Origin: Ghiorsea bivora | GTDB taxonomy: Bacteria; Pseudomonadota; Zetaproteobacteria; Mariprofundales; Mariprofundaceae | DNA length: 64,000 bases | Assembly (NCBI RefSeq): GCF_000744415.1 | Contig: NZ_JQLW01000009.1 | Location: 62,001 to 126,000, forward strand | Direction of reading: 5' to 3' | Part shown: positions 1 to 64,000 of the stretch, piece after piece | How positions within the stretch are numbered: the first letter of the stretch is position 1 | Layout of the letters: each line of letters begins with the position of its first letter | Notes under the pieces: model-generated | The model's database searches: none | Seen by the model: the letters and a program-made list of their open reading frames with translations, nothing else | Told to the model about the DNA's origin: nothing | Program-made: the position numbers and the translations under genes

Positions 1-218
1 GCTGTCACCACACCACCAGGGCTATTGATATATAAATAAATATCTTTATCAGGTCCTTCGGATTCCAAAAAAAGCAACTGCGCTGTAATCAAGTTCGCCA
101 TATTATCTTCAACTTGACCATTTAAGAAAATAATACGTTCTTTTAATAATCTTGAAAAAATATCATACGAACGTTCGCCGCGAGCAGTTTGCTCTATGAC
201 CATAGGTACGAGATTCAT
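1..218 (-). CDS. clpP: ATP-dependent Clp protease proteolytic subunit (N-terminal part, cut by window edge)
   Basis: The N-terminal 72 codons of ClpP, the serine protease that forms the tetradecameric barrel used by ClpX and ClpA. The translation starts [20 protein letters not shown] and runs through the conserved segment [13 protein letters not shown] to [10 protein letters not shown], which contains the oxyanion-loop residues. The catalytic Ser, His and Asp lie beyond the window edge. The start ATG overlaps the tig stop codon (ATGA at 215-218), so translation is probably coupled to trigger factor. The tig-clpP order is the usual one in proteobacteria, normally followed by clpX and lon. Confidence 0.93.
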
Positions 219-1549
219 GATTGCGCCTTATCCTGCTCTGCTTGCCATGTTGCCAAAGTCTTTTTCACTTTTTTTGTTTTGGCTTGTGATACAACATAAT
301 CAATACATTTTTGTTCCAACAAACGGTCTTTCAACGCACCCATTTGCTCTTGGTTATCACGAATGTATTTCGCATAATCATCACGCATATTTTCTGGGTA
401 TGCCATGACCATTTCATCAACACCAGCATCAATTTCTTCATCTGTCAGCGTAATATCAAAATCTTTACGCACGTTTTGCAACAAAACAGACAATTTCAAA
501 CCACGCTCTGAACGCTCACGAACCTCTTGGCGGAACGCTTCATCCGCCAACATTTCTTCGCTGGCATCCATACCTTGTTGTTTCATATTTTGCACCACAC
601 GCGCTGTGGTTGCTTTCATATCTTCAACAATCAAACCTTCTGGCAAGGTCATGGGGTGGGCTTCCAACAATGCTTTGAGTGCCGAATCATGCGTAGCACC
701 TTTGGCCGCATTGGCTGCTTCTTTATCCAAACCTTCACGAATATCTTTTAACATGGCTTCGGCATCTGCAAAGTTCAAAAGTTCAGCCAATTCTGCATCA
801 TCTTTGGCTGTAACTGCCGCACCAACACTTTTCACTGTTGTTTCAAAGCGAGCTTCTTTTCCTGCCAAGTTCGGTGCTTGGTAATCTTCAGGGAAAGTTA
901 CTTCAACAGTACATGTATCCCCTGCTTTTTTACCAACCAACTGCTCTTCAAAGCCTGGGATAAAGCGACCTTCGCCCAATACAAGCGCAACATCTTCACC
1001 TTTACCACCATCAAAAGCTTCATCACCAATGAAACCTTCAAAATCAATATGCAACTGATCACCAGTCTCAGCGGCACGGTCTTCTGTGATTTCATATTTT
1101 ACTTGTGATTTATATAAACGCTCAAGCACACCTTTAACATCTTCATCATCAACAGTCACTTCTGTTGCTTCAATGCTTAACTTCGACAAGTCCGTCAAGG
1201 TTACTTCAGGCCAAGTATCAACTTTTAGTGTGAATACAAATTGGTCATCAGGCTGAACCTTAGGCAAGGACAACTCAGGTTGAAGTGCAGGTGTTAGCCC
1301 TGACGACTCAATGGCTGCCACATAATGTTGTTGTAAAAGTTGAGAAACGGTGTCTTCATGAATCTTAGGGCCAAACTGTTTATCAATCACATGACCTGGT
1401 GTTTTACCTTGGCGAAAGCCTGGCAACTTCACTTGACCCATCAATTTATTTCTTTCTGCGGCATACACCTTATCGTATTCTGACTTGGGTAAACTAACCT
1501 CTACTTCATGCTCATTTTCACCAAGTTTTTTGACTTCAGTTTGAATCAT
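215..1549 (-). CDS. tig: Trigger factor, ribosome-associated chaperone and prolyl isomerase
   Basis: Trigger factor binds the ribosome at the exit tunnel and shields nascent chains. At 444 residues it has the family's usual length and order: an N-terminal ribosome-binding domain with the signature region [12 protein letters not shown] (about residues 44-55), a central FKBP-type PPIase domain (about 150-235, with [14 protein letters not shown]), and the helical C-terminal substrate-binding domain. The start ATG at 1549 has a Shine-Dalgarno GGAGG a few bases upstream. The stop overlaps the clpP start. The gene lies just downstream of the tRNA-Leu terminator, so it probably has its own promoter or depends on read-through. 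Confidence 0.96.
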
Positions 1550-1581
1550 TTAAGCCTCCGAAAGGAATATTAAGTATGTAC

Positions 1582-1617
1582 AAAAAATCAATGCGCCCCA
1601 GTAATGGAGCGCATTGA
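1582..1617 (-). terminator. Intrinsic terminator after tRNA-Leu
   Basis: On the minus strand a perfect 9-bp stem, TCAATGCGC pairing with GCGCATTGA, with a 12-nt loop, is followed immediately by TTTTTT. It lies 7 nt beyond the tRNA CCA end and 33 nt before the tig start. It should end most tRNA transcription before tig. Confidence 0.8.
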
Positions 1618-1623
1618 CGTGTA

Positions 1624-1708
1624 TGGTACGAGAGGAGGGAGTCGAACCCTCACGCCGTAAGACACTGGAACCTAAATCCAGCGCGTCTACCAGTTCCGCC
1701 ACCCTCGC
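1624..1708 (-). tRNA. tRNA-Leu (anticodon UAG)
   Basis: The minus strand begins GCGAGGGTGGCGGAACTGG and ends with an encoded CCA. A seven-base acceptor stem pairs, closed by a G-U at 1:72. The anticodon arm CTGGA-TTTAGGT-TCCAG gives anticodon UAG, reading CUN leucine. The T arm carries GGTTCGACTCC, and the long variable arm (about TGTCTTACGGCGT) is that of a class II tRNA, as expected for leucine. Confidence 0.95.
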
Positions 1709-1750
1709 ATATGTAACCTGCCAACCATGATTGCATCGACAAGGTGGCGC

Positions 1751-1778
1751 ATTATGCCATGTCATTTTTCCAAATCAA
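1751..1778 (-). promoter_or_regulatory. Likely sigma-70 promoter of tRNA-Leu
   Basis: On the minus strand TTGATT (-35, 1773-1778) and CATAAT (-10, 1751-1756) are 16 bp apart, about 43 bp upstream of the mature tRNA 5' end. The fit is good but is judged by eye only. Confidence 0.45.
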
Positions 1779-1899
1779 CATTTTATCATCGCTACCTTAT
1801 AAGCTTCTCATAAAGCTTGCCTACCAAGCACATGGTTAATCCAACCATACCCTATGATACTGGCACCACTTCACTCCTTCAAGACCAATAACGCAGCGT

Positions 1900-2364
1900 T
1901 TATACTTCTATTGGCAGAGTATAAAAAGCAACATAAAAGCGCACTGAACCATCTGCTGCAACATCATGCTGCATTTCAGGAGGGATATTGGCAGTTTGGC
2001 TCGACAAAAGGGTAATACTTTCACGCCCTTCTGGGTTGTATAAAAGCTTGCCTTCCAACACATGAATCTTGCCCCATGTGCCCAACTTGGTTGTATGATG
2101 TTTAAGCAAACCTTTAGGGATAGTATCTTGCGTAAAAACAGGCGTTCGTTTGTATTCCTTTAAACCTTCTGGAAACTCCAAAACATCACACCGTTTACAA
2201 TCAAGTATTTCCCCAAGTTTACTTTTTCGCCCTTCTGCCGTTGCCGACCATGGACGGTTGAAAAATAGTGGCTCATGGCGCACATGTTGCCCATGAAAAC
2301 AATCCAAATCTGCAACCCAATCATCCTTTTCATCTTGATGGTAACCTACAATTTTTCGTTTCAT
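1900..2364 (-). CDS. DUF3565 + DUF1971 two-domain protein
   Basis: A 154-residue soluble protein of unknown role. Residues 1 to about 60 (MKRKIVGYHQDEKDDWVADL, then LDCFHGQHVRHEPLF and NRPW) match the small DUF3565 family. A CKRC pair near residues 57-60 may bind metal. From about residue 64 on (FPEGLKEYKRTPVF, LGTWGKIHVLEGKLLY, IPPEMQHDV) it matches DUF1971, a small cupin-like fold found alone or fused to TehB-type methyltransferases in tellurite resistance. The two domains usually occur as separate small proteins, so this is a fusion. It is monocistronic between tRNA-Leu and a MITE-like element. I infer a small-molecule or metal-stress role only weakly. Confidence 0.75.
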   Translation of the reverse strand: MKRKIVGYHQDEKDDWVADLDCFHGQHVRHEPLFFNRPWSATAEGRKSKLGEILDCKRCDVLEFPEGLKEYKRTPVFTQDTIPKGLLKHHTTKLGTWGKIHVLEGKLLYNPEGRESITLLSSQTANIPPEMQHDVAADGSVRFYVAFYTLPIEV

Positions 2365-2400
2365 GGCAACATATACTCCTGATGTTTGTTACAACAGCCT

Positions 2401-2558
2401 TTAAGGAAACGCTGATTTATTCAGTGCTTCCGTGCAGCCCATGGACGGGCTGCCAAATCAATAGCGTAAGCATTTGATTTGTAAGAGAAAGGAAAACCAC
2501 GCTTTTCCTTTCTCGTCCTGATGTTTGGCAAGATGCTAATAAATCAGCATTTCCTTAA
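2401..2558. mobile_element. MITE-like element with 21-bp terminal inverted repeats
   Basis: A 158-bp non-coding unit bounded by inverted repeats of 21 bp with one mismatch (outer end TTAAGGAAAYGCTGATTTA; 2401-2421 and 2538-2558). The inside is almost entirely palindromic: GCAGCCC/GGGCTGC around 2430-2455, AAATCA/TGATTT around 2453-2480, and GAGAAAGGAAAA/TTTTCCTTTCTC around 2484-2515. The outer TTAA at both ends could be a target duplication. It encodes no transposase, so it would need one in trans. The inner stems could also act as a terminator. Confidence 0.75.
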
Positions 2559-3427
2559 TGCAATATAGAAATCACACGACTACGAAAACTACGATGACAT
2601 GCCATACACGCACTTAACATTTGTGACTGTTTGGCAATCAAAGCCTTCATATCTTTGGCTTTAGCCGCCTTTTCAATATCCAAAGCCAAATGATGAACCT
2701 TGCCATCAGCTTTCTTAAAAGCTTTCATCTCAGTGCGCAAACCAGCCATCAATTTCATCTTTGTGCCCAATGAAGGGGTTTCATGAAAAGCAATGGCATG
2801 CGCAGCTTCTGCCGCTGCTGTAAAATTTTCTTGTAAAATCGCATGATCAAGTGCTGCGTAATCCATACCGATTTGTTGCATCACAGCCTGCAAAGAACCT
2901 TGTTCTGCTGTGATTGCTGTATTTTGCGCTTTGGCATGTTTAACCTTAGGTTGTACATCAGCAGCCGAGCACATGGCATCATACTTTTGCTGGTGTTTTT
3001 TATACAGCGCCATCTTACCCTGTTTCTTAAATCGCTCAGCAGCATGTTTCCAATGATTACAAGGGGGTGCAAAAGTTTCATCATGAATATAAGCTGCAAT
3101 TTTGCGCACATCAGCTTCTTCAAAACCCATATTTGGCATCACACCCAGTATCTTTACGGGCTCTTTCAGTATCGCTTTATCTGTGGTTGGATTGGTCGCA
3201 AAATCCGTTATTTTTGCCACAAACGCTGCTTTATCGGATGTTGCCATCTTGTATTTCATTTGCACACCAAACATAGGCGGCGCTTGCGCAGGATCCAACT
3301 GTGCATCATGACACATCAAACAATTTTGTTGAAACAAAGTTTTGCCTTCTTCAAAAGTCGTTTCAGCGGCTTGTGCTTGCGTAAACATCAAACCAAAAAC
3401 CATGGCTAGCATCATTATTTTTTTCAT
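2555..3427 (-). CDS. Periplasmic two-heme cytochrome c (class I + cytochrome c'-like fusion)
   Basis: A secreted 290-residue protein with two c-type heme sites. A Sec signal peptide ends at AQA (about residue 20). The first domain has CLMCH at 36-40 and a likely Met axial ligand in GVMPNMGFEE (about 112-121), typical of class I cytochromes c. The C-terminal part (about 180-290) is a helical bundle ending in CMACH at about 274-278, the placement seen in cytochrome c'. A middle stretch has two further cysteines (PPCNHW, AMCSAAD). The likely role is electron transfer or gas sensing in the periplasm; the partner is unknown. Its TAA stop (2555-2557) lies within the inverted repeat of the adjacent MITE, so the present C-terminus may have been set by that insertion. 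Confidence 0.8.
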   Translation of the reverse strand: MKKIMMLAMVFGLMFTQAQAAETTFEEGKTLFQQNCLMCHDAQLDPAQAPPMFGVQMKYKMATSDKAAFVAKITDFATNPTTDKAILKEPVKILGVMPNMGFEEADVRKIAAYIHDETFAPPCNHWKHAAERFKKQGKMALYKKHQQKYDAMCSAADVQPKVKHAKAQNTAITAEQGSLQAVMQQIGMDYAALDHAILQENFTAAAEAAHAIAFHETPSLGTKMKLMAGLRTEMKAFKKADGKVHHLALDIEKAAKAKDMKALIAKQSQMLSACMACHRSFRSRVISILH

Positions 3428-3508
3428 ATTTTCCCCTTTATTATCAATCTATATCAATATATTAGACTTTAATGTTTCACAACATAAAACAATGCAATAA
3501 AACAAACA

Positions 3509-3970
3509 TTAAAATGTGTATTCTATTTCTGTGTAAAACCTATCGTTGTTTGCAAACTGCCCAAAGAAATCTGCGTTATCACCTGTAAACATATCAACCC
3601 CTACCCGCCCTAACACCGCATCACTAAATTCATACGATACTTTCGGGCGAATCAGCGTGCTACCCTCTGCATAACTGATTAAGGCAATCATTTCAGGTTT
3701 AAGTTTATCATTCATATAGTCTGTCGATGCCAACAAAGTGAAAAAACTTGAATTTACCTTTTCAAGCATGATTTTATCCCAGTTTTGAATATAGCGCACA
3801 AAAACCTGAGCACTGATAAACCAGTTGTTGGCATTATGATCCAAACCCAAAGCTGCATTCCATGTGGTTGTATCCACGGGAGCAACTGTTGTGGTGATGA
3901 TTTCATTGGTATTTACTGCCACTTCGGTGCGAACCACCCAAGCACCAAGCGCATTGGCCACCACACCTTT
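3509..3970 (-). pseudogene. C-terminal fragment of a DUF1302-type outer-membrane barrel protein
   Basis: About 150 residues of alternating beta-strand sequence ending in FYTEIEYTF, with a terminal Phe typical of outer-membrane barrels. The motif VGVDMFTGDNADFFGQF followed by NDRFY resembles the end of DUF1302 proteins, which are normally several hundred residues. No signal peptide, plausible start or ribosome-binding site is present, and a stop lies two codons upstream of the first usable GTG. I read it as the remnant of a larger gene that lost its 5' part next to the MarR gene. Confidence 0.5.
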
Positions 3971-3997
3971 TTATGTTTCACATCCATGCAAACACTC

Positions 3998-4456
3998 CTA
4001 TTTATCCTTAATTTCCATCAAATACAGCATCAAGTGACGCAAGGTTTTTATCGTAGTCTCTTTTTCTTCATCACTGACATCAGCCACGAGTTCACGTTGA
4101 AAACCGCTAACAATGGGAAAAGCAATATCCAGCACTGCCTTACCCGCATCTGTGATACCAATATCAAAACGCCGCCTATCTTTTTCATTGGGTAACCGCT
4201 CAATCAACCCTTTCTTCACGAGTCCATCCAAGCGACGTGTCACGGTTGTTTTATCACGCATCATCAGATCCACGATATTGGTTTGACTGATGACACCGCC
4301 GCTAAACAAACGAATCAAAATCGCAAAATCCTGCGCTACAATATTTAATCCCGCCTTAGCAAAGCGTTTTTCCACCTCTTCCGTCATCAAATAAGATACA
4401 CGGTTGATATGAAAGCCTAGCGCCTGCTCCAGCTTAAAGTCTTGAAGTTCAGCCAT
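3998..4456 (-). CDS. MarR-family transcriptional regulator
   Basis: A 152-residue winged-helix protein. The recognition region reads GGVISQTNIVDLMMRDKTTV followed by TRRLDGLVKKGLI, then the wing LPNEKDRRRFDIGITDAGK, all typical of MarR dimers that sense small ligands and repress nearby genes. N- and C-terminal helices form the dimer interface. It is divergent from gltB across about 215 bp. The usual MarR target is an adjacent gene, and the adjacent downstream gene here is only a decayed membrane-protein fragment, so its original target may be lost. No convincing operator was seen. Confidence 0.85.
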   Translation of the reverse strand: MAELQDFKLEQALGFHINRVSYLMTEEVEKRFAKAGLNIVAQDFAILIRLFSGGVISQTNIVDLMMRDKTTVTRRLDGLVKKGLIERLPNEKDRRRFDIGITDAGKAVLDIAFPIVSGFQRELVADVSDEEKETTIKTLRHLMLYLMEIKDK

Positions 4457-4671
4457 AACTATTCTCCCTAAAACCCAACATTAAATTATTTAGTTTACAT
4501 ATGCAACTGTTTTATAATACAACCATTGTGTAACACTACCCGCGCAACCTATTTCTTTATTCAGAAACACCAGAGGTTCATCCATGACAAAAGCATAGAA
4601 ATTGATTATGATGCGCACCCTTTTAAAAACAGATGTAAAAAAGTGAAACATTTTTCTTATTGGAGCCGCTG

Positions 4672-7600
4672 ATGACGCAAATGCCGAAAAAGCAAGGATT
4701 ATACAACGCACAACACGAGCATGACGCATGTGGTGTTGGTTTTGTTGCCCACATTAAAAACCAAAAAAGTCATGATATTGTTGAAAAAGGCTTAGAAATC
4801 CTGCTCCGTTTAACCCATAGGGGTGCCGCAGGCGCAGACCCTAGAGAAGGTGATGGCGCAGGCATACTCATTCAAATTCCTGATGATTTTTTCCAAGCCG
4901 TTGCCCCTGATTCGGATATTACATTACCTGCCACAGGTGAATATGGCGTAGGTATGATTTTCTTGCCACAAGATGAAACACACCGTGCAACTTGCGAAAA
5001 AATCATTGAAGATACCATCATCGCTGAAGGTCAAACCGTTTTAGGTTGGCGGGATGTGCCTGTTGATCCTATCCATGCTGATTTACCCGAAAGTGTATTG
5101 GCATGTGAACCCGTCTCGCGTCAAATTTTTGTAGGCAAAGGCAGTCAGTGTGCTGACCAACAAACGTTTGAACGCAAACTTTTTGTGATTCGTAAAATCT
5201 TTGAAAATCAAATTGCTGATAAAGCGTTTGATGATAAAGCCAAATTTTATGTGAATTCTTTATCCTCCCGCACTATTGTGTATAAAGGTATGTTTTTATC
5301 GCATCAAGTGGGTGCATATTTTACCGACTTATCCGATGCTCGCATGAAATCTGCCTTGGCATTGGTACATCAACGCTTCTCCACCAATACTTTCCCATCT
5401 TGGGAGCTTGCCCATCCCTTCCGCATGGTGGCACACAATGGTGAAATCAATACCGTACGTGGTAATATCAACTGGATGAATGCCCGTCGTCATTCTATGA
5501 AATCTAAATATTTGGGTGATGATTTGGATAAGGTTTGGCCTTTGATTCCTGAAAATCAATCCGATACTGCATGTTTTGATAATGCGCTTGAGCTTTTGGT
5601 TATGGGTGGTTATTCACTCACCCACGCTGCCATGCTGCTGATTCCTGAAGCTTGGTCTGGCAACAACTTAATGGATGAAAAACGCAAAGCGTTTTATGAA
5701 CATCATGCAGCATTGATGGAGCCTTGGGATGGCCCTGCTGCCGTTGCATTTACCGATGGTATTCAAATTGGCGCAACATTAGACAGAAACGGACTTCGCC
5801 CTGCCCGTTATTTGATTACGGATGATGATTTGGTGGTGATGGCATCCGAAATGGGAGTTTTAGATATTCCTGAAGAAAAAATCATCAAAAAATGGCGTTT
5901 ACAACCCGGTAAAATGTTCCTTATCGACTTGGAAGAAGGCTGTATTATTGATGATTCAGATATCAAAGATGCCCTAGCACTTGAACGCGACTACAAAAAA
6001 ATCTTGGCTGAAACCCAAATTCAAATTGAAGACTTAAATGTGGATGTTGAGGTCAAACAACCCCAACATGATGACTTATTAAATAAACAACAAGCCTTTG
6101 GTTATACCAAAGAAAACCTCAAGTTTTTGATGGCACCCATGGCAATCACAGGCATGGAAGCCACAGGTTCTATGGGTAATGATACACCACATGCGGTATT
6201 GTCCAATCGTGCCAAACCATTGTACAACTATTTCCGCCAATTGTTTGCCCAAGTGACCAACCCACCCATTGACCCGATTCGTGAAGAAATGGTGATGAGT
6301 TTAACATCGTTTATTGGTCCCAACCCCAACTTGCTTGGTTTGGACGATGAAGAACCAAGCTTACGTTTGGAAGTACATCAACCGATTTTGACCAACCAAG
6401 ACTTGGAAAAAATCCGTAACATCCATCAAGCCACCCAAGGTAAATTCCGTACATTAACCTTGTCCATGTGTTACCCCGCTGATTCAGGTGCTGCTGGTAT
6501 GGGTGTTGCCATTGAAAGTTTATGTAAACAAGCTGAACGCGCTGTATTGGATAAGTTTAACATCATCATCTTATCTGACCGCGATATGGATGAACAACAT
6601 ATTCCCATCCCTGCATTGTTGGCCACATCAGCAGTACACCAGCATTTGATAAGCAAAGGTTTGCGTGTGGAAACAGGACTTGTGCTTGAAACAGGTTCTG
6701 CCCGTGAAATTCAACATTTCGCAACCCTTGCAGGTTTTGGAGCAGAAGCCGTTAACCCATATTTAGCCTTTGAAACATTGATTGATATGCATAACGACGG
6801 GCATTTGCCTAGTGATATTGCTGTCTCAGATATTGAACCACGTTTTATCAAGGCTGTAGGCAAAGGTTTATACAAAGTCATGTCCAAAATGGGTATTTCT
6901 ACATACCAATCGTATTGTGGCGCACAAATTTTTGAAGCCTTTGGTTTATCTTCGGAATTTGTGGATAAATACTTTAAAGGTACAGCCACCCAAATTGAAG
7001 GTGTAGGCCTTGATGAAATTGCAAAGGAAGCCGTGATGCGTCATCAGTTGGCGTATGGCAACTCCATGATTCACAAAAAAGCATTGGATGTGGGTGGTGA
7101 ATACGAATGGCGTGTACGTGGCGAACAACATGCACTTACCCCTGAAACCATTGCCAAACTGCAACATGCCGTGCGTACCAATAATTATGCATTGTACAAA
7201 GAGTTTGCAGATATGATTAACAACCAAAAAGGTCGCTTAATTACTTTGCGTGGTTTGTTTAAGTTCAACAAAGGCAATAGCATTCCTTTGAGTGAAGTTG
7301 AACCAGCAACCAATATTGTCAAACGTTTTGCCACAGGTGCGATGTCCTTTGGTTCGATTTCACATGAAGCACACAGCACACTGGCGATTGCCATGAACCG
7401 TTTGGGTGGTAAATCCAACACGGGGGAAGGTGGTGAAGAAGTTGAACGTTTCACACCATTGCCCAATGGTGATTCTATGCGTTCAGCCATTAAACAAGTT
7501 GCATCCGGTCGTTTTGGTGTAACCGCTGAGTATTTAGCAAACGCTGATCAAATCCAAATCAAAATGGCACAGGGCGCAAAACCTGGTGAAGGTGGTCAAT

Positions 7601-9309
7601 TGCCAGGACATAAAGTGGATAGTCGTATTGGTAAAGTGCGCCACTCTACACCGGGTGTGGGTTTAATTTCCCCACCACCTCATCATGATATTTATTCCAT
7701 TGAAGATTTGGCACAACTTATCTTTGACCTTAAAAACACCAATACCGATGCTGATATTTCAGTAAAATTGGTATCTGAAATTGGTGTGGGCACAGTAGCA
7801 GCGGGTGTGGTTAAAGCACATGCTGACCATGTGGTGATTGCAGGTCATGATGGTGGTACGGGCGCATCACCCATGACATCGATTAAATATGCAGGTTCTG
7901 CATGGGAAGTGGGGCTGGCTGAAACCCAACAAACATTGTTATTAAACCGTTTGCGCAGTCGCACACGTTTACAAGCCGATGGACAAATGCGTACAGGTCG
8001 TGATGTTGCCATTGCCGCATTGCTTGGCGCTGATGAAGTTGCATTTGGTACCATTGCTTTGATTGCTGAGGGCTGTGTCATGATGCGTAAATGTCATCTC
8101 AACACCTGCCCTGTGGGTGTAGCAACACAAGATGCCGAGCTGCGCAAAAAGTTTGTGGGTAAACCTGAAGATGTGGTCAACTACTTCATGTATGTAGCTG
8201 AAGAAACACGCGAAATCATGGCTGAACTTGGTTTTAGAACCTTTGATGAAATGGTTGGTCGTGTGGACATGTTGGATACTGATGATGCCGTACGTCATTG
8301 GAAATCTGAAGGTATTGATTTATCACCTATTTTCCACCAAGTAGAATCTAGCGATAATAAATCACATAACCAAAAACAAGATCATGGTTTGGATGTTTTG
8401 ATTGATAATAAACTCATCGCAGAATCCAAACCTGCGCTTGAAAACAAAACACCTGTGGTTATTCATACAGATATTTGCAATGTAGACAGAAGTTTTGGCA
8501 CCATGCTTTCGGGTAAAGTTGCCAAAAAATATGGTCATGCTGGGTTACCAGAAGATACTATTGTGATTCATGCCAAAGGCACAGCAGGTCAATCTCTGGG
8601 TGCATGGTTAGCTCGTGGTGTCTTCATCGACCTTGTGGGTATAGGTAATGATTATGTAGGTAAAGGTTTATCGGGTGGTCGCATCACCATTCGTCCACCT
8701 GAAGAAACACCCATCAAAGCAGAAGAAAACAGTATTGTGGGTAATACAGTGTTGTTTGGTGCTGTGGATGGTGAAGCTTATTTTAATGGTATTGCAGGTG
8801 AACGTTTTGCAGTGCGCAACTCGGGTGCTGTTGCTGTTGTTGAAGGCGTGGGTGACCATGGCTGTGAATATATGACAGGTGGTACCGTTGTTATTCTTGG
8901 TGAAACAGGGCGCAACTTTGCTGCGGGTATGTCAGGCGGCATGGCCTATGTGTTTGATGCATCAGGCGCGTTTGAGCAACGCTGTAATATGGCACAAGTC
9001 AGCCTAGAGCCTGTATTGTCTGAAGATACGGCTTTGGAAGCCAACTATCATTTGGGTGGCGATTTAGAAACCCACGGTAAAGTGAATATTCGTCATAGCC
9101 TAAGCCAAAATGATGAGAAAATATTGCATCAACTTATTGTACGCCATGTGCATTACACCAACTCAACACGTGGTAAAGAAATTTTAGACAATTGGGACGC
9201 TTCATTAGAGAAGTTTGTAAAAGTTATTCCTGTGGACTACAAACGTGCGCTTGCTGAGCGCGAAGCCGAGCAAAAAACCAAACAAGTGAAGGAGTCAGCT
9301 CATGGGTAA
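4672..9309 (+). CDS. gltB: Glutamate synthase (NADPH) large subunit
   Basis: GltB makes glutamate from glutamine and 2-oxoglutarate, with GltD supplying electrons. I chose the ATG at 4672 because GGAG sits at 4662-4665; it gives 1545 residues. The propeptide precedes CGVGFVAHI, where the Cys is the class II amidotransferase nucleophile. Then come the central domain, the FMN-binding synthase domain ([27 protein letters not shown]), the 3Fe-4S cysteine cluster in [19 protein letters not shown], and the C-terminal GXGXG-rich beta-helix. The stop overlaps the gltD start by 8 nt, giving a coupled operon. The gene is intact and full length. Confidence 0.97.
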
Positions 9310-10744
9310 ACCAACAGGTTTCAAAGAATTTGAACGTCAAAACCTGACTTATGCACCCGTTGCAGAACGTGTTGTACATTTTAAAGAGTTTTCAAAACTA
9401 CCCAGTGAAGAAGATTTAAAAACCCAAGGTGCGCGCTGCATGGATTGCGGCATTCCATTTTGTCATAATGGCTGCCCTGTGAACAATATCATCCCTGACT
9501 GGAATGATTTGGTTTATCATGGTCTTTGGCAAGAAGCTTTGGATACATTGCATTCCACCAACAACTTCCCTGAATTCACAGGGCGTATTTGCCCTGCCCC
9601 TTGCGAAGAAGCATGTACAGTCAACTTGATTGGTGATGCAGTGACCATCAAAAATATTGAACTTGCTATTGTTGAGAAAGGTTTTGAAAATGGCTGGATT
9701 CAAGCTGAACCTGCTGAAACAAAAACAGGTAAAAAAGTTGCTATCGTAGGTTCAGGGCCTGCTGGTATGGCATGTGCGCAACAATTGGCACGTGTGGGTC
9801 ATGATGTGGTTTTGTTTGAAAAAGAAAATCGCATTGGTGGTTTGATGCGTTATGGTATTCCAAACTTCAAGTTTGATAAGGCGGTGATTGACCGCCGCAT
9901 GCAACAAATGCAAGCTGAAGGTGTTGAGTTCCGAGTCAACCAACATATTGGTGTGGATATTCCTGCCAAATCATTGCTTGATGAATTTGATGCTGTTGTA
10001 TTAACGGGTGGTGCGGAAAAACCACGCGACCTACCCATTCAAGGACGTGACTTACAAGGCATTCATTTTGCCATGGAATTTTTAACCAAACAAACAAAAC
10101 GTGTATTGGGTGATGATATTCCTGACGATGAATTTATTACTACCCAAGACCAACATGTGGTGGTGATTGGTGGTGGTGATACAGGTTCGGATTGTATTGG
10201 TACATCCAACAGGCAAGGTGCGGTATCAATTACCCAACTTGAAATTATGCCTGCGCCGCCAGAAGAACCCAACAAGCTGATTACATGGCCTGATTGGCCG
10301 CTAAAAATGCGCACCTCCACATCCCAAGAAGAAGGCTGTGAACGTGATTTCTCAGTGACCACCAAACGTTTCATTGGTGAAAATGGTAAAGTGACAGGTA
10401 TTGTTTGTGCACGTGTAGAATGGTCACAAGATGATGATGGGCAATGGAAGATGACTGAAATTGAAGGCTCTGAATTTACACTCAAAGCTGATAAAGTATT
10501 CCTTGCCATGGGTTTTGTACACCCTGTACACGAAGGTATGTTAGAAGAATTAGCCGTAGCTCAAGATGAGCGTGGTAATGTGGCTGCCAACACAGACGAT
10601 TACCAAACAAACTTAGACAAAGTATTTGCCGCAGGTGATATGCGCCGTGGTCAATCCTTAGTCGTGTGGGCTATCCGTGAAGGTAGGCAAGCTGCGCACA
10701 GCGTAGATACGTTCTTAATGGGCTCAACAGACTTACCTCGCTAA
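9302..10744 (+). CDS. gltD: Glutamate synthase (NADPH) small subunit
   Basis: A 480-residue partner of GltB that passes electrons from NADPH through FAD and Fe-S clusters. The N-terminal cysteines [17 protein letters not shown] and [12 protein letters not shown] bind two 4Fe-4S clusters. [17 protein letters not shown] (about 142-158) is the FAD Rossmann motif, [13 protein letters not shown] (about 280-292) the NADPH motif, and [17 protein letters not shown] the C-terminal FAD contact. Length and order are normal. It ends 12 nt before a strong hairpin that separates it from the convergent phosphatase operon. Confidence 0.97.
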
Positions 10745-10756
10745 AACGGTTCAAAT

Positions 10757-10790
10757 ATATCAAAGGTCGCTGCATTGCGACCTTTGATAT
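10757..10790. terminator. Hairpin between convergent gltD and phosphatase genes
   Basis: A perfect 14-bp stem (ATATCAAAGGTCGC and its complement, 6-nt loop TGCATT) lies between two converging operons. The flanking T-runs are weak on both strands, so it may work as a bidirectional terminator of modest efficiency. Confidence 0.6.
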
Positions 10791-10810
10791 ACTGTTAATG
10801 TTTAAAAAAG

Positions 10811-11257
10811 TTAAAAGCGGCTAACCCACCTATCCACGCAATCTGCAATTTCACCATATACACGGCGAAATGTTTCTTCTGATCTACCCATAGGGTCATC
10901 AATCACTTTGCCACCGCAAGGCTGGGATAACATCATCACCTTACCCACATGTTCAGGTCTTTTCTGCATAAGATGTGTCCGTTGTTCGGGTTCCATGACC
11001 AATACCAGCGCTGCCCTGTCCATATCAGGCGCAAGCAATGCAGAGGACATATGTGATGACATATCCACGCCAAACTCCAAACCAATCTTCAGCCCCTTTT
11101 CAGGCACTTGTTTACCCTGCATCATCAAAAGCCCTCGGCTAAACACTTCACCTTGCAACCCTTTTTCTTCAAGTTGCTTACGCATATAAAATTCAGCAAA
11201 TGGGCTACGGCAAATATTACCTGCGCAAACCATCATGATTGGTGTTGGTAAAAACAT
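10811..11257 (-). CDS. Low-molecular-weight protein tyrosine phosphatase
   Basis: A 148-residue cytoplasmic phosphatase or arsenate-reductase-fold protein. The P-loop CAGNICRS (C-X5-R-S) lies near residue 11 and the general-acid loop is DDPMG (about residue 119), close to the DPY/DPF of the family. I prefer the ATG at 11257 because it is preceded by GAAGGA and follows the dnaQ stop by one base; a longer in-frame start would overlap dnaQ by 44 nt. It is the last gene of the mla-yhdP-dnaQ transcription unit. In exopolysaccharide systems such enzymes act on Wzc-type kinases, but no such kinase is seen here, so the substrate is unknown. Confidence 0.85.
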   Translation of the reverse strand: MFLPTPIMMVCAGNICRSPFAEFYMRKQLEEKGLQGEVFSRGLLMMQGKQVPEKGLKIGLEFGVDMSSHMSSALLAPDMDRAALVLVMEPEQRTHLMQKRPEHVGKVMMLSQPCGGKVIDDPMGRSEETFRRVYGEIADCVDRWVSRF

Positions 11258-11258
11258 A

Positions 11259-11987
11259 TTATCCTTCTCTCCATAAAACGTGTTCATTACTTTCTTTGGC
11301 AATGCGTTGCATCAAGGTTTGATGCCTTACTTTATCTTCTTCACGAATGTTTATCGCTGGACGGCGCATCAATTGTGCTGTTTCTCGTTGTTCGCTTCTT
11401 TCGCGCTGCGCTGAGGCTAGTTGCACATATTCTGAGGCGGGTTTCACACCTGTATCCATACCCAAAGAAAACTGTTTGCCCCCTGTCATGGCCAAATACA
11501 CTTCACCCAATAGTTCGGAATCTAACAATGCGCCATGCAGTTCGCGGTGACCACGTGCAATCTCAAAGCGGTCACACAGGGCATCCAAATTGTTTCTTTG
11601 CCGTGGAAACTGTTTCTTTGCCATCACCAATGTATCAATCACTGGCATATCATGAATATTCGGCATACCACATGCCTCAAGCTCATTCATAATAAAACCC
11701 AAATCAAAAGGTGCATTATGGATAACCAATGTTCCACCTTGGATAAAATCCAAAAAATCTTGTGCTATAGCTGAAAAACGTGGCTCATCTTTCACTCTAG
11801 CATCATCAATACCATGAATACGCACCACTTCTGCAGGTATTTTTCGACCAGGATTAATATACTGATGGAAAGTACGTGTTTGTCTCATATCTCTATTGCA
11901 TACTTCGACTGCACCAATTTCCACCATACGGTCACCTTGCTGCGGTGAAAGACCTGTGGTTTCTGTATCCAACATAATTAAACGCAT
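11259..11987 (-). CDS. dnaQ: DNA polymerase III epsilon-type 3'-5' exonuclease
   Basis: A proofreading exonuclease of the DEDDh family, 242 residues. Exo I is MLDTETTGL near the N-terminus, exo II is HNAPFDLGF (about residue 92), and exo III contains HRELHGALLDSELLGEVYL (about 150), with the catalytic His. The 60-residue C-terminal tail after the nuclease domain would bind the alpha subunit. The start at 11987 has GGAGAG upstream and begins directly after the yhdP stop. It sits within the envelope operon with no spacing, which suggests co-transcription rather than shared function. Confidence 0.9.
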   Translation of the reverse strand: MRLIMLDTETTGLSPQQGDRMVEIGAVEVCNRDMRQTRTFHQYINPGRKIPAEVVRIHGIDDARVKDEPRFSAIAQDFLDFIQGGTLVIHNAPFDLGFIMNELEACGMPNIHDMPVIDTLVMAKKQFPRQRNNLDALCDRFEIARGHRELHGALLDSELLGEVYLAMTGGKQFSLGMDTGVKPASEYVQLASAQRERSEQRETAQLMRRPAINIREEDKVRHQTLMQRIAKESNEHVLWREG

Positions 11988-11988
11988 C

Positions 11989-14900
11989 TTATTGCTCTCC
12001 AAACCAACGACTGGGCAATGAAAATAAAGTTTCTAATAATCCCGATTGGGGTAAACCCGCATCTTCAGGGTTCAACTCATCCACTGCCGCATCCGAAGCT
12101 GGCCCATGAATACGGTACACTTTACGCAAAAAACTTTTATCTTCTCCTGCCAAAATAAAACCTAAAAAGGGTATGTTACCTATAATCGCCTCAATATTTT
12201 GCCAAGGCCTTGCAATCAATAGGATATCCAAATCACCTGTATCCAAGTTCACTTTTCCGGTGCCGCCAGCATCCAATGCCGATGATCTTAATGCCAGTTG
12301 TTTAATATGTAATATTTCGGCATCAAAATCAGCTTCAATTTGTAATTTATCATAAAACAAACCTTCACCTACAATATCTCCCCGCTGCAACACAAAGTAT
12401 TTGGGCAAATCAACCAAACTTATTGCTGCCAAAAGGTGGGTCAAGGTGCCCCCCTCCATAATACGTCCATCATCAATACGTAAACGCAGGCTTCCTTGCA
12501 TACCGCGCCACCAAGGTTCACCCAGCTTAAACGCACCACTACCCAAAAACAGTGATTGCATATCACCTTCTTTAAATAGCTGATCCAGCTCAGCTTGTTT
12601 CATGAGGGTACCAAACTTACCCGATAACAATGCCAAACCTTGCCAAGCAAACACATCATCGGGTTTGGGGCTAACCGAGCCCGATATCATCACATGTTGA
12701 TCAGAGCCATCAGCCTCCAAATAATGCAAATCAATTTTACCGTGTTCCAACATGGTAAAAGAAGCTTGAACATTTTGCAGGTGGGATGCACCAATGTCAG
12801 CTGTGGCTGCGCTAAATGTACCCGTACCATGCCTATTCGAATTAAACTGAAATTGTACGTTTTTCAGTTTACTTTTATCCCAAATAAATGTCTTGGTCTG
12901 CACAAACACTTGCCACGGGCGTGATGTCGTATCTACTACTGTATCTGGTGTTTCTAGCAAATACGGTTGCAAGAGTTTTTTATTTATAAAGCTAGCATTG
13001 GCTTCAATGCCCCATGACAATTGTGAATCCAGCGGTAAAAGCAAGCGCATTTTTCCATCAAACAATGCTGTTTGAATATGTCTAAAATTAAAGTCCAACT
13101 TATCCTGTGTAATCGTCAATTCACCATCAAGATTAAACCCATCCTGTTCCACTTGCATGTGCCGCATATGTATAGGCAATAAACCCTTTGATGTTGGATT
13201 ACCTTTCAAGTTTAAAAATAATTTATTGGTTTTTGGTTTGGCAAACCCTGCAAAACTTTTCCAAGTATTTTTCTCTAAATCAAAGTTTGCTTTCCATTGC
13301 TGGTCTTGGTAATCAAGCACAAATGTTGTTTCACCTTGCGGTTTTATAATCGGCAAAGAAAAATCATGGGTCAGTTTTGCCAAAGGCGCAAAACCCGTTA
13401 ATGACAAATGATCCAAAGCCCAAGCTTGTTGTTTATCGAGGAACATACTCAGTTTACCATCAAACCAAGGCGTACTGACCTGCATATTGTTCAAATCTAA
13501 ACCACGATTATAATCCCAAACAGCCATGCCTGATTCAACTTTCAAAACAATACCATTGGGTTTAAGCACCCACGCTTTGCCATCAGGATAAAAATGAACA
13601 ATGGTTTTTTCTGGCTCTTTCTTGTTGGCATACCAAGACATCTGCACTTCTGCCTTGGCAGGTGATTCACCCCAGTGTAAAGCTTGGGCTGAATTTGGCG
13701 CTAACCATGTATGCAGTTTACCAACATCGGCAACACCCTTTGCATTGATTTCCATCAACAATGTTTTCCAAGTAATTTGATAATCACCCGAGACCAAACC
13801 TATACCACCATTCAAATCCGCCTGATGAATCACGGCATGTAATTTTTGTTCATCGACTTCAACATCAGCTTTGACTTGGTACAAATAATCATTTGCCAAA
13901 CCCAAAGCAATATCCGCACCTGATACTTGTGTCTTCACATGGTATGTCATATCAGAAAATTGGGCATTAGCCAAACCCGAAAGTAATGGTTTGGACCATG
14001 GTAAATCTAAGCTGCCATGAACATTTTCAACCCTGCCATGCTGCATGCCCGTCAACCAATCATGCCAATCATCACCGCCCAACATCCACAACCAAGACCA
14101 AAGCTTAGGCATGGTGGTTGCAGCATCAAAAACTTGCAAATGTAAGTTGTCATTTTCCCATGTGAGCTGCGCATTGGCAAAACTATCCTTGGCTTTCCAT
14201 TGTAGTTTTTTTGCATGAAACATACGCAATGATAAGCTTTTATCCTGCTGTAAAAGCACATCACCTTGCCCCATAAAATGTTCAAAAGGCACCCGTAAAT
14301 GTACTGCATCTACCGCAACTAAAGCTTGATTACCTTGAATATCGAAGTCCCATTGCCACGCCAACTTACCCTGCTTTTGTAGCTTAAAATGAACGGCAGA
14401 TAAACCTTGTGCATAAGCCAGCCAAGATCTCGGTAAACCAGAAAAATCTTCAATATTTAAACGCACCAATGTTGGTAAGAAGTTTTGATCCATCACAACG
14501 TGCACCAGCAAACCTTTGGCTTGTAGCAGCACATCCTGTGCAAAAGGTTTGATGTATAGGTTTGCATCGTACAGCACTTGTTTTTCTTGCTTATAAGTCC
14601 ATGAAATATCCATGTCTTCAAGTGTGAATTTTACATTCAGGGGTTGGGAATTTTGTTCACTTTTTACATCCAGATTCAACCCAATATGACCACCTTGCAT
14701 CATCACTTCAGGTGCTAAACTTCCTAAAAAGATATCAAATAAATCATAAGACAGCCGAATATTTGCATCTTCAACCACAAACGACGGGGCAACAATAAAC
14801 ACCTGCCCTATATCAAACACCGGTCCTGCATGCCAAGCCAACTGTAGTTGGCTTATATCCACCTTTTGAGCATGCAGTGTTTTTTCAAGCTTAGATTCAA

Positions 14901-15021
14901 CATATGGCTTAAAATTATTAATATTCGGTGAAGAAATAAAAAGTAAAGCTAGGGATAACAGCGCAAACAATGCCAGCATCAACATGATGCGGCAGCCCCG
15001 AATCAAACAAAGTTTTAACAT
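11989..15021 (-). CDS. YhdP/AsmA-family envelope lipid-transport protein
   Basis: A 1010-residue protein with one N-terminal membrane segment (about residues 8-30, IMLMLALFALLSLALLFISS) followed by a long beta-rich periplasmic part and the conserved AsmA-like C-terminal domain (about 800-960, with LLAAISLVDLPKYFVL and GTGKVNLDTGDLDILLIARP). YhdP and related AsmA-like proteins form bridges that move phospholipid between inner and outer membranes. E. coli YhdP is longer, about 1266 residues, so this is a compact version. It follows mlaC closely, which supports a lipid-trafficking role; the AsmA versus YhdP assignment is from sequence character only. Confidence 0.8.
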   Translation of the reverse strand: MLKLCLIRGCRIMLMLALFALLSLALLFISSPNINNFKPYVESKLEKTLHAQKVDISQLQLAWHAGPVFDIGQVFIVAPSFVVEDANIRLSYDLFDIFLGSLAPEVMMQGGHIGLNLDVKSEQNSQPLNVKFTLEDMDISWTYKQEKQVLYDANLYIKPFAQDVLLQAKGLLVHVVMDQNFLPTLVRLNIEDFSGLPRSWLAYAQGLSAVHFKLQKQGKLAWQWDFDIQGNQALVAVDAVHLRVPFEHFMGQGDVLLQQDKSLSLRMFHAKKLQWKAKDSFANAQLTWENDNLHLQVFDAATTMPKLWSWLWMLGGDDWHDWLTGMQHGRVENVHGSLDLPWSKPLLSGLANAQFSDMTYHVKTQVSGADIALGLANDYLYQVKADVEVDEQKLHAVIHQADLNGGIGLVSGDYQITWKTLLMEINAKGVADVGKLHTWLAPNSAQALHWGESPAKAEVQMSWYANKKEPEKTIVHFYPDGKAWVLKPNGIVLKVESGMAVWDYNRGLDLNNMQVSTPWFDGKLSMFLDKQQAWALDHLSLTGFAPLAKLTHDFSLPIIKPQGETTFVLDYQDQQWKANFDLEKNTWKSFAGFAKPKTNKLFLNLKGNPTSKGLLPIHMRHMQVEQDGFNLDGELTITQDKLDFNFRHIQTALFDGKMRLLLPLDSQLSWGIEANASFINKKLLQPYLLETPDTVVDTTSRPWQVFVQTKTFIWDKSKLKNVQFQFNSNRHGTGTFSAATADIGASHLQNVQASFTMLEHGKIDLHYLEADGSDQHVMISGSVSPKPDDVFAWQGLALLSGKFGTLMKQAELDQLFKEGDMQSLFLGSGAFKLGEPWWRGMQGSLRLRIDDGRIMEGGTLTHLLAAISLVDLPKYFVLQRGDIVGEGLFYDKLQIEADFDAEILHIKQLALRSSALDAGGTGKVNLDTGDLDILLIARPWQNIEAIIGNIPFLGFILAGEDKSFLRKVYRIHGPASDAAVDELNPEDAGLPQSGLLETLFSLPSRWFGEQ

Positions 15022-15058
15022 GATGATTCAAAAAAACTGAACAAAAAAAGCGTATGAC

Positions 15059-15670
15059 CTAACCTTTGGCTTTTAATTTATCAATTTTCTGTTGCAAGGT
15101 AAGCATCAGTCCATCAACATCTTTCTTTTTGATAATCGACTTAAAATCTTTACGAAATGTAGTAATCATACTTACACCTTCAATTTTAATATCATAAACC
15201 TGCCAGCCTGTCGGCGTTTGATGCAATCGATATTCCATGGGTATGGTTTTATTATCATCAATCACAGCACCTTTCACTCTAGCTTTATCTTTTTTGAAGT
15301 CTGCCTTTTCAAAAACAACCTTCTGCCCGTGATAACCTGCCAACTGATTGCCATAGGAATACTCCAATACTTGGCGAAACAGCTCTGTAAATTCAGTTTG
15401 TTTTTCAGCTGTCATCTTTTTCCATGGTTTACCCACACTGCGTCGCGACATTTCGCGATAATCAAACTTACCCGCAACCACCTTACGAATGTTTTCCCTG
15501 TCCTCATCGCTAATACTATCTTTATCTGCACGTGCTTCTAACACATCAATAATCGATTGGATTGTTGATGCAACAACAGTTTTTGGATCATCTTCATTGG
15601 TCAAACCAAGCGCAGGCATCACACAAACCATCACCCATACCAATATCATCTTTCTCATGGATATTCTCAT
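15059..15670 (-). CDS. mlaC: Periplasmic phospholipid-binding protein MlaC
   Basis: A 203-residue MlaC/Ttg2D protein that ferries phospholipid across the periplasm between the outer-membrane complex and MlaFED. A signal peptide covers about residues 1-23 (MILVWVMVCVMPALG core). Family features are FDYREMSRRSVGKPW (about 70-84), FTELFRQVLEYSYGN and IKIEGVSMITTFRKDF near the end. The start ATG overlaps the mlaD stop (ATGA). No MlaA lipoprotein is in the window. Confidence 0.92.
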   Translation of the reverse strand: MRISMRKMILVWVMVCVMPALGLTNEDDPKTVVASTIQSIIDVLEARADKDSISDEDRENIRKVVAGKFDYREMSRRSVGKPWKKMTAEKQTEFTELFRQVLEYSYGNQLAGYHGQKVVFEKADFKKDKARVKGAVIDDNKTIPMEYRLHQTPTGWQVYDIKIEGVSMITTFRKDFKSIIKKKDVDGLMLTLQQKIDKLKAKG

Positions 15671-16128
15671 TTTGTTTCTCCACTAAAAATATATTTACTG
15701 ATCAAATCTTCGATATTAATCGCAGACTCTGTATCTTCAAACTCATCACCTTCTGCCAAATAATCTTCTTCAGAGCCTTGGTTTACACGCACAAACTTCT
15801 CACCAATCAGCCCTTTGGTACGAATCGAAACAGTAGCATCTGAAGCAATCAATACACCTTCTTTAATATTAAAAACCATCTCAGCTTCTTCATTATCTTT
15901 CAGTGTTACTGAAACCACCTGCCCTATGGGTACACCCGCAAGCATCACATCACTGCCTTTACGCACGCCGCCAGCATCATCAAATACAGCCACAAGTTTA
16001 TAACCATTGCTGCCCAACCCACCAACGCCACCCAACTCAATGGCTAACCAAGCTATGCTCATCACACCAATAAGCACAAAAATACCCACGACCATTTCAA
16101 TCTTTTTATATCCACTCATAGCCTGCAT
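15667..16128 (-). CDS. mlaD: MCE-domain substrate-binding protein MlaD
   Basis: A 153-residue inner-membrane anchored MCE protein. One transmembrane helix (about residues 11-31, MVVGIFVLIGVMSIAWLAIE) precedes the single MCE domain with VAVFDDAGGVRKGSDVMLAG and VPIGQVVSVTL. MlaD forms a hexameric ring with a hydrophobic pore on top of MlaEF. It lies 3 nt downstream of mlaE and overlaps mlaC, as in the standard operon. Confidence 0.93.
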   Translation of the reverse strand: MQAMSGYKKIEMVVGIFVLIGVMSIAWLAIELGGVGGLGSNGYKLVAVFDDAGGVRKGSDVMLAGVPIGQVVSVTLKDNEEAEMVFNIKEGVLIASDATVSIRTKGLIGEKFVRVNQGSEEDYLAEGDEFEDTESAINIEDLISKYIFSGETK

Positions 16129-16131
16129 CTC

Positions 16132-16917
16132 CTAAAGATAAAACGATGTAATAATATAATCGAGAATCAATACCATCACCGAACAAAGCATCACAGCTCG
16201 CGTGGTGGCTTTAGCCACACCTTCGGTCGTTGCTGTCGCCCGTTGTCCCATATATGTACAAATAATGCCGACCAACAATCCAAAATAGATGGATTTGGTT
16301 ATACCTGCCTGTATATCGATCATGCCAACCTTATCGATGGTTTCTCCAATATACACCCCGCCATTCACACCCAGCATTTCCACACCAATCAAATAACCTG
16401 CAAACAGCCCAACCATATCAAAAATAGCCACCAATAATGGTAAGGATATCGCACACGCAATAATACGCGTTAACATCACCCTTGCTTGCGGATTCACCGC
16501 CATCATCTCCAAAGCATCCATTTGCTCGGTCACCCGCATAATACCTATCTCAGCCGTAATACTTGAACCCGCCCGCCCAACAAACATAAGCGCTGCTAGC
16601 ACAGGGCCCAGCTCACGAATAAGTGATAAAGCAACCCAAGGACCCAGCAAAGCTTCCGTACCAACCTTCACCAACATATGGTAACCCTGCAAAGCCAATA
16701 CCATACCCGTAAACGCACCTGTGATGACAATAATAATCAATGAACCAACACCCACCGCATACATTTGCATCACAAAATGTTTACCCTGCCAAGGTTTAGC
16801 AAAGAAAAGACGTAATGTTGCCAATGCAAATAAAGTTGCATCACCAAGCTTAGCAATACTTTGCATCACATTGCGCCCAAGCTGTCCGATTATATTCACA
16901 ATGCCTTCCATCATCAT
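16132..16917 (-). CDS. mlaE: Phospholipid ABC transporter permease MlaE
   Basis: A 261-residue MlaE-type permease with the family's membrane segments and signatures GPVLAALMFVGRAGSSITAE and MRVTEQMDALEMMAVNP. It provides the membrane path of MlaFEDB. The start overlaps the mlaF stop by 4 nt. The usual fifth component MlaB, a STAS-domain protein, is not present in this operon; it may be elsewhere or missing. Confidence 0.95.
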   Translation of the reverse strand: MMMEGIVNIIGQLGRNVMQSIAKLGDATLFALATLRLFFAKPWQGKHFVMQMYAVGVGSLIIIVITGAFTGMVLALQGYHMLVKVGTEALLGPWVALSLIRELGPVLAALMFVGRAGSSITAEIGIMRVTEQMDALEMMAVNPQARVMLTRIIACAISLPLLVAIFDMVGLFAGYLIGVEMLGVNGGVYIGETIDKVGMIDIQAGITKSIYFGLLVGIICTYMGQRATATTEGVAKATTRAVMLCSVMVLILDYIITSFYL

Positions 16918-17717
16918 ATCCTTACGCAGCCAGGTTTATGCATCAAGTCATCAATATAAGCAGTTTGACTGCGCGAAAAAGGAATCGGGCCATTGGGTTC
17001 ACCTTTAATAAACTGTTGTACTCTTGGGTCTTCACTTTGTTGGATACTTTCAGCATCACCTTCAGCAATCACTTTACCCTGCCATAACAAAATCACATGG
17101 TCGGCAATGGACAAACCAGCTTGCACATCATGGGTAACCACCACAGATGTCATACGTGTTTTGGCTGTTGTTTCATGGATTAATGTGCTCACCACACCCG
17201 CGGAAATCGGATCTAAACCTGATGTGGGTTCATCAAAAAAAACAACCTCTGGGTCCATCACCAATGCCCGTGCAAATGCCACACGTTTGGCCATGCCACC
17301 TGAAAGTTGCGAAGGCATCATACATTCAAAACCACGCAAACCCACTTGTTCTAATTTCATGGTCACCATGGTTTGAATCACACTTTCATCCAACGCTGTA
17401 TGTTCATGCAAAGGAAATGCCACGTTTTCATACACATTCAAAGAATTCAGCAAGGCAGAGTATTGAAATACCATACCCACCCGCATACGCAACTCATACA
17501 GACGTTTTTTGCTCACCTTGGTTAAATCTTCGCCAGCAAACAAAACCGAGCCAGAGGTAGGTGCCTCTAAACCCGCCAATAACCGCAATAAAGTGGTTTT
17601 ACCCGAGCCTGAGCCACCCATAATTACTGTCACTTTCTTTTTTTCGATATGCAAATCAATACCATCTAAGGCTTTAACGCCATCAAAAGCCCGCACTAAG
17701 GCTTGTGTTTTAATCAT
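16914..17717 (-). CDS. mlaF: Phospholipid ABC transporter ATPase MlaF
   Basis: A 267-residue ATPase that powers the Mla complex. Walker A is GGSGSGKTTLL (about 34-44), the signature is LSGGMAKRVAFARAL (about 142-156), and Walker B is VVFFDEPTSGLDP. LSGGMAKR is typical of MlaF/Ttg2A rather than of other ABC families. It is the first gene of a run extending through mlaE, mlaD, mlaC, yhdP, dnaQ and the phosphatase, each separated by 0-37 nt. Confidence 0.95.
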   Translation of the reverse strand: MIKTQALVRAFDGVKALDGIDLHIEKKKVTVIMGGSGSGKTTLLRLLAGLEAPTSGSVLFAGEDLTKVSKKRLYELRMRVGMVFQYSALLNSLNVYENVAFPLHEHTALDESVIQTMVTMKLEQVGLRGFECMMPSQLSGGMAKRVAFARALVMDPEVVFFDEPTSGLDPISAGVVSTLIHETTAKTRMTSVVVTHDVQAGLSIADHVILLWQGKVIAEGDAESIQQSEDPRVQQFIKGEPNGPIPFSRSQTAYIDDLMHKPGCVRI

Positions 17718-17793
17718 AAATAAACCTAACCATAAGCGGAATATAGACCTTCTATAGTATAAGGCGCAACTTAAAAAATATTCATGTGCATAT

Positions 17794-17821
17794 TTGCTTT
17801 ATCAAAGCCCTACACTATATT
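17794..17821 (+). promoter_or_regulatory. Likely promoter of tRNA-Arg
   Basis: TTGCTT (17794-17799) and TATATT (17816-17821) are separated by 16 bp, and the tRNA begins 17 bp downstream. Position and hexamers fit a sigma-70 promoter. Confidence 0.5.
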
Positions 17822-17838
17822 GCGAACATGCAACAAAT

Positions 17839-17915
17839 GCACCCTTAGCTCAGTTGGATAGAGCACGAGCCTCCGAAGCTCGGGGCCAGTGGTTCGAATC
17901 CACTAGGGTGCACCA
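17839..17915 (+). tRNA. tRNA-Arg (anticodon CCG)
   Basis: A 77-nt tRNA including encoded CCA. The acceptor stem GCACCCT pairs with AGGGTGC, the D arm is TAGCTCAGTTGGATAGAGCA, the anticodon arm CGAGC-CTCCGAA-GCTCG gives CCG (CGG codons), and the T arm contains GGTTCGAATCC. Accessory genes begin directly on its 3' side, a usual place for integration. Confidence 0.96.
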
Positions 17916-17982
17916 TTTTTATTTTTAATATCAACAAGTTACAAATGATAGATTCTTCTTCTGGAAGAAATTTGTGACCATT

Positions 17983-18038
17983 TTGTGACCAAACCTCTTG
18001 TTTCCATTATCAATGATTTAAATCGAGTTTGGTCACAA
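17983..18038. repeat. TTGTGACCAAAC inverted repeat beside tRNA-Arg
   Basis: TTGTGACCAAAC (17983-17994) is repeated inverted at 18027-18038, and the related TTTGTGACCA occurs at 17971-17980. They lie 55-120 bp past the tRNA end in otherwise gene-free DNA. They could be arm sites of a lost integrase, or simply a regulatory palindrome. No integrase gene is present. Confidence 0.4.
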
Positions 18039-18091
18039 GATCTTCCCAAAGGATGGGCGAACAATCCACTTAGGGTTTCTTGGTTAAGCAT

Positions 18092-18337
18092 TCAACCTTC
18101 AAAAGCAAAAGGATTTAAAATTTGCCTTCTCCAAAGACTAGTTCGCTCAACCTCACTTAAGCCAGCTTCATCACAAACTTGCAACCAATGATCTTCAATA
18201 ATTTCTCTTTGCCTTGCAATCAATTGATTTGCATCATCCTGAGAAAGCAAGAAATGGTGTGATGCCGCAACACAACAAGAAAGCTTAGGTAACCGGTAAT
18301 CCACCCATAAGTGTCTGCATTTATAAGTAGAAAACCT
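18092..18337 (-). pseudogene. hipA-like toxin kinase, C-terminal remnant
   Basis: About 80 codons open between stops, ending IEDHWLQVCDEAGLSEVERT followed by LWRRQILNPFAFEG. This is the characteristic last helix segment of HipA-family kinases, which phosphorylate glutamyl-tRNA synthetase. The catalytic core and the HipB antitoxin are missing and no ribosome-binding site is visible, so it is a dead fragment. It lies between tRNA-Arg and the fic gene. Confidence 0.6.
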
Positions 18338-19537
18338 TTATGGATGTCTACTTTCTGAGGGTATCCCACTTAACCGTTTAGTGCTTTTTTGTTCCCTTAG
18401 AAACTTGTTCTTTTCGGTTTCAAACTCTTCACCTAAATTTAGCCAGTATCGCACGCCTCTACCTTTGCCTGTTTTGGTAAACGCACCAAGCTTTTCAAGT
18501 GCTTGAATATCTCGGATAGCTGTCCGTTCAATTGCTCCTGTCATTTTCATATACTTCTTCACACTCATGCCACCCACAAAGCCATCCATGCCCGCTGCAA
18601 CCATCCTCGATAGGACTTTGGCTTGCCTTTCATTGGTTTGCTGTTGAACGTTGTCAAAGAACCGTGTTTTATTCACTGTAAATCGCACAAGCTTTTGTGC
18701 GTGATTAACTGCTTGTAGAACAGTTTTAGAAAAAAAAGACATCCATAAATCAATCGTAAGTTCTTTATTATTCTGCTCTAATTGTTTGTAGTATTCCTTT
18801 CTGTTCTTCTCAATCGCATGCGACAAGGCAACCAATGCAGGTCTACCAATAGACTGCGCTAATGCCTTTTCACTTAATGCCCTACCAATTCGACCATTAC
18901 CATCCTCAAAAGGATGAATAGAAACAAAGTAAATATGCGCAATGCTTGCGCGAATCAGCGGTGAAATGGGGTTTGTACCTTGGGGTGACGAATCATTGTA
19001 CCACGCAATAAAAGCATCCATTTCCTTTGGAACACTAACTGCAGGTGGTGCTTCAAAATGAACTTTGTAATGACCTTCATAGCCTGACACAACCTGCATA
19101 GGCTCTTTACTGGTTCGATATTTGCCAATATCTTGGATTCTCCATGACCCTGCAATAATATTCGATTGCCAGTTAAACATCATTTCATGGCTTAGGGGCT
19201 GGTCAAAAGTCTCATAGTTATCCACCATCAGTGCAGCAATGCCTTTTTCTTTATCGTTGGCTCTATGATCACTATATTGAGGAGCAAACCCAAGTTGACG
19301 TAACAATGATGAGCTTACACTATCACGGTCTAGGATTTCACCTTCAATCTTTGAGCTTTTCAAAGCCTCTTCGCTCATAAGGTCAATCGTGAATTTCCTA
19401 CCCTCTTCTTCATTAATAATTGCCGTAGCACCCACCAACTTGGAAGATTCAACCAAAAAAACGCGCTCGAATTCATCAAGAGCTTTGCCAGAGTATATAA
19501 AATCAGGCCAGTTTTTTTGTTGCCAATTCCACTTCAT
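18338..19537 (-). CDS. Fic-family adenylyltransferase with inhibitory motif and C-terminal winged helix
   Basis: A 399-residue Fic protein predicted to transfer AMP or a related group to a target protein. It starts MKWNWQQKNWPDFIYSG, the DUF4172 N-terminal domain. An inhibitory alpha-helix motif, SSKIEGE, lies near residues 78-84. The catalytic motif HPFEDGNGRIGR is complete (His, Phe, Asp, Asn, both Arg; about 204-215). The C-terminus (about 300-390) looks like a winged helix (MSVKKYMKMTGAIERTAIRD), so the protein may regulate itself. I chose 19537 rather than the in-frame start 39 nt upstream because it matches family N-termini and leaves the whole TGTCAGT array upstream. Confidence 0.88.
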   Translation of the reverse strand: MKWNWQQKNWPDFIYSGKALDEFERVFLVESSKLVGATAIINEEEGRKFTIDLMSEEALKSSKIEGEILDRDSVSSSLLRQLGFAPQYSDHRANDKEKGIAALMVDNYETFDQPLSHEMMFNWQSNIIAGSWRIQDIGKYRTSKEPMQVVSGYEGHYKVHFEAPPAVSVPKEMDAFIAWYNDSSPQGTNPISPLIRASIAHIYFVSIHPFEDGNGRIGRALSEKALAQSIGRPALVALSHAIEKNRKEYYKQLEQNNKELTIDLWMSFFSKTVLQAVNHAQKLVRFTVNKTRFFDNVQQQTNERQAKVLSRMVAAGMDGFVGGMSVKKYMKMTGAIERTAIRDIQALEKLGAFTKTGKGRGVRYWLNLGEEFETEKNKFLREQKSTKRLSGIPSESRHP

Positions 19538-19557
19538 AAATGAAACAGTATATGGGA

Positions 19558-19630
19558 TGTCAGTAAAAGCAATCAAAATACTGACATTTTATGGCGAAAT
19601 ATTGTCAGTCTAAAAAGTATTTCACTGACA
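19558..19630. promoter_or_regulatory. Four alternating TGTCAGT sites upstream of fic
   Basis: TGTCAGT occurs at 19558-19564 and 19603-19609, and its complement ACTGACA at 19580-19586 and 19624-19630. Start-to-start distances are 22, 23 and 21 bp, about two helical turns, with strictly alternating orientation. The array fills the fic promoter region and is a plausible operator for the winged-helix tail of Fic. Confidence 0.5.
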
Positions 19631-19756
19631 TTGCCCTTGTTTTAAAAGTAATTTGCCTTTTATTGATTGAGTGTGCCAATCAATAAGCATCCAAAATTAA
19701 CCTGCTCCTTTAATACAATAGGCGGGGAAGCAGGACAAGAAATCAAGGATATCAGA

Positions 19757-19808
19757 AATCAAGGGGTCAGCCAGCTTGATAGAAATCAAGGGGTCAGCCA
19801 GCTTGATT
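19757..19808 (+). repeat. REP-like palindrome, two tandem copies (A1, A2)
   Basis: Copies at 19757-19780 (24 bp) and 19784-19808 (25 bp), 27 bp apart, of a sequence that begins AATCAAG and ends CTTGATT around a loop with GGGTCAG. A degraded third start (AATCAAGGAT) lies at 19741. This is the intergenic space between fic and vapC; nothing else is visible in it. Confidence 0.8.
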
Positions 19809-19882
19809 GTGGGACAGCCATTTCTCACCACCTCTATACTCCATGATAAAACGTGCAACTATAATGCAGTAGGGGCTTCGCC

Positions 19883-20287
19883 TTATTCATCCACCCAATT
19901 CTCAAGGCTGAGCTTGGGTACACGAGAAAATTCTTTCACATTATTACTCACCAAAGTGGCGTTCAGGGCAAGTGCATGAGCCGCAATAAACAAATCATTG
20001 CCACCAATCATCTGACCCGAACGCTCAAGTTCCACACGAATATCACCATAAATTCCTGTTGCATGTTCTTCAAACGGCATCACTTCCAAAGGCATAAGAA
20101 ACATTTCTAACGCAGCCAGATTGTGTTCTTTATATCGGCTCTTCGATATGCCATACATCAACTCAGCCAATACGATTGATGAGAGCAAAACATCACCAGG
20201 CTGCAATTTTTCGAATCGTGCACGCACCTGAAACGGATTATGTTTAATCAAATAAACACAAATATTGGTATCCAACATATACATCAT
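19883..20287 (-). CDS. vapC: VapC-type PIN-domain ribonuclease toxin
   Basis: A 134-residue PIN-domain toxin. The acidic active-site residues are visible: Asp in MLDTNICVYLIK (about residue 6), Glu in VLAELMYGI (about 42), and Asp in GGNDLFIAAHA (about 98). VapC toxins cut initiator tRNA or rRNA. The start ATG directly abuts the vapB stop, so the pair is translationally coupled. The unit is framed by REP-like palindromes on both sides. Confidence 0.9.
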   Translation of the reverse strand: MMYMLDTNICVYLIKHNPFQVRARFEKLQPGDVLLSSIVLAELMYGISKSRYKEHNLAALEMFLMPLEVMPFEEHATGIYGDIRVELERSGQMIGGNDLFIAAHALALNATLVSNNVKEFSRVPKLSLENWVDE

Positions 20288-20533
20288 TCAACCTTTATCG
20301 AAGCAGGAAAAATCACGTTGCTGAGGCAAAGGCTGTTGCCGCCCATCCGACATGAAATCTTCAGAAAATTGATTGAGCGACTCAAACAAGGTGTCCCAAC
20401 TGTGTTGAATAGGTAGCAACACCACTGCATTCCCCACTTTATGAACAAAAACTTCATCACCTTCAAACCGAAATTCCTTCGGTAGTCGGACAGCTTGACT
20501 GCGTCCATTTTGAAAAATCTTAGCTGTATTCAT
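20288..20533 (-). CDS. vapB: VapB-type antitoxin
   Basis: An 81-residue antitoxin. The N-terminal MNTAKIFQNGRSQAVRLPKE followed by FRF is the SpoVT/AbrB swapped-hairpin DNA-binding domain of VapB. The C-terminal tail is the toxin-binding segment. I chose the ATG at 20533 because AGGAG lies 9-10 nt upstream and the protein then starts as family members do. It should repress its own promoter together with VapC. Confidence 0.9.
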   Translation of the reverse strand: MNTAKIFQNGRSQAVRLPKEFRFEGDEVFVHKVGNAVVLLPIQHSWDTLFESLNQFSEDFMSDGRQQPLPQQRDFSCFDKG

Positions 20534-20601
20534 CACACATCTCCTGATATATATCAAAAAATATATACCACAGCTTCACACTGTCAACTAAGAAATCAGG
20601 A

Positions 20602-20626
20602 AATCAAGGGGTCAGCCAGCTTGATT
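20602..20626 (+). repeat. REP-like palindrome, copy B
   Basis: A full 25-bp copy (AATCAAG, loop with GGGTCAG, CTTGATT), one base away from the stop codon of the truncated parE downstream. Confidence 0.8.
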
Positions 20627-20627
20627 G

Positions 20628-20870
20628 CTATTTACCTTGTCCGAAGGTCGTACCAATCAAATGTTTTTTAAGCTGCACCAAAATATCCATGCGTTCATGT
20701 AATACAACGATGATAACAGGCTGCCTATCATCTGGATGAATGTAGAAAATATAATGATGCTCGCAGCGACAAACTTTGGCTTGAGGATAAACCTCAGAAA
20801 ACGGGTATGAATGCACGACACCGTCCACAATCTCATGGAAATCGGGGTAGAACCCCAACGTGTTGTATAC
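20628..20870 (-). pseudogene. parE/relE-family toxin, N-terminally truncated
   Basis: About 76 codons that match only the second half of RelE/ParE toxins: YPDFHEIVDGVVHSYPF, then CRCEHHYIFYIHPDD and VIIVVLHERMDILVQLKKHL. The N-terminal helices are absent; five codons upstream of the TTG there is a stop. Its end lies one base from REP copy B, and a 42-codon reading frame sits upstream. Most likely a decayed toxin. Confidence 0.55.
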
Positions 20871-20999
20871 TCACTTCAGAACTTCCTTATAAAACTGCAT
20901 TATTCCCTTCCTAGCAACCTGCCAGTCATATTTATCCACATCAGTAATGGATATTTCTTTCTTAATATCTATCAATGATTTACTTTGATCCGACCCCAT
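20871..20999 (-). CDS. Small 42-residue reading frame upstream of broken parE
   Basis: An ATG at 20999 opens 42 codons (MGSDQSKSLIDIKKEISITD, then VDKYDWQVARKGIMQFYKEV) ending at 20871, next to the parE fragment. The charged, helical sequence and the position suggest the partner antitoxin or its remnant. The ribosome-binding site is weak and I do not recognise the family. Confidence 0.3.
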   Translation of the reverse strand: MGSDQSKSLIDIKKEISITDVDKYDWQVARKGIMQFYKEVLK

Positions 21000-21000
21000 A

Positions 21001-21351
21001 CTACCCCACTACGCCAATTTTCCTCAAATCCTCACAAAGACGAACAGGCATATCGGATTTTTCATGCAATATCGTCATAACTCCTATTGCACCTATAGAC
21101 AATTCACGAAAAAATAGGTAATGATGCTCATATTGACTGAAATATACCTTCAAATCCAAGTCTTGAGGAACGACAAGGTTTGCAGGAAGAGCTCGCCAAA
21201 TCTCTTTTTCTTTTGATAGTAATTGCAGGTGATGGTGTAAGCCTATGATATATTTCTCAGCTTGTTTTTCTCCCCACGCACCGCAACTGTAGCGCCATAT
21301 ATCATCCTGTGATTTATCAGCAGGTGGAAAAAACAGATAGGTGGACACCAC
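21001..21351 (-). CDS. RelE/ParE-family toxin
   Basis: A 116-residue toxin of the ParE/RelE fold. The N-terminal helices (PPADKSQDDIWRYSCGAWGE) and the strand block (YEHHYLFFREL, IGVMTILHEKSDMPVRL) fit ParE-like gyrase or ribosome-dependent toxins. The GTG start overlaps the last base of the antitoxin stop, and the antitoxin comes first, as usual. Family is clear; the target is not. Confidence 0.8.
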   Translation of the reverse strand: MVSTYLFFPPADKSQDDIWRYSCGAWGEKQAEKYIIGLHHHLQLLSKEKEIWRALPANLVVPQDLDLKVYFSQYEHHYLFFRELSIGAIGVMTILHEKSDMPVRLCEDLRKIGVVG

Positions 21352-21596
21352 TATTTATTACGCTGAATGACATCTTCCGCCGTAACCGCAAGGAATGCAC
21401 CCTCATCTGCCCTCAAAGCAGGCTCTAACTCCCTTTTCAACCACGCCCACGACTCGCTTCTACTTTTTAAATCACTTCGAATCAGAAAACGTATATATTC
21501 GCTAGCATTGTCATACAGTCCATGTTCCCCAATTTGCTGTTGCAGATGCGCTTGTAACTCACCTTTAATTCTTACATTGATATTTGTGGCAGTCAT
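21351..21596 (-). CDS. ParD-like ribbon-helix-helix antitoxin
   Basis: An 81-residue antitoxin. TNINVRIKGELQAHLQQQI is followed by YDNASEYIRFLIRSDL, the classic CopG/ParD ribbon-helix-helix arrangement; the C-terminal half binds toxin. The ATG at 21596 follows a strong GGAGG with 9-nt spacing. It is coupled by overlap to the toxin gene downstream. Confidence 0.85.
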   Translation of the reverse strand: MTATNINVRIKGELQAHLQQQIGEHGLYDNASEYIRFLIRSDLKSRSESWAWLKRELEPALRADEGAFLAVTAEDVIQRNK

Positions 21597-21723
21597 TTCC
21601 AATCACCTCCTGCTTCAAGTTTACTCGACCATAACGCATGTAAAGATAATGTTCAATATATTTTACTGCGCCTGAAAGGTAAATCCGTGAACAATGACAT
21701 CATCAAGCAATACTTTCTTACAG

Positions 21724-21748
21724 AATCAAGGGGTCAGCCAGCTTGATT
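21724..21748 (+). repeat. REP-like palindrome, copy C (overlaps RAYT 3' end)
   Basis: A full 25-bp copy. Its right part supplies the last codons and the TGA stop of the RAYT gene on the other strand. With copy D it forms an inverted pair around the transposase gene. Confidence 0.85.
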
Positions 21749-22453
21749 TTGGATTACCCTATAGTTTTTACTTTTCCTGTCTCCCCCATGCGCAATCAGC
21801 TTGGTAGGTCTAGAAATTAGCCTGCCAAGCTTAACATGTGTTTCACTACTACCATAAACCTCTCCCCGCATTGTAGCTTCTGTGATTTGCAGATCTTGTT
21901 CAGGGCTATTTTGCACAGCTAGAATATCCTTATAGCTTTTAGCCCGCTGCCTAGGGTTTGCTCCCAAATTTTGATATAACTGATGCTCTGTAATTAAGTC
22001 ATCCTTCTCACCCAGTGCATGATGCCGATAACTTGACCATAGATAGGCATCAGGCTTTTCAGCCATATGTGCTTTAACGGGGTTCATTTCAATATATCGA
22101 TAAAGCGCAAAAAGATAGGTCTCACTATCAATCAAGCACGACTTAAATCGCCCCTCCCAAATGGTTCCCGTTCTATGGCGTGAAGCATTAAAATATCGAA
22201 CATATCGGTTCGCCATTGTCTGCATAAATGTACTAAGCTTATTTTTATCTGGCGGCGTAATAAGGAGATGCAAATGATTCGTCATAATGACATAGGCATG
22301 CAGCCGACAACCCGTTTTAACCAAACCCTCTGCAATATCCTCTTTGATCCGATGCATATCTTTTTTAGATTCAAAAATATCCTGCTTATTGTTTCCACGA
22401 TGCATAATGTGCAACGGATGATTTGGGATAACAATACGAGGTAACCTAGCCAT
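21734..22453 (-). CDS. REP-associated tyrosine transposase (RAYT, Y1/IS200-like)
   Basis: A 239-residue single-strand transposase-like protein. The HUH motif is NHLHLLI (about residues 60-66) and the catalytic Tyr lies in ALYRYIEMNPVKA (about 115-127). The family block RTGTIWEGRFKS and the C-terminal basic tail are typical of RAYTs. RAYTs cut and move short palindromes rather than themselves. Two nearly identical palindromes in inverted orientation flank the gene (21724-21748 and 22482-22506) and more copies lie within 2.7 kb, so this locus is probably the source of the local REP family. The start ATG at 22453 is preferred over the in-frame TTG. Confidence 0.92.
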   Translation of the reverse strand: MARLPRIVIPNHPLHIMHRGNNKQDIFESKKDMHRIKEDIAEGLVKTGCRLHAYVIMTNHLHLLITPPDKNKLSTFMQTMANRYVRYFNASRHRTGTIWEGRFKSCLIDSETYLFALYRYIEMNPVKAHMAEKPDAYLWSSYRHHALGEKDDLITEHQLYQNLGANPRQRAKSYKDILAVQNSPEQDLQITEATMRGEVYGSSETHVKLGRLISRPTKLIAHGGDRKSKNYRVIQNQAG

Positions 22454-22481
22454 GATCAAAATATACCAAACGCTTGCCGTA

Positions 22482-22506
22482 AATCAAGTTGGCTGACCCC
22501 TTGATT
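22482..22506 (-). repeat. REP-like palindrome, copy D (upstream of RAYT)
   Basis: A 25-bp copy in the opposite orientation to copies A-C, differing from copy C by one base. It lies 28 bp upstream of the RAYT start and 30 bp downstream of the polysaccharide locus's last gene. Confidence 0.85.
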
Positions 22507-22536
22507 TGCCTTGATTTGATTTTTATTTTTTAACCT

Positions 22537-24186
22537 TTACAACACAACCAACATCAGCAAAAGAATAACCAACAAACCAACTAAAAGCAGGTGATTTCGG
22601 TCAGGATGTTTACGAATCACAATTTTCATAGCGATCAATAATGGTACAGCTTGTAAACACGCTGCCTTAGCGGCAGCCATCATTTCTTCTGAAACACCCA
22701 ACACAGGTAAAATAGTAAACGGAACAAACCATGAAACACACAGTAAAATAATTTCCAAACCCGAGGTCATCAAAACCTCATTGTGCCCTTTAAATATAAT
22801 TTTAAACATGGACCAAATGAATAAAACAACCACAAAGGCAACGACATACCATGAAAATGAAAAACCTTGATAAGAGGAAATATTCCACACAAATAAAATT
22901 GTAATACCTGTTAAGTAAAACAAACCATAAACAATATTTAAACGTTGGGTATGCTCTTTCCAAGGGTAAGCCAATAAAAGCAATACAAATACACCCAAAA
23001 GCAAGTTGTGTGTAGCTTCAGGGACTGCCACAACAAAAGGCAACGGAAAAAGCAACCCGATAAGCACAGCAAACCTTAATCCTTTAATACTTTTGCCCAT
23101 CATGGTCGCAAGGTCTATACGCTCCCCTTGCCGCTTATAGGCAAATGAATATTTGTGCACATTACAACCCCATAACTCGCATAGGCTCAGCACACCATAC
23201 AGAATCACGCACACACCTAAACCTATGACCAATTGTAACCATTCTGGGTACTCATGTAAGACCAACGCCAGCAAACCAAAAAAGAAAGCCAAAAGATAAA
23301 TCATGGTCACAACAGCAGAATGCGAAAATCCCACAGCCAATAGCCGATGATGCAAATGTGTTCTGTCTGCCGACACAGGGCTTTTGCCTTGCAAAATACG
23401 CCGCGACATCACCAATAAGGTATCTGAAACTGGAAGCGCCAGAATAATAGCTATCGATATTGGTGGCACACTAACTGCACCCTCAAAACCAACCAGAAAC
23501 ATAAGCGCTGATGCCATAAAAAAACCCAGCGTTAAACTTCCCGTGTCGCCCATAAAAAGTTTGGCTGGGTAGGTGTTAAATTTAAGAAATCCAAAGATAG
23601 CCCCCGTAAATGCCACAAGCACAAACAATAAAAGCCAGTTTTGACTTTCAAGCGCAAAGGTACCCATAAAAAATGCTGCGATAATCGTAATGCCTGCCGC
23701 AAGCCCATCTAAACCATCGGATAAATTAAAGGCATTAATAAGACCCACCATACAAAAGAGGCTAGCCAAAAAAGCAATGCTTGGAGGAAAATCTATCGTA
23801 CCAAAACCCAGCACATTGCCTAATGTATTCAAACTTAAACCTGAAAGCTCTAAAAATACTATGCTGGCTAAAATCTGACCCAACATCTTTTTGGCAGGGC
23901 TAATGCCATGCAGATCATCCAATACACCGGTAGAAACAATAATCACCACGCCCAACAAGAAACCAATCAAAATTTGGTTTAACGCTACAAATAATGATAA
24001 TGAAACAATAGCAGCTACGGCCATACCCAGCCCGCCCATACGTGGCATAATGCAATCATGCACGCTTCTATCCACAGGCGAATCCATGGCACCTATCTTT
24101 TGCGCTAAAGTAATCGTTGCAGGTGTTAAAAATAACGACAAAATCAATGCCGTAAAAAACAAAAGTCCTAAATCTTCAAACGCCAC
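22537..24186 (-). CDS. WecA/MraY-like undecaprenyl-phosphate sugar-1-phosphate transferase, extended
   Basis: A polytopic inner-membrane protein that starts lipid-linked sugar synthesis by adding a sugar phosphate, GlcNAc-1-P in WecA, to undecaprenyl phosphate. Family motifs: VLDDLHG (about 90), NAFNLSDGLDGLAAG (about 153-167), KLFMGDTGSLTLGF (about 209-222) and HLHHRLLAVGFS (about 281-292). WecA proteins are usually 340-370 residues; this one has 549, because about 200 residues with six or more membrane helices follow the catalytic part. The extra part does not match anything I recognise. It is the last gene of the polysaccharide locus, with REP copy D downstream. Confidence 0.88.
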   Translation of the reverse strand: MAFEDLGLLFFTALILSLFLTPATITLAQKIGAMDSPVDRSVHDCIMPRMGGLGMAVAAIVSLSLFVALNQILIGFLLGVVIIVSTGVLDDLHGISPAKKMLGQILASIVFLELSGLSLNTLGNVLGFGTIDFPPSIAFLASLFCMVGLINAFNLSDGLDGLAAGITIIAAFFMGTFALESQNWLLLFVLVAFTGAIFGFLKFNTYPAKLFMGDTGSLTLGFFMASALMFLVGFEGAVSVPPISIAIILALPVSDTLLVMSRRILQGKSPVSADRTHLHHRLLAVGFSHSAVVTMIYLLAFFFGLLALVLHEYPEWLQLVIGLGVCVILYGVLSLCELWGCNVHKYSFAYKRQGERIDLATMMGKSIKGLRFAVLIGLLFPLPFVVAVPEATHNLLLGVFVLLLLAYPWKEHTQRLNIVYGLFYLTGITILFVWNISSYQGFSFSWYVVAFVVVLFIWSMFKIIFKGHNEVLMTSGLEIILLCVSWFVPFTILPVLGVSEEMMAAAKAACLQAVPLLIAMKIVIRKHPDRNHLLLVGLLVILLLMLVVL

Positions 24187-24240
24187 GATATCCCCTTAAA
24201 TCTCCCCTATCTATACTTTTACTGGACCACTACAATCAGC

Positions 24241-24399
24241 TTAAAGTATTCGTTGGGCGACAATCTCCCATGTATAGGCATTATTCGCAATGTTCGAAAT
24301 ATCAGCACCAACTTTTGTCAACGATAAGCTCTGTATATCTTGAAGAAAAATTAAGGCATCAGCTTGATTAATACCCTCTTTGGCCAGTATTTTTCCCTA
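24241..24399 (-). pseudogene. C-terminal fragment of a glycosyltransferase, cut at a REP element
   Basis: An open frame ends with FLQDIQSLSLTKVGADISNI and NAYTWEIVAQRIL before a stop at 24241, the style of family 4 glycosyltransferase C-termini. It has no start, and its 5' side stops exactly at REP copy E (24400-24424). The rest of the gene appears deleted, so the locus probably once encoded one more glycosyltransferase. Confidence 0.55.
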
Positions 24400-24424
24400 A
24401 ATCAAGCTGGCTGACCCTTTGATT
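24400..24424 (-). repeat. REP-like palindrome, copy E
   Basis: A 25-bp copy with one loop change (CCTTT in place of CCCTT), opposite in orientation to copies A-C. It separates the glycosyltransferase remnant from the WecG gene. Confidence 0.8.
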
Positions 24425-24450
24425 TAAAGTAAAAGAAGACTTACACTCTC

Positions 24451-25173
24451 TCACAATTTTCCAGAGAGCAGCAAAAGCATAAAGGGAATAAGTAGCAGCT
24501 GCCTTTTGACTCTTTTTGGACTTTGAAATAGCCGATAAAGCCATTCAATATGATTTCTGCATGCCCATGCAGGGGCACGTAGCACTTTACCAGTAAAAAC
24601 ATCATAAGTTCCACCCACACCCATATAAAAAGCATTTGGATGTAATTCGCGACACTTGGAAATAAACTTTTCTTGTCTTGGTGAGCCCATGGCAACAGTG
24701 ATGATATTAGGTTTAAGGTGTGTTATTTTATCAAGAAGATTTTTTTCTGATTGAAAAAAACCATCTTCATATCCCACAATATTAACCTTATATAACCTTT
24801 TAAGCTTGTCAACAGTTGACTCTAAAACAAACTGTTCTGCACCAACGAGAAATACCGAACTAGCACTTTCACCTGCCCGTTTCATGACTTGCTCCCAAAG
24901 CTCGCAACCAGCAATTTTCACTGACACAGCACCCTTTCTACGCAGCGCCCAAACAACACCTGTACCATCAGCATAACGAAGCGTTGCCAGTTCCAATACC
25001 GCTTTCACTTCAGGGTGCGAGCGAGAGCTCATCACTTTCTCAGCATTCATTGCCAAGGCAAATGCTGACCTAACAGATCCATCAGTATTAAAAATTGAGC
25101 CCAGTGCATCATCCATACTTTGAAAGGGCGTAACCTCTAGCCCTGCTATCTTAACTCTTTTTTGACATACCAC
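24451..25173 (-). CDS. WecG/TagA/CpsF-family glycosyltransferase
   Basis: A 240-residue peripheral-membrane glycosyltransferase of GT26. It would add ManNAc or ManNAcA to the lipid-linked GlcNAc. Family features: ALAMNAEKVMSSR, LRYADGTGVVWALR (about 67-80), VAMGSPRQEKFISKCR (about 160-175) and the C-terminal RAPAWACRNHIEWLYRL with a basic-hydrophobic tail that anchors it to the membrane. With wecB and wecC in the locus the predicted donor is UDP-ManNAcA, as for enterobacterial WecG. It lies 3 nt downstream of the carbamoyltransferase. Confidence 0.88.
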   Translation of the reverse strand: MVCQKRVKIAGLEVTPFQSMDDALGSIFNTDGSVRSAFALAMNAEKVMSSRSHPEVKAVLELATLRYADGTGVVWALRRKGAVSVKIAGCELWEQVMKRAGESASSVFLVGAEQFVLESTVDKLKRLYKVNIVGYEDGFFQSEKNLLDKITHLKPNIITVAMGSPRQEKFISKCRELHPNAFYMGVGGTYDVFTGKVLRAPAWACRNHIEWLYRLFQSPKRVKRQLLLIPFMLLLLSGKL

Positions 25174-25176
25174 CTT

Positions 25177-26895
25177 TTATTCTCCGTTAACCTTTCTCAC
25201 CAAGTAACCTTCCAATTGCAAAGAAGTAAGACCTGAATCTAAAAAAACATCCAGTGCTTGCTCAGGCGTATGCACAACTGGTAGCCCGTGCAGATTAAAA
25301 GAGGTATTAAGAATTCCACCTTGCCCTGTCAACTTTTCAAACTTATTAATTAAATCCCAATAGTCAGGATTGCTAGCTTGACTAACTTCTTGTGGTCTAA
25401 TTGTTTTATCTTGAGGGTGTGTTCCTGCCCGCAACTTCTCCTGACCTTCATCCGTAGTATCAAATGTAAGAATCATATATGGTGAGCTAACATCTTTAGG
25501 GTTCACTAAATAGTCATGCCTGTGTTCTATTTTAATCGAACTCGCAAAAGGCATCCAAAAATCTCTTTTTTTAATCATTTTATTGATCAGTGTAATGACT
25601 TCTGAATCTGTAGGATTTGCAAGAATCGCTCTATTACCAAGAGATCTAGCACCCATTTCTTCTCTACCGCTAAAACGAGCAACTACTTCCCCATCAACCA
25701 ATAGCGAGGCTACCTTCGAGTTTACTTTCTCCCCAAAATACTCAGCTATCACCTCATCTTTTCGGCTATATGCATCTAGGCACCCTTTAATCTCATCATC
25801 CGTATAAGAAGGGCCCCAATAAATATTCTCAAGTGCGGGGATACCCATTCCCTCGCCCTTATCTGAAGCATAGGCAAAACAAGCACCAGGAGCATTCATT
25901 TCATCACCACATGATGGAAATACAAACATATCTGTAACTGCATCTAATTCCATTATAACTTTATTGGCTTTCACATTCATAAAAAAGCCGCCACCCAATG
26001 CCACCTTACTAGCTCCCGTATGTTTAATACAGTTTTCAACCCATTGAGCAATGAACTCCTCAGCAAAAATTTGAAGTCCTCCCATTATAGAGTCAAAGCG
26101 GATACCCGCGAGTTTATCTCGCCAATACCAATACCCAAAATATGGAGGCGGTGACCCAGCAACCCTTTTCCATGTTAGCTTATCATCTGGGTTAAACGCA
26201 AAATGTTCTCTAAAAATATCTGCCACTGGTTTCGCATACTTAGGATCAGCATAAGGAGCCATCCCCATCAATTTATACTCATGTTCTAAAGGAGCAAACC
26301 CCATGACGGTCGTAATGCAAGCATAAAGACTTCCTATTGACTCAGTCTCAGGCACGCTTGAAATACGGGTTAGTTTACCTTTCTCTCCAATATTTACCGA
26401 CGCACAAATTCTATCTCCAGCACCATCACAGGTTAACACCAAGATTGGCTCATCATACCTTCCCCAGCCATGATATGCCGCAGAAGCATGACACTTGTGA
26501 TGATCGATAAACTCAACTTGAGATGCCAAAAATCCAGAGGATACTGCATCTTGAATACGCTCTTTCTGTCTAGCCTCAGTAAATTTCTGCCCTACAACTC
26601 CTTTCTTTAGAAAAGATTTTACCTTAGCCTTCATATCCCATCTGAGTTTATGAGCTTCAATCATTTCATCTTTCGAAAGTTTTTTAGGCATATGGTGACC
26701 ATTAAACACAACTGCATCAATATCTAATGGTGCTGTACCTGTTGACTCAAGCACCCACTTAACTGACTGCTCGGGGTAACCTGTCCAGTTCTTTTGATAA
26801 TATAGACGCTCTTCTTGAATTGCGGCAAGAATCACACCGTCTTCATACAGTGCCGCCGAACCATTGTGTCCATCATGAATACCTAATACTTTCAT
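25177..26895 (-). CDS. NodU/CmcH-family carbamoyltransferase
   Basis: A 572-residue O-carbamoyltransferase that adds carbamoyl from carbamoyl phosphate to a sugar. The N-terminus MKVLGIHDGHNGSAALYEDG and the metal-binding region FIDHHKCHASAAYHGWGR (about 136-153) belong to the YrdC/Kae1-like fold. The C-terminal block contains SGREEMGARSLGNRAILANP (about 412-431) and NTSFNLHGLPVVHTPEQALD. The length is typical. It overlaps the upstream glycosyltransferase gene by 4 nt. I infer that it decorates a residue of the polysaccharide repeat unit. Confidence 0.92.
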   Translation of the reverse strand: MKVLGIHDGHNGSAALYEDGVILAAIQEERLYYQKNWTGYPEQSVKWVLESTGTAPLDIDAVVFNGHHMPKKLSKDEMIEAHKLRWDMKAKVKSFLKKGVVGQKFTEARQKERIQDAVSSGFLASQVEFIDHHKCHASAAYHGWGRYDEPILVLTCDGAGDRICASVNIGEKGKLTRISSVPETESIGSLYACITTVMGFAPLEHEYKLMGMAPYADPKYAKPVADIFREHFAFNPDDKLTWKRVAGSPPPYFGYWYWRDKLAGIRFDSIMGGLQIFAEEFIAQWVENCIKHTGASKVALGGGFFMNVKANKVIMELDAVTDMFVFPSCGDEMNAPGACFAYASDKGEGMGIPALENIYWGPSYTDDEIKGCLDAYSRKDEVIAEYFGEKVNSKVASLLVDGEVVARFSGREEMGARSLGNRAILANPTDSEVITLINKMIKKRDFWMPFASSIKIEHRHDYLVNPKDVSSPYMILTFDTTDEGQEKLRAGTHPQDKTIRPQEVSQASNPDYWDLINKFEKLTGQGGILNTSFNLHGLPVVHTPEQALDVFLDSGLTSLQLEGYLVRKVNGE

Positions 26896-27989
26896 TTTTC
26901 ACCCTCTAACATCTTCTTATAAACGCCAATAACTTTTCTAGATGAAAACCATATTGAATTTGCAGCATCTAGCAAACTTTCAGGGTTCTCATTCAACTTC
27001 TTTTTAGACTTAATCACCCTTTCACACGCATCAGCAAAAGCTTCAAAGTCCTCGTAATTTTCAACCATACATGACTCACTTTTATCTTTAACCAATTCTG
27101 GAAGTGCTCCTTTCAATGATACCACTACAGGCAATCCACTCGCTAAAGCTTCTGCAGTAACCAAACTGAAAGCTTCTTCATACATTGATGGGAATATAAA
27201 TACATTAGCTGATCGCATTGCTTTAGCGACAGCCTTTGGTTTTACCGCGCCATGCAAGCAAATATATTGGGAAGCCTTGTTTTTTTTAATCCATTCAATC
27301 GCTGTCTTTTTATCCCTACCATCCCCATAGACATTCAGCGTACATTTAACTCCTCGCTTGTGTAATAAATGCACTGCCTTAAATGCTGTCTTCCATCCTT
27401 TTTCCCTAACCAAATTACCAACAAAAATTAATTTCAAATCATCATCTTGAACAACGCTCTCTTCTGGAAAAAAAACACGTGTGTCCACGCCCATACTTTG
27501 CACAAACACCTTTTTAATGACGCTTGCATCAAAATCTATCACTTTATTTTTAATAAATTGACTAACCACCTGAACGCAATTTGCACGGCGAAATGCAAAT
27601 CTTGTCATCCATTTCACATAGCTTCTTTTAGAATCAACAAGACATATATCAGACCCATGCACTGTAATAAGTACAGGTTTCCTGCGAACAAATGAAATAA
27701 GCACTGCCAAAAAACCTGCTGGATAAACAGTATGTGCATGGATAACATCATACCTTCCAAACAACCCTACCATAAACACACGAGACACCCACCAAAGATA
27801 AGATGCTATCCTTTTAAATTTTGATCCGGCGCAATATGTTCGTACCGCATGTATAAATAACACGGGGTGATTCCGACTTATTTCCTTTTCAAGACCGTGC
27901 ACAAACACCCCGAAACCAGGAAACCTTTCATCGGGGTACATGGGAGAAATCGTCAGTATTCTCACCTCACTTCCTTTCACACATATCAC
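26892..27989 (-). CDS. Glycosyltransferase family 4 (GT-B)
   Basis: A 365-residue cytoplasmic GT-B transferase. The N-terminal half has FPGFGVFVHGLEKEI and DVIHAHTVYPAGFLA; the C-terminal nucleotide-sugar half has LIFVGNLVREKGWKTAF (about 189) and the E-X7-E motif in FPSMYEEAFSLVTAEALASG (about 278-297). The donor sugar cannot be told. Its start overlaps the polymerase stop by 4 nt, so it is coupled to the upstream genes. Confidence 0.9.
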   Translation of the reverse strand: MICVKGSEVRILTISPMYPDERFPGFGVFVHGLEKEISRNHPVLFIHAVRTYCAGSKFKRIASYLWWVSRVFMVGLFGRYDVIHAHTVYPAGFLAVLISFVRRKPVLITVHGSDICLVDSKRSYVKWMTRFAFRRANCVQVVSQFIKNKVIDFDASVIKKVFVQSMGVDTRVFFPEESVVQDDDLKLIFVGNLVREKGWKTAFKAVHLLHKRGVKCTLNVYGDGRDKKTAIEWIKKNKASQYICLHGAVKPKAVAKAMRSANVFIFPSMYEEAFSLVTAEALASGLPVVVSLKGALPELVKDKSESCMVENYEDFEAFADACERVIKSKKKLNENPESLLDAANSIWFSSRKVIGVYKKMLEGEK

Positions 27990-29413
27990 TCATATTTTAT
28001 TCTCCTTATTGGAGACTCGCTTTCAAGAAATCCTTTCTGTTGATGTTTCATTGAAACATAGCGTATAGTGTTGACCTCAATTTGGAGTAAAATTTTATTT
28101 TTAATAAAGGCTTGGACTAGCCCTATCTGTAGCATAAAGAAACAAGCTATCACGGGGTTTGTTAGCTTTGGTCCAGCAAATGAGGTTACCAATAAATAAA
28201 TCACAATGACATGTAGTGCCCAACAATATGCTCTGACACCTCGTGGCGCCACATGAAAACATTTTTTATTATACCTTAAAATTGACAAGAAAATAAAGAG
28301 ATAGAACAGAAGCCCTAAAGAACCATACTCAGCCCAAATTTGTGGCCATAATGTATCAATCGTTGCCATTTCCTCAAAAGAAAAACCACCGAATTTAAAA
28401 TCATACTCATCATATATTTTACTATTATTAAAAATACGTGCCGTTGAACCACCAAAGTAGCCCCCACCCACACCTACAAAAGGATGATCACTTAATATTT
28501 CTAATGATTTAAAGGTGGCATAGTACCTAAGGTATTCACCCTCGGGTATAACCGTGTATTGTTTGTTGCCAGCATTTGAAGTAATACCTGCAAAAATAAT
28601 TACAATCATGATTACAAAAAAAACTAGCAATTTCTTTAACTTTACAAATAAAGAAACACCATAGATATGAAGTGCTGATAGCATCACAGCAATCATCAAG
28701 CCAGCTATTGCCTGTCTAGATACGGTCAATACTATTCCAACCACGCCGATACCTATAAGAGCAAAAAACTTCTTGCGTGAAATTTTAACCCCTACAATCC
28801 TATAACCAAGAATTAATGCTAAAAAGAAGACCATGTAATCAGCATAAACATTTACAGATGTAAATAGGCCCGATACCCTCGTTATACCATAACGTACATC
28901 CACCCGGTCTATAAAAAAATTTAATAAGGAGCCACCAAGCAACTCTTGAAGGAAGCCAACAAAGATATGGAGCAAAATAAGGCCTAAAACAAGTTTTTCT
29001 AACAAAATTATTTTTTTATGGCTTAGCAAAAGGTGCCTTCCTATTACATAAGCCATATATCCTTTTGTAACTTCGATAAATCCAAAAACACCATAAAGTA
29101 CATTATTAGAATTTAAAAAAACTGACGCAACGGATATAAATAAAAACAGCAAAAAATATTTAAAGTGCTTTTCAAGAGATATGTGGAATGTTCCATTATA
29201 TAAGTAAGCAACGCTCAAAAACAAAAACAAAATCAGTAAAAAAAGTTCATCTATACTGTTAAGAAATGAAACACCTGTATTTCTAACCAAAACACCCTGG
29301 ATATTTAATACTATAATAAATACACAAATCGCTAAGAATGCACCAGCCCTGTGCCTTACACCTGCTAAAACAGAGCCTGCCCCTCTCTTACCTATCGAAA
29401 GACTATTACGCAT
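27986..29413 (-). CDS. O-antigen ligase/polymerase-like membrane protein (Wzy-type)
   Basis: A 475-residue protein with about ten to twelve membrane helices and a larger periplasmic loop containing HPFVGVGGGYFGGS (about 310-323), the Wzy_C/O-antigen-ligase-type signature. In a Wzx/Wzy pathway it joins repeat units on undecaprenyl pyrophosphate in the periplasm. With Wzx and Wzz in the same locus, polymerase is more likely than ligase. It overlaps the sulfotransferase gene upstream by 8 nt. Confidence 0.8.
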   Translation of the reverse strand: MRNSLSIGKRGAGSVLAGVRHRAGAFLAICVFIIVLNIQGVLVRNTGVSFLNSIDELFLLILFLFLSVAYLYNGTFHISLEKHFKYFLLFLFISVASVFLNSNNVLYGVFGFIEVTKGYMAYVIGRHLLLSHKKIILLEKLVLGLILLHIFVGFLQELLGGSLLNFFIDRVDVRYGITRVSGLFTSVNVYADYMVFFLALILGYRIVGVKISRKKFFALIGIGVVGIVLTVSRQAIAGLMIAVMLSALHIYGVSLFVKLKKLLVFFVIMIVIIFAGITSNAGNKQYTVIPEGEYLRYYATFKSLEILSDHPFVGVGGGYFGGSTARIFNNSKIYDEYDFKFGGFSFEEMATIDTLWPQIWAEYGSLGLLFYLFIFLSILRYNKKCFHVAPRGVRAYCWALHVIVIYLLVTSFAGPKLTNPVIACFFMLQIGLVQAFIKNKILLQIEVNTIRYVSMKHQQKGFLESESPIRRIKYE

Positions 29414-30395
29414 ACTTAAAGTATTTAAGCATTTCTTTTCCTACCACTTGTTCAACAGTCAATACCTCATCAGGGGACAAAATACTTGTGTACTTTCCAA
29501 TTGAAGATGTGGTAAGCGGCTTTGAAATATTATCGTGATGATTATGCGTGCCAACATCTCCAAGTTTATCAGACGCCTTATAAAACTCATTCATCGCAGG
29601 GCTATACTTTATCCCTAAAAAACTACATATACACGAAAGGTTTGGCTCTGGCTCACGTACCAAGTCCTCATATCGGACTTGAAGAAACTGTTCCGCTGGT
29701 ATTTTCCTAGACAATGAAAGAGCATTGCAAACCGATGCTTTCCAAAATTTCGCTGCATCTTTATACGAGTCATAAAGACCCGCTGACACATAAGAGCAAA
29801 CCACATCTCGTGGGTCTCGTACAATATGAACAAACTGCGCCTTGGGGAAAACATTAAATACCTTCCCGATATGAATTGTATTAATTGGTGTTTTCTCTCC
29901 CCATCGAACGTAACCATCTCCTTTCTGGAGATTGTACTCTTGATAAACAACATCAATAATTGACGATAAGCTTCTTTCTTGGACAGGTAAAGACCTCACT
30001 TTTCTATGAGCCAAAGCAAGGTTTATATCCCACGTATAAAACTCTTTATATGCTTCAAACTCACCGATAATTAGAGCTGACAACCTGTCCCACGGCAAAT
30101 GGGAGTATGCTTTAAACAAGCGAATAATTCTGGGCCAAACATATGATTCTGGAGGAATTGAGACCTGTTCGCCCGCACAAAGCATGGATCGAAGAAGGGT
30201 GTTCCCAGAGCGACCACAACCTATGATAAAAAAAGGTTCGCTGACTTCTCGTTTTATCCTGCAGGCAAGAGGGTATCTAAAGCGCCATAGGTTCAATAGC
30301 TGTATTACTCTATCAGCATATGTAACCATCACTAAAGGTAACTTAGCTTTTATTAAGGTTTGATTTATATTTCGGCTATTTTTTATTTTATTCAA
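29406..30395 (-). CDS. PAPS-dependent sulfotransferase family protein
   Basis: A 329-residue sulfotransferase. The 5'-phosphosulfate-binding loop is FFIIGCGRSGNTLLRSML (about 51-68) and the 3'-phosphate-binding motif is VHIVRDPRDVVCSYVS (about 185-200). No signal peptide is visible, so it would act in the cytoplasm, where PAPS is made. Bacterial homologues sulfate sugars or lipids; its place between the polymerase and acetyltransferase genes suggests a sulfated repeat unit. Acceptor unknown. Confidence 0.85.
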   Translation of the reverse strand: MNKIKNSRNINQTLIKAKLPLVMVTYADRVIQLLNLWRFRYPLACRIKREVSEPFFIIGCGRSGNTLLRSMLCAGEQVSIPPESYVWPRIIRLFKAYSHLPWDRLSALIIGEFEAYKEFYTWDINLALAHRKVRSLPVQERSLSSIIDVVYQEYNLQKGDGYVRWGEKTPINTIHIGKVFNVFPKAQFVHIVRDPRDVVCSYVSAGLYDSYKDAAKFWKASVCNALSLSRKIPAEQFLQVRYEDLVREPEPNLSCICSFLGIKYSPAMNEFYKASDKLGDVGTHNHHDNISKPLTTSSIGKYTSILSPDEVLTVEQVVGKEMLKYFKYA

Positions 30396-30447
30396 ATTTA
30401 TCTACAAGACTCAAAAATATGAGGGCTCCTTTTAATATCCATTAAAC

Positions 30448-30957
30448 TCATGTTATATCTCGTATCTTTTTAGCGGGTACGCCGCCCCAAATTTCATTAT
30501 AACCAATGTTTTTTGTCACAACTGAGTTTGCAGCAACAACTGCACCATCACCAATATGTATTCCCTCTCTGATAAATACATTATCACCAAGCCAAACATG
30601 GTTCCCAATCAAAATATCTTCTTCTTTTCTAATGTTGGGACCATTTTCATCAGGAGTATATTTCTTAAAATCATGCGTACGCGCCTTAATCTTAACATTG
30701 TTTCCAATTGCGCAATATTCACCAATCACTATCTTTGAATTTACACCTGCAAAAAGTTGGCAGTACTCGCCAAGGTATGTCCCCTGAGCAATAAATACAT
30801 TCTTCTCAATGGTACACAACGAACCAATTCTTGCTTTTGAACTAATACCTTTAACGTTTCTTCGTATAAGCAAGTTGTGAAATTTTATAGCCCGTCGGTA
30901 CAAAAAGTATGCCACCTCATCGACCAAAGGGATATAGCTAGACTTATAAAAATTCAC
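30448..30957 (-). CDS. Hexapeptide-repeat acyl/acetyltransferase
   Basis: A 169-residue left-handed beta-helix acetyltransferase. Hexapeptide repeats run from ARIGSLCTIEKNVFIAQGTY to GNHVWLGDNVFIREGIHIGD, then VVAANSVVTKN and WGGVPAKKIRD, the usual C-terminal cap. The catalytic His is likely in the loop ARTHDFKKY (about 92-100). It would O- or N-acetylate a sugar using acetyl-CoA. The start overlaps the flippase stop by 4 nt. Confidence 0.88.
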   Translation of the reverse strand: MNFYKSSYIPLVDEVAYFLYRRAIKFHNLLIRRNVKGISSKARIGSLCTIEKNVFIAQGTYLGEYCQLFAGVNSKIVIGEYCAIGNNVKIKARTHDFKKYTPDENGPNIRKEEDILIGNHVWLGDNVFIREGIHIGDGAVVAANSVVTKNIGYNEIWGGVPAKKIRDIT

Positions 30958-32210
30958 CTCAAAACTCCATGTACTCGCGCATAGTAAAATAGACTACCAT
31001 TCCATAAAAGTGTCGAAGTCAAAGTAGCCACTCCAGCTCCTATTAAACCAAGCAACGGAATCAGTACTGCATTTAGAATCATATTAACTAATAGAGAAAT
31101 TGATATGACTTTCGCAACAAGTTCTTGCGAATCTGTCAGGTTCAATAAATAACCTATTGGACCAAAAGCACTAGACACAACAAAGGTTCCACTCACTATC
31201 CATAATACAATGTATGCCAAAGAAAACTCTTCTCCAAATAGCCCTAAAAAAAAATCAGAAAATATAATGAGAAGTAAAGACAATGGAATAGCAGCCATCA
31301 GTATTATTTTAACTGAACTATAGTATATCCGTTTAATTTCAAAAGTGTCTTGTTTGACATACGCCTTCGATATTTTGGGCGCAATAAAGCCATTGATTGA
31401 AGCCAGTACAAATGTCCCAAGCAGAGAGAGCTTTAAACATGCTGCATATATCCCTACTTGCGTTTCATCAAGGTAATAACTAATCATAAAACTATCCACA
31501 TTCCCCATTAAAAACATCATTGATGTTGTAAATAACATAGGATACGAATACTTTAATATTTTTCTATCGTATGAAGCTACTCTAAAAATATTCACATGTT
31601 TATGGCTCAGGAATCTGTATAAGTGGAACGTCATAACAAACGTAATACCGACCAAGACCATGTAAAGAACCCATACGGGGTCGGGCTTATTACCCAATAA
31701 ATATATAAAGCCTGCCAATGTAATTAATAAAAGTAAATTCTGTGAAACATTCCTATACAAGGAATAAACCTTCAAATCTTGAAACCCTCTAAATATTTCA
31801 GGAATAACATTAAAAAATGTAAACGGAACCATCAACAGAGCCAATGCAAAAATATAGTTCTTTGCATCGAAACTTTTAAAAATATATTGGTCTAATAATG
31901 ACGAAGCCAGCATGAGGAAAAACATGGATGCAATAGACCCAACAAACAAAAGCTTGAATACTTGTTGAATAAACCCCGCAGCCAATATCTTATCATTTTC
32001 AATTTCTGGGATAACCCTCAGCACATACATATCCAAACCCAGTCTCGAAAACACTGTCCCAAAGGTAATCAGTGCCAATACCAGATTAAATACACCTAGG
32101 CTTGAAGCACCATAATGCCTAGCAATGATTAAATGCACACCAAAAAGTGAGGCTGCCCCCAATACCTTGAAAATAAAGATAAGTGCAGAGCCTTTTAAAA
32201 TATCTTTCAT
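30954..32210 (-). CDS. Wzx-type oligosaccharide flippase
   Basis: A 418-residue MOP-superfamily flippase with about twelve membrane helices. It starts MKDILKGSALIFIFKVLGAA followed by LFGVHLIIARHYGASSLGVF, the family's N-terminal pattern. It moves undecaprenyl-linked repeat units to the periplasmic face, feeding the polymerase. It is slightly short of the common 450-480 residues but appears complete. It lies 9 nt downstream of wecC. Confidence 0.88.
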   Translation of the reverse strand: MKDILKGSALIFIFKVLGAASLFGVHLIIARHYGASSLGVFNLVLALITFGTVFSRLGLDMYVLRVIPEIENDKILAAGFIQQVFKLLFVGSIASMFFLMLASSLLDQYIFKSFDAKNYIFALALLMVPFTFFNVIPEIFRGFQDLKVYSLYRNVSQNLLLLITLAGFIYLLGNKPDPVWVLYMVLVGITFVMTFHLYRFLSHKHVNIFRVASYDRKILKYSYPMLFTTSMMFLMGNVDSFMISYYLDETQVGIYAACLKLSLLGTFVLASINGFIAPKISKAYVKQDTFEIKRIYYSSVKIILMAAIPLSLLLIIFSDFFLGLFGEEFSLAYIVLWIVSGTFVVSSAFGPIGYLLNLTDSQELVAKVISISLLVNMILNAVLIPLLGLIGAGVATLTSTLLWNGSLFYYARVHGVLR

Positions 32211-32219
32211 ATATACAAG

Positions 32220-33452
32220 TTAGCTCTTCAAAACACCACAAAAATCAAATACTTCTTTAGTCAGCACATCAAAATCATCAAAACCTTTATGTGCAACCAA
32301 ACACACAATAATATCCGCCTTTTCTACTGCTAAATTAGGAGCTGTAATATCCAAATCTTTATGGTTTTCAATATTCGGTTCTACAGCTAAAACATCCAAC
32401 CCTTCTTGGATTAAACCTTTGGTAATATAAAGCGCAGGTGACTCCCTCAAATCATCAATATCAGGTTTGAATGCAAGACCCATACATGCAACAACAGGTT
32501 TCTTGTTATTCTTAGCTTCAAACACCAAGGCTGCATTTTTAACCTTCTCAATAACCCAATCTGCTTTATAATCATTGGTTCTTCTGGCTTGCTCAATCAT
32601 TTTGGCTTTGCCGTTCGCCTTATCGACAATAAACCAAGGATCAACGGATATACAATGCCCACCCACCCCACAACCAGGGTTTAAAACATTTACCCTTGGA
32701 TGCCTATTAGCTAATGCAATCAATTCCCGCGTATCAATATCCAAATCATCACATAACATGGATAATTCGTTAGCAAAAGCAATATTTACATCTCTAAATG
32801 AGTTTTCTGTAAGCTTCGCCATTTCAGCAGTTTTCGCATTGGTTTCTAAAACAGTACCTTCCACAAAGGTTCTGTAAAATTCAGCAGCAACCTTTGTCGA
32901 CTCATCATTTATTCCACCAACCACACGGTCATTTTCAACCAGTTCGCGCATAATATGCCCTGGCAACACACGCTCGGGGGAGTGTGCAATATAGACTTCA
33001 TTAATATCCACACCTTCATTTTGAAGGACTTGAGCCATTTTATCCGTTGTTCCGACAGGTGAAGTTGATTCCAAAAGAATCAGGTTTCCTTTACGAATAT
33101 ATGGTGCTATCGCCTTTGTAGCTGAAATGACGTAGTCGATATTAGGAATGGGTGAGTTTGTCATTTCATTCATTTTATCATGATGAAATGGTGTTGGTAC
33201 TGCAATCATAAAGACATCTGCTTCAGCAGGCACCATATTGGCAGTTAATTTTCCAGAGTTCACAGCAGAATGAACAAATGTATCCAATTCTGGCTCAACA
33301 ATATGAATCTTTCCCTGGTTAATAATATCAACTGCATGTTTATCAACATCTACACCATGCACCCGATAGCCCCTGTTGGCTAATAACGCCGCTGTTGGAA
33401 GACCAATATAACCCAACCCAATCATTGTTACTGTAGTTACTTTATTGTTCAC
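32220..33452 (-). CDS. wecC: UDP-N-acetyl-D-mannosamine dehydrogenase
   Basis: A 410-residue UDP-sugar dehydrogenase that oxidises UDP-ManNAc to UDP-ManNAcA in two NAD-dependent steps. NAD motif [19 protein letters not shown] lies at the N-terminus, [11 protein letters not shown] in the middle, and the catalytic Cys in [17 protein letters not shown] (about 256-272). Its start overlaps the wecB 3' end by 11 nt, and it works directly after WecB. WecC-type versus UDP-GlcNAc dehydrogenase is assigned from the wecB pairing and overall similarity. Confidence 0.9.
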
Positions 33453-34563
33453 GACTTAAAACCTCACAAATTTTCCTAGCAGCCATCCCGTCACCATAAG
33501 GGTTGTGGGACTTACTCATTTGTTTATATGCTTCCTGATTGTCTAAAAGCCTAAAGACTTCTGACACGATTTTTTCTTGGTTTGTTCCCACAAGTCGAAC
33601 CGTGCCAGCATCGACTGCTTCTGGGCGCTCTGTTGTATCCCTCATCACCAAAACAGGTTTGCCAAGCGATGGTGCCTCTTCTTGAATGCCGCCAGAGTCT
33701 GTCAAAATAAGATATGACTCCTTCATCAGCCACACAAATGGCAAGTAGTCCTGAGGTTCAATCAAGTGAATATTTGAACAATCACCAATAATACGTTTCA
33801 CAGGTTCTTGCACATTGGGGTTCAAATGTACAGGGTATACAATTTCCACATTGTCATGCTTCGCTATTTCTAACAAAGCATGACAAATACTCTCAAAACC
33901 CATCCCGAAATTTTCTCTTCTATGACCCGTAACTAAAATCATCCTTTTCTGTTTTTGTAAAAAGGAAAAATGCTTACCAATATTAGCATTAAGGTATGAA
34001 TCTGCATCAAGCCTTTGAACCACATTAAGTAAAGCATCAATAACTGTGTTCCCGGTAACCACAATAGAGGATTCAGAGCAACCTTCCGACAAGAGGTTTT
34101 CTTTAGCTACTTGTGTTGGTGCAAAATGTATTGTTGCAAGCCTGCCCACCAGCCGTCTGTTCATTTCTTCGGGCCAAGGTGAATAAATGTCATTCGTCCT
34201 AAGTCCAGCCTCTACATGTGCAACGGGAACTTTCGCATAAAACGCGGCTAAGCTGGCTGCCATTGCTGTCGAAGTATCACCGTGAACAACAACAAAGTCG
34301 GGCCTCCACTCGCTCAACACATCACGCATACCAACCAGAACACGGTTGGTGATATCGGTAAGGTCTTGCCCTGACTTCATTAAGTTTAAATCATATTCGG
34401 GTACGATTTTAAAAAGATTAAGTACCTGATCTAACATCTCTCTGTGCTGTGCTGTAACACAAACCTTAACTTCAATGGCTTGGTGAGCGGCAAGAAGGTT
34501 AATCACAGGTGCCATTTTTATTGCTTCAGGTCGTGTTCCAAAAACTGCAAGTATCTTTCTCAT
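33442..34563 (-). CDS. wecB: UDP-N-acetylglucosamine 2-epimerase (non-hydrolysing)
   Basis: A 373-residue epimerase that interconverts UDP-GlcNAc and UDP-ManNAc. Signatures: [15 protein letters not shown] at the N-terminus, [20 protein letters not shown] (about 93-112), [22 protein letters not shown] and [20 protein letters not shown] (about 285-304). Full length. It is the first gene of the downstream half of the polysaccharide locus and follows about 380 bp of repeat-rich, fragment-filled DNA. Confidence 0.95.
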
Positions 34564-34602
34564 TAAACTAGCCTCTCTTTAAGGCAATAGCTCATAATGC
34601 CC

Positions 34603-34663
34603 CCTTCCATAAATACCATCTTCACCTAAATATTCCCCCACTTGCACTTCAATCATTTGTAAA
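34603..34663 (-). pseudogene. Duplicated fragment of the manC 3' end
   Basis: About 60 bp closely matches the last codons of manC at 36681-36759, including a run of 30 identical bases around TTCCCCCACTTGCACTTCAA, with roughly 17 bp deleted inside. It is not expressed as a protein. Together with the hepT fragment at 34748 it shows that this interval was made by duplication of the manC-mntA-hepT segment. Confidence 0.75.
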
Positions 34664-34664
34664 T

Positions 34665-34689
34665 ACAAAAGGGGTCAGAGCCCTTTTGT
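34665..34689 (+). repeat. GGGTCAG-core palindrome, variant F
   Basis: A 25-bp palindrome whose arms are ACAAAAGGG and CCCTTTTGT with the centre GTCAGAG. It has the same length and shared AAGGGGTCAG core as copies A-E, but different arms. It sits directly between two duplicated gene fragments. Confidence 0.65.
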
Positions 34690-34747
34690 TGTATCTCGGT
34701 TTTATTCATGGCTCAGCACCCTTCCATCGATGCCCTTCCATATTTAC

Positions 34748-34806
34748 AACACATACTAACGATCATTATTTTTCTGCAAAGCAGCATAAGCGACCTTGGC
34801 AAACTG
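34748..34806 (-). repeat. 59-bp perfect direct repeat (hepT 3' end duplicate)
   Basis: Identical over 59 bp to 35839-35897, which contains the last 17 codons of hepT. The copy here is an orphan. The interval 34564-34946 otherwise holds only the manC fragment, the two GGGTCAG elements and AT-rich filler. Confidence 0.85.
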
Positions 34807-34954
34807 AAAGCATTAGGGTCAGGTCTTGTTTCGCGGATATTATGCTTAAACCACCCATAAATTTTTCTTCTTTTCCGTGTTTAACCCTCAATACAGCTAA
34901 ATTGAATGCAGCAGCTATTTTATTGTCTGAAACCGCCAGTACATCATTAAACAT
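34766..34954 (-). CDS. Small reading frame downstream of HEPN protein, doubtful
   Basis: An ATG at 34954 overlaps the preceding HEPN stop and opens 62 codons (MFNDVLAVSDNKIAAAFNLA ... LRVKHGKEEKFMGG). The first 40 codons look protein-like; the frame then runs through a GGGTCAG repeat and the hepT fragment. It may be a third module gene truncated by the repeat. Family not recognised. Confidence 0.25.
   Translation of the reverse strand: MFNDVLAVSDNKIAAAFNLAVLRVKHGKEEKFMGGLSIISAKQDLTLMLSVCQGRLCCFAEK
34807..34847 (+). repeat. GGGTCAG-core element, variant G
   Basis: AAGCAT and ATGCTT arms enclose TTAGGGTCAGGTCTTGTTTC. It shares AAAGCA, TAGGG, TCAGG, CTTG and TTCGCG blocks with variant H at 35757, so the two belong to one subfamily. 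Both flank the same HEPN/MNT module. Confidence 0.55.
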
Positions 34955-35408
34955 ATCTGCTCGCAAAAGCTTCCACCGCACGAAGTGTAGCAAGCAACTC
35001 ACCTGCAAGAGAGAAAGCCTTATTTAAAATCGCAGCCTGCATGTCTGGGTCATCAGGGTATTCATGTGAAAACGCATTGCGCATTTCTCGCAACATCAGC
35101 CACTGCTCTGCCGAAGGAATAGCACCAATTTTCTCCAAACGATTCAGCTTATCAACAAAAGCATCCAGCCCACCAGGTTCTTTTGCCAAATCCAATACTG
35201 TAGGAAACAGCTTTGCCCCCATCACATCCTGAAGTTTCGCAAAACGCACAGTAAACTGATCTAGAATTGCCATCTCAACATCTGTCAACTGCCCCAAAGT
35301 ATCTGCTGAAAAAGGTAAATGCTTTTCCATCGCCTGCATTGCCCAAACCAACCTATCAGCATGACGCTGGCAGATACTTAATGTTTCAGTATATACAGTA
35401 GACTTCAC
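34947..35408 (-). CDS. HEPN-fold toxin-like protein (HepT-like)
   Basis: A 153-residue helical protein with the RNase-type HEPN motif R-X4-H in LREMRNAFSHEYPDDP (about 108-123). It pairs with the nucleotidyltransferase immediately upstream, whose stop overlaps its GTG start. By analogy with HepT/MntA, it would be an RNase held inactive by AMP transfer to a Tyr near the HEPN motif; a Tyr lies in HEYPDDP. The sequence is unlike the second HepT at 35847, so it is an independent module and not a copy. Confidence 0.75.
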   Translation of the reverse strand: MKSTVYTETLSICQRHADRLVWAMQAMEKHLPFSADTLGQLTDVEMAILDQFTVRFAKLQDVMGAKLFPTVLDLAKEPGGLDAFVDKLNRLEKIGAIPSAEQWLMLREMRNAFSHEYPDDPDMQAAILNKAFSLAGELLATLRAVEAFASRYV

Positions 35409-35713
35409 AACAACATTTCCCCTGTTTCTTTCGCAATCTGATATATGGGTAAACCCGCATCATGCTTACGCCTATTCAACACAACATCAATCTTTTGTTC
35501 GCCCAACACCCTGTGCATTTCAAGCAGAAACTTTAACTTGGCATCAACAAGTGCAGTAGCATCCTGTATCTTCGGCTCAATATACAAATCAATATCGCCA
35601 CCCCTTTGTCCATCATCAACCCGAGAACCAAAAAGCCACACATGCGAACCTTCCCCGAAAAACATAGGCACCTTTTGCTGAATCTGCGAAACTTGAAATG
35701 CAGTTAAGCGCAT
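35405..35713 (-). CDS. MNT-type minimal nucleotidyltransferase (antitoxin)
   Basis: A 102-residue nucleotidyltransferase-fold protein with VWLFGSRVDDGQRGGDIDLY (about 25-44), giving the GSR and D-X-D residues of the MNT catalytic centre. It precedes the HEPN gene with a GTGA overlap. MntA-type proteins neutralise HepT by adding AMP to it. The start ATG has no clear ribosome-binding site. Confidence 0.8.
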   Translation of the reverse strand: MRLTAFQVSQIQQKVPMFFGEGSHVWLFGSRVDDGQRGGDIDLYIEPKIQDATALVDAKLKFLLEMHRVLGEQKIDVVLNRRKHDAGLPIYQIAKETGEMLL

Positions 35714-35756
35714 AAAAACACCACATTCATCATTTCAAGTACCAAGCCACAGTTTT

Positions 35757-35790
35757 AAAGCACTAGGGGTCAGGGCTTGATTCGCGCTTT
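35757..35790 (+). repeat. GGGTCAG-core element, variant H
   Basis: AAAGC and GCTTT arms enclose TAGGGGTCAGGGCTTGATTC. It lies just upstream of the first MNT gene and just downstream of the second HepT, at a module boundary. It is similar to variant G. Confidence 0.55.
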
Positions 35791-35838
35791 TAATCACAAT
35801 TTGATTCAGCTTATCTATTAATGATTTTCTATAGCTAA

Positions 35839-35897
35839 AACACATACTAACGATCATTATTTTTCTGCAAAGCAGCATAAGCGACCTTGGCAAACTG
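35839..35897 (-). repeat. 59-bp perfect direct repeat (in hepT 3' end)
   Basis: The native copy of the repeat found at 34748-34806, covering the last codons and stop of hepT. The two copies lie 1,091 bp apart and bracket the other HEPN/MNT module. Confidence 0.85.
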
Positions 35898-36278
35898 TGT
35901 GAAGTCACCCAAATGGTATTGGCAAATAGCATACATCACCTGCCAATCTATTGCCTCATATTGATGCACGGCAACATTCCGAAAGCCAACAGATTTCCGC
36001 ATACGCTCAGCAAGCTTTTCATCCAAATGACCATGTTGTGCCAACGCATCAAACATGCCACCCATGGTATTCGGTGCTGATATTTCTTCCAAACTTGCAA
36101 TCCAATGCGCTGCAATATCAACACTTAACTGCACTGCTCGCGTCAAATTCAATGTGATAATATCTTGTAGGTCTACATCATTCATCAACTGAGCAACATC
36201 CTGTGGACATTTCTCCTCAATTCTCAATAAACACTTGCGTAAAGACTCTAGCTTTTCTTCAACAACTAACCTATCCAT
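35847..36278 (-). CDS. hepT: HepT-family HEPN toxin (DUF86)
   Basis: A 143-residue HepT. The HEPN motif with its modifiable Tyr is RNVAVHQYEAIDW (about 101-113), matching the RX4HXY signature of HepT RNases that MntA inactivates by oligo-AMPylation. The preceding helix block LTRAVQLSVDIAAHWIA is typical of DUF86. It overlaps mntA by 13 nt. The complete pair seems functional. Confidence 0.88.
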   Translation of the reverse strand: MDRLVVEEKLESLRKCLLRIEEKCPQDVAQLMNDVDLQDIITLNLTRAVQLSVDIAAHWIASLEEISAPNTMGGMFDALAQHGHLDEKLAERMRKSVGFRNVAVHQYEAIDWQVMYAICQYHLGDFTQFAKVAYAALQKNNDR

Positions 36279-36670
36279 GCAGCCCTCCGCGCATCCAAAA
36301 TACGCTGGCGATATGGCATAAAATCAGCTTGTTCAAAAACATGCTGGCTAAGTAAATTGCCAAACATCGTCGCATTGCCAACAAGCTGCTTTCCATGCAA
36401 CACGATTTGCCCCAACAAAGGCTCTCCAACCACCTTAAGATCAACCAAATCTACAGCGCGGCCCATCACAAGCGCAATATCTTCAACCATACGTATCTTT
36501 TCATCGACATCCAACACATGATCCAAAGCAACTGCCAAGTCAACATCACTCTCTGCATGTGCTTGCCCACGAGCCAATGAGCCAAAAAGAATAGCTTGCT
36601 GAATTTCGGGATGTTGTTGCAAATATTGCAGCAATGGCTTGTATGTTTGCTGTGCAACATGCTGCGTCAT
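36266..36670 (-). CDS. mntA: MntA-type nucleotidyltransferase antitoxin
   Basis: A 134-residue MNT protein with AILFGSLARGQAHAESDVDL (about 27-46), the GSX10DXD centre that transfers AMP to HepT. I chose the ATG at 36670, which follows GGGAGG with suitable spacing and begins 4 nt after the manC stop. Longer starts would lie inside manC. The arrangement places the toxin-antitoxin pair in the polysaccharide transcription unit. Confidence 0.85.
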   Translation of the reverse strand: MTQHVAQQTYKPLLQYLQQHPEIQQAILFGSLARGQAHAESDVDLAVALDHVLDVDEKIRMVEDIALVMGRAVDLVDLKVVGEPLLGQIVLHGKQLVGNATMFGNLLSQHVFEQADFMPYRQRILDARRAAWIG

Positions 36671-36674
36671 ATGC

Positions 36675-38078
36675 TCATTCCCTCCCATAAATATCATCAA
36701 ATCGCTCAATATCATCTTCACCCAAATATTCCCCCACTTGCACTTCAATCATTTGCAAAGGTATTTTTCCTTTATTGGCAAGCCTGTGTTTTTCACCAAT
36801 GGGGATATAGGTACTTTCATTTTTTGCTACGGTAAACACATCATCATTACGCGTGACGGTTGCGGTACCAGAGACAACAATCCAATGCTCAGAGCGATGC
36901 TGATGGCGCTGCAGACTTAAACTTGCACCAGGCTCCACCACAATACGCTTCATTTTATAACCTTCAGCATTTTCCAATACCGTATAACTGCCCCAAGGGC
37001 GTTTGACGGTTACATGCTCAAGAAGCTCTGTGCCGCTTGTATGTTTAAGCGCTGCCACCACTTCTCTCACCCGCTGACTTTCACCTTTGGGGCATAATAA
37101 AATGGCATCGGGTGTTTCCACAGCAATGATGTCTCTAAGCCCAACTGCTGCAATCAAACGCGATTCACTGCGCAACAAACTATGCTCACAATCAATCGCA
37201 ATCACATGCCCGCTCACAGCATTGTTTGCCTCATCCTTATCCGCAATATCAAACACTGCATCCCAGCTGCCCACATCTGACCAACCCATGGATACAGGCA
37301 CCATCACCACATTATCCGATGTCTCTAACACGGCATAATCAATTGAAATCGAAGGCATATCCTTAAATTGATGCCGCACCACTTCTTGCCAAGCTTCACC
37401 CTCAACCCAAGCTTGTTGCATGGCTTGCAATACAACATCAATCTTTGGCTGATACTTTTGAAGCTCAGCTAAAATCACCGATGCTTTCCAGACAAACATG
37501 CCTGAATTCCAAAAATAACCGCCCTCATCCAAGAATGTTTTAGCTGTTTTCAAATCAGGTTTTTCCGTGAACCGTTTCACTGGCAAAGCTGTGTCTGCAT
37601 GCGACATTTCAGCTTGGATATAGCCAAAACCTGTATCTGGATGCTCTGGCACAATGCCAAAAGTGACCAACTTACCCTGCTCTGCAGCGGCAATAGCTTG
37701 ATCTAAAGCTTGGTGAAAGGCTGGGATATCTTGAATAATATGATCTGCTGGCAATACCAACATGACGGGATCATCACCATCTTTTTGCAACAAAGCCGCA
37801 GCTAGGGCTATGGCAGGTGCAGTATCTCTTGCACAAGGCTCAAGAATGGTATGCAAATGATCCAATTCTGAGAATGCTTCACCCGTGGCATGAGCTTCAT
37901 TGGTCACCACCCATACATCACCTTGCTTAATTTTAGGCGACAACCGTGAAATGGTGGCTGCAAGCAATGAGTCTTCACCTGTCAGCTTTAAAAACTGCTT
38001 GGGTAATTGCTGCCTAGACATGGGCCACAAACGTGTACCTGAACCACCTGCAAGCACTACAGCTTGGTATTTATGCAC
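36675..38078 (-). CDS. manC: Mannose-1-phosphate guanylyltransferase / mannose-6-phosphate isomerase
   Basis: A 467-residue bifunctional type II enzyme that makes GDP-mannose. The pyrophosphorylase signature VLAGGSGTRLWPMSRQQLPK lies at the N-terminus, FTEKPDLKTA in the middle, and the C-terminal cupin isomerase domain has RPWGSYTVLENAEGYKMKRI and QRHQHRSEHWIVVSGTA (about 393-409). It overlaps the wzz gene by 8 nt. GDP-mannose is a precursor for the polysaccharide; the phosphomannomutase is not in the window. Confidence 0.96.
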   Translation of the reverse strand: MHKYQAVVLAGGSGTRLWPMSRQQLPKQFLKLTGEDSLLAATISRLSPKIKQGDVWVVTNEAHATGEAFSELDHLHTILEPCARDTAPAIALAAALLQKDGDDPVMLVLPADHIIQDIPAFHQALDQAIAAAEQGKLVTFGIVPEHPDTGFGYIQAEMSHADTALPVKRFTEKPDLKTAKTFLDEGGYFWNSGMFVWKASVILAELQKYQPKIDVVLQAMQQAWVEGEAWQEVVRHQFKDMPSISIDYAVLETSDNVVMVPVSMGWSDVGSWDAVFDIADKDEANNAVSGHVIAIDCEHSLLRSESRLIAAVGLRDIIAVETPDAILLCPKGESQRVREVVAALKHTSGTELLEHVTVKRPWGSYTVLENAEGYKMKRIVVEPGASLSLQRHQHRSEHWIVVSGTATVTRNDDVFTVAKNESTYIPIGEKHRLANKGKIPLQMIEVQVGEYLGEDDIERFDDIYGRE

Positions 38079-39045
38079 GGGTTTGCTCCTCTTCTTTGCA
38101 ATCCTCTTCTTTGCGTTTTCTTAAACCCTCTTGAATAAAAACAAACACAACCGCCAGGAACCCAACCACAAATCCTGTGAGCAACACAATGATAGAACGT
38201 TTGGGTTTGATTTTTTCATCGGGAACCACGGCGGAATCAATCACCCGAAACACATAATCTTTTTGTGTATTGGCTAACATGGTTTGTTTTTGTTCAGCGG
38301 AAATTAACTCAAACAAAGCTTGTCGATTTTCCGCAATTTGGGTTTCAGCCAATGCATCATTCAAATACTTCAACTTTTGTTCACTTTGCAAAATGGCCTG
38401 CTCTCGCAAATAAGCATTGATGCGTGTCACCAACTTCGTTACCCATACCGTTGCCAATTCAGGGTCTTCCCAGTCTATCGATAATCTCACCAAACCCGAG
38501 TCTTTATCGACATTCACTGCCAATATGCCGCCCTCCACCAAAAGCCGCCAAGCATCCCAAAGCGACGGTTGGTCTTCTGGGTCTTCGGCTATCCATTGTT
38601 TTTTTTCAGCATCCCAATCATCTGCAAAAAGAATGGGCATCAGCTTTTCATCTTTCACAAAACCCCAAATAAACTCTCGCGACTTTAATACAGCAATATT
38701 TTCTTCCATGGAGCTACTGCCGCCCAAGGATACGCCCGCCAATGAAGCAATACCGCCCAAACCACCCAACATCGAGGATAAACCACCTTGGCTTTCTTCA
38801 CCACCCACAGGTGCCAACAATGTTTCAGCTCTATAAATATTGGGCATGGTCAACGAAATACCTGCTGCCAATATTGCAGCCAAGAAAGCCGATGCAAAAA
38901 TAAACACACGTTTCTTCCAAATAAGCTGCCAATATTCTAATAAATCAATCTCATCTTCCTCATAGGGCATACCATACATGGCTTGCAGCATACGTGGATC
39001 TAAGATTGGTGATTCAGCATTGGTTTGTTCATTTTGTTTACGCAT
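38071..39045 (-). CDS. Wzz-type chain-length determinant
   Basis: A 324-residue polysaccharide co-polymerase. The N-terminal part has IDLLEYWQLIWKKRVFIFA followed by the first membrane helix (about 50-68); the long periplasmic part includes LMPILFADDWD and EQKLKYLNDALAETQIAENR; the second helix (about 283-305) follows the Pro-rich DEKIKPKRSII. No kinase domain is present. It sets chain length for the Wzx/Wzy pathway. The start forms TAATG with the exporter gene stop. Confidence 0.9.
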   Translation of the reverse strand: MRKQNEQTNAESPILDPRMLQAMYGMPYEEDEIDLLEYWQLIWKKRVFIFASAFLAAILAAGISLTMPNIYRAETLLAPVGGEESQGGLSSMLGGLGGIASLAGVSLGGSSSMEENIAVLKSREFIWGFVKDEKLMPILFADDWDAEKKQWIAEDPEDQPSLWDAWRLLVEGGILAVNVDKDSGLVRLSIDWEDPELATVWVTKLVTRINAYLREQAILQSEQKLKYLNDALAETQIAENRQALFELISAEQKQTMLANTQKDYVFRVIDSAVVPDEKIKPKRSIIVLLTGFVVGFLAVVFVFIQEGLRKRKEEDCKEEEQTRA

Positions 39046-41855
39046 TAAAATATACCAATCGTTTTCATAGAAGCCAAACCAACACCGACTTGCATCAGCA
39101 CACGCGACCAGTCTAGGGTGCTATCCAATAAGCTAAACTGCTCAAGCTTTTCAGGCACTATAATCGCATCACCAGGGTGAATATATGTACTACCCCAAGC
39201 GCTCGCTCGTTCCACAAACCCATTGGCTCGCACCACATATACCCTATCTTCATCAGCAAAACGCGTCATACCACCAGCGGCACCCACATAATCTTCAAGA
39301 TCATACTTCTTACGATATAATAATGCTGTCGTGTTATACACCTGACCAACCACCATCACTTGATCAGGTTTCTTGGGCACATAAAGTTGATCACCATCAC
39401 GCAGGGTTAAGTTAAAATCACTTTTCTTCAGCTTACGAATGTCTTCAAGTTTGATGACCAAACGACCTAGAGCTTTGGTTGCTTTCATTTGCTCCAACAC
39501 CCGTTTTGCAGCCAGTAACGCAGCTTGTTTATGTTTGATCAACTGTGCATCACCCAAGGAAGCAATGGCTTGTTCTTCTTGTGCAATCTCTACTTCCATA
39601 CGTGATGTCATTTCATCAATTTGTTTTTGTTGTTCTTGCCGAATAGATTCGCGGGTAAACACAGCCGCTTTCAAATAGGCTTTATCTGAAAAACCGCCAC
39701 TTCGTTCAATCAAATCAGAAAGTTTTTCACCATCCTCTACAGGGTAAGAACCAGGGTATAAAAACTCCCCTGCCAATGTCACATGCTCAGATGCCCGCCA
39801 ATTACTCACCTGCCGAATCGTCACCACATCATGCGCCTGTAACATTATATTCGCAGACTCATCACCAGCCAATGCTTTAGCCAAATCTACATCAAAGTGT
39901 TTAGACTCACGCGCTTTGCCATCTATAATATCAAACCTTGTGATTTCCACCTTACCAAGCATAGCCTTTTCTGTCACACCACCAGCTGCAAACACCAAGT
40001 CTGTTAAGCGCATGCCTGTATCCACAAAGGTGTATTCTTTCGGATTCATCACTTCGCCTGTGATTTGCACACTATATTTACGCTTTTTCTCCCAAACCGA
40101 ATGAACGACCAAACGATCCAAATCCTGCAAGTCTAAGTTTGCCGCTTTATCACCTTGCATCACTTGATCTAACGATACCTTCAACATAGAAACATCATGG
40201 GTATTAGGATTGGTGCGATAAAGCTCAACTTTACCCAAAGAAGCATCCCTAAGCAGCCCACCTGCGGCAAGCACAAGATCAAGCATACGCATATTCTTCT
40301 TCAAGGCATAATCGCCTGGTGTTTGCACACTGCCCACCACTTTTACTTTGGGTGCTATGCGGAAGTGTGAACGATGAAAAATAAATACTTTATCACGCGG
40401 TTTTAACAATACATTATCATCACCACCTTGTGTTAATAAAGCACGCACATTAAAGCGAAGAAGCTCTGGCTCACGGTTTCCTTCTGCTTCTCGCTCAATC
40501 AAACCATAATCCATAAATGTTTCTGGTAATAATGCCTGCTCATTCTTCACAAGGTCTTTGAGATGCATACCTTGTTTCCAAGCATATTTACCAGGACGTT
40601 TCACATTACCAATCAACATGACGGGGTTTTCTTCAAAATCCAATGATGAAAATACCTTGATCACATCACCATTTTGCACCACTGTTTTTAAACCTTTGCC
40701 ATACAAAGTAAAACTTTTGACCGATTTATTGCCTGTGTCGTTAATACGCTCCAATAAAGCTTCTTCATGATAGGCTTTGGGTAAAAAACCACCTGCCAAA
40801 TGAACCATAGCTGCAACATTTGTGCGACCCTTGAGCTCATAAATCGCAGGGCGAACCACCGCTCCAGCAATACTTGCCGTTTTCCCAATCGGGGGAACAA
40901 ACACAACATCACCAGGTAACAGCCGCACATCTTTACTGGTATCACCGTTAAGCAAAAAGTCATATAAGTCTAAAGTGGATACTAACTTCCCTTGACGTTT
41001 CAATTGAACTCGGCGCAACGACCCTATTTTTTTCACGCCACCTGATACAAACAGCGCATGGGATAAGGTCGCCAACCCACTCACCACATACGAACCAGGG
41101 CGCTCAACTTCACCCAATGCAAACACGCGAATAGAGCGCAACTTACCCATAGACACACTGGCTGACACACCAACCATTTTATCGCCAACTTGTTCAGCAA
41201 GGAAAGCTTTGGCTTCTGAAAAGCTTAAACCTGCCAAAGTGAGTGGCCCAATATTAGGAAACGCGACACTACCTTCACGATCGACAACCAAAGTAAACAC
41301 ATCATTCTGTTGTCCGAAAAGCTGAATTTCTAGCTCATCACCAGGACCTAAAACATATTCTGCAGGAACAGGCACATCTGTAGCTGGCGCAAAGGTGGTC
41401 GGTGCACCTGCAAACAAGTCATACCCAAATTGCTTGAGGTTATTGGTATTCACTTGTAGTGGTTTTGATTCCCGAACAAAATCAGAAAACGCACGTTTAA
41501 GCTCTATTTTATCAGCACCTTGCTGACCACCAGTTTTTTCAATTGGCATTTCAACTTGTGAAGACTGTGCAACATCTTGTTCAATTTTTTTCGCATCTGC
41601 GCTTTTAACGGGTCCTGACTCCAATATCCCCCTACCCACGGCACGAGGCGCAACAGTTTCAGGATTCGTGATAGCAACTGAAGAAGGTTTACTCGGAATA
41701 TTCACACCGTATTGTTTAGCCAGCGATGCTTTATCTTGGGGCGACAACTGCTCCACCATACGCAATTGATCTGCTGACAAACTTGCGCCATGCGCATTTG
41801 CCATCGACACCAAACCCATGGTGATGAAAAAAAACAAACGAATTATATTTTGCAT
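39045..41855 (-). CDS. SLBB-rich polysaccharide export protein (Wza family)
   Basis: An outer-membrane export protein of about 936 residues, far longer than E. coli Wza at 379. A signal peptide (MQNIIRLFFFITMGLVSMA, cleaved near NAHG) precedes a Poly_export domain (YVLGPGDELEIQLFG, about 165-180 of the mature part), then at least six SLBB blocks recognisable by repeated phrases such as VERPGSYVVSG, VKRPGKYAWK, VQTPGDYALKK, VMNPKEYTFV and LYPGSYPVEDGE. A Glu/Gln-rich coiled stretch lies near 760-800. I start at 41855 because that gives a clean signal peptide. It leads the polysaccharide operon. Confidence 0.9.
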   Translation of the reverse strand: MQNIIRLFFFITMGLVSMANAHGASLSADQLRMVEQLSPQDKASLAKQYGVNIPSKPSSVAITNPETVAPRAVGRGILESGPVKSADAKKIEQDVAQSSQVEMPIEKTGGQQGADKIELKRAFSDFVRESKPLQVNTNNLKQFGYDLFAGAPTTFAPATDVPVPAEYVLGPGDELEIQLFGQQNDVFTLVVDREGSVAFPNIGPLTLAGLSFSEAKAFLAEQVGDKMVGVSASVSMGKLRSIRVFALGEVERPGSYVVSGLATLSHALFVSGGVKKIGSLRRVQLKRQGKLVSTLDLYDFLLNGDTSKDVRLLPGDVVFVPPIGKTASIAGAVVRPAIYELKGRTNVAAMVHLAGGFLPKAYHEEALLERINDTGNKSVKSFTLYGKGLKTVVQNGDVIKVFSSLDFEENPVMLIGNVKRPGKYAWKQGMHLKDLVKNEQALLPETFMDYGLIEREAEGNREPELLRFNVRALLTQGGDDNVLLKPRDKVFIFHRSHFRIAPKVKVVGSVQTPGDYALKKNMRMLDLVLAAGGLLRDASLGKVELYRTNPNTHDVSMLKVSLDQVMQGDKAANLDLQDLDRLVVHSVWEKKRKYSVQITGEVMNPKEYTFVDTGMRLTDLVFAAGGVTEKAMLGKVEITRFDIIDGKARESKHFDVDLAKALAGDESANIMLQAHDVVTIRQVSNWRASEHVTLAGEFLYPGSYPVEDGEKLSDLIERSGGFSDKAYLKAAVFTRESIRQEQQKQIDEMTSRMEVEIAQEEQAIASLGDAQLIKHKQAALLAAKRVLEQMKATKALGRLVIKLEDIRKLKKSDFNLTLRDGDQLYVPKKPDQVMVVGQVYNTTALLYRKKYDLEDYVGAAGGMTRFADEDRVYVVRANGFVERASAWGSTYIHPGDAIIVPEKLEQFSLLDSTLDWSRVLMQVGVGLASMKTIGIF

Positions 41856-41903
41856 TAAAAAGAACCCTAACCCCATGATGAAATAACTATTTGCCAACAT
41901 CCT

Positions 41904-41920
41904 ATGGAATAGTATTCCAT
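41904..41920. promoter_or_regulatory. 17-bp palindrome upstream of the polysaccharide operon
   Basis: ATGGAATA-G-TATTCCAT, a perfect 8-bp inverted repeat with one central base, lies 49 bp upstream of the exporter start. On the minus strand TTGACG directly precedes it, so it could sit between -35 and -10 and serve as an operator. No other gene is nearby. Confidence 0.45.
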
Positions 41921-42051
41921 CGTCAATAAAGCAAGAAAAATATATTAGAAAAATTCAACAATGCTAAAGTCGAACAAGATTTAAAACCAAGGAAATTCCG
42001 GTTTTCATACCTGAAGTTCATGGCATAACCTTATAACACAACGATAAAATC

Positions 42052-42483
42052 TTAATCTTTTTTGATAATTTCTACATCAATCACTTCAACATTAGGGTAA
42101 CGCTTATGGTGTTTGCCCGAAACATCCATGTGGTGTGGGAAAGGTTTATATGTTTTACCTATCAACCAGCGCCGAATAGCTGGCACCAAAAGTAAAAAAC
42201 CCAATGTATCACTAATAAACCCTGGAATAAAAAGCATCACCCCAGCAATCACCAACATCACGCCATGCATCCCCTGCTCAGCAAGCTCATGCTGACGCAT
42301 ACTTTGCCGTGCTTTAAGCAAGGTTTGAATACCTTGAATACGAATCAATAAGCCGCCGATAATTGCAGTGAATAAACAAAGGGCAATGGTCGTCAAACCA
42401 CCAATACCACGACCTACTTCAATGAGAACATAAAGTTCTAAAAGGGGTAACAACACAAATAAAAGAAAGAAAATACGCATCAT
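42052..42483 (-). CDS. fxsA: FxsA-family membrane protein
   Basis: A 143-residue inner-membrane protein of the FxsA family. The conserved N-terminus RIFFLLFVLLPLLELYVLIE and IGGLTTIALCLFTAIIGGLL, and a later LFIPGFISDTLGFLLLVPAI, give three to four membrane segments. FxsA relieves F-plasmid exclusion of phage T7 in E. coli, but its own function is unknown. It is a single gene, divergent from the channel gene. Confidence 0.88.
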   Translation of the reverse strand: MMRIFFLLFVLLPLLELYVLIEVGRGIGGLTTIALCLFTAIIGGLLIRIQGIQTLLKARQSMRQHELAEQGMHGVMLVIAGVMLFIPGFISDTLGFLLLVPAIRRWLIGKTYKPFPHHMDVSGKHHKRYPNVEVIDVEIIKKD

Positions 42484-42538
42484 AAGCTATGTATACGGCC
42501 ACCACCAACATAATGCAAGCTTTGGCCTATCTAAAAGT

Positions 42539-42552
42539 GGCATCACTATTGC
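42539..42552 (+). promoter_or_regulatory. Sigma-54-type promoter of the channel gene
   Basis: GTGGCATCACTATTGCTTT has GG at 42539-42540 and GC at 42551-42552 with exactly 10 bp between, matching TGGCA(C)-N5-TTGCT. Transcription would begin near 42564, leaving a 38-nt leader before the channel ATG. Confidence 0.6.
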
Positions 42553-42601
42553 TTTTTGACTGATTACTCCATCCTTCAACGACATATAGGAACCAACAAT
42601 T

Positions 42602-45472
42602 ATGAAAAGCAAAACTTTAGATAAAAATCTTTTATATTACCATATTGAATGGATTTTAATGCATCCAAGGTTTGGTTTTTTGATGATAGGTTTGGTTGCT
42701 TTATCTTTTACGCATGAACCTTGGTTGGCAGCCATTTTATTTACCATTTTTGTTGTTGAAATTGGTGCCCGTATTACCATTATGTTACATAAAACACGAA
42801 CCAACCCTTACCGCACATCGCTGAATCGAAAAATTGACGGTTTATTTCTTATACTTGATATCATTGGTGTTGCCTCCTTATTGATTACGATTTTTGACAT
42901 TCCATTCCAAGCAGAAGATGCTGCCTTGGTGCGTGTTTTACGCGCTGTATATTTAATGCGAACCTTACGTGTTTTCCGTTATTTTGACCTAGAAAGTGCG
43001 ATGTATTCACCTACTTATGGCATGTTTACCTCACTCATCATCATGGTTTCTTTCTTTGCCACCCATACGCTGATGTGGGTGATTATTATCTTCTTCGCTG
43101 TCGAGTTATCATTACGCTACCTTATCATGCGAAACATGAGCTTTGAAACACGCAAAGAAAAAAACTTGGAATGGTTTTTTTGGTGGTTGGACGTGATTGC
43201 AACCTTTGTGATGATACCTGCCTTTGCCATTATCCCCTACGGTGGCGCTTTAAGAATGATGCGTCTTGTCCGCCTTTTACGCCCATGGTTAGTGATTATT
43301 CGCAATTTAAAAGATGTGATGCGCGAAGGGCAATTTATGCAGGAAATCAACCTGATTGTTTTGGTACTTGCCGTAATTTCTATCGCTGGCGGCATTTTTG
43401 GTAAATTCTTACTCCCCGGTTTTGATTTTACCCAAGATGGTACGGTTGACCCGCAAGATGACAGCATGATTGCTCGCATTTGGTTTGCTTTCCGTCTCTT
43501 TACTGACCCCGGAAACTCTGTCGCCTACCCTGACAATGCATCCATTGCTATCTTCTCGATTGTCGCCGTTGTGATTGGTGTATTCATCTTCGCTTTCTTT
43601 ATTGGTATTGGTGCCAGCATTGTTTCCGACTTGATGACAAAACTACGCAATGAACGTCTCGCCGTCACCCGACACATGGTCATGATTGGTTGGAGTGATG
43701 TTGCGCCCTATATTATTACACATCTAAGATTGGTATCTGAACGTTCTTTTTCCAAACTTAAATTGGTCTTATTACAAGAGAGTGATGAGATGCACGATAC
43801 CCTACTTGAAGAAAAATGGGTCACCTACCGCACAGGAAACAGCAAACAACTTGAAGACCTCAAACGCGTCAACCTATCTGCTGCTCGCCAAGCTTTGGTA
43901 TTAATCCCTGATGACAAAAGCACCGCCGAAACCTTATCCGAAAGTTTCTTTTCTTTATTGGCTATTCGCAAAATGCACCCTGATATTTATTTAAGCATTG
44001 CGATGCCAGGCATGAGTGAACCTAGGATATCTGAACATCAACATATGTTACAAGTCGGCTGGGATGACCAAGGTCAATACAGTAAACCAACCGTGATTTT
44101 GTCTGCTGCGGACTTTCGTGCCAATGCCTTTAAAAACATTCTACAATACAGTGATTTTGACCAAGTTGTTAGCCGCTTAATGATTCCTGAAAGAACGGAA
44201 GAATCGGCGATGCAAGTTTGCGAATGGTCTGCTGAAATACGGCAACAACATGGGCAAACACTGCTTTTTACCCCCGATGGACAACATAGCTCCAATATCA
44301 TTCAAGCCGCAAAAGACTTGTTAAAACGTGGGGTTATTTTATTGGCAATCATTGATGACAACTGGAAAATCCAACCCATTTATCAACTGCCTACTGCCGA
44401 AAGAACTGTGGTCAAAGCTGTGGTTGGCATTGCTATCAATGAAAATGCGCTGCATGGCGAACTGCATTATGTGTTACATCGCCCTGAAGCTGCTCAAGAA
44501 GCAACAGATGAAACCTTTCATATTAGCTTACATCGCCCTGTAACAGAGCTGCGTTTACTCATCACTGGCTGGGTAGATAGTCTACCTTTATTGCTTAAAC
44601 GGTTAATGCCTGATTACCAACATATCGAAGTTGTTTTATTGGACAACTTACCTGAAGAGAAACTTATGGATGAGAAGGCTTACCTTCAACGACGTTTAAG
44701 CGAACAAAGCGGCGGCGATAAAATATCCATTTCAGTACAGGCTTGGGATTTCTCAGATATGGAAGTGTTACGCGATTATGTAAAAACATTTACACACATA
44801 ATTTTATCCCAACCCCAAGCATCTGAGCAAGAGCCATACACCGTGATTTCAACCATGTTGTCCCATATGATTAGCATGATTCATACAGAACAATCACGAC
44901 CTAAAATTTACCCCGTATTATCAGACCGCAACCAAGCGCGGCTTCTTCAAGAGGAGTTGGACAGATTCACCTTGCCTACCGAAGTGCACCTTGTGGTACC
45001 TGATGAGTTTTATGGTGCTTATGTCGCCCATACCAGCTTCCATATGTACACAGCAGAAAATGATGATGTATACCAAATGAAGCGGGTATTACGCCATGTG
45101 ATTCATGATCTCATGTCTGAAGATGGTAACCATGATGCGCTAGAGCTCTACACCATGGATGTGCATCAAACATTACCCGATGAACCCGAAGCACTTTATG
45201 CCTCTTTATTAAAACAAGGTTTTATTTGGATTGGTTACCGCCTCAATCATGCTTTCTCTTGGGATGACCCTCTGCAAAATATGATTCGCAGTGTTTTTCC
45301 AAGGGAAGGTGATTTTCATTGCTTACGCCAACATCAAATTATCATCAATCCTTTTGGCAATCCTATCTCTAGACGCTCTTGGGAGTTTAACAGGCATGAT
45401 ATTGCCGAGCTGATTGTGATTGGGGCAAACATTACCCCTGATACGGAAAAAAGTTCCCCTACCAACGCATGA
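42602..45472 (+). CDS. CASTOR/POLLUX-like ion channel with two voltage-sensor-like domains
   Basis: A 956-residue membrane protein. Hydrophobic helices of residues 13-100 end in an Arg-rich S4-like helix (LVRVLRAVYLMRTLRVFRYF, about 109-128). A second block (about 138-215) ends in another such helix, LRMMRLVRLLRPWLVIIRNL (about 217-236). One pore unit follows, with filter-like LFTDPGN (about 300-305), resembling the ADAGN/ADSGN filter of CASTOR/POLLUX. A long cytosolic part (from about 356, HMVMIGWSDVAPYIITHLRL) has repeated Rossmann-like RCK units. A sigma-54 site lies upstream and flagellar genes follow, so it may act in motility or ion homeostasis. Ion specificity is not known. Confidence 0.75.
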   Translation: MKSKTLDKNLLYYHIEWILMHPRFGFLMIGLVALSFTHEPWLAAILFTIFVVEIGARITIMLHKTRTNPYRTSLNRKIDGLFLILDIIGVASLLITIFDIPFQAEDAALVRVLRAVYLMRTLRVFRYFDLESAMYSPTYGMFTSLIIMVSFFATHTLMWVIIIFFAVELSLRYLIMRNMSFETRKEKNLEWFFWWLDVIATFVMIPAFAIIPYGGALRMMRLVRLLRPWLVIIRNLKDVMREGQFMQEINLIVLVLAVISIAGGIFGKFLLPGFDFTQDGTVDPQDDSMIARIWFAFRLFTDPGNSVAYPDNASIAIFSIVAVVIGVFIFAFFIGIGASIVSDLMTKLRNERLAVTRHMVMIGWSDVAPYIITHLRLVSERSFSKLKLVLLQESDEMHDTLLEEKWVTYRTGNSKQLEDLKRVNLSAARQALVLIPDDKSTAETLSESFFSLLAIRKMHPDIYLSIAMPGMSEPRISEHQHMLQVGWDDQGQYSKPTVILSAADFRANAFKNILQYSDFDQVVSRLMIPERTEESAMQVCEWSAEIRQQHGQTLLFTPDGQHSSNIIQAAKDLLKRGVILLAIIDDNWKIQPIYQLPTAERTVVKAVVGIAINENALHGELHYVLHRPEAAQEATDETFHISLHRPVTELRLLITGWVDSLPLLLKRLMPDYQHIEVVLLDNLPEEKLMDEKAYLQRRLSEQSGGDKISISVQAWDFSDMEVLRDYVKTFTHIILSQPQASEQEPYTVISTMLSHMISMIHTEQSRPKIYPVLSDRNQARLLQEELDRFTLPTEVHLVVPDEFYGAYVAHTSFHMYTAENDDVYQMKRVLRHVIHDLMSEDGNHDALELYTMDVHQTLPDEPEALYASLLKQGFIWIGYRLNHAFSWDDPLQNMIRSVFPREGDFHCLRQHQIIINPFGNPISRRSWEFNRHDIAELIVIGANITPDTEKSSPTNA

Positions 45473-45511
45473 ATCACACCTAAACTGTTGAAAACAAAGG
45501 GTTGTCATCAT

Positions 45512-45525
45512 GGCACCCCTTCTGC
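45512..45525 (+). promoter_or_regulatory. Sigma-54-type promoter of fliK
   Basis: ATGGCACCCCTTCTGCTTT has GG at 45512-45513 and GC at 45524-45525, 10 bp apart, a near-perfect TGGCAC-N5-(T)TGCT. The predicted start of transcription is 45537, one base before the ATG at 45538. Confidence 0.6.
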
Positions 45526-45537
45526 TTTAACCATGGT

Positions 45538-47253
45538 ATGATAAATACCAATAACATATCCACAGAAGCTAGCGCTGGCACAAACAGCATCAGCCAAGGT
45601 AAACATCAAGGCGCTAAAACAAACAAAACTTTATTCTCAACTTTGTTGGCTATGTTACAAAAAGGTGCCCCCCAGGGTTCTGCTAAACAAACTGTGCAAC
45701 AAGGTAGTCATAAAAATACAGTTTTATCCACATCAGAAGGCAAAACCAAAAACCAGTCTTTAACCAATCAACAAGGCAACAAAAACTTACAACACAGCTT
45801 AAGCCAAACCAGTAACATAGATGCAAAAATTAAACATATTTTACAACAGGCTAAAAACACGGGTTCAACAGATAAAAAAGAGCTAAGCAGTAAAAATTCA
45901 CAACATGCTTTAACACAAACGAACATTACACAAACAGCAAATAAAAATCGGCAACACAGTTTGCTTCAAACAGATGAAACACAAACCGTAAATAAAAATC
46001 TACAGTACATCTTGCAACAAAACCATGATACGCAAACTGCCGATAAAAATGTACAATACATTTTAGCACAAGCTGACAAAACATCTGTCACAACTAAAGG
46101 TTTAACCAACACATTCACTCAGGACACACCTACAAATACCAACAATGTTGATGCCAGCGATGCCATTGCATCCGTACAAGAAACGCGGGTTACACCATTG
46201 TTTATCAATACCCCTAAAAGTGGTGGTGCTGTCGCTGAACAACAAACCAAACAAACCAGCCGTGTAACATCCCAAACCACGACCCCAAATATTTCATCCG
46301 AACAAATTTCATCCGCACAAACAACACCAGAACTTTTAGCCGAAGCTTCAAACAAAAAAAATCAGGCTTCCCAAAATATAACACAGCAACATACAGAACG
46401 TTTTGCTGCCACCATGCAAAACGCATCACAAAACAAAACGGGTGAACAGTCGTTAAGCATGCAACAAAACAAACAGATTGAACAACAAATCACAACACAA
46501 CAAACGGCATCGCAACAAACCAATCCAATCAACACGGGTTCAGAGCAAGCCAACGATGGCATCAAAACAAGCCAAGCTGCCATTGCAGCCGTCCAACAGC
46601 GCACAAGTAGTCAAACACAACAAACACAATCAACAAACACAAATACTGTTGCTGCGACTAGTCCCAATGCAATCAGTATGGCAGCAGCGGACAACAATGC
46701 AGCATCACAACAGGATTTAAACTCCAATCAACGTGATGCCGACATGTCTTTATTGGACGCTACAAAAACGGACAATAAAAATGCCAAAGGTTTGGATTTC
46801 CAGGCGCAACTTGCCTATAAATCACAGCGTACATTTACCCCCGCAGACACCATGTTGGAAATTGTAAAATCTGCCAAAACGGGTAATACAAGCTTAGAGC
46901 TACAGCTAGAACCTGCCAATTTGGGTAAAGTACAGGTTTCCATCCAAATTGATCAAGCCAAACACATACAAGTGGTATTTACCGTTGACCAAGCCGCCTC
47001 AAAACAAGCGCTTGAACAACAAATGCCACAACTAAGGCTGGCCATGGCACAACAAGGTTTAGATTTGGGAAGTTTTTCCATGCAGATGAACCAGCAAGGC
47101 GGACAGCAACAAGGTGGTAACCAGCAGGCATCCAACACTAGCACAACCGGTAATGCTCTAGATGCCACCATACTTACCCATTCCAATGACGAACAAAATA
47201 CAAGAATAGGCGTGAACCTCGCAGCACAAGGTCACCTCAGTATCTTAGCATAG
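45538..47253 (+). CDS. fliK: Flagellar hook-length control protein FliK
   Basis: A Gln/Asn/Thr-rich protein of 571 residues with the Flg_hook domain at its end (about 435-520: LELQLEPANLGKVQVSIQID and MAQQGLDLGSFSMQM). FliK measures hook length and triggers the switch of export specificity. Residues 118-185 are four 17-residue tandem repeats (consensus NKNxQHxLxQTxxTQTA). The low-complexity N-terminal part fits the ruler role. The start is uncertain: the ATG at 45538 has no ribosome-binding site and falls at the predicted sigma-54 start, while an in-frame TTG at 45502 has AAAGGG before it. It heads fliK-flgD-flgE. Confidence 0.85.
   Translation: MINTNNISTEASAGTNSISQGKHQGAKTNKTLFSTLLAMLQKGAPQGSAKQTVQQGSHKNTVLSTSEGKTKNQSLTNQQGNKNLQHSLSQTSNIDAKIKHILQQAKNTGSTDKKELSSKNSQHALTQTNITQTANKNRQHSLLQTDETQTVNKNLQYILQQNHDTQTADKNVQYILAQADKTSVTTKGLTNTFTQDTPTNTNNVDASDAIASVQETRVTPLFINTPKSGGAVAEQQTKQTSRVTSQTTTPNISSEQISSAQTTPELLAEASNKKNQASQNITQQHTERFAATMQNASQNKTGEQSLSMQQNKQIEQQITTQQTASQQTNPINTGSEQANDGIKTSQAAIAAVQQRTSSQTQQTQSTNTNTVAATSPNAISMAAADNNAASQQDLNSNQRDADMSLLDATKTDNKNAKGLDFQAQLAYKSQRTFTPADTMLEIVKSAKTGNTSLELQLEPANLGKVQVSIQIDQAKHIQVVFTVDQAASKQALEQQMPQLRLAMAQQGLDLGSFSMQMNQQGGQQQGGNQQASNTSTTGNALDATILTHSNDEQNTRIGVNLAAQGHLSILA
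45889..46092 (+). repeat. Four tandem 51-bp coding repeats in fliK
   Basis: In-frame units at 45889, 45940, 45991 and 46042, each encoding 17 residues of the pattern NKNxQHxLxQTxxTQTA. A more distant fifth relative lies upstream (NKNLQHSLSQTSNI). Changes in copy number would alter FliK length without breaking the frame. Confidence 0.8.
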
Positions 47254-47263
47254 GAGAATTACA

Positions 47264-47929
47264 ATGCCTTTAGAAATTTCATCAACATATGGTGCACAAC
47301 CCGCCCCCGCGCCAAGTGGCACACAAAACTTAGGAACCAAAGAAGTTTTCCTTAAAATGCTGGTTGCGCAAATGGAAAACCAAGACCCTTTAAACCCCAC
47401 GGATTCTTCACAAATGTCCTCACAACTAGCGCAGTTCAATATGGTAGAACAACAAATTGATACCAATAAGTATTTGCAACAAATGGCAGCAAGCCAAGGT
47501 GGTTCTAGCAGTAATTTGGATACAGCCTCAGCGGGTTATTTAGGTCGCACAGTAATGATTAACGAAAGTAATATTCAGTATACAGGAACAAACCAACCCT
47601 TTAACGCTAGTTTGGATAATAATGCCAGCAATGTATATATCACCATCAGTGATAGTTTGGGCACACCTGTTCGTAATATGTCTTTATCTGCAATGCCTGC
47701 GGGTGATCAGCAACTTAGTTGGGATGGTAAAGATGATTTCGGCAACCCTGTCTCAGTGGGCGACTACAAAATTGATATTGCCGCCTTTGATGCTACAGGC
47801 CAAGCCGTGACCGCATCGATTCAACGCTCAGGTGTTGTTGATGCCGTTCGTATGACTTCTGCAGGCATACAACTCATTGTCGGTGGAACACCAACCAGCA
47901 TTGCCAATGTCACAGAAGTAAGAGTTTAA
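47264..47929 (+). CDS. flgD: Flagellar hook assembly (capping) protein FlgD
   Basis: A 221-residue hook-cap scaffold. The conserved N-terminal segment LGTKEVFLKMLVAQMENQDP followed by LNPTDSSQMSSQLAQFNMVE is diagnostic. The C-terminal half has the FlgD Ig-like and tudor-like domains (LSWDGKDDFGNPVSVGDYKI). A good ribosome-binding site (AGGAG) lies upstream. It sits 10 nt after fliK and 29 nt before flgE. Confidence 0.95.
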   Translation: MPLEISSTYGAQPAPAPSGTQNLGTKEVFLKMLVAQMENQDPLNPTDSSQMSSQLAQFNMVEQQIDTNKYLQQMAASQGGSSSNLDTASAGYLGRTVMINESNIQYTGTNQPFNASLDNNASNVYITISDSLGTPVRNMSLSAMPAGDQQLSWDGKDDFGNPVSVGDYKIDIAAFDATGQAVTASIQRSGVVDAVRMTSAGIQLIVGGTPTSIANVTEVRV

Positions 47930-47958
47930 TTTTTAACACATTCATATAGGAGATTATT

Positions 47959-49500
47959 ATGGGTATTTACAACGCACTTTATACAGGTTCCAGTGGACTA
48001 TCAGCTTTCGGTGAAAGTGTTCGCGTGATTGGTGATAACATCGCCAACATCAACTCTTTGGGTTTCAAATCACAAAACGTGGTCTTTTCCGATGTTTTAT
48101 CACAAACCGTTGGTGTAACACGCTCCAACATCGCCAACCAAGTGGGTAATGGTGTGCGCATCGGTATGATTACACGCGACCAGCAACAAGGGTCGATTCA
48201 GAATACCACCAGCGCTACCGATATGGCGATTAATGGCAATGGTATGTTTGCCCTCAAAGACCCTGCCAGTGGACAAACCTATTATACCCGCGCAGGTTCA
48301 TTTATCTTGGATAAAAACTCCAACCTTATTGATGGGCAAGGTTTTGTGGTTCAAGGCTGGGCAACCAATGAACAAGGTGATGCCACAGGTAATATTACCG
48401 ACATCACCTTTGGCGGGCTGGCATCCCAAGCCCAACCCACCACCAATGTTGATGTGGGTGTAACCCTTGATTCCAATGCAGCAACCTATAATGCAGGTGT
48501 TGCTTTTGATCCCAACAATGCAGCAACTTACCACTACAAAGCTGAAGCCAATATCTATGATTCATTAGGCCAACAACATGCGGTCAGTGTTTATTATATT
48601 AAAGAAGCCAATAATACTTGGAGCTGGCAGGCTGGCGTGGATGGCGCTGATGTTTCAGGTGGTATTCCAGGACAACAAGTGATTGTGGGAAATACCGCAA
48701 CCAATTTTAACACCACCAACCCAGCACTTGCATTGCCCTTGCCAGCAGGCACAGAAATTTCAGGTGATGCAACCTTTGACCAAGCTGTCACCATCAATGG
48801 TATTAATGTCTTGGCAGGGCAAACAGTCAGCGCGGCTTTAGGCAGCTCTGTTGTAGTCAATACCAGCACATTCCCTGCGGGCACCAATGTTACCTCAGGT
48901 AATGTGCTCACTGCACCTGCGAGTAACCAGCTTGTCTTTGGTAGCCAAGGTGAATTGGTCACTGAAGTTGGCCCTGGTATCAACTTCCCTTGGAACAGTG
49001 CTGCAGTATCCACCATCAACTTCAACTTTGGTGATGCCACCACCAATGACCAACAAGCTATTCTTGGTGATGGTTTAAATGGTACGGTACAAATGGCAGG
49101 TACATTTGCCACCCGGCAAATCGTACGTGATGGTTATGCATCAGGTTTCTTGGATAAATTGGAAACCGACTCCACGGGTCGTGTATTTGGTGTATTCACC
49201 AATGGACAACGCCGCTCATTGTATCAAGTCGCATTGGCAAAATTCCCCAATGATGCTGTGCTTAACCATGTGGGTAACAACCTGCAACAAGAAACCATTG
49301 CCTCAGGTTCACCCATCTTGGAAAAACCAGGTAATGGTGGTATGGGTTCTATCACCCCTTATGGTTTGGAGCAATCCAATGTGGATTTGGCGGGTGAATT
49401 TGTAAAATTGATTGTGGTACAACGTGGTTATGAAGCAAACTCAAAAACCATCTCAACCACAGACCAAATGTTATCGTCTTTAATGCAAATTAAACGTTAA
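47959..49500 (+). CDS. flgE: Flagellar hook protein FlgE
   Basis: A 513-residue hook subunit. The N-terminal rod-like region contains ALYTGSSGLSAFGESVRVIG followed by DNIANINSLGFKSQNVVFSD. The FlgE/F/G pattern continues with DMAINGNGMFALKD (about 90-103). The C-terminus has EQSNVDLAGEFVKLIVVQRG and YEANSKTISTTDQML. The central variable region (about 150-380) is Thr/Asn/Ala rich and somewhat longer than in E. coli FlgE (402 residues). A strong terminator follows. Confidence 0.96.
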   Translation: MGIYNALYTGSSGLSAFGESVRVIGDNIANINSLGFKSQNVVFSDVLSQTVGVTRSNIANQVGNGVRIGMITRDQQQGSIQNTTSATDMAINGNGMFALKDPASGQTYYTRAGSFILDKNSNLIDGQGFVVQGWATNEQGDATGNITDITFGGLASQAQPTTNVDVGVTLDSNAATYNAGVAFDPNNAATYHYKAEANIYDSLGQQHAVSVYYIKEANNTWSWQAGVDGADVSGGIPGQQVIVGNTATNFNTTNPALALPLPAGTEISGDATFDQAVTINGINVLAGQTVSAALGSSVVVNTSTFPAGTNVTSGNVLTAPASNQLVFGSQGELVTEVGPGINFPWNSAAVSTINFNFGDATTNDQQAILGDGLNGTVQMAGTFATRQIVRDGYASGFLDKLETDSTGRVFGVFTNGQRRSLYQVALAKFPNDAVLNHVGNNLQQETIASGSPILEKPGNGGMGSITPYGLEQSNVDLAGEFVKLIVVQRGYEANSKTISTTDQMLSSLMQIKR

Positions 49501-49523
49501 TAACAACGCACTTCATACATCAA

Positions 49524-49556
49524 GCCTGTTTGTTTTTTTTGCAAACAGGCTTTTTT
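49524..49556 (+). terminator. Intrinsic terminator after flgE
   Basis: GCCTGTTTG (49524-49532) pairs with CAAACAGGC (49542-49550) around a T-rich loop, followed by TTTTTT. It closes the fliK-flgD-flgE unit. Confidence 0.88.
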
Positions 49557-49630
49557 ATGACGCATACATCATGAAATGGCAGGCACACAAAACTATTTAC
49601 ACGCGCCATGAAACTTGTTAGAAGTTAAAC

Positions 49631-51061
49631 ATGTCTAATTTACCCCACATTCAACTGCAACAAGGTGATATACACATACTCATTTTAGGTGGCGGTAATG
49701 GTGGCAATGCTTTGCTCAATCTCTTTTACCAATACAGTGATTGGTTATATATTGACGGTGTCATCGATATGGATGAACAAGCTGTTGCCATACAACATGC
49801 ACGTACACTGGGTATTCCAACCTATACCAATGCTTTACAAGCTATTCATAACTTTACAGGTGATATTATTATCGATGTCACTGCCAATACAGAATTGCGC
49901 CAAGTTTTGCTTCAAGCCAAACGCAAACGCGAGAAATTAGAAGTGATTTCTGACAAGAGCTCACGACTTTTATTTGACTTGGTGAACCAAGAACATCAAC
50001 AACAGCAATGCATCAAAGATAAAGACCTACACCTTCAATTACTGAATGCCATGTTAGACCTTTCTTTAAAACTGGAAGAGCATCACAATACAGCCGATGT
50101 TATCAAACATGCATCAAAGGGCATACATCAAAGTTTACAAGCTCAAAAGGCCCTAACCATCGTGATCAAAGGTGTGGATAGCGAATGTTTTGGTATTTTA
50201 GACAAGCCGATTCCTTCGCCTGTACCCCAAGACTTTGTTCTGCATTTACAACAACACTTCACAGCACAAGAGCATAAAGATAAAGCTTTTGTCAGCCTTT
50301 CACCTGCTTTATACATCCCATTTGTCGATGAAACATTTAACTTGGCTATTCCACTGTTTGACCAACATGCGTTGATTGCCGTGATATTGGTCGAACATCA
50401 TAAACCATTAGATGTGAATACTCGCATGTTGCTAGAAGTCACATCATCCCACCTACACCTCGCCATTCAAGCCCAAAAAAAACATCAAGCATTAGAATAT
50501 CAAGCCATTCACGACCCTTTAACAGGTATTTATAACCGCCGTCACTTTGCACTTCGTATGGAAGAAGAGTTTAACCGTTTAGAACGCGGACAACAAAGTT
50601 CACTCAGCTGTATGTTTTTTGATGTTGATTTCTTTAAACTCATGAATGATCAATATGGTCATGAAGTGGGTGATATTTTATTGGTACGTATTGCCGAACA
50701 TATACGCCAACATCTACGCGCTTATGACATTGTAGCCCGCTATGGCGGCGATGAATTTATCGCACTTTTACCAGGGGAGCTTGGTAAAACCCTACCTTTA
50801 GAAAATATAGCTTGCCGTATTATGGATTCTGTCAAACAAATCAAGATTAAAGGTTATGAAAGTATCCAAGTTAGCCTATCCATTGGTGTCGCCTGTGTGT
50901 TACCTGCAACCATCACCAATAGCCAAGAGCTCATCACTTTAGCCGATGATGCATTATACCAAGCCAAAAGTTCAGGTAAAGGTTGCGTGCGTCTTAAAGA
51001 AGTTTTAGCCAATAGTTATATCAAAGAAACCACCGTACATGCAGCCAGCACTAAATCTTAA
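49631..51061 (+). CDS. Rossmann-domain / GAF-like / GGDEF diguanylate cyclase
   Basis: A 476-residue cytoplasmic protein. Residues 14-120 look like a nucleotide-binding Rossmann domain: ILILGGGNGGNALLNLFY (about 17-34), then IDGVIDMDEQAVAIQHARTL and GDIIIDVTANTELR. About 140-285 is a GAF-like sensor region. The GGDEF domain begins at HDPLTGIYNRRHFALRM (about 296) with catalytic RYGGDEFIALLPGE (about 371-384). It should make cyclic di-GMP. No membrane helix or receiver domain is present. An NAD- or ligand-binding Rossmann domain in front of GGDEF is unusual and may sense a redox cofactor or metabolite. It converges on the histidine kinase with a 9-nt gap. Confidence 0.85.
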   Translation: MSNLPHIQLQQGDIHILILGGGNGGNALLNLFYQYSDWLYIDGVIDMDEQAVAIQHARTLGIPTYTNALQAIHNFTGDIIIDVTANTELRQVLLQAKRKREKLEVISDKSSRLLFDLVNQEHQQQQCIKDKDLHLQLLNAMLDLSLKLEEHHNTADVIKHASKGIHQSLQAQKALTIVIKGVDSECFGILDKPIPSPVPQDFVLHLQQHFTAQEHKDKAFVSLSPALYIPFVDETFNLAIPLFDQHALIAVILVEHHKPLDVNTRMLLEVTSSHLHLAIQAQKKHQALEYQAIHDPLTGIYNRRHFALRMEEEFNRLERGQQSSLSCMFFDVDFFKLMNDQYGHEVGDILLVRIAEHIRQHLRAYDIVARYGGDEFIALLPGELGKTLPLENIACRIMDSVKQIKIKGYESIQVSLSIGVACVLPATITNSQELITLADDALYQAKSSGKGCVRLKEVLANSYIKETTVHAASTKS

Positions 51062-51069
51062 AACATGCT

Positions 51070-51822
51070 TCAAGGTGATTTGGGTAAGGAAAAGCTTACC
51101 ACAGCGCCGCCACCTTCACGGTTAACAATACTCATGCGTCCACCATGACGCTCAACCAAAGCTTGAGCGCGTGTTAAACCCATGCCCGTATTACCTGCGA
51201 AATGTTTACCCGTAAAAAAAGATTCAAACGCACTTTTTTCTTCATGCGCTTCCAAACCACAGCCACAATCTTCTACTGTAAACACAATCATATTGGCTTC
51301 ATGTTTTGCATGCACCGTAATGAGACGTGAATAGGGTTCTTCTCTGGCATCAATCGCTTTTTTCGCATTGCATAGCAGCTCCCAAACCACACGTTTAACA
51401 GCCAAAACATCTGCATAAACAGCAGGCAACCCTACACAGTCCATTTCCAAATGATCATCGGCGAGTTTTAATTGGGCAAAACAACGCATAAATACCGTAT
51501 GCATATCCACAAACTCACATTCAAGCTCATCAAATAAACAATGGTAAATTTCATTGGCACCCAACACCATATCATCCATACGACTGGCACTATGGTTTAA
51601 CAATTCAAGGATTTCGGGAAGCTCGCGACCTAAAATATAAGATAAACTTTCCTTGCTTCCTGTTCGCTCGGCTTGGGTTGCATCTTGAATCAGTGTGGTT
51701 GCTTCCTGCACCAACGCTTGAATATTTAACAAAGGATTACGTAAATCATGCGAAAAAACATGCATGGTTTTACGCATATTATTTTCTCGTTTGACTGTAA
51801 TTTCACTTGTGTTTAATAACAT
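51070..51822 (-). CDS. Soluble sensor histidine kinase
   Basis: A 250-residue kinase with no membrane helix and almost no sensor part. The H-box is HVFSHDLRNPLLNIQALVQE (His about 24), and the ATPase has WELLCNAKKAIDA (N box), VEDCGCGLEAHEE (G1) and GNTGMGLTRAQALVERHGG (G2). I chose the ATG at 51822, which has CGGAG 8-9 nt upstream. No response regulator is adjacent. Its short N-terminus suggests an input from a partner protein. Confidence 0.85.
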   Translation of the reverse strand: MLLNTSEITVKRENNMRKTMHVFSHDLRNPLLNIQALVQEATTLIQDATQAERTGSKESLSYILGRELPEILELLNHSASRMDDMVLGANEIYHCLFDELECEFVDMHTVFMRCFAQLKLADDHLEMDCVGLPAVYADVLAVKRVVWELLCNAKKAIDAREEPYSRLITVHAKHEANMIVFTVEDCGCGLEAHEEKSAFESFFTGKHFAGNTGMGLTRAQALVERHGGRMSIVNREGGGAVVSFSLPKSP

Positions 51823-51986
51823 GAAATAACTCCGTTCCATGACATACCAACAACTGCATTGTTATTATTAATCTATTAATAGCCCATCATATTACTTTCG
51901 TCAAAATTTTTTACTATCCGCAAAGCAAGACTTTTAAAACAAGCAGCGGTAAACTTTGTCATCATTCACATCAAGGATAGCTTATC

Positions 51987-52748
51987 ATGCGTATTGTTAT
52001 TTCACCTGCAAAAAAACTTTATGAAGGTCCAGTGCTGCAAAACTTTCCCTATACACAGCCTATCTTTTTGCAACAAGCGCAAACATTGATTGCTATTTTA
52101 CAAGAAAAAGATGCTTTTGATATTGCTTCGCTCATGAAATTAAGTATGAAACTTGCTGATTTGAATGTGCAACGCTACCAAAATTGGCACACCCCGTTTA
52201 CAGCGGACAATGCCAAACAAACATTGTTTAGCTTTGCGGGTGATGTGTATCAAGGTTTGGATGCACAAACATTATCCAGCGATGACATTGCTTTTGCCCA
52301 AACCCATTTGCGCATATTATCAGGGTTGTATGGCATACTTCGCCCGCTGGACTTGATGCAAGCTTATCGCCTTGAAATGGGAACAAAACTGAGCAATGCC
52401 AAGGGTAACAACCTTTATGACTTTTGGGGCAATAGCATCACCGAACAACTCAACCAAGAGCTTGAAGCAGATGATACGCTGATTAACCTTGCATCCACCG
52501 AATATTTCAAAGTGATTCAACCCAAGTTGCTGCAAGCCAATATCATTACGCCGACCTTTAAAGAAAACAAAGCAGGTACTTATAAAGTCATTGGTATTTA
52601 TGCCAAAAAAGCACGTGGTCTGATGACAAGATACATCATCCAAAACCGTATCAGCGATGTACAAGCCATCAAAAACTTTGACCTAGATGGTTATATCTAC
52701 AACCCTAACCTATCCGACAACAAAACTTGGGTATTTAGCCGAGGCTAA
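51987..52748 (+). CDS. yaaA: Peroxide-stress protein YaaA
   Basis: A 253-residue YaaA/UPF0246 protein, which lowers intracellular iron and protects DNA under hydrogen peroxide stress. It starts MRIVISPAKKLYEG and has LMKLSMKLADLNVQRYQNW, FAGDVYQGLDAQTL, RILSGLYGILRPLDLMQAYR and MGTKLSNAKGNNLYDFWG, all family signatures. The ATG has AAGGA upstream. Monocistronic; OxyR is the usual regulator, but no site was identified. Confidence 0.95.
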   Translation: MRIVISPAKKLYEGPVLQNFPYTQPIFLQQAQTLIAILQEKDAFDIASLMKLSMKLADLNVQRYQNWHTPFTADNAKQTLFSFAGDVYQGLDAQTLSSDDIAFAQTHLRILSGLYGILRPLDLMQAYRLEMGTKLSNAKGNNLYDFWGNSITEQLNQELEADDTLINLASTEYFKVIQPKLLQANIITPTFKENKAGTYKVIGIYAKKARGLMTRYIIQNRISDVQAIKNFDLDGYIYNPNLSDNKTWVFSRG

Positions 52749-52816
52749 GGACGTTTTTGAATAAGACTTGAGCCCACCATACCCACTAAAAATACACCGT
52801 CACTCCCGCGGTTTAT

Positions 52817-53947
52817 TCAAAGCTCCCTTAAAGCTTCTATCAACCTTTGAATATCTGATTGTTGATGTTGTGCTGATAGTGTTATCCTAAGCCTAGATTG
52901 CCCTTGCGGCACCGTGGGTGGGCGGATTGCAGGCACAAAAAAACCAGCCTCCCGCATCACTTTCGCCGCATGCAAAGCTTGAGCATCTGAACCCAACATG
53001 ATGGGTTGAATGGCGGTTTGAGATGGTAACAAGTGAAGCCCTTGTGTGTTTTGCAGAAAAAAGTCGATATTATGATGTAATTTTTTGATGAAATCACCTT
53101 GTTTGATGATGTTTAAAGCTTCTTGAGCGCCAGCCAATACACATACAGGCAATGCGGTGGAATAAATCAAAGTACGCATGCGCTGTTTTAAACCTTCAAT
53201 CATAGAAGAAGTACCCAAAATATACGCACCATAACTGCCCAATGCTTTACCCAATGTACCCACTTCAAGCAAACGTACATGCCCAGCCAACCCAGCTTGA
53301 CCAACAAGCCCTTTGCCATCTATACCTGCCGTACCCGTGCCATGCGCATCATCAATCACTACAATCGTGTCATAAGTCTCTGCCAAGTCTAACAAGGCTT
53401 GCACATCAACAGCGTCACCATCCATGCTAAATACACCATCAGAAACTATCATACGTTTAGCTGCTGTATTTTTTTGCAACTGTGCTTCCAATATGTTCAA
53501 GTCTAAATGGGGATAACGGTGCACTTTTGCACCCGACAACCTTGCCCCATCCACCAACGAAGCATGGTTCAATTTATCACTAAATATATGTGTAAACCTA
53601 TCTGCCAAGGCTGGTAATAAACCCATGTTTGCCAACATACCTGAACCAAGTATCAAACATGCTTCAAACCCTTTCCACGCTGCAAATTCGCGCTCAAATT
53701 CATGCAACAAAGGGTCATCACCCGATACCAGTCTGGATGCACCGCTACCCAAACCATGAGTATCGATGGCAGCCTTTGCCGCAGCACACACTTGATGGTT
53801 TGTACTCAAACCCAAATAATCGTTAGATGCAAAGTTGAGCAGTCTTTGCCCTTGAACCTCAATCCACAGCCCATCACGTTGACTCGCTAAAAGTTTACGT
53901 TGCTGTGTCTCTGAAATTACATCAAACCAATTGCCTGTATCAACCAT
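52817..53947 (-). CDS. bioF: 8-amino-7-oxononanoate synthase
   Basis: A PLP enzyme of biotin synthesis that condenses pimeloyl thioester with L-alanine. At 376 residues from the ATG at 53947, with AAGGA upstream, it has normal length. Signatures: FASNDYLGLSTNHQV, HGLGSGASRLVSGDDPLLHE, FSDKLNHASLVDGARLS, VIDDAHGTGTAG and the PLP-lysine motif VGTLGKALGSYGAYILG (about 226-242). No other bio gene is in the window. Its start overlaps the comF start head to head. Confidence 0.95.
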   Translation of the reverse strand: MVDTGNWFDVISETQQRKLLASQRDGLWIEVQGQRLLNFASNDYLGLSTNHQVCAAAKAAIDTHGLGSGASRLVSGDDPLLHEFEREFAAWKGFEACLILGSGMLANMGLLPALADRFTHIFSDKLNHASLVDGARLSGAKVHRYPHLDLNILEAQLQKNTAAKRMIVSDGVFSMDGDAVDVQALLDLAETYDTIVVIDDAHGTGTAGIDGKGLVGQAGLAGHVRLLEVGTLGKALGSYGAYILGTSSMIEGLKQRMRTLIYSTALPVCVLAGAQEALNIIKQGDFIKKLHHNIDFFLQNTQGLHLLPSQTAIQPIMLGSDAQALHAAKVMREAGFFVPAIRPPTVPQGQSRLRITLSAQHQQSDIQRLIEALREL

Positions 53948-54752
53948 GTTCGCTATATTCCTTGTCATGTTCAGGCTGTCAACGCGTTTACTTCAACACC
54001 TACAACCCTATATTTTCCCGCCTGCCTGCCCTACCTGCAAAAAAGTCCATGCTACACGCGCCATAAACACCAAACCAGCAAACATCAACCTGCCAGAACA
54101 ATACGGCTGCTGTGCCGATTGTTTGCAAGACATTCATCTTGCGCCAATAAACACTTGTTATCGTTGCGGTATTACCCTGCCCAAATCACTTGCTCCAGGC
54201 CCTTGTGGACATTGTTTAACACAGCCTCCACCCCAAAAGCATACCCGTAATGTATTTGTTTACCGTGATACGGTTCGTACGGCGTTATTGGCTTGGAAAC
54301 TACAAGGTCAAAGCGCAGGTTTACACTGGTTACTCCAATCTTCAGCGCAAACATTACAACAGGTTTTCTCCCCCCATGACTTGTTAATCCCTGTGCCCAT
54401 GCCTTTATCACGCATGCGGCGTTCAGGTTTGCATCACAGTGCCGATTTATGCCAACGCATTGCCCAAATCACATCAAGCCAAGTTTGCCACACCCTGCTT
54501 CGCCGCACAGGCAACCATACCCGACAATCTGCCCTCAAAGGCAAACAACGTCTGAGCAATTTGCGTAAGGCTTTCATGCTTGCAAACGACTACCAAATAC
54601 AGTTGGATAACTACAATGTACAAGGTAAAATATGGGTTGTGGATGACATTTTAACCACAGGTGCTACGCTGCGCCATGCTTGTAAGGTGATGAAAAAAAC
54701 ACAACATCCCATATTTGCCTTTGCCTTGGCTAGAACACCGAGCAATACTTAG
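53946..54752 (+). CDS. comF: ComF-family phosphoribosyltransferase-like protein
   Basis: A 268-residue ComF protein, needed for DNA uptake in naturally competent bacteria. The N-terminus has a zinc-ribbon set of cysteines: PPACPTCKKV, YGCCADCLQD, NTCYRCGITL and GPCGHC (about 25-90). The C-terminal PRTase domain has LIPVPMPLSRMRRSGLHHSA and the PRPP motif WVVDDILTTGATL (about 232-244). The start is uncertain between 53946 and 53967; the first would overlap the bioF start by 2 nt. It begins a run of six closely spaced genes. Confidence 0.88.
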   Translation: MFAIFLVMFRLSTRLLQHLQPYIFPPACPTCKKVHATRAINTKPANINLPEQYGCCADCLQDIHLAPINTCYRCGITLPKSLAPGPCGHCLTQPPPQKHTRNVFVYRDTVRTALLAWKLQGQSAGLHWLLQSSAQTLQQVFSPHDLLIPVPMPLSRMRRSGLHHSADLCQRIAQITSSQVCHTLLRRTGNHTRQSALKGKQRLSNLRKAFMLANDYQIQLDNYNVQGKIWVVDDILTTGATLRHACKVMKKTQHPIFAFALARTPSNT

Positions 54753-54760
54753 GAGACCAT

Positions 54761-55024
54761 ATGAGTAGCAACGCAAAAATTGAAATCTATTCTGGCGATT
54801 ACTGCCCTTACTGCGTGCGTGCCAAATCACTTCTCGAACAACGTGGGTTGGATTTCATTGAATACAATGTGCAACAAGAGCCTGAAAAACGTGTTGAAAT
54901 GATGAAACGAAGCCATGGTGGGCGCAGCATTCCACAAATTTTCATCAATGATCAACATGTGGGTGGTTGTGATGAACTTTATGCACTGGATAAAAAAGGT
55001 CAGCTTGACGCTTGGTTAGTATAA
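54761..55024 (+). CDS. grxC: Glutaredoxin 3
   Basis: An 87-residue dithiol glutaredoxin. The active site is CPYCVRAKSLL (about 12-22), with the cis-Pro segment GGRSIPQIFINDQHVGG (about 52-68) and the GG-D glutathione-binding end GGCDEL. AGGAG precedes the ATG. It lies 8 nt after comF and 3 nt before the carbonic anhydrase gene. Confidence 0.95.
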   Translation: MSSNAKIEIYSGDYCPYCVRAKSLLEQRGLDFIEYNVQQEPEKRVEMMKRSHGGRSIPQIFINDQHVGGCDELYALDKKGQLDAWLV

Positions 55025-55027
55025 ACC

Positions 55028-55663
55028 ATGCCAACACCTGAGCAGCTTCTGCAAAACAACAAAACATGGGCCAATCAACGTGAACAAAAGTCGCCTGGTT
55101 TTTTTGATCGCCTATCAGGGCAACAAAAACCCAAATATATGTGGATTGGCTGCTCAGATAGCCGTGTACCTGCCAATGAAATCGTTGGTTTGGATCCGGG
55201 TGAAATTTTTGTACACCGAAATATTGCCAACCAAGTACACCATACCGATTTAAACTGTTTATCGGGTGTACAATATGCCGTAGATGTATTGAAAGTAGAA
55301 CATATTATTGTGACTGGGCATTATGATTGTGGCGGTGTGGAAGCTGCAATCACCTCGCAACATTTTGGCATCGTGGACAACTGGATTCGTGGTATTCGTG
55401 ATAATTTTCACCAGCATTACGATGATTTAAAAGATTTATCCCCACAAGAAATGTCAGACCGTATGACAGAACTTAATGTCATCAAACAAGTGGAAAACCT
55501 ATCACACACCCGCATTATACAAAGTGCATGGGAAAAAGGTCGTCCTTTAAGTATTCATGGTTGGGTGTACCGACTTGGCACAGGTCTTATTCATAATTTA
55601 CAGGTATCACGTCATGCAGCAGGTGATATCGCGCCTGTATTCCGCTCCGTACCTCGTCTCTAA
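55028..55663 (+). CDS. can: Beta-class carbonic anhydrase
   Basis: A 211-residue zinc enzyme interconverting CO2 and bicarbonate. The zinc ligands lie in GCSDSRVPANEIVGLDPGE (Cys and Asp, about 41-60) and VTGHYDCGGVEAAI (His and Cys, about 94-107). IHGWVYRLGTGLI near the end is typical. Full length for the Can/CynT type. No export signal. Confidence 0.95.
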   Translation: MPTPEQLLQNNKTWANQREQKSPGFFDRLSGQQKPKYMWIGCSDSRVPANEIVGLDPGEIFVHRNIANQVHHTDLNCLSGVQYAVDVLKVEHIIVTGHYDCGGVEAAITSQHFGIVDNWIRGIRDNFHQHYDDLKDLSPQEMSDRMTELNVIKQVENLSHTRIIQSAWEKGRPLSIHGWVYRLGTGLIHNLQVSRHAAGDIAPVFRSVPRL

Positions 55664-55665
55664 AG

Positions 55666-56442
55666 ATGACTGAAAAGCTTATACCCATTTCTTTTGCACT
55701 CACGCCACGGATGCAATCTTTGATTGAACTGCGTGATGCTTTGCGTTGTATGCAACAAGCATTGCAAAACCAATCACCCTTTTTATGGCTCACTGCAAGC
55801 AATGAAATTCATGCTTTGCTTGTCGGTGATGGACATAAAAAACCTGCAATCCCCAATATCATCAGTTTATTTTCAAGCATGCAAAAACACTTTAAAAATT
55901 TAGCCACAAAACACCCTGAATTTGAAAAGAAATTGATTCAAGCTTGCCATGAAGTTGCAACTTCAGCCGAAAAAATACGCAGTAGCACATCATCAAGCAT
56001 AGATTTCTTAAATGCTGATGCATGGTTAACAGCTTATAGAGATAGTGTGCGCAAACAAGACTTGCTTGGACATAAACTCTCCTTACCTCAGCTGATTCAC
56101 CCCTTTTGGCACAATAGTGAACATGCACAACAACTTTACAGCATTATTGAGCCCATGATTCAAGCTATTGAACATCTCAACACCATGTTACATGCCCATG
56201 TGCCTTGGCAGCAACGTACTGCCCATGCAGGTTATGATCAAATCACCTTGGCAGCACAAGATGATATTGGTTTGGTGATTATCGGTGTGCCTGAACAAGC
56301 TGTTGCCCAAGGCATCGTACCCAGTTGTTCAGGCTTTCGCGCTGTGATACGCCTTAGGTTTTCCCAATGGTCACCCGGCAAGGTCGAACACGACATTACA
56401 CACAATCAAACATATGCACTCATGGCGGTACCCATATCATGA
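55666..56442 (+). CDS. zapD: ZapD-like cell-division protein
   Basis: A 258-residue, largely helical protein. I assign it to the ZapD family (Z-ring associated, bundles FtsZ filaments) because of its size, the helical first 180 residues (LTPRMQSLIELRDALRCMQQ at the start), the beta-rich C-terminal part (GIVPSCSGFRAVIRLRFSQW) and, above all, the overlapping yacG gene, its partner in E. coli. The sequence is diverged from enterobacterial ZapD, and the assignment rests partly on context. No membrane segment. Confidence 0.6.
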   Translation: MTEKLIPISFALTPRMQSLIELRDALRCMQQALQNQSPFLWLTASNEIHALLVGDGHKKPAIPNIISLFSSMQKHFKNLATKHPEFEKKLIQACHEVATSAEKIRSSTSSSIDFLNADAWLTAYRDSVRKQDLLGHKLSLPQLIHPFWHNSEHAQQLYSIIEPMIQAIEHLNTMLHAHVPWQQRTAHAGYDQITLAAQDDIGLVIIGVPEQAVAQGIVPSCSGFRAVIRLRFSQWSPGKVEHDITHNQTYALMAVPIS

Positions 56443-56639
56443 ATAAAAAAATCACGGTCAAATGCCCTATTTGTAAAACACTTGTGGAATACGGCAGTGA
56501 AAACTTTCCTTTTTGCAGCGAGCGTTGTCAGACCCAAGATTTGGGCAATTGGGCCAGCGATGCTTATGCCATTCCAAGTGATAGCATCAGTGACGAACAA
56601 CCACTGGATGAGACACAGCCTCAGCATAGTATCCATTAA
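56439..56639 (+). CDS. yacG: Zinc-ribbon DNA gyrase inhibitor YacG
   Basis: A 66-residue zinc protein. KCPICKTLVEY and FPFCSERCQTQDLGNWAS supply the four cysteines (C-X2-C and C-X3-C) of the YacG zinc finger, and DLGNWASDAYAIP is the signature after it. YacG binds GyrB and limits gyrase. The ATG at 56439 overlaps the zapD stop (ATGA). Confidence 0.93.
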   Translation: MNKKITVKCPICKTLVEYGSENFPFCSERCQTQDLGNWASDAYAIPSDSISDEQPLDETQPQHSIH

Positions 56640-56642
56640 ACC

Positions 56643-57140
56643 ATGCAAAACACTTCATCCATGCCCCAAAAAAATATACCCAATCCCAACACACCCAAAA
56701 AACATTTAAGGCTCGCATACATTCTCACCCATACAGTACTTTTTATACCCGTACTCTTATGGCCTTTACCCACACTGATCTTTCAAAACCCCATGTTATA
56801 CGATATTTTTATTCCAACATGGTTAACCTGCATTGTGATTCAGTTGCTTGTCGCAGTGGCTATGGACAGCATGTTGTACCAAGTATCCAGCTTCAAACAA
56901 GCTCTGGATGCAACGCTTTGGGTGAGCTTGATGGCCATGTTTTCAGTCTCCACCTTACAAAAACATGAATCAGCATGGGTATTGGGTGTTTTGTTTCTAA
57001 TTCATTCATTTCGTGCAGCATACAAACTTATGCAAGCAGACCACCAACAAACATCATGGTGGTTATGGTTGGCTTGGGGCAGAGACATGACTTCCGCAGT
57101 CATCATTTTGTTTTGGAGCTTTATGTTACTTGGTCAGTAA
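56643..57140 (+). CDS. Small polytopic membrane protein of unknown function
   Basis: A 165-residue protein with about four membrane helices (around residues 28-48, 56-76, 90-110 and 140-160) and a cytosolic polar N-terminus. There is a Trp-rich segment TSWWLWLAWGRDM near 135-147. I do not recognise the family. It starts 3 nt after yacG and is probably the last gene of the comF unit. Confidence 0.65.
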   Translation: MQNTSSMPQKNIPNPNTPKKHLRLAYILTHTVLFIPVLLWPLPTLIFQNPMLYDIFIPTWLTCIVIQLLVAVAMDSMLYQVSSFKQALDATLWVSLMAMFSVSTLQKHESAWVLGVLFLIHSFRAAYKLMQADHQQTSWWLWLAWGRDMTSAVIILFWSFMLLGQ

Positions 57141-57149
57141 AACTTCAGC

Positions 57150-57821
57150 TCACTTGTTGGCTGAACCTTGGCTAAGCTCCTGTATCCTTCTTTTAATACC
57201 AGCTTGATATTCAGGAGGCATCACCTTTAATATACCTTGAAGAAAAGCAATGGCATCTTGTGGGGTTGCTGTTGACGCTAAAAATCGAGAAGCCAATGTC
57301 ACTAAAAACGGCGGTGCATCTTTGCGATTGGCTGCTACAGACATCAACTCAAAAGCCTGCTTATCATCATGCAGCAAGTCGTGCGCAATGAAACCTGCAA
57401 AAAAAGGAAATTCCCACACTTCAGGACGTGGATCAAAGCTTTTGCGTAATAAATCCACCGACGCTTCAGGCATATGGGCATCATAAGCCAAAATACTGCC
57501 CGCTAACCGATACACATCAAAAAACTTAGGGTCCAAATTTTGCGCTCGATTCAAATACACAGGTAAATACTGCAAAACCTGCTTCTTTTGATGCTGTGTA
57601 GCTTCATAATAAATTGCAAACACATCCAACATACGAAAATCAGCCATAATACCACGCAATGGCCCTGCGATTATGATTTCAGCTCTGGGGGAAGAAGACG
57701 ATGTCCATGTATGTAACTGCTGCTTACCATGTATGTGTTCAGACTGCTCACGCACCACCAACAAAAGCAGCAATGAAACAGATAAAACGAATATAGGTAA
57801 AATTTGCAACTTCTTTGCCAT
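57150..57821 (-). CDS. Membrane-anchored TPR-like protein (possible PilG counterpart)
   Basis: A 223-residue protein with one N-terminal membrane helix (about 5-23, LQILPIFVLSVSLLLLLVV) and a helical periplasmic part whose helices look like TPR pairs (YLPVYLNRAQNLDPKFFDVY, AFELMSVAANRKDAPPFLVT). It is 2 nt downstream of the ABC permease, so the three genes form a unit. An ATPase, a permease and an accessory protein beside pilins recall pilGHI of Myxococcus, needed for pilus assembly; that link is inference. Confidence 0.6.
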   Translation of the reverse strand: MAKKLQILPIFVLSVSLLLLLVVREQSEHIHGKQQLHTWTSSSSPRAEIIIAGPLRGIMADFRMLDVFAIYYEATQHQKKQVLQYLPVYLNRAQNLDPKFFDVYRLAGSILAYDAHMPEASVDLLRKSFDPRPEVWEFPFFAGFIAHDLLHDDKQAFELMSVAANRKDAPPFLVTLASRFLASTATPQDAIAFLQGILKVMPPEYQAGIKRRIQELSQGSANK

Positions 57822-57823
57822 GG

Positions 57824-58636
57824 CTATAAATCTCGCCGCTTAAACAACATCAAACCCATCATGAAACATACCACAGCATACAAACTATGTTCTGCAACAT
57901 ACATAGTCATTTGCACAAGGCTCAATGCATCACCATGCGCCAGTTGCAGCGCAATATCTGCGCCATTCAAATGTGGAATCATGGCATACACCGCATCCAA
58001 TACTGGCATAATGAATGCTGGTGTTTCAGCCATCACATCTGGGCTTTGCAAGGCTTGTAACACAGGCGGGAAAATCCAAGTAAACACCAAAGAAGCCATC
58101 ACAAACAACATCATCTCTGCATCACCAGAGGCCCATGATGCAATAAAGAATACCAAACCCAACACAGCAATATACTGAAAAGCATAAAAGAACATCATTT
58201 GTGCCAACGTAATCCAAGAAAAACCAGATTGATAAAATTCAGGTTTGGCACCAATATAAAATACAGCCACAATGAGCGAAGAAACAAACAATGCCAACAA
58301 AAGCATCATAAAAGCAAAAACAAAACCTACAAATCTACCAGCGAAATAATCGGTTCGTCTCACGGGTGGTGTAAGCAATATATAACAAACCCGTTCAAAT
58401 ATATCTTTGCTAAGCAACACAACCACCACAAAAATCAAAAAAGCAATCATCATCAGTTGCGCTGATGCAGCAATCGCATCCATATAGACCTTGCCAATAT
58501 CTACCATAAACAACGCACCCATCACCACGGCAAAAGCAGGTGCTACAAGCGCTATCAGCAATATCATTTTATAACTTCGGCTTTGCCAAAGCTCCAACCA
58601 AGTTAATTTTGCCAACTTAATCCAAAGCATGTTCAT
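57824..58636 (-). CDS. ABC-2-type permease
   Basis: A 270-residue permease with six membrane helices, no signal peptide and typical ABC-2 loops (LTPPVRRTDYFAGRFVGFVF about 95-114). It overlaps the ATPase gene by 20 nt and is followed 2 nt later by the TPR-like gene. Substrate unknown; the neighbouring pilin genes suggest a role in type IV pilus assembly. Confidence 0.82.
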   Translation of the reverse strand: MNMLWIKLAKLTWLELWQSRSYKMILLIALVAPAFAVVMGALFMVDIGKVYMDAIAASAQLMMIAFLIFVVVVLLSKDIFERVCYILLTPPVRRTDYFAGRFVGFVFAFMMLLLALFVSSLIVAVFYIGAKPEFYQSGFSWITLAQMMFFYAFQYIAVLGLVFFIASWASGDAEMMLFVMASLVFTWIFPPVLQALQSPDVMAETPAFIMPVLDAVYAMIPHLNGADIALQLAHGDALSLVQMTMYVAEHSLYAVVCFMMGLMLFKRRDL

Positions 58637-59291
58637 GACTCCAGTGTATCAAACGTTGCTCCAAATCTTCAACTTCTTGCATATTATGCGCTTTGATATC
58701 CATTGTTTCACACATCTTACCTTGCGCCATAATATGCACTTGGTCACACAGACGAACCAAGTCTGTCACCGCATGGCTACACATCAAAATACTTGTCCCA
58801 GCTTGCTTTCTCCGCATAAACACATCCAACATATGTTTCCTGCCCATAGCATCTAAACCACTCATAGGTTCATCTAAAATCAACCATTCAGGTTGCCCTG
58901 CAAGCGCATAAGCAATGGCTGTGCGTTGTTTCATGCCTTTGGAATATGTACGAATCGGTTGATGCCATGCTTCTGGTTTTAAACATACCTCTTCAAGCAA
59001 GGATTCCACAGCCTGCGATGCACCTTGCACACTACAGGCATGGGACACAATTTGGTAAGCCGACAAGTGGATAGGTAAATACGGATTTTCAGGCAGCATA
59101 GACACTGATTCCAAAGCCACATCAGGTTTGCCATCTGCATACACCAAACCCATCAAAATTTTAATCAGCGTGCTCTTTCCTGCACCGTTAGCGCCCAACA
59201 AACCATGGGCAAATGAAGATTGTAGTGTTAAACGTTGCAAATCCAGCACACACTTTTCTTGGTAATGTTTTTGTAAGGCTATGATATTCAT
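58617..59291 (-). CDS. ABC transporter ATPase
   Basis: A 224-residue ATPase. Walker A is LGANGAGKSTLIKIL (about 33-47), the signature is YSKGMKQRTAIAYAL (about 119-133; SKGMK instead of SGGQ), and Walker B is WLILDEPMSGLDAMG. The SKGM signature is common in CcmA/Nod-type and ABC-2 exporters. It begins 66 nt beyond the pilin stop, after the pilin terminator. Confidence 0.9.
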   Translation of the reverse strand: MNIIALQKHYQEKCVLDLQRLTLQSSFAHGLLGANGAGKSTLIKILMGLVYADGKPDVALESVSMLPENPYLPIHLSAYQIVSHACSVQGASQAVESLLEEVCLKPEAWHQPIRTYSKGMKQRTAIAYALAGQPEWLILDEPMSGLDAMGRKHMLDVFMRRKQAGTSILMCSHAVTDLVRLCDQVHIMAQGKMCETMDIKAHNMQEVEDLEQRLIHWSHEHALD

Positions 59292-59316
59292 CTTACACCC
59301 CTAACTTTTAGAAAAA

Positions 59317-59340
59317 AAAAGGCTCCCGAAGGAGCCTTTT
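59317..59340 (-). terminator. Terminator of the pilin gene
   Basis: On the minus strand AAAAGGCTCC-TTCG-GGAGCCTTTT is followed by more T. The UUCG tetraloop makes it very stable. It separates the highly expressed pilin from the ABC unit. Confidence 0.9.
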
Positions 59341-59356
59341 CATGAAAAATATAAGT

Positions 59357-59881
59357 TTAGTTAACAGCGTAAGCTTTAATAATTGTTCCTGTTTGACCTG
59401 AACAATCAGTCGTTGCTGGTGTACCACCTGTAGCATCTAATTTAGCGCCTTCTGTTGCCGCTGCAGTCAAAGCAACGGGTGCAGGTGCTGCATTACTTGC
59501 CATAAAAATTTGGTTACCACCAGTATGTTTAGCACGAATACAATATCCAGTTGTTGCACCTTTTGTGAAAGCTGCGCCTACACCATCAGAAATATTCCAT
59601 GTTGCATTCACAACACCTGTTAAACCACTGGATGTTAGGGTGATTGGAGCTGCACCAAATGTTGCTGCTACTGTATCTGGATAGACATAGTTATCTGTGT
59701 AAAAACCTTCAGTCACAGTAACGCCATTTTTAGCATCTGCTGCTGCTGCTGAGTTAAACGCTTTAATACGGAATGTGGCAAATTGTGGAATCGCAATCGA
59801 TGCCAAAATACCAATAATCGCAACCACAATCATCAATTCAATTAAGGTAAAACCTTTTTGTGTTTTTTGTTTAAGATTCAT
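59357..59881 (-). CDS. pilA: Type IV major pilin (PilA-like)
   Basis: A 174-residue prepilin. The short leader MNLKQKTQKG precedes FTLIELMIVVAIIGILASIA, with cleavage between G and F and the conserved Glu5. The globular part is Ala/Thr-rich and ends in a Cys pair (CIRAKH and TDCSGQTG) forming the D-loop. A GGGGAG ribosome-binding site, a sigma-54 site upstream and a strong terminator point to high expression. Its repeat of the phrase FRIKAFNS with the next pilin shows recent common ancestry. Confidence 0.93.
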   Translation of the reverse strand: MNLKQKTQKGFTLIELMIVVAIIGILASIAIPQFATFRIKAFNSAAAADAKNGVTVTEGFYTDNYVYPDTVAATFGAAPITLTSSGLTGVVNATWNISDGVGAAFTKGATTGYCIRAKHTGGNQIFMASNAAPAPVALTAAATEGAKLDATGGTPATTDCSGQTGTIIKAYAVN

Positions 59882-59940
59882 ATTGAAATCTCCCCTTTCT
59901 TTTTTTTAAACAGTCTTGTTTAGCCTGTGTTTAGCATGCA

Positions 59941-59955
59941 GCAACCATGATGCCA
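59941..59955 (-). promoter_or_regulatory. Sigma-54-type promoter of pilA
   Basis: On the minus strand TTGGCATCATGGTTGCTG has GG and GC exactly 10 bp apart. Transcription would begin near 59929, 48 nt upstream of the ATG. Sigma-54 control by PilR is usual for pilA. Confidence 0.65.
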
Positions 59956-59992
59956 AGCTCATAGCTTATAAATACACAATCAACCACAACAA

Positions 59993-60033
59993 ACTGACAC
60001 TTTTTGTCAGTATCAAGACCCTGATTTGTCAGT
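59993..60033. promoter_or_regulatory. TGTC-type enhancer-like sites upstream of pilA
   Basis: ACTGACA (59993-59999), TGTCAGT (60005-60011) and TGTCAGT (60027-60033) lie about 40-80 bp upstream of the -24 element. They contain TGTC, the core of known PilR sites, at a usual enhancer distance. Confidence 0.4.
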
Positions 60034-60523
60034 TTAAGGTAATGTTCGCAATCGCTGCTTTGGTCATATTCGAACAGTCTTGGGTTACAGGTGTGGCACC
60101 TAAACTATTCAGCTTCACACCTTGGCTTGCACTAGCTTTTAATGCAACGGGAACAGTAGAAGCATTGCTTGCCATATACACAATATCTCCAGAAAAATGC
60201 TTGGCTAGCAAACAATAACCGCCTACACCTTTAATATATAAAACAGACACTTGATCAGAAACCAACCAAGGCTCTGTAGTTGTCCCATCGGTTAACACAG
60301 TTAAACCCTGCCCTGTAAACAAAGGAAGACTATCAGGAAGTTTAGAACCAAAAGACTTAAACGTTTCAATCTTTCTTATACCATTCTGGATATCAGAAAT
60401 AGCTACTGAATTAAATGCCTTGATGCGAAACTTAGCAAATATTGGTATTGCTACAGAAGCCAAAATACTGACAATTGCAACCACAATCATTAATTCTATT
60501 AAGGTAAAACCTTTTTCTTTCAT
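60029..60523 (-). CDS. Second type IV pilin-like protein
   Basis: A 164-residue prepilin starting MKEKGFTLIELMIVVAIVSI, with an unusually short five-residue leader. It shares FAKFRIKAFNSVAISDIQNG with the pilin 147 bp downstream and has the same C-terminal Cys pair (CLLAKH, QDCSNMTK), so the two are paralogues. I chose the ATG at 60523. It has no ribosome-binding site and coincides with the start expected from the sigma-54-like element upstream, which would make the mRNA leaderless. It could be a minor or alternative pilin. Confidence 0.88.
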   Translation of the reverse strand: MKEKGFTLIELMIVVAIVSILASVAIPIFAKFRIKAFNSVAISDIQNGIRKIETFKSFGSKLPDSLPLFTGQGLTVLTDGTTTEPWLVSDQVSVLYIKGVGGYCLLAKHFSGDIVYMASNASTVPVALKASASQGVKLNSLGATPVTQDCSNMTKAAIANITLN

Positions 60524-60534
60524 AGCTATTTCAA

Positions 60535-60548
60535 GCAAAAGTTGTGCC
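60535..60548 (-). promoter_or_regulatory. Sigma-54-type element before the second pilin
   Basis: On the minus strand TAGGCACAACTTTTGCTTG has GG and GC 10 bp apart (60547-60548 and 60535-60536). The calculated start is 60523, the A of the pilin ATG. Confidence 0.45.
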
Positions 60549-60554
60549 TAGCGT

Positions 60555-61106
60555 TTAAACACCACCATCACTCGAATCATCGGGCTCAATATATTTCGCC
60601 ATATACAGGCTTTGCCCAATGATAAAAACAACGGTTAAACCCATCAGTCCAAACAATTTAAAGTTTACCCAAGTATCGGTATCGTAGTTGTAAACCACAT
60701 ACAGGTTTAAAAAACCTAAAAAGATAAAAAACACAGCCCAAGCCACATTTAATGTGGACCATACATGTTGCGGTAAGTTAACCTGCCCGCCCATCATACG
60801 TTGAATAATATTTTTTTTGCCAATCCACATGCTGCCCAAAAATACGACTGCAAATAACCAGTTGATCACCGATGGTTTCCATTTAATAAACATCTCATCA
60901 TGTAAAAACAGCGTTAAACCACCAAACGCAGCCACTAGGACCAATGTAATCACATGGTTTTGCTCAAACTTGCCTTTCCACAAACGTACACCCACAGTTT
61001 GAATCGCGCTGGCAATAATCAATACCGCCGTTGCCACATAAATATCTTCCATCTTGTACACAATGAAAAACAACGCCACAGGCAAAAAATCAATCAACAT
61101 TTTCAT
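60555..61106 (-). CDS. yciB: Inner-membrane protein YciB (intracellular septation protein A family)
   Basis: A 183-residue, five-helix inner-membrane protein. MKMLIDFLPVALFFIVYKME is the family start, and FIKWKPSVINWLFAVVFLGS and WNVAWAVFFIFLG-type segments (LNVAWAVFFIFLGFLNLYVV) are diagnostic. YciB interacts with divisome and elongation proteins and affects envelope integrity. It lies upstream of the pilins and has its own gene unit. Confidence 0.93.
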   Translation of the reverse strand: MKMLIDFLPVALFFIVYKMEDIYVATAVLIIASAIQTVGVRLWKGKFEQNHVITLVLVAAFGGLTLFLHDEMFIKWKPSVINWLFAVVFLGSMWIGKKNIIQRMMGGQVNLPQHVWSTLNVAWAVFFIFLGFLNLYVVYNYDTDTWVNFKLFGLMGLTVVFIIGQSLYMAKYIEPDDSSDGGV

Positions 61107-61170
61107 AATCTAATTATCCTTTTTTCGTCTCTTACCGTCATACCCACGAAGGTTAACCAACACTCTTTCT

Positions 61171-61205
61171 GTCATTCCCGCGTTTAGGTGAATTGCGGGA
61201 ATGAC
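61171..61205. repeat. GTCATTCCCGC palindrome, copy 1
   Basis: GTCATTCCCGC (61171-61181) and GCGGGAATGAC (61195-61205) form a perfect 11-bp inverted repeat, two bases from the rnhA stop. A degraded relative (GTCATACCCACGAAGG) lies at 61138. Between yciB and rnhA nothing else is visible. Confidence 0.8.
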
Positions 61206-61207
61206 GC

Positions 61208-61639
61208 TTAAATGGGAATACCTTGCCTTGCAAGTTCATCCGCTTTTTCATTACCTTCATCACCCGAATGCCCTTTCACCCATTGCCAATCCACATCGTG
61301 AATTTGATTTAAGGCATCCAAAGCTTCCCATAGTTCACGATTGGCTACAGGTTCTTTTTTACTATTTTTCCAACCTTTTTTCTTCCAACCATGAATCCAA
61401 TCGGTAATCCCGTTCAATACATACTTAGAATCAGTAACAATTGTAATTGAAGATGGTTTTTTTAAAGCTTTAAGCGCTTCAATGGCCGCTTGTAATTCCA
61501 TGCGTTGATTGGTGGTATCTTTTTCGCCACCGCACAATTCTTTTTCATGATGCCCCGCTTTAAGCCAAACACCCCAGCCACCAGGGCCAGGATTTCCAGA
61601 GCATGCACCATCGGTATAAGCGATAATTTTATTACGCAT
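61208..61639 (-). CDS. rnhA: Ribonuclease HI
   Basis: A 143-residue RNase HI that removes RNA from RNA-DNA hybrids. The active-site residues are all present: Asp in [17 protein letters not shown], Glu in [14 protein letters not shown], Asp in [12 protein letters not shown], and Asp with His in the last part ([16 protein letters not shown]). The ATG at 61639 gives the standard start [11 protein letters not shown]. It is framed by GTCATTCCCGC palindromes on both sides. Confidence 0.95.
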
Positions 61640-61655
61640 AATCACCACTTCCCTC

Positions 61656-61720
61656 GTCATTCCCGCGATTAGGTGAATTGCGAAGCAAGAGAGTATCCCC
61701 TAGGGGAAGGCGGGAATCCA
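61656..61720. repeat. GTCATTCCCGC repeat, copy 2, with palindromes
   Basis: GTCATTCCCGCG (61656-61667) is followed by the same TTAGGTGAATTGCG found in copy 1. The repeat continues with the 12-bp palindrome TCCCCTAGGGGA (61696-61707) and ends GGCGGGAATCCAC. It fills the rnhA-upstream gap. Confidence 0.75.
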
Positions 61721-61735
61721 CTAACCAACACATCA

Positions 61736-62029
61736 TCAATGAATTGAATTCCACAAATCATCCCAATTCGGATTATTCTCTTCAATTAACCTTATTTTCC
61801 AATTACGATTCCACTTCTTCATTTGCTTCTCACGAGTAATGGCGGACACCATAGTCTCATATTGCGCATAATAAACCAAGATATGTACATTATATTTTTT
61901 AGTGACCCCCTCGATATAATCATTCTTATGTTGCCAAACACGATGAACCAAGTTACTCGTTACACCAACATACAACCTTCCATGCTTTTTACTTGCTAGA
62001 ATATAAACGCATGGTTGTTTTATCATCAC
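61736..62029 (-). CDS. Small GIY-YIG nuclease-domain protein
   Basis: A 97-residue single-domain protein of the YhbQ/UPF0213-like GIY-YIG group. VYILASKKHGRLYVGVTSNL holds the two Tyr/Gly motifs (VYI and YVG), then the Arg in VHRVWQHKND and Glu in TREKQMKKWNRNWKIRLIEE. Its natural substrate is unknown. It lies between copies 2 and 3 of the GTCATTCC repeats, a neighbourhood I have seen described for this family only as a tendency. Confidence 0.85.
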   Translation of the reverse strand: MMIKQPCVYILASKKHGRLYVGVTSNLVHRVWQHKNDYIEGVTKKYNVHILVYYAQYETMVSAITREKQMKKWNRNWKIRLIEENNPNWDDLWNSIH

Positions 62030-62031
62030 AT

Positions 62032-62060
62032 ATAGATTCTCGCCTACGCTGGAATGACGG
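62032..62060. repeat. GTCATTCC repeat, copy 3
   Basis: On the minus strand CCGTCATTCCAGCGTAGGCG is followed by AGAATCTAT, three bases before the GIY-YIG start. It is a degraded palindrome of the same family as copies 1 and 2. Confidence 0.7.
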
Positions 62061-62065
62061 ACCTT

Positions 62066-63610
62066 TTATACGCCACTATATTGCGCATGCACTTCTCTAG
62101 CGTGCATATTGGGAAGTTTATTTAATGCTGCGATCAAAGCCTTAGCCGATGCCACCACAATATCGGTGTCTGAACCTTGTGCATTCACAATACGCTCACC
62201 ATCTTGCAAACGCACAGTCACTTCACCTTGCGCATCCGTGCCCGCAGTAATTGCATTCACTGAATACAACAAAAGTTTACCATTGGGTTCCACCAAAGAT
62301 TTAATGGCTTTAAATGCTGCATCCACGGGGCCATCACCCTTGGCAGTAGCCTCAAATATTTCACCATCAATATCCAATTTCACTGCCGCCACTGGTGCAT
62401 CTTTCGTGCCTGATGCCACATGCAAAGCCACAAGTTTCACATGTTCGGTATTGATTTCAGCATCTTCATTCAAAATCGCTTGCAAATCTTCATCAAAAAT
62501 ATCTTTTTTCTTATCTGCCAACGCTTTGAAACGCTCAAACACAGCAACCAACTGCTCATCATCAAGCGTAACACCCAATTCAACATAGCGTGCTTTTAAT
62601 GCAGCCCGCCCTGAATGTTTACCCAATACCATACGATTGGTATTCCAGCCCACAGATTCAGGGGTCATGATTTCATAAGTTTTTTTATGTTTTAAGACAC
62701 CATCTTGATGAATACCCGATTCATGGGCAAAGGCATTTGCACCCACAATCGCTTTATTGGCTTGAATCGGCATACCTGTGATTTGTGAAACCAATTTCGA
62801 GGTTTGCACAATTTTGGTGGTATCAATTCCTGTATCAATGTTATAACGGTCTGCACGTGTTTTCAAAATCATGACGATTTCTTCCAACGCCGCATTACCC
62901 GCGCGTTCACCCAAACCATTGATGGTACACTCCACTTGCCTTGCCCCATTCTCCACCGCAGCCAAAGAGTTTGCCACAGCCAAACCCAAGTCATTATGAC
63001 AATGCACAGAAAAAATCGCTTGATCAGCATTGGGTACACGTTCACGCAACAACTTGATTTTACGGCCAAATTCATCAGGTGTCATATATCCCACAGTGTC
63101 AGGAATATTGATAACCGATGCACCTGCATCAATCACTTTTTCTACAATCCTACACAAAAAATCATCATCAGAGCGCCCTGCATCTTCTGCTGAAAACTCA
63201 ACATTTGCTACCAAGTTGCGTGCTTGTTTCACCGCAGCTACTGCACGCTCCACCACTTCATCAGGGCTCATTCTCAATTTTGCTTCCATATGAATCGGGC
63301 TGGTTGCGATAAACGTATGAATACGCCCTCTATCGCCTGCGGGTTTAATCGCTTCAGCCACGCCATCAATATCTTTAGGGTGCGCTCTAGCCAAACCAGC
63401 AATCATCGCATTGGGAACTTCGGCTGCAATTCGGTTTACCGCTGTAAAGTCATCTGGAGAAGCCACAGGGAAACCCGCTTCAATCACATCCACACCCAAT
63501 GCCGCAAGCGCATGGGCAATACGTAATTTTTCCTCAATATTCATTGAACAGCCAGGTGATTGTTCACCATCACGCAAGGTGGTATCAAATATGTATAAAC
63601 GGTCAGACAT
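62066..63610 (-). CDS. leuA: 2-isopropylmalate synthase
   Basis: A 514-residue enzyme that condenses acetyl-CoA with 2-oxoisovalerate, the first committed step to leucine. The start at 63610 follows AAGGAG. The TIM-barrel has [17 protein letters not shown] (metal Asp, about 7-23) and [16 protein letters not shown] (metal His, about 200-215). The C-terminal regulatory domain (about 390-510) binds leucine for feedback inhibition. A leader peptide and attenuator lie upstream. No other leu gene is in the window, and the gene follows the 3' end of a gene resembling pssA on the same strand. Confidence 0.96.
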
Positions 63611-63660
63611 AAAACTTCTCCTTAAACCCAATCTTTTCATCAAACCCTTGGGCTAAAAAC

Positions 63661-63687
63661 AAAAAAGCCACGGGGATAACCGTGGCT
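63661..63687 (-). terminator. leuA attenuator terminator
   Basis: On the minus strand AGCCACGG-TTATCC-CCGTGGCT forms an 8-bp GC-rich stem followed by TTTTTT, 51 nt upstream of the leuA start. TGGCTCG in the leader (63734-63740) is fully complementary to CGAGCCA at its 5' arm (63683-63689), giving a competing antiterminator. Confidence 0.85.
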
Positions 63688-63721
63688 CGAAACTTCAAAT
63701 ACTAAATAAAAACGTGTCTAT

Positions 63722-63799
63722 TCAGTCGGTGTACGAGCCAGTTCGGCACAATAATGTTGTGTCGAGTTCTACGAGCAGGTACAGGTTAAAACATTTCAT
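63722..63799 (-). CDS. leuL: Leucine-rich leader peptide of leuA
   Basis: A 25-codon reading frame MKCFNLYLLVELDTTLLCRT, ending GSYTD, with six leucines in codons 6-17. It ends 35 nt before the terminator stem. A ribosome waiting at the leucine codons would leave TGGCTCG free to pair with the terminator arm, while one at the stop codon would cover it. No ribosome-binding site is visible. The promoter start falls at or next to the ATG, so it may be leaderless. Confidence 0.75.
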   Translation of the reverse strand: MKCFNLYLLVELDTTLLCRTGSYTD

Positions 63800-63806
63800 G
63801 CCGCGG

Positions 63807-63836
63807 AGTATGCGCTGCTTTAATCGTTATTGTCAA
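63807..63836 (-). promoter_or_regulatory. Likely leu promoter
   Basis: On the minus strand a perfect TTGACA (-35, 63831-63836) is 18 bp from CATACT (-10, 63807-63812), so transcription starts near 63800. The -35 lies inside the last codons of the upstream gene. Confidence 0.6.
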
Positions 63837-64000
63837 CGTCAGTTTTTACTGGTTGTTTTGCTTTGGCTCGCGCCAATCGTTTCTTCAAACGCAAACGTGC
63901 CGCTTTTTGCCCCTGCCATACACTCATAATCGGACCATGCACACAGTACGCCAAAAACACACAAAATAGTACACGGTGTGGATCAATCACCAGCAGCACC
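63820..64000 (-). CDS. Phosphatidylserine synthase-like protein, C-terminal part
   Basis: The last 60 codons of a gene cut by the window edge. VLLVIDPHRVLFCVFLAYCV followed by HGPIMSVWQ and a basic, Lys/Arg/Ala-rich tail resembles the last membrane helix and end of CDP-diacylglycerol-serine O-phosphatidyltransferase (pssA). A pssA-leuA neighbourhood is common in proteobacteria, which supports the call. The catalytic motif lies outside the window. Confidence 0.6.
   Translation of the reverse strand, partial: VLLVIDPHRVLFCVFLAYCVHGPIMSVWQGQKAARLRLKKRLARAKAKQPVKTDVDNND

Follow-up and report, generated by a model that had tools for sequence, protein, structure and literature searches.

The window analysed here, a 64,000-nucleotide stretch of the Ghiorsea bivora contig NZ_JQLW01000009.1, contains a patch of accessory genes with an accessory hot spot at its edge, the tRNA-Arg(CCG) gene (17839..17915, plus strand). 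On the minus strand, the patch encodes a C-terminal remnant of hipA (18098..18295; it matches the HipA protein in the relative G005 at 73% over 66 residues), a Fic/DOC protein (18338..19576), a VapC toxin of the PIN type (19883..20287), its VapB antitoxin (20288..20557, the ORF as listed), a parE-like pseudogene (20628..20999) with an in-frame TGA at 20871-20873, a ParE-family toxin (21001..21351), a ParD-like antitoxin that scores below the NCBIfam cut-off (21351..21602), a Y1/HUH tyrosine transposase (21734..22459), a WecA/MraY-like glycosyltransferase of family 4 (GT4; 22537..24186), a C-terminal remnant of a group 1 glycosyltransferase (24250..24400) and a WecG/TagA/CpsF glycosyltransferase (24451..25173). 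The glycosyltransferase remnant is assigned mainly by its position because it resembles its G005 counterpart only weakly (36% over 42 residues, E 1.4).

Among these genes lie six copies of a 23-nt palindrome, ATCAAGGGGTCAGCCAGCTTGAT, each with 0–1 mismatch. Copies 1 and 2 (19758..19780 and 19785..19807, both plus) stand in tandem in the gap between fic and vapC; copy 3 (20603..20625, plus) separates vapB from the parE pseudogene; copy 4 (21725..21747, plus), which overlaps the transposase gene at its 3' end, and copy 5 (22483..22505, minus), 31 nt from the GT4 stop, are the two inverted ends of the transposase unit; and copy 6 (24401..24423, minus) abuts the glycosyltransferase remnant and adjoins the WecG gene. 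The first-pass annotation had placed such palindromes in these gaps and none between the broken parE and parDE, and both observations hold: all six copies sit where it put them, and the parE-parDE gap is free of the repeat. The match to ATCAAGGGGTCAGCCAGCTTGAT is exact in four of the six copies. Copy 5 carries an A for G at one position, A being the common variant among the copies in other genomes, and one changed base in copy 6 turns the core GGGGTCAG, present in the other five, into AGGGTCAG. The expectation by chance is 0 copies (100 shuffles of the window). No further copies occur in the window. When up to 3 mismatches were allowed, the same six were again the only ones retrieved from the complete 2.15 Mb genome, so that all its copies fall inside 4.7 kb. 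In single-strand folding, all six are predicted to form hairpins that contain an internal loop.

The transposase matches the Pfam family Y1_Tnp (3e-13) and scores 74.9 bits with the NCBIfam model REP_Tyr_transpos, an equivalog model for RAYTs with a cut-off of 80; the HLH and YxxxNP motifs were read by eye in its translation. Copies 21725 and 22483 flank the gene in inverted order, and the overlap of copy 21725 with its 3' end belongs to the normal anatomy of the unit, given that many homologs show the same overlap. Inverted repeats with the consensus GGGGWSAS on either side of a Y1 HUH gene have been described as characteristic of TIRYTs (Di Nocera 2013, PMC3733652), which are equated with subclass 2.1, or RAYT group 1 (PMC6006769). 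In the present family, the GGGGTCAG core fits this motif and is conserved in 141 of the 144 copies with full flanks, and the GTAG/GTGG tetranucleotide is absent 5' of the hairpin, where positions -4 to -1 are A/G-rich. Convergent (+-) repeats enclose 13 of the 15 segments that hold a transposase or a fragment of one (12 of the 14 in the fetched loci, plus the window unit), when segments of 300–2500 bp are counted and three segments of 100–300 bp with transposase fragments are left out.

Given the GGGGWSAS core and the missing GTAG tag, ATCAAGGGGTCAGCCAGCTTGAT is not a classical REP, and since the NCBIfam RAYT score is also below the cut-off, the unit is named a TIRtron rather than a REPtron. 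The best reading of the palindromes, as judged from sequence, is that they would be the terminal repeats of a TIRtron, in which an IS200/IS605-related Y1 (HUH) transposase gene is combined with inverted GGGGTCAG-core hairpins; the first-pass label ‘REP-like’ thus captured real palindromes and assigned them to a less fitting class. With the TIRtrons and TIRYTs, as far as the accessible parts of the publications describe them, the unit shares the Y1 HUH gene, the inverted GGGGWSAS repeats, the absence of GTAG and the organization in small families of singles, dimers and clusters. It differs in that no C-terminal HTH was detected in the window transposase, for which Pfam at E 0.001 gave Y1_Tnp only, and in its adjacency to toxin-antitoxin genes, which these parts do not mention for TIRYTs. 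A C-terminal HTH is named for most TIRYTs of subclass 2.1, within which subgroup 2.1.2 is heterogeneous (PMC6006769), so that the missing HTH limits the subclass label and not the label of TIRtron. The likeness to the REPtron of the RAYTs, as outlined by Nunvar 2010 (PMC2817692), consists in the two inverted palindromes that flank the transposase and in the local accumulation of repeats near the gene after transfer, reported there also for marine gammaproteobacteria; the window unit departs from it in the tetranucleotide, in the model score and in having few copies instead of a genome-wide set.

A scan of genome contigs yielded 86 relatives of the transposase, of which 80 were kept; the best full-length ones, with ~59–67% identity, come from Methylophaga, Methyloprofundus, Cycloclasticus, Colwellia and others. 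The same type of repeat is present in the fetched flanks of 24 of the 34 best loci, which come from many gammaproteobacteria, and no copy of this type was found in the other 10, several of which are cut by contig ends and one of which (L036) has another type. The 20 genomes drawn from the 24 positive loci contain 137 copies, 1–14 each, compared with 0 for the control pattern. These genomes were chosen, blind to toxins, after the repeat had been seen beside their transposase, and it is therefore the 24/34 and not the 20/20 that measures prevalence. In the window's own family, the repeat occurs in 3 of 74 genomes and a relative of the transposase at E 1e-10 or better in 52 of 74, and many of the closer family transposases are accompanied by GGGGTCAG repeats with other arm sequences. 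The confinement of the six copies to a single short region, together with the rarity of the repeat in the family as against its frequency at the gammaproteobacterial loci, supports horizontal acquisition and local spread; a vertical origin of the unit, lost since then by the other members of the genus, is the less likely alternative. Wide carriage by phages was considered and rejected, with two exact repeats on one viral contig, in the vicinity of which no toxin pair was recognised by eye among the nearby ORFs, and a single distant transposase relative among viral contigs. On plasmids, only transposase relatives with <60% identity were found (16 records).

The repeat family adjoins toxin-antitoxin modules far more often than expected. 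Repeat-bounded modules are VapBC and ParDE in the window and, elsewhere, VapBC in G064, ParDE and HigBA in G107, CcdAB in G115, ParE with an HTH protein in G114 and HigBA in G101. A survey of 23 repeat-bearing genomes (61.2 Mb, 148 repeats) at the threshold of E 0.001, at which a few toxin matches fall below the curated cut-off, gave 86 matches to ParE, 30 to HigB and 75 to PIN. Within 1 kb of a repeat lie 10, 3 and 4 of these, respectively, that is, 17 of the 191 toxin matches, compared with 0.65 expected from the sequence length covered (binomial 5e-19). Counted by hand, these 17 matches are spread over 9 of the 23 genomes, and the window's own VapC is one of them. The controls contribute nothing within the same distance, with 0 of 149 tyrosine integrases and 0 of 91 rve transposases (0/240; Fisher 6e-7), although they are imperfect because the integrases include core recombinases and many of the genomes are fragmented. 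All these counts derive from the genome-wide family searches; the Pfam tallies (58 + 121 repeat-side ORFs and 110 control ORFs sampled from 243), limited to the first 25 families each, make no fair count. Near other transposases of the window's own family (49/100 neighbour ORFs scanned), the first 25 families listed, out of 62, included none of toxins.

One account of this association, mere shared residence of toxins and repeats in accessory regions, is a plausible one that nonetheless falls short of even odds. The density of toxins is raised also at 1–5 kb from the repeats (~1.7 per 100 kb, compared with 0.31 genome-wide), and the patch in the window itself sits at a tRNA hot spot, as shared residence would have it. 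The enrichment is much tighter than that, however: the density reaches 8.2 per 100 kb within 1 kb, where 17 of the 27 toxin matches found within 5 kb are concentrated, compared with 7.1 expected (p 7e-5), and integrases and rve transposases, which are also often accessory, are missing from this zone.

The first-pass annotation went further and suggested that the repeats acted as recombination or insertion points that assembled the patch; on this view, modules would come and go through recombination or transposition from one repeat to another. The immediate relatives speak largely for other routes. In G002 and G007, a gene named by eye as FAD-monooxygenase-like directly follows the tRNA-Arg gene; in G010, these are separated by a HipBA pair; and in G005, in which no ATCAAGGGGTCAGCCAGCTTGAT-type repeat was found, two copies of tRNA-Arg and a partial third bracket a Fic gene and a HipBA pair. 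The window itself retains its hipA remnant beside the tRNA. In G011, the whole patch is absent, with homology to the window ending at 17820 and resuming at 36682, and these breakpoints are 1.9 kb and 12 kb from the nearest repeat. Relatives of vapBC and fic are found in G020 and G029, both without the repeat. Because the changes in G005 and G011 occur away from repeats, the site evidently gains and loses modules without them, and the relatives show that most modules came by other routes, notably by way of the tRNA-Arg site. The locus resembles a tRNA-associated genomic island in that modules lie beside tRNA-Arg and, in G005, are bracketed by tRNA copies; it differs in that the window has a single tRNA-Arg copy and its contig has no match to an integrase (PF00589). 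The predicted coincidence of module ends with repeats is approached at one point: the window and G005 are homologous across GT4 as far as its stop codon, which lies 31 nt from copy 22483; the other breaks in G011 and G005 fall elsewhere.

The same mixed picture comes from a broader comparison of breakpoints, in which 40 fetched loci of 8–20 kb, mostly from Methylophaga, gave 26 homology chains with 45 inner ends. For three of these ends the nearest repeat is 0, 1 or 3 bp away, and all three belong to one locus common to G111, G112 and G113; the other 42 are >150 bp from any repeat. At 5 bp, the three ends exceed the mean of 0.41 obtained with repeats shifted at random (p 0.033); at 50 bp, there is no excess (3 vs 1.4, p 0.21). 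In addition, the start of a duplicated lysS fragment of ~333 bp in G113 adjoins a repeat. In the window, two truncated genes had been noted as abutting repeats, and this is true of one: the glycosyltransferase remnant runs directly into copy 24401. The pseudogene of parE has its own stop at 20628-20630, 2 nt from copy 20603, and its C-terminus reaches as far as those of intact ParE homologs, so that the internal TGA, and not this copy, accounts for the break. The order of the repeats also bears on assembly. Among 30 transposase-free segments of 300–2500 bp between neighbouring repeats (the transposase segment of the window and the CcdAB segment of L154, which holds a transposase fragment, were left out), 7 contain a toxin, alone or paired with its antitoxin, as would be expected if modules moved between repeats; yet of the eight repeat-bounded toxin modules, five are enclosed by repeats in ++ order, two by -+ and only one by +-. 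Assembly of the patch through the repeats is accordingly unlikely: the glycosyltransferase remnant, the lysS fragment and the three Methylophaga block ends favour it, against the large majority of block ends and the breaks in the relatives. The claim is partly supported in a narrower form, with the repeats as occasional rearrangement endpoints rather than general assembly points.

The prevalence of the ++ and -+ orders speaks against transposase-type mobile units, and the possibility that the toxin modules are the cargo of such units was rejected, with 1 of 8 convergent compared with 13 of 15 for the transposase segments. A looser partnership, in which TIRYTs and their GGGGTCAG repeats would be coupled to toxin-antitoxin modules, either as integrase-free cassettes moved in trans or through addiction anchors that hold the repeats in place, strikes us as rather doubtful. 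Its second variant taken alone, according to which loss of the neighbourhood would kill or handicap the lineage so that the surviving repeats are those beside addiction modules, could explain the excess of toxins near repeats, the empty controls and the tightness of the enrichment, but is the least probable of these accounts, since most of the toxin-side repeats have no intact transposase nearby and the toxins may not all be active.

Taken as a whole, the locus is best explained, with a probability of about 0.6, by a TIRtron that landed in the tRNA-Arg hot spot, seeded single repeats nearby and left a few of them to become rearrangement endpoints. The unit was probably acquired horizontally and would have inserted beside the tRNA-Arg gene and the polysaccharide locus. 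Single repeats may then have been seeded into nearby gaps, either by the transposase or by replication across the hairpins; empty sites were found for none of the window's single repeats, and we therefore infer their insertion as single units. Insertions in gaps are tolerated, which is why the repeats now seem to separate modules. Some of them would later have served as endpoints of deletions or rearrangements, as suggested by the observed junction at the glycosyltransferase remnant.

Three observations weigh on the other side of the TIRtron scenario, namely that the repeat-bound block ends all come from one Methylophaga locus, that the glycosyltransferase remnant is a weak match and that Pfam reveals no HTH.

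The element itself is of a known kind, and the new point is its adjacency to toxins, for which no report was found in the titles and opening lines of abstracts on RAYTs, REPINs, TIRYTs, toxin-antitoxin palindromes and genomic islands. Transposases of subclass 2.1, the TIRYT-like ones, are widespread, being present in 14.9% of strains according to the portion of the source at hand (PMC6006769). A low-copy repeat that lies beside toxin-antitoxin genes and is shared by distant bacteria offers a connection of addiction modules to a Y1 transposase that can be tested, as well as a small system in which the seeding of repeats and the rearrangements they cause can be watched.

Full copies of the TIRtron repeat, the 23-nt palindrome that terminates the Y1/HUH transposase unit, are often preceded by partial 5' pieces of the same repeat, ATCAAGG or ATCAAGGGGTC. 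Such pieces occur in the 5' flanks of many repeats, for example at 19740–19757 of the window and at 5439–5488 of the repeat-bearing locus L198, as if insertions had been stacked. In Cycloclasticus (L148, 4352–4987), convergent repeats enclose a ParDE pair in the position normally occupied by the transposase, and in G113, one of the repeat-bearing genomes, a repeat adjoins the start of a duplicated lysS 3' fragment of ~333 bp (L309, 10020–10376).

The Fic and HipBA modules of the relative G005 (L267, 5839–9518) are bracketed by tRNA-Arg, in two copies and one partial copy. In the window, the 34612–36759 region, which contains no TIRtron repeat, holds two pairs of small ORFs that by eye resemble HEPN-MNT modules, flanked by 52-nt pieces of the manC 3'-end (34612–34663 and 36708–36759; 94% identical), with an 84-nt repeat at 34723 and 35814 among the ORF pairs.

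Between the WecA/MraY-like glycosyltransferase gene (22537–24186) and the glycosyltransferase remnant (24250–24400), the stretch at 24210–24236 is identical over 25–27 nt to positions 239818–239842 of contig C7 of the same genome, with an rve transposase hit ~220 bp from the match. Sites in the relative G010 likewise match this stretch, which is possibly an insertion-sequence end.

Follow-up and report, generated by a model that had tools for sequence, protein, structure and literature searches.

A probable tandem-voltage-sensor, single-pore channel of Zetaproteobacteria

In the genome of Ghiorsea bivora, a marine iron oxidiser, we identified a gene for a channel whose subunit very probably comprises two complete voltage-sensor domains (VSD1 and VSD2), one pore and two RCK domains. 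To the extent that the present tools can tell, such a tandem-VSD, single-pore channel is real and its architecture undescribed. To our knowledge, voltage-gated channels have one sensor per pore unit, and the same holds for the channels covered in one review. A literature search for a single pore with two VSDs in tandem, which covered few subscription papers or preprints, found no precedent.

The gene is an intact open reading frame with an ATG start (Table 1), located in the window, the 64,000-nucleotide stretch of DNA that was analysed. The closest relatives of the protein are 90-93% identical and occur in Ghiorsea sp. MAGs. Two more relatives are encoded in the same genome: locus L058 has a 942-aa paralogue (47% identical) and L059 a more divergent protein of 1,199 aa. 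Among the Pseudomonadota genomes searched, the family was found only in Zetaproteobacteria. In an alignment of 66 relatives, 45 form branch A (~950 aa) and 21 form branch B (~1,200 aa), with which the focal protein shares 20-26% identity.

Two sensor blocks and one pore

The original prediction described two Arg-rich S4-like helices, each closing a hydrophobic block. We found both at the residues given there, ALVRVLRAVYLMRTLRVFRYF as the first S4 (R111, R114, R120, R123 and R126) and GALRMMRLVRLLRPW as the second (S4′; R218, R221, R224 and R227). Each ends a full S1-S4 block, and the conservation of the two helices in the 66 relatives is above chance. When all frames between stop codons across the whole window, down to a length of 100 codons, were searched for R-h-h-R-h-h-R (h being hydrophobic or small), there were three occurrences in 24,850 residues, all inside the two S4 helices of this protein. 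Canonical VSD positions are the S2 motif FxxExxxR, which is the charge-transfer centre of Kv channels, the S3 Asp and the S4 Arg. Invariant in the 66 relatives are F50/E53/R57, D86 and R111/R114/R123 of VSD1 and E168/R172, D197 and R218/R221 of VSD2; both blocks thus keep the charge-transfer set (Glu and Arg of S2, Asp of S3 and the first two Arg of S4) without exception. Variation is slight at R120 and R126, whereas R224 and R227 are kept in branch A only. In branch A, each of the 45 sequences has, in both blocks, a basic residue at every third S4 position, an acidic residue in S2 and an Asp in S3.

Nearly all 66 sequences have an intact VSD1, which is more strictly conserved than VSD2. Branch B keeps R218/R221 of VSD2 but has V/I/L at R224, N at R227 and L at F165. 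Because branch B is without two of the four S4′ arginines and the S2′ aromatic residue, VSD2 is unequally sensor-like across the family. This inequality favours the alternative that one domain alone is a working voltage sensor and the other is structural or modulatory; in two-pore channels, too, the two VSDs differ in role. However, an idle domain would be expected to erode, and the full charge set is kept in both blocks of the 45 branch A sequences, including the focal protein, which counts against a single working sensor. We regard this alternative as a possible but doubtful one. The stricter conservation of VSD1 would also suit a domain with its own permeation path (an Hv1-like proton or gating-pore current) that is fused to the channel and does not control the gate, since lone VSDs are able to conduct protons (Hv1). 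Against this, VSD1 has five S4 arginines and we found in it no feature singling out proton selectivity, so we consider this explanation improbable.

Profile comparisons separate the two sensor blocks from the pore. The VSD1 and VSD2 profiles align with each other over S1-S3 (P 7e-12), and neither aligns with the pore. In PDB profile searches with the membrane part, VSD1 alone resembled KCNQ2 S2-S4 (E 0.0015), and VSD2 with the pore resembled KvAP S3-S6 (E 0.045). Pfam Ion_trans (PF00520) matched five family members above its cut-off over S2′-S6 (residues 156-343), for example L044 (50.4 bits, cut-off 25); the Pfam search gave no Ion_trans match to the focal protein itself. As this match spans S2′-S6 in several branch A members, VSD2 and the pore constitute an ordinary 6-TM unit, to which VSD1 is extra. 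A related class of RCK channels with a single VSD matches VSD1 (P 2e-6) and, more weakly, VSD2 (P 1e-3), and the pore region shows only a weak match to a channel of this kind.

The pore loop and the S5-S6 pair each occur once in the protein, and S1′ directly follows VSD1. With the RCK domains cytoplasmic and the N-terminus inside, the number of helices before S5 has to be even, which fits eight and not seven. Seven helices would invert the pore and RCK domains, and the basic residues in the loops fit eight: in branch A, the mean K+R count per loop is 2.9-4.1 in the predicted cytoplasmic loops (S2-S3, S2′-S3′, S4′-S5 and post-S6) and 0-0.7 in the predicted periplasmic ones; the short S4-S1′ linker contains no K or R. 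These results contradict the competing case named in the original prediction, a single sensor with the second Arg-rich helix as an amphipathic linker. S4′ does end in Pro (RPW), and AF2 confidence is low there. However, its arginines recur with a spacing of three and are separated solely by hydrophobic residues, S2′ FxxExxxR and the S3′ Asp precede it, and the parity of the topology and the loop charges demand a membrane span, so we find the linker explanation scarcely credible. Two sensor blocks for one pore, as first proposed, is instead the reading backed by the profiles, the invariant charges and the topology.

AF2 models showed ten TM helices and a pore helix at low confidence (pLDDT 42 for the full protein and 52 for residues 1-356). 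They were built from a shallow alignment of eight close sequences, against the 66 relatives known, and are too weak to confirm the fold. Foldseek with the residue 1-356 model returned no significant match; its insignificant matches include many voltage-gated channels, which is no proof.

Table 1. Features of the channel gene and its neighbours. Positions are those of the window unless a locus is given.
Feature	Position	Strand	Basis or remarks
Tandem-VSD, single-pore, double-RCK channel, family A, 956 aa	42602..45472	+	ORF
VSD1, residues 22-127: S1 22-38, S2 40-63 (F50/E53/R57), S3 74-98 (D86), S4 104-127	42665..42982	+	AF2 helices (low confidence), charges invariant in 66 relatives, KCNQ2 VSD match
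VSD2, residues 137-239: S1′ 137-153, S2′ 155-178 (F165/E168/R172), S3′ 184-210 (D197), S4′ 215-239	43010..43318	+	As VSD1, plus VSD1 profile match and Ion_trans in relatives
S5, residues 244-270	43331..43411	+	AF2 models; BLASTP homology to bacterial CASTOR/POLLUX
EF-hand-like loop DFTQDGTVDPQD, residues 275-286, predicted periplasmic turret	43424..43459	+	Pattern in relatives
Pore helix and filter, residues 289-305 (TDPGN 301-305)	43466..43516	+	DPG in relatives
S6, residues 313-350	43538..43651	+	AF2 models; motif in common with bacterial CASTOR/POLLUX
RCK1, residue 357 onwards, with an approximate C-terminal end	43670..44480	+	Slo-like_RCK below cut-off; PDB profile matches
RCK2, residues about 649-940	44546..45421	+	Family profile against bacterial CASTOR/POLLUX to residue 883
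fliK	45502-47253	+	Pfam Flg_hook
flgD	47264-47929	+	Pfam FlgD
flgE	47959-49500	+	Flagellar hook genes fliK-flgD-flgE directly 3′ of the channel (45502..49500), conserved beside it
Branch B channel of the same genome	L059:1438-5037 (contig C10)	-	Between MCP and cheY genes
Methyl-accepting chemotaxis protein (MCP) gene	L059:5085-7349		Neighbour of branch B channel
cheY	L059:1067-1441		4-bp overlap with branch B channel; Hpt/CheA gene also present

Pore, turret loop and RCK domains

The predicted single pore with an LFTDPGN filter is present at residues 299-305, and DPG occurs in 60 of the 66 relatives. BLASTP detected similarity to bacterial CASTOR/POLLUX proteins from residue 249 (28% over 217 aa, E 1e-12), and the family profile aligned with theirs over residues 289-883 (P 4e-8), terminating at a common IGYR motif. 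An S6 motif, GVFIF..IGI, is also common to both. The bacterial CASTOR/POLLUX proteins have filters of the D[APS]G type (MDPG, MDAG, LDSG, FDAG and TDPG), two TM helices and no S4. The comparison with CASTOR/POLLUX made at the outset thus holds for the pore and RCK region, which is homologous to that of the bacterial members, but these have no voltage sensor of any kind.

Support for RCK (TrkA_N-like) domains after S6 is weak but consistent across a Slo-like_RCK match (E 2e-4, below the Pfam cut-off), PDB matches and profile alignment. The profile of the soluble part matched DMI1, CASTOR, BK and MthK RCK1 in the PDB at E 0.003-0.3, with DMI1/CASTOR best; the single-sequence PDB search reached DMI1 at E 0.04, which is not significant alone. 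An internal repeat comparison of RCK1 with RCK2 gave P 0.003, and an NCBIfam search of the focal protein gave no match. Several RCK units had been predicted; they are present, but number two, with N-lobes from about residues 357 and 649. Many of the PF06241 matches (L137-L144) belong to channels with one VSD and a TVGYG filter, and weak scores for this domain therefore reflect only RCK similarity. PF06241 had no match in the genome of the window, in the listed Zetaproteobacteria or in the Pfam results for the focal protein.

The turret loop occurs in both branches, in 36 of the 66 relatives with a strict EF-hand pattern and in 61 with a loose one, and D275 is kept in 65. Judged by this pattern, the loop may bind periplasmic Ca2+. 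Neither the loop nor the operon context described below had been included in the original prediction.

Distribution and gene neighbourhood

Of 78 Zetaproteobacteria genomes, 56 encode a member of the family and 47-49 have a family A copy; the family occurs in 14 of 18 genera. Searches of Pseudomonadota genomes with the membrane-part profile found no tandem arrangement in 321 genomes beyond Zetaproteobacteria, in 48 genomes of the class of G132 (one weak partial match) or in 385 genomes of another class (one ordinary 331-aa match); the three sets overlap in part. At one locus (L048, G005:C127) one family A channel gene directly follows another, which points to a local duplication or to genes arranged as a pair.

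The focal gene falls among branch A in the tree, as do the operonic flagellar channel genes. Seven loci (L146-L149, L151, L153 and L157), which represent several genera and two families, show the neighbours on either side; in these the gene order is fliF-G-H-I-(J)-motE-channel-fliK-flgD-flgE on one strand, with the channel gene between motE and fliK. This cluster is split in Ghiorsea: the L058 paralogue follows fliF-G-H-I-J-motE, and the focal gene precedes fliK-flgD-flgE (the window and L005-L009). Upstream of the channel gene in Ghiorsea is a divergent gene for an FxsA-family membrane protein (window 42052-42483, minus strand). A 144-155-aa protein without a Pfam match is encoded between motE and the channel gene (L058:6318-6752; L151:9248), and a small two-TM K+ channel-like gene (Ion_trans_2; L058:9634-10059, minus strand) directly adjoins the 47% paralogue.

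Branch B genes have a different setting. With neighbours identified by Pfam MCPsignal, Response_reg and Hpt, 20 of 21 directly follow a methyl-accepting chemotaxis protein gene, the other being at a contig end, and in 13 of the 14 loci with enough sequence they are followed by cheY and usually next a CheA/Hpt gene. The arrangement of MCP, channel, cheY and Hpt/CheA genes at L059 is conserved across Zetaproteobacteria. The C-terminal 100 residues of the L059 protein are a conserved domain with LQNIDRVxQRL, fused to the channel in the cheY operon; the motif occurs twice in L061, L068 and L073. Its DxxxQ spacing is that of the CheZ phosphatase motif, and Pfam searches of the branch B C-terminus gave no CheZ domain or match of any kind.

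Among the 78 genomes, 54 have both a channel (A or B) and flagellar markers (FliG_C or FlgD), 18 have neither, two have the channel only and four have flagella only (Fisher P 6e-12, inflated by common descent and by the incompleteness of MAGs). Of the four genomes with flagella only, three (G020, G045 and G047) are nearly complete and apparently truly channel-free; G045 and G047 are single-contig genomes. With at least three such genomes, the channel is dispensable for flagella, and these genomes are natural controls for its role. The existence of flagellated genomes without the channel, and of family A genes away from flagellar genes (L150, L154, L155 and L159), is in keeping with general work in proton-motive force control, cation homeostasis or osmoregulation, the place in the flagellar operon being due to history only. 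Yet the distant branch B was independently fixed in a chemoreceptor-cheY-cheA cluster, and 18 of the 20 genomes without flagellar markers also have no channel. A purely general role is unlikely on this evidence.

Proposed function and comparison with known channels

Overall, the reading we favour, and think probable, is a voltage-gated, RCK-regulated cation channel in motility and taxis; the motility part, taken by itself, is evenly balanced. The channel would be a tetramer whose subunit has ten TM helices, with VSD1 and VSD2 in series and then a CASTOR/POLLUX-type pore with an acidic D-P-G filter, and a cytoplasmic double-RCK gating ring. VSD2 would be coupled to S5-S6 in the usual way, and VSD1, stacked or peripheral, would provide a second voltage input, so that both sensors gate the pore. 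The RCK ring would tune the response to a cytoplasmic ligand, and the turret loop might permit modulation by Ca2+ in the periplasm. The pore would not be of the K+ type, would perhaps be Ca2+-permeable, as in plant CASTOR, and would open in response to ligand or to depolarisation, when the proton-motive force falls; the resulting ion signal or entry would act on flagellar motility and taxis.

The operon context ties the channel to the flagellum and a chemosensory pathway, and the flagellar and chemotaxis gene clusters suggest that membrane voltage may help to steer swimming. A more tentative proposal, which we consider rather less than likely, is a voltage-based taxis circuit of Zetaproteobacteria in which branch B signals to CheY within the chemoreceptor operon, branch A acts at the flagellum, and loss of proton-motive force alters swimming. 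If so, tandem-VSD channels would report membrane potential, and with it the energy state of the cell, and the doubling would make the response to voltage steep or give it two thresholds. A channel with two complete sensors for each pore subunit, or eight in all if it is tetrameric, would be a natural experiment on the coupling of gating charge to the gate, and the long-standing question of membrane potential as a signal in bacterial swimming becomes testable in a defined gene family.

The channel aligns with KCNQ2 and KvAP (Ion_trans) over the VSD and over VSD and pore, and shares their FxxExxxR, S3 Asp and S4 Arg, but has one additional VSD per subunit and no TVGYG filter. Slo1/BK also combines VSD, pore and two RCK domains in a subunit, with a weak RCK1 sequence match; however, BK, built as S0-S6, has a single VSD and a K+ filter, whereas the channel described here combines a second VSD with a DPG filter. 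Two-pore channels carry two VSDs on one chain as well, but they consist of two 6-TM units with two pores (PMC13095418), in contrast to the single pore that follows two VSDs here. A bacterial voltage-gated cation channel has been linked to motility and chemotaxis before: NavBp of alkaliphilic Bacillus, in the account of Ito 2004 cited in PMC4225499. It is a Na+ channel with a single VSD, unrelated beyond the superfamily. CASTOR/POLLUX/DMI1 and their bacterial relatives likewise have a D-[A/S/P]-G filter in place of TVGYG and two tandem RCK domains, and the sequence homology begins at S5 and extends through RCK2. LjCASTOR was shown to form a tetramer that is selective for Ca2+, is regulated by it and has an RCK gating ring (PMC6697748), and by analogy its Ca2+ selectivity might carry over to the focal channel. 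For plant CASTOR/POLLUX the prediction is four TM segments (PMC6697748); members of that group, which lack a voltage sensor and have between two and four TM helices, differ from the Ghiorsea channel, with its ten TM helices and two S4.
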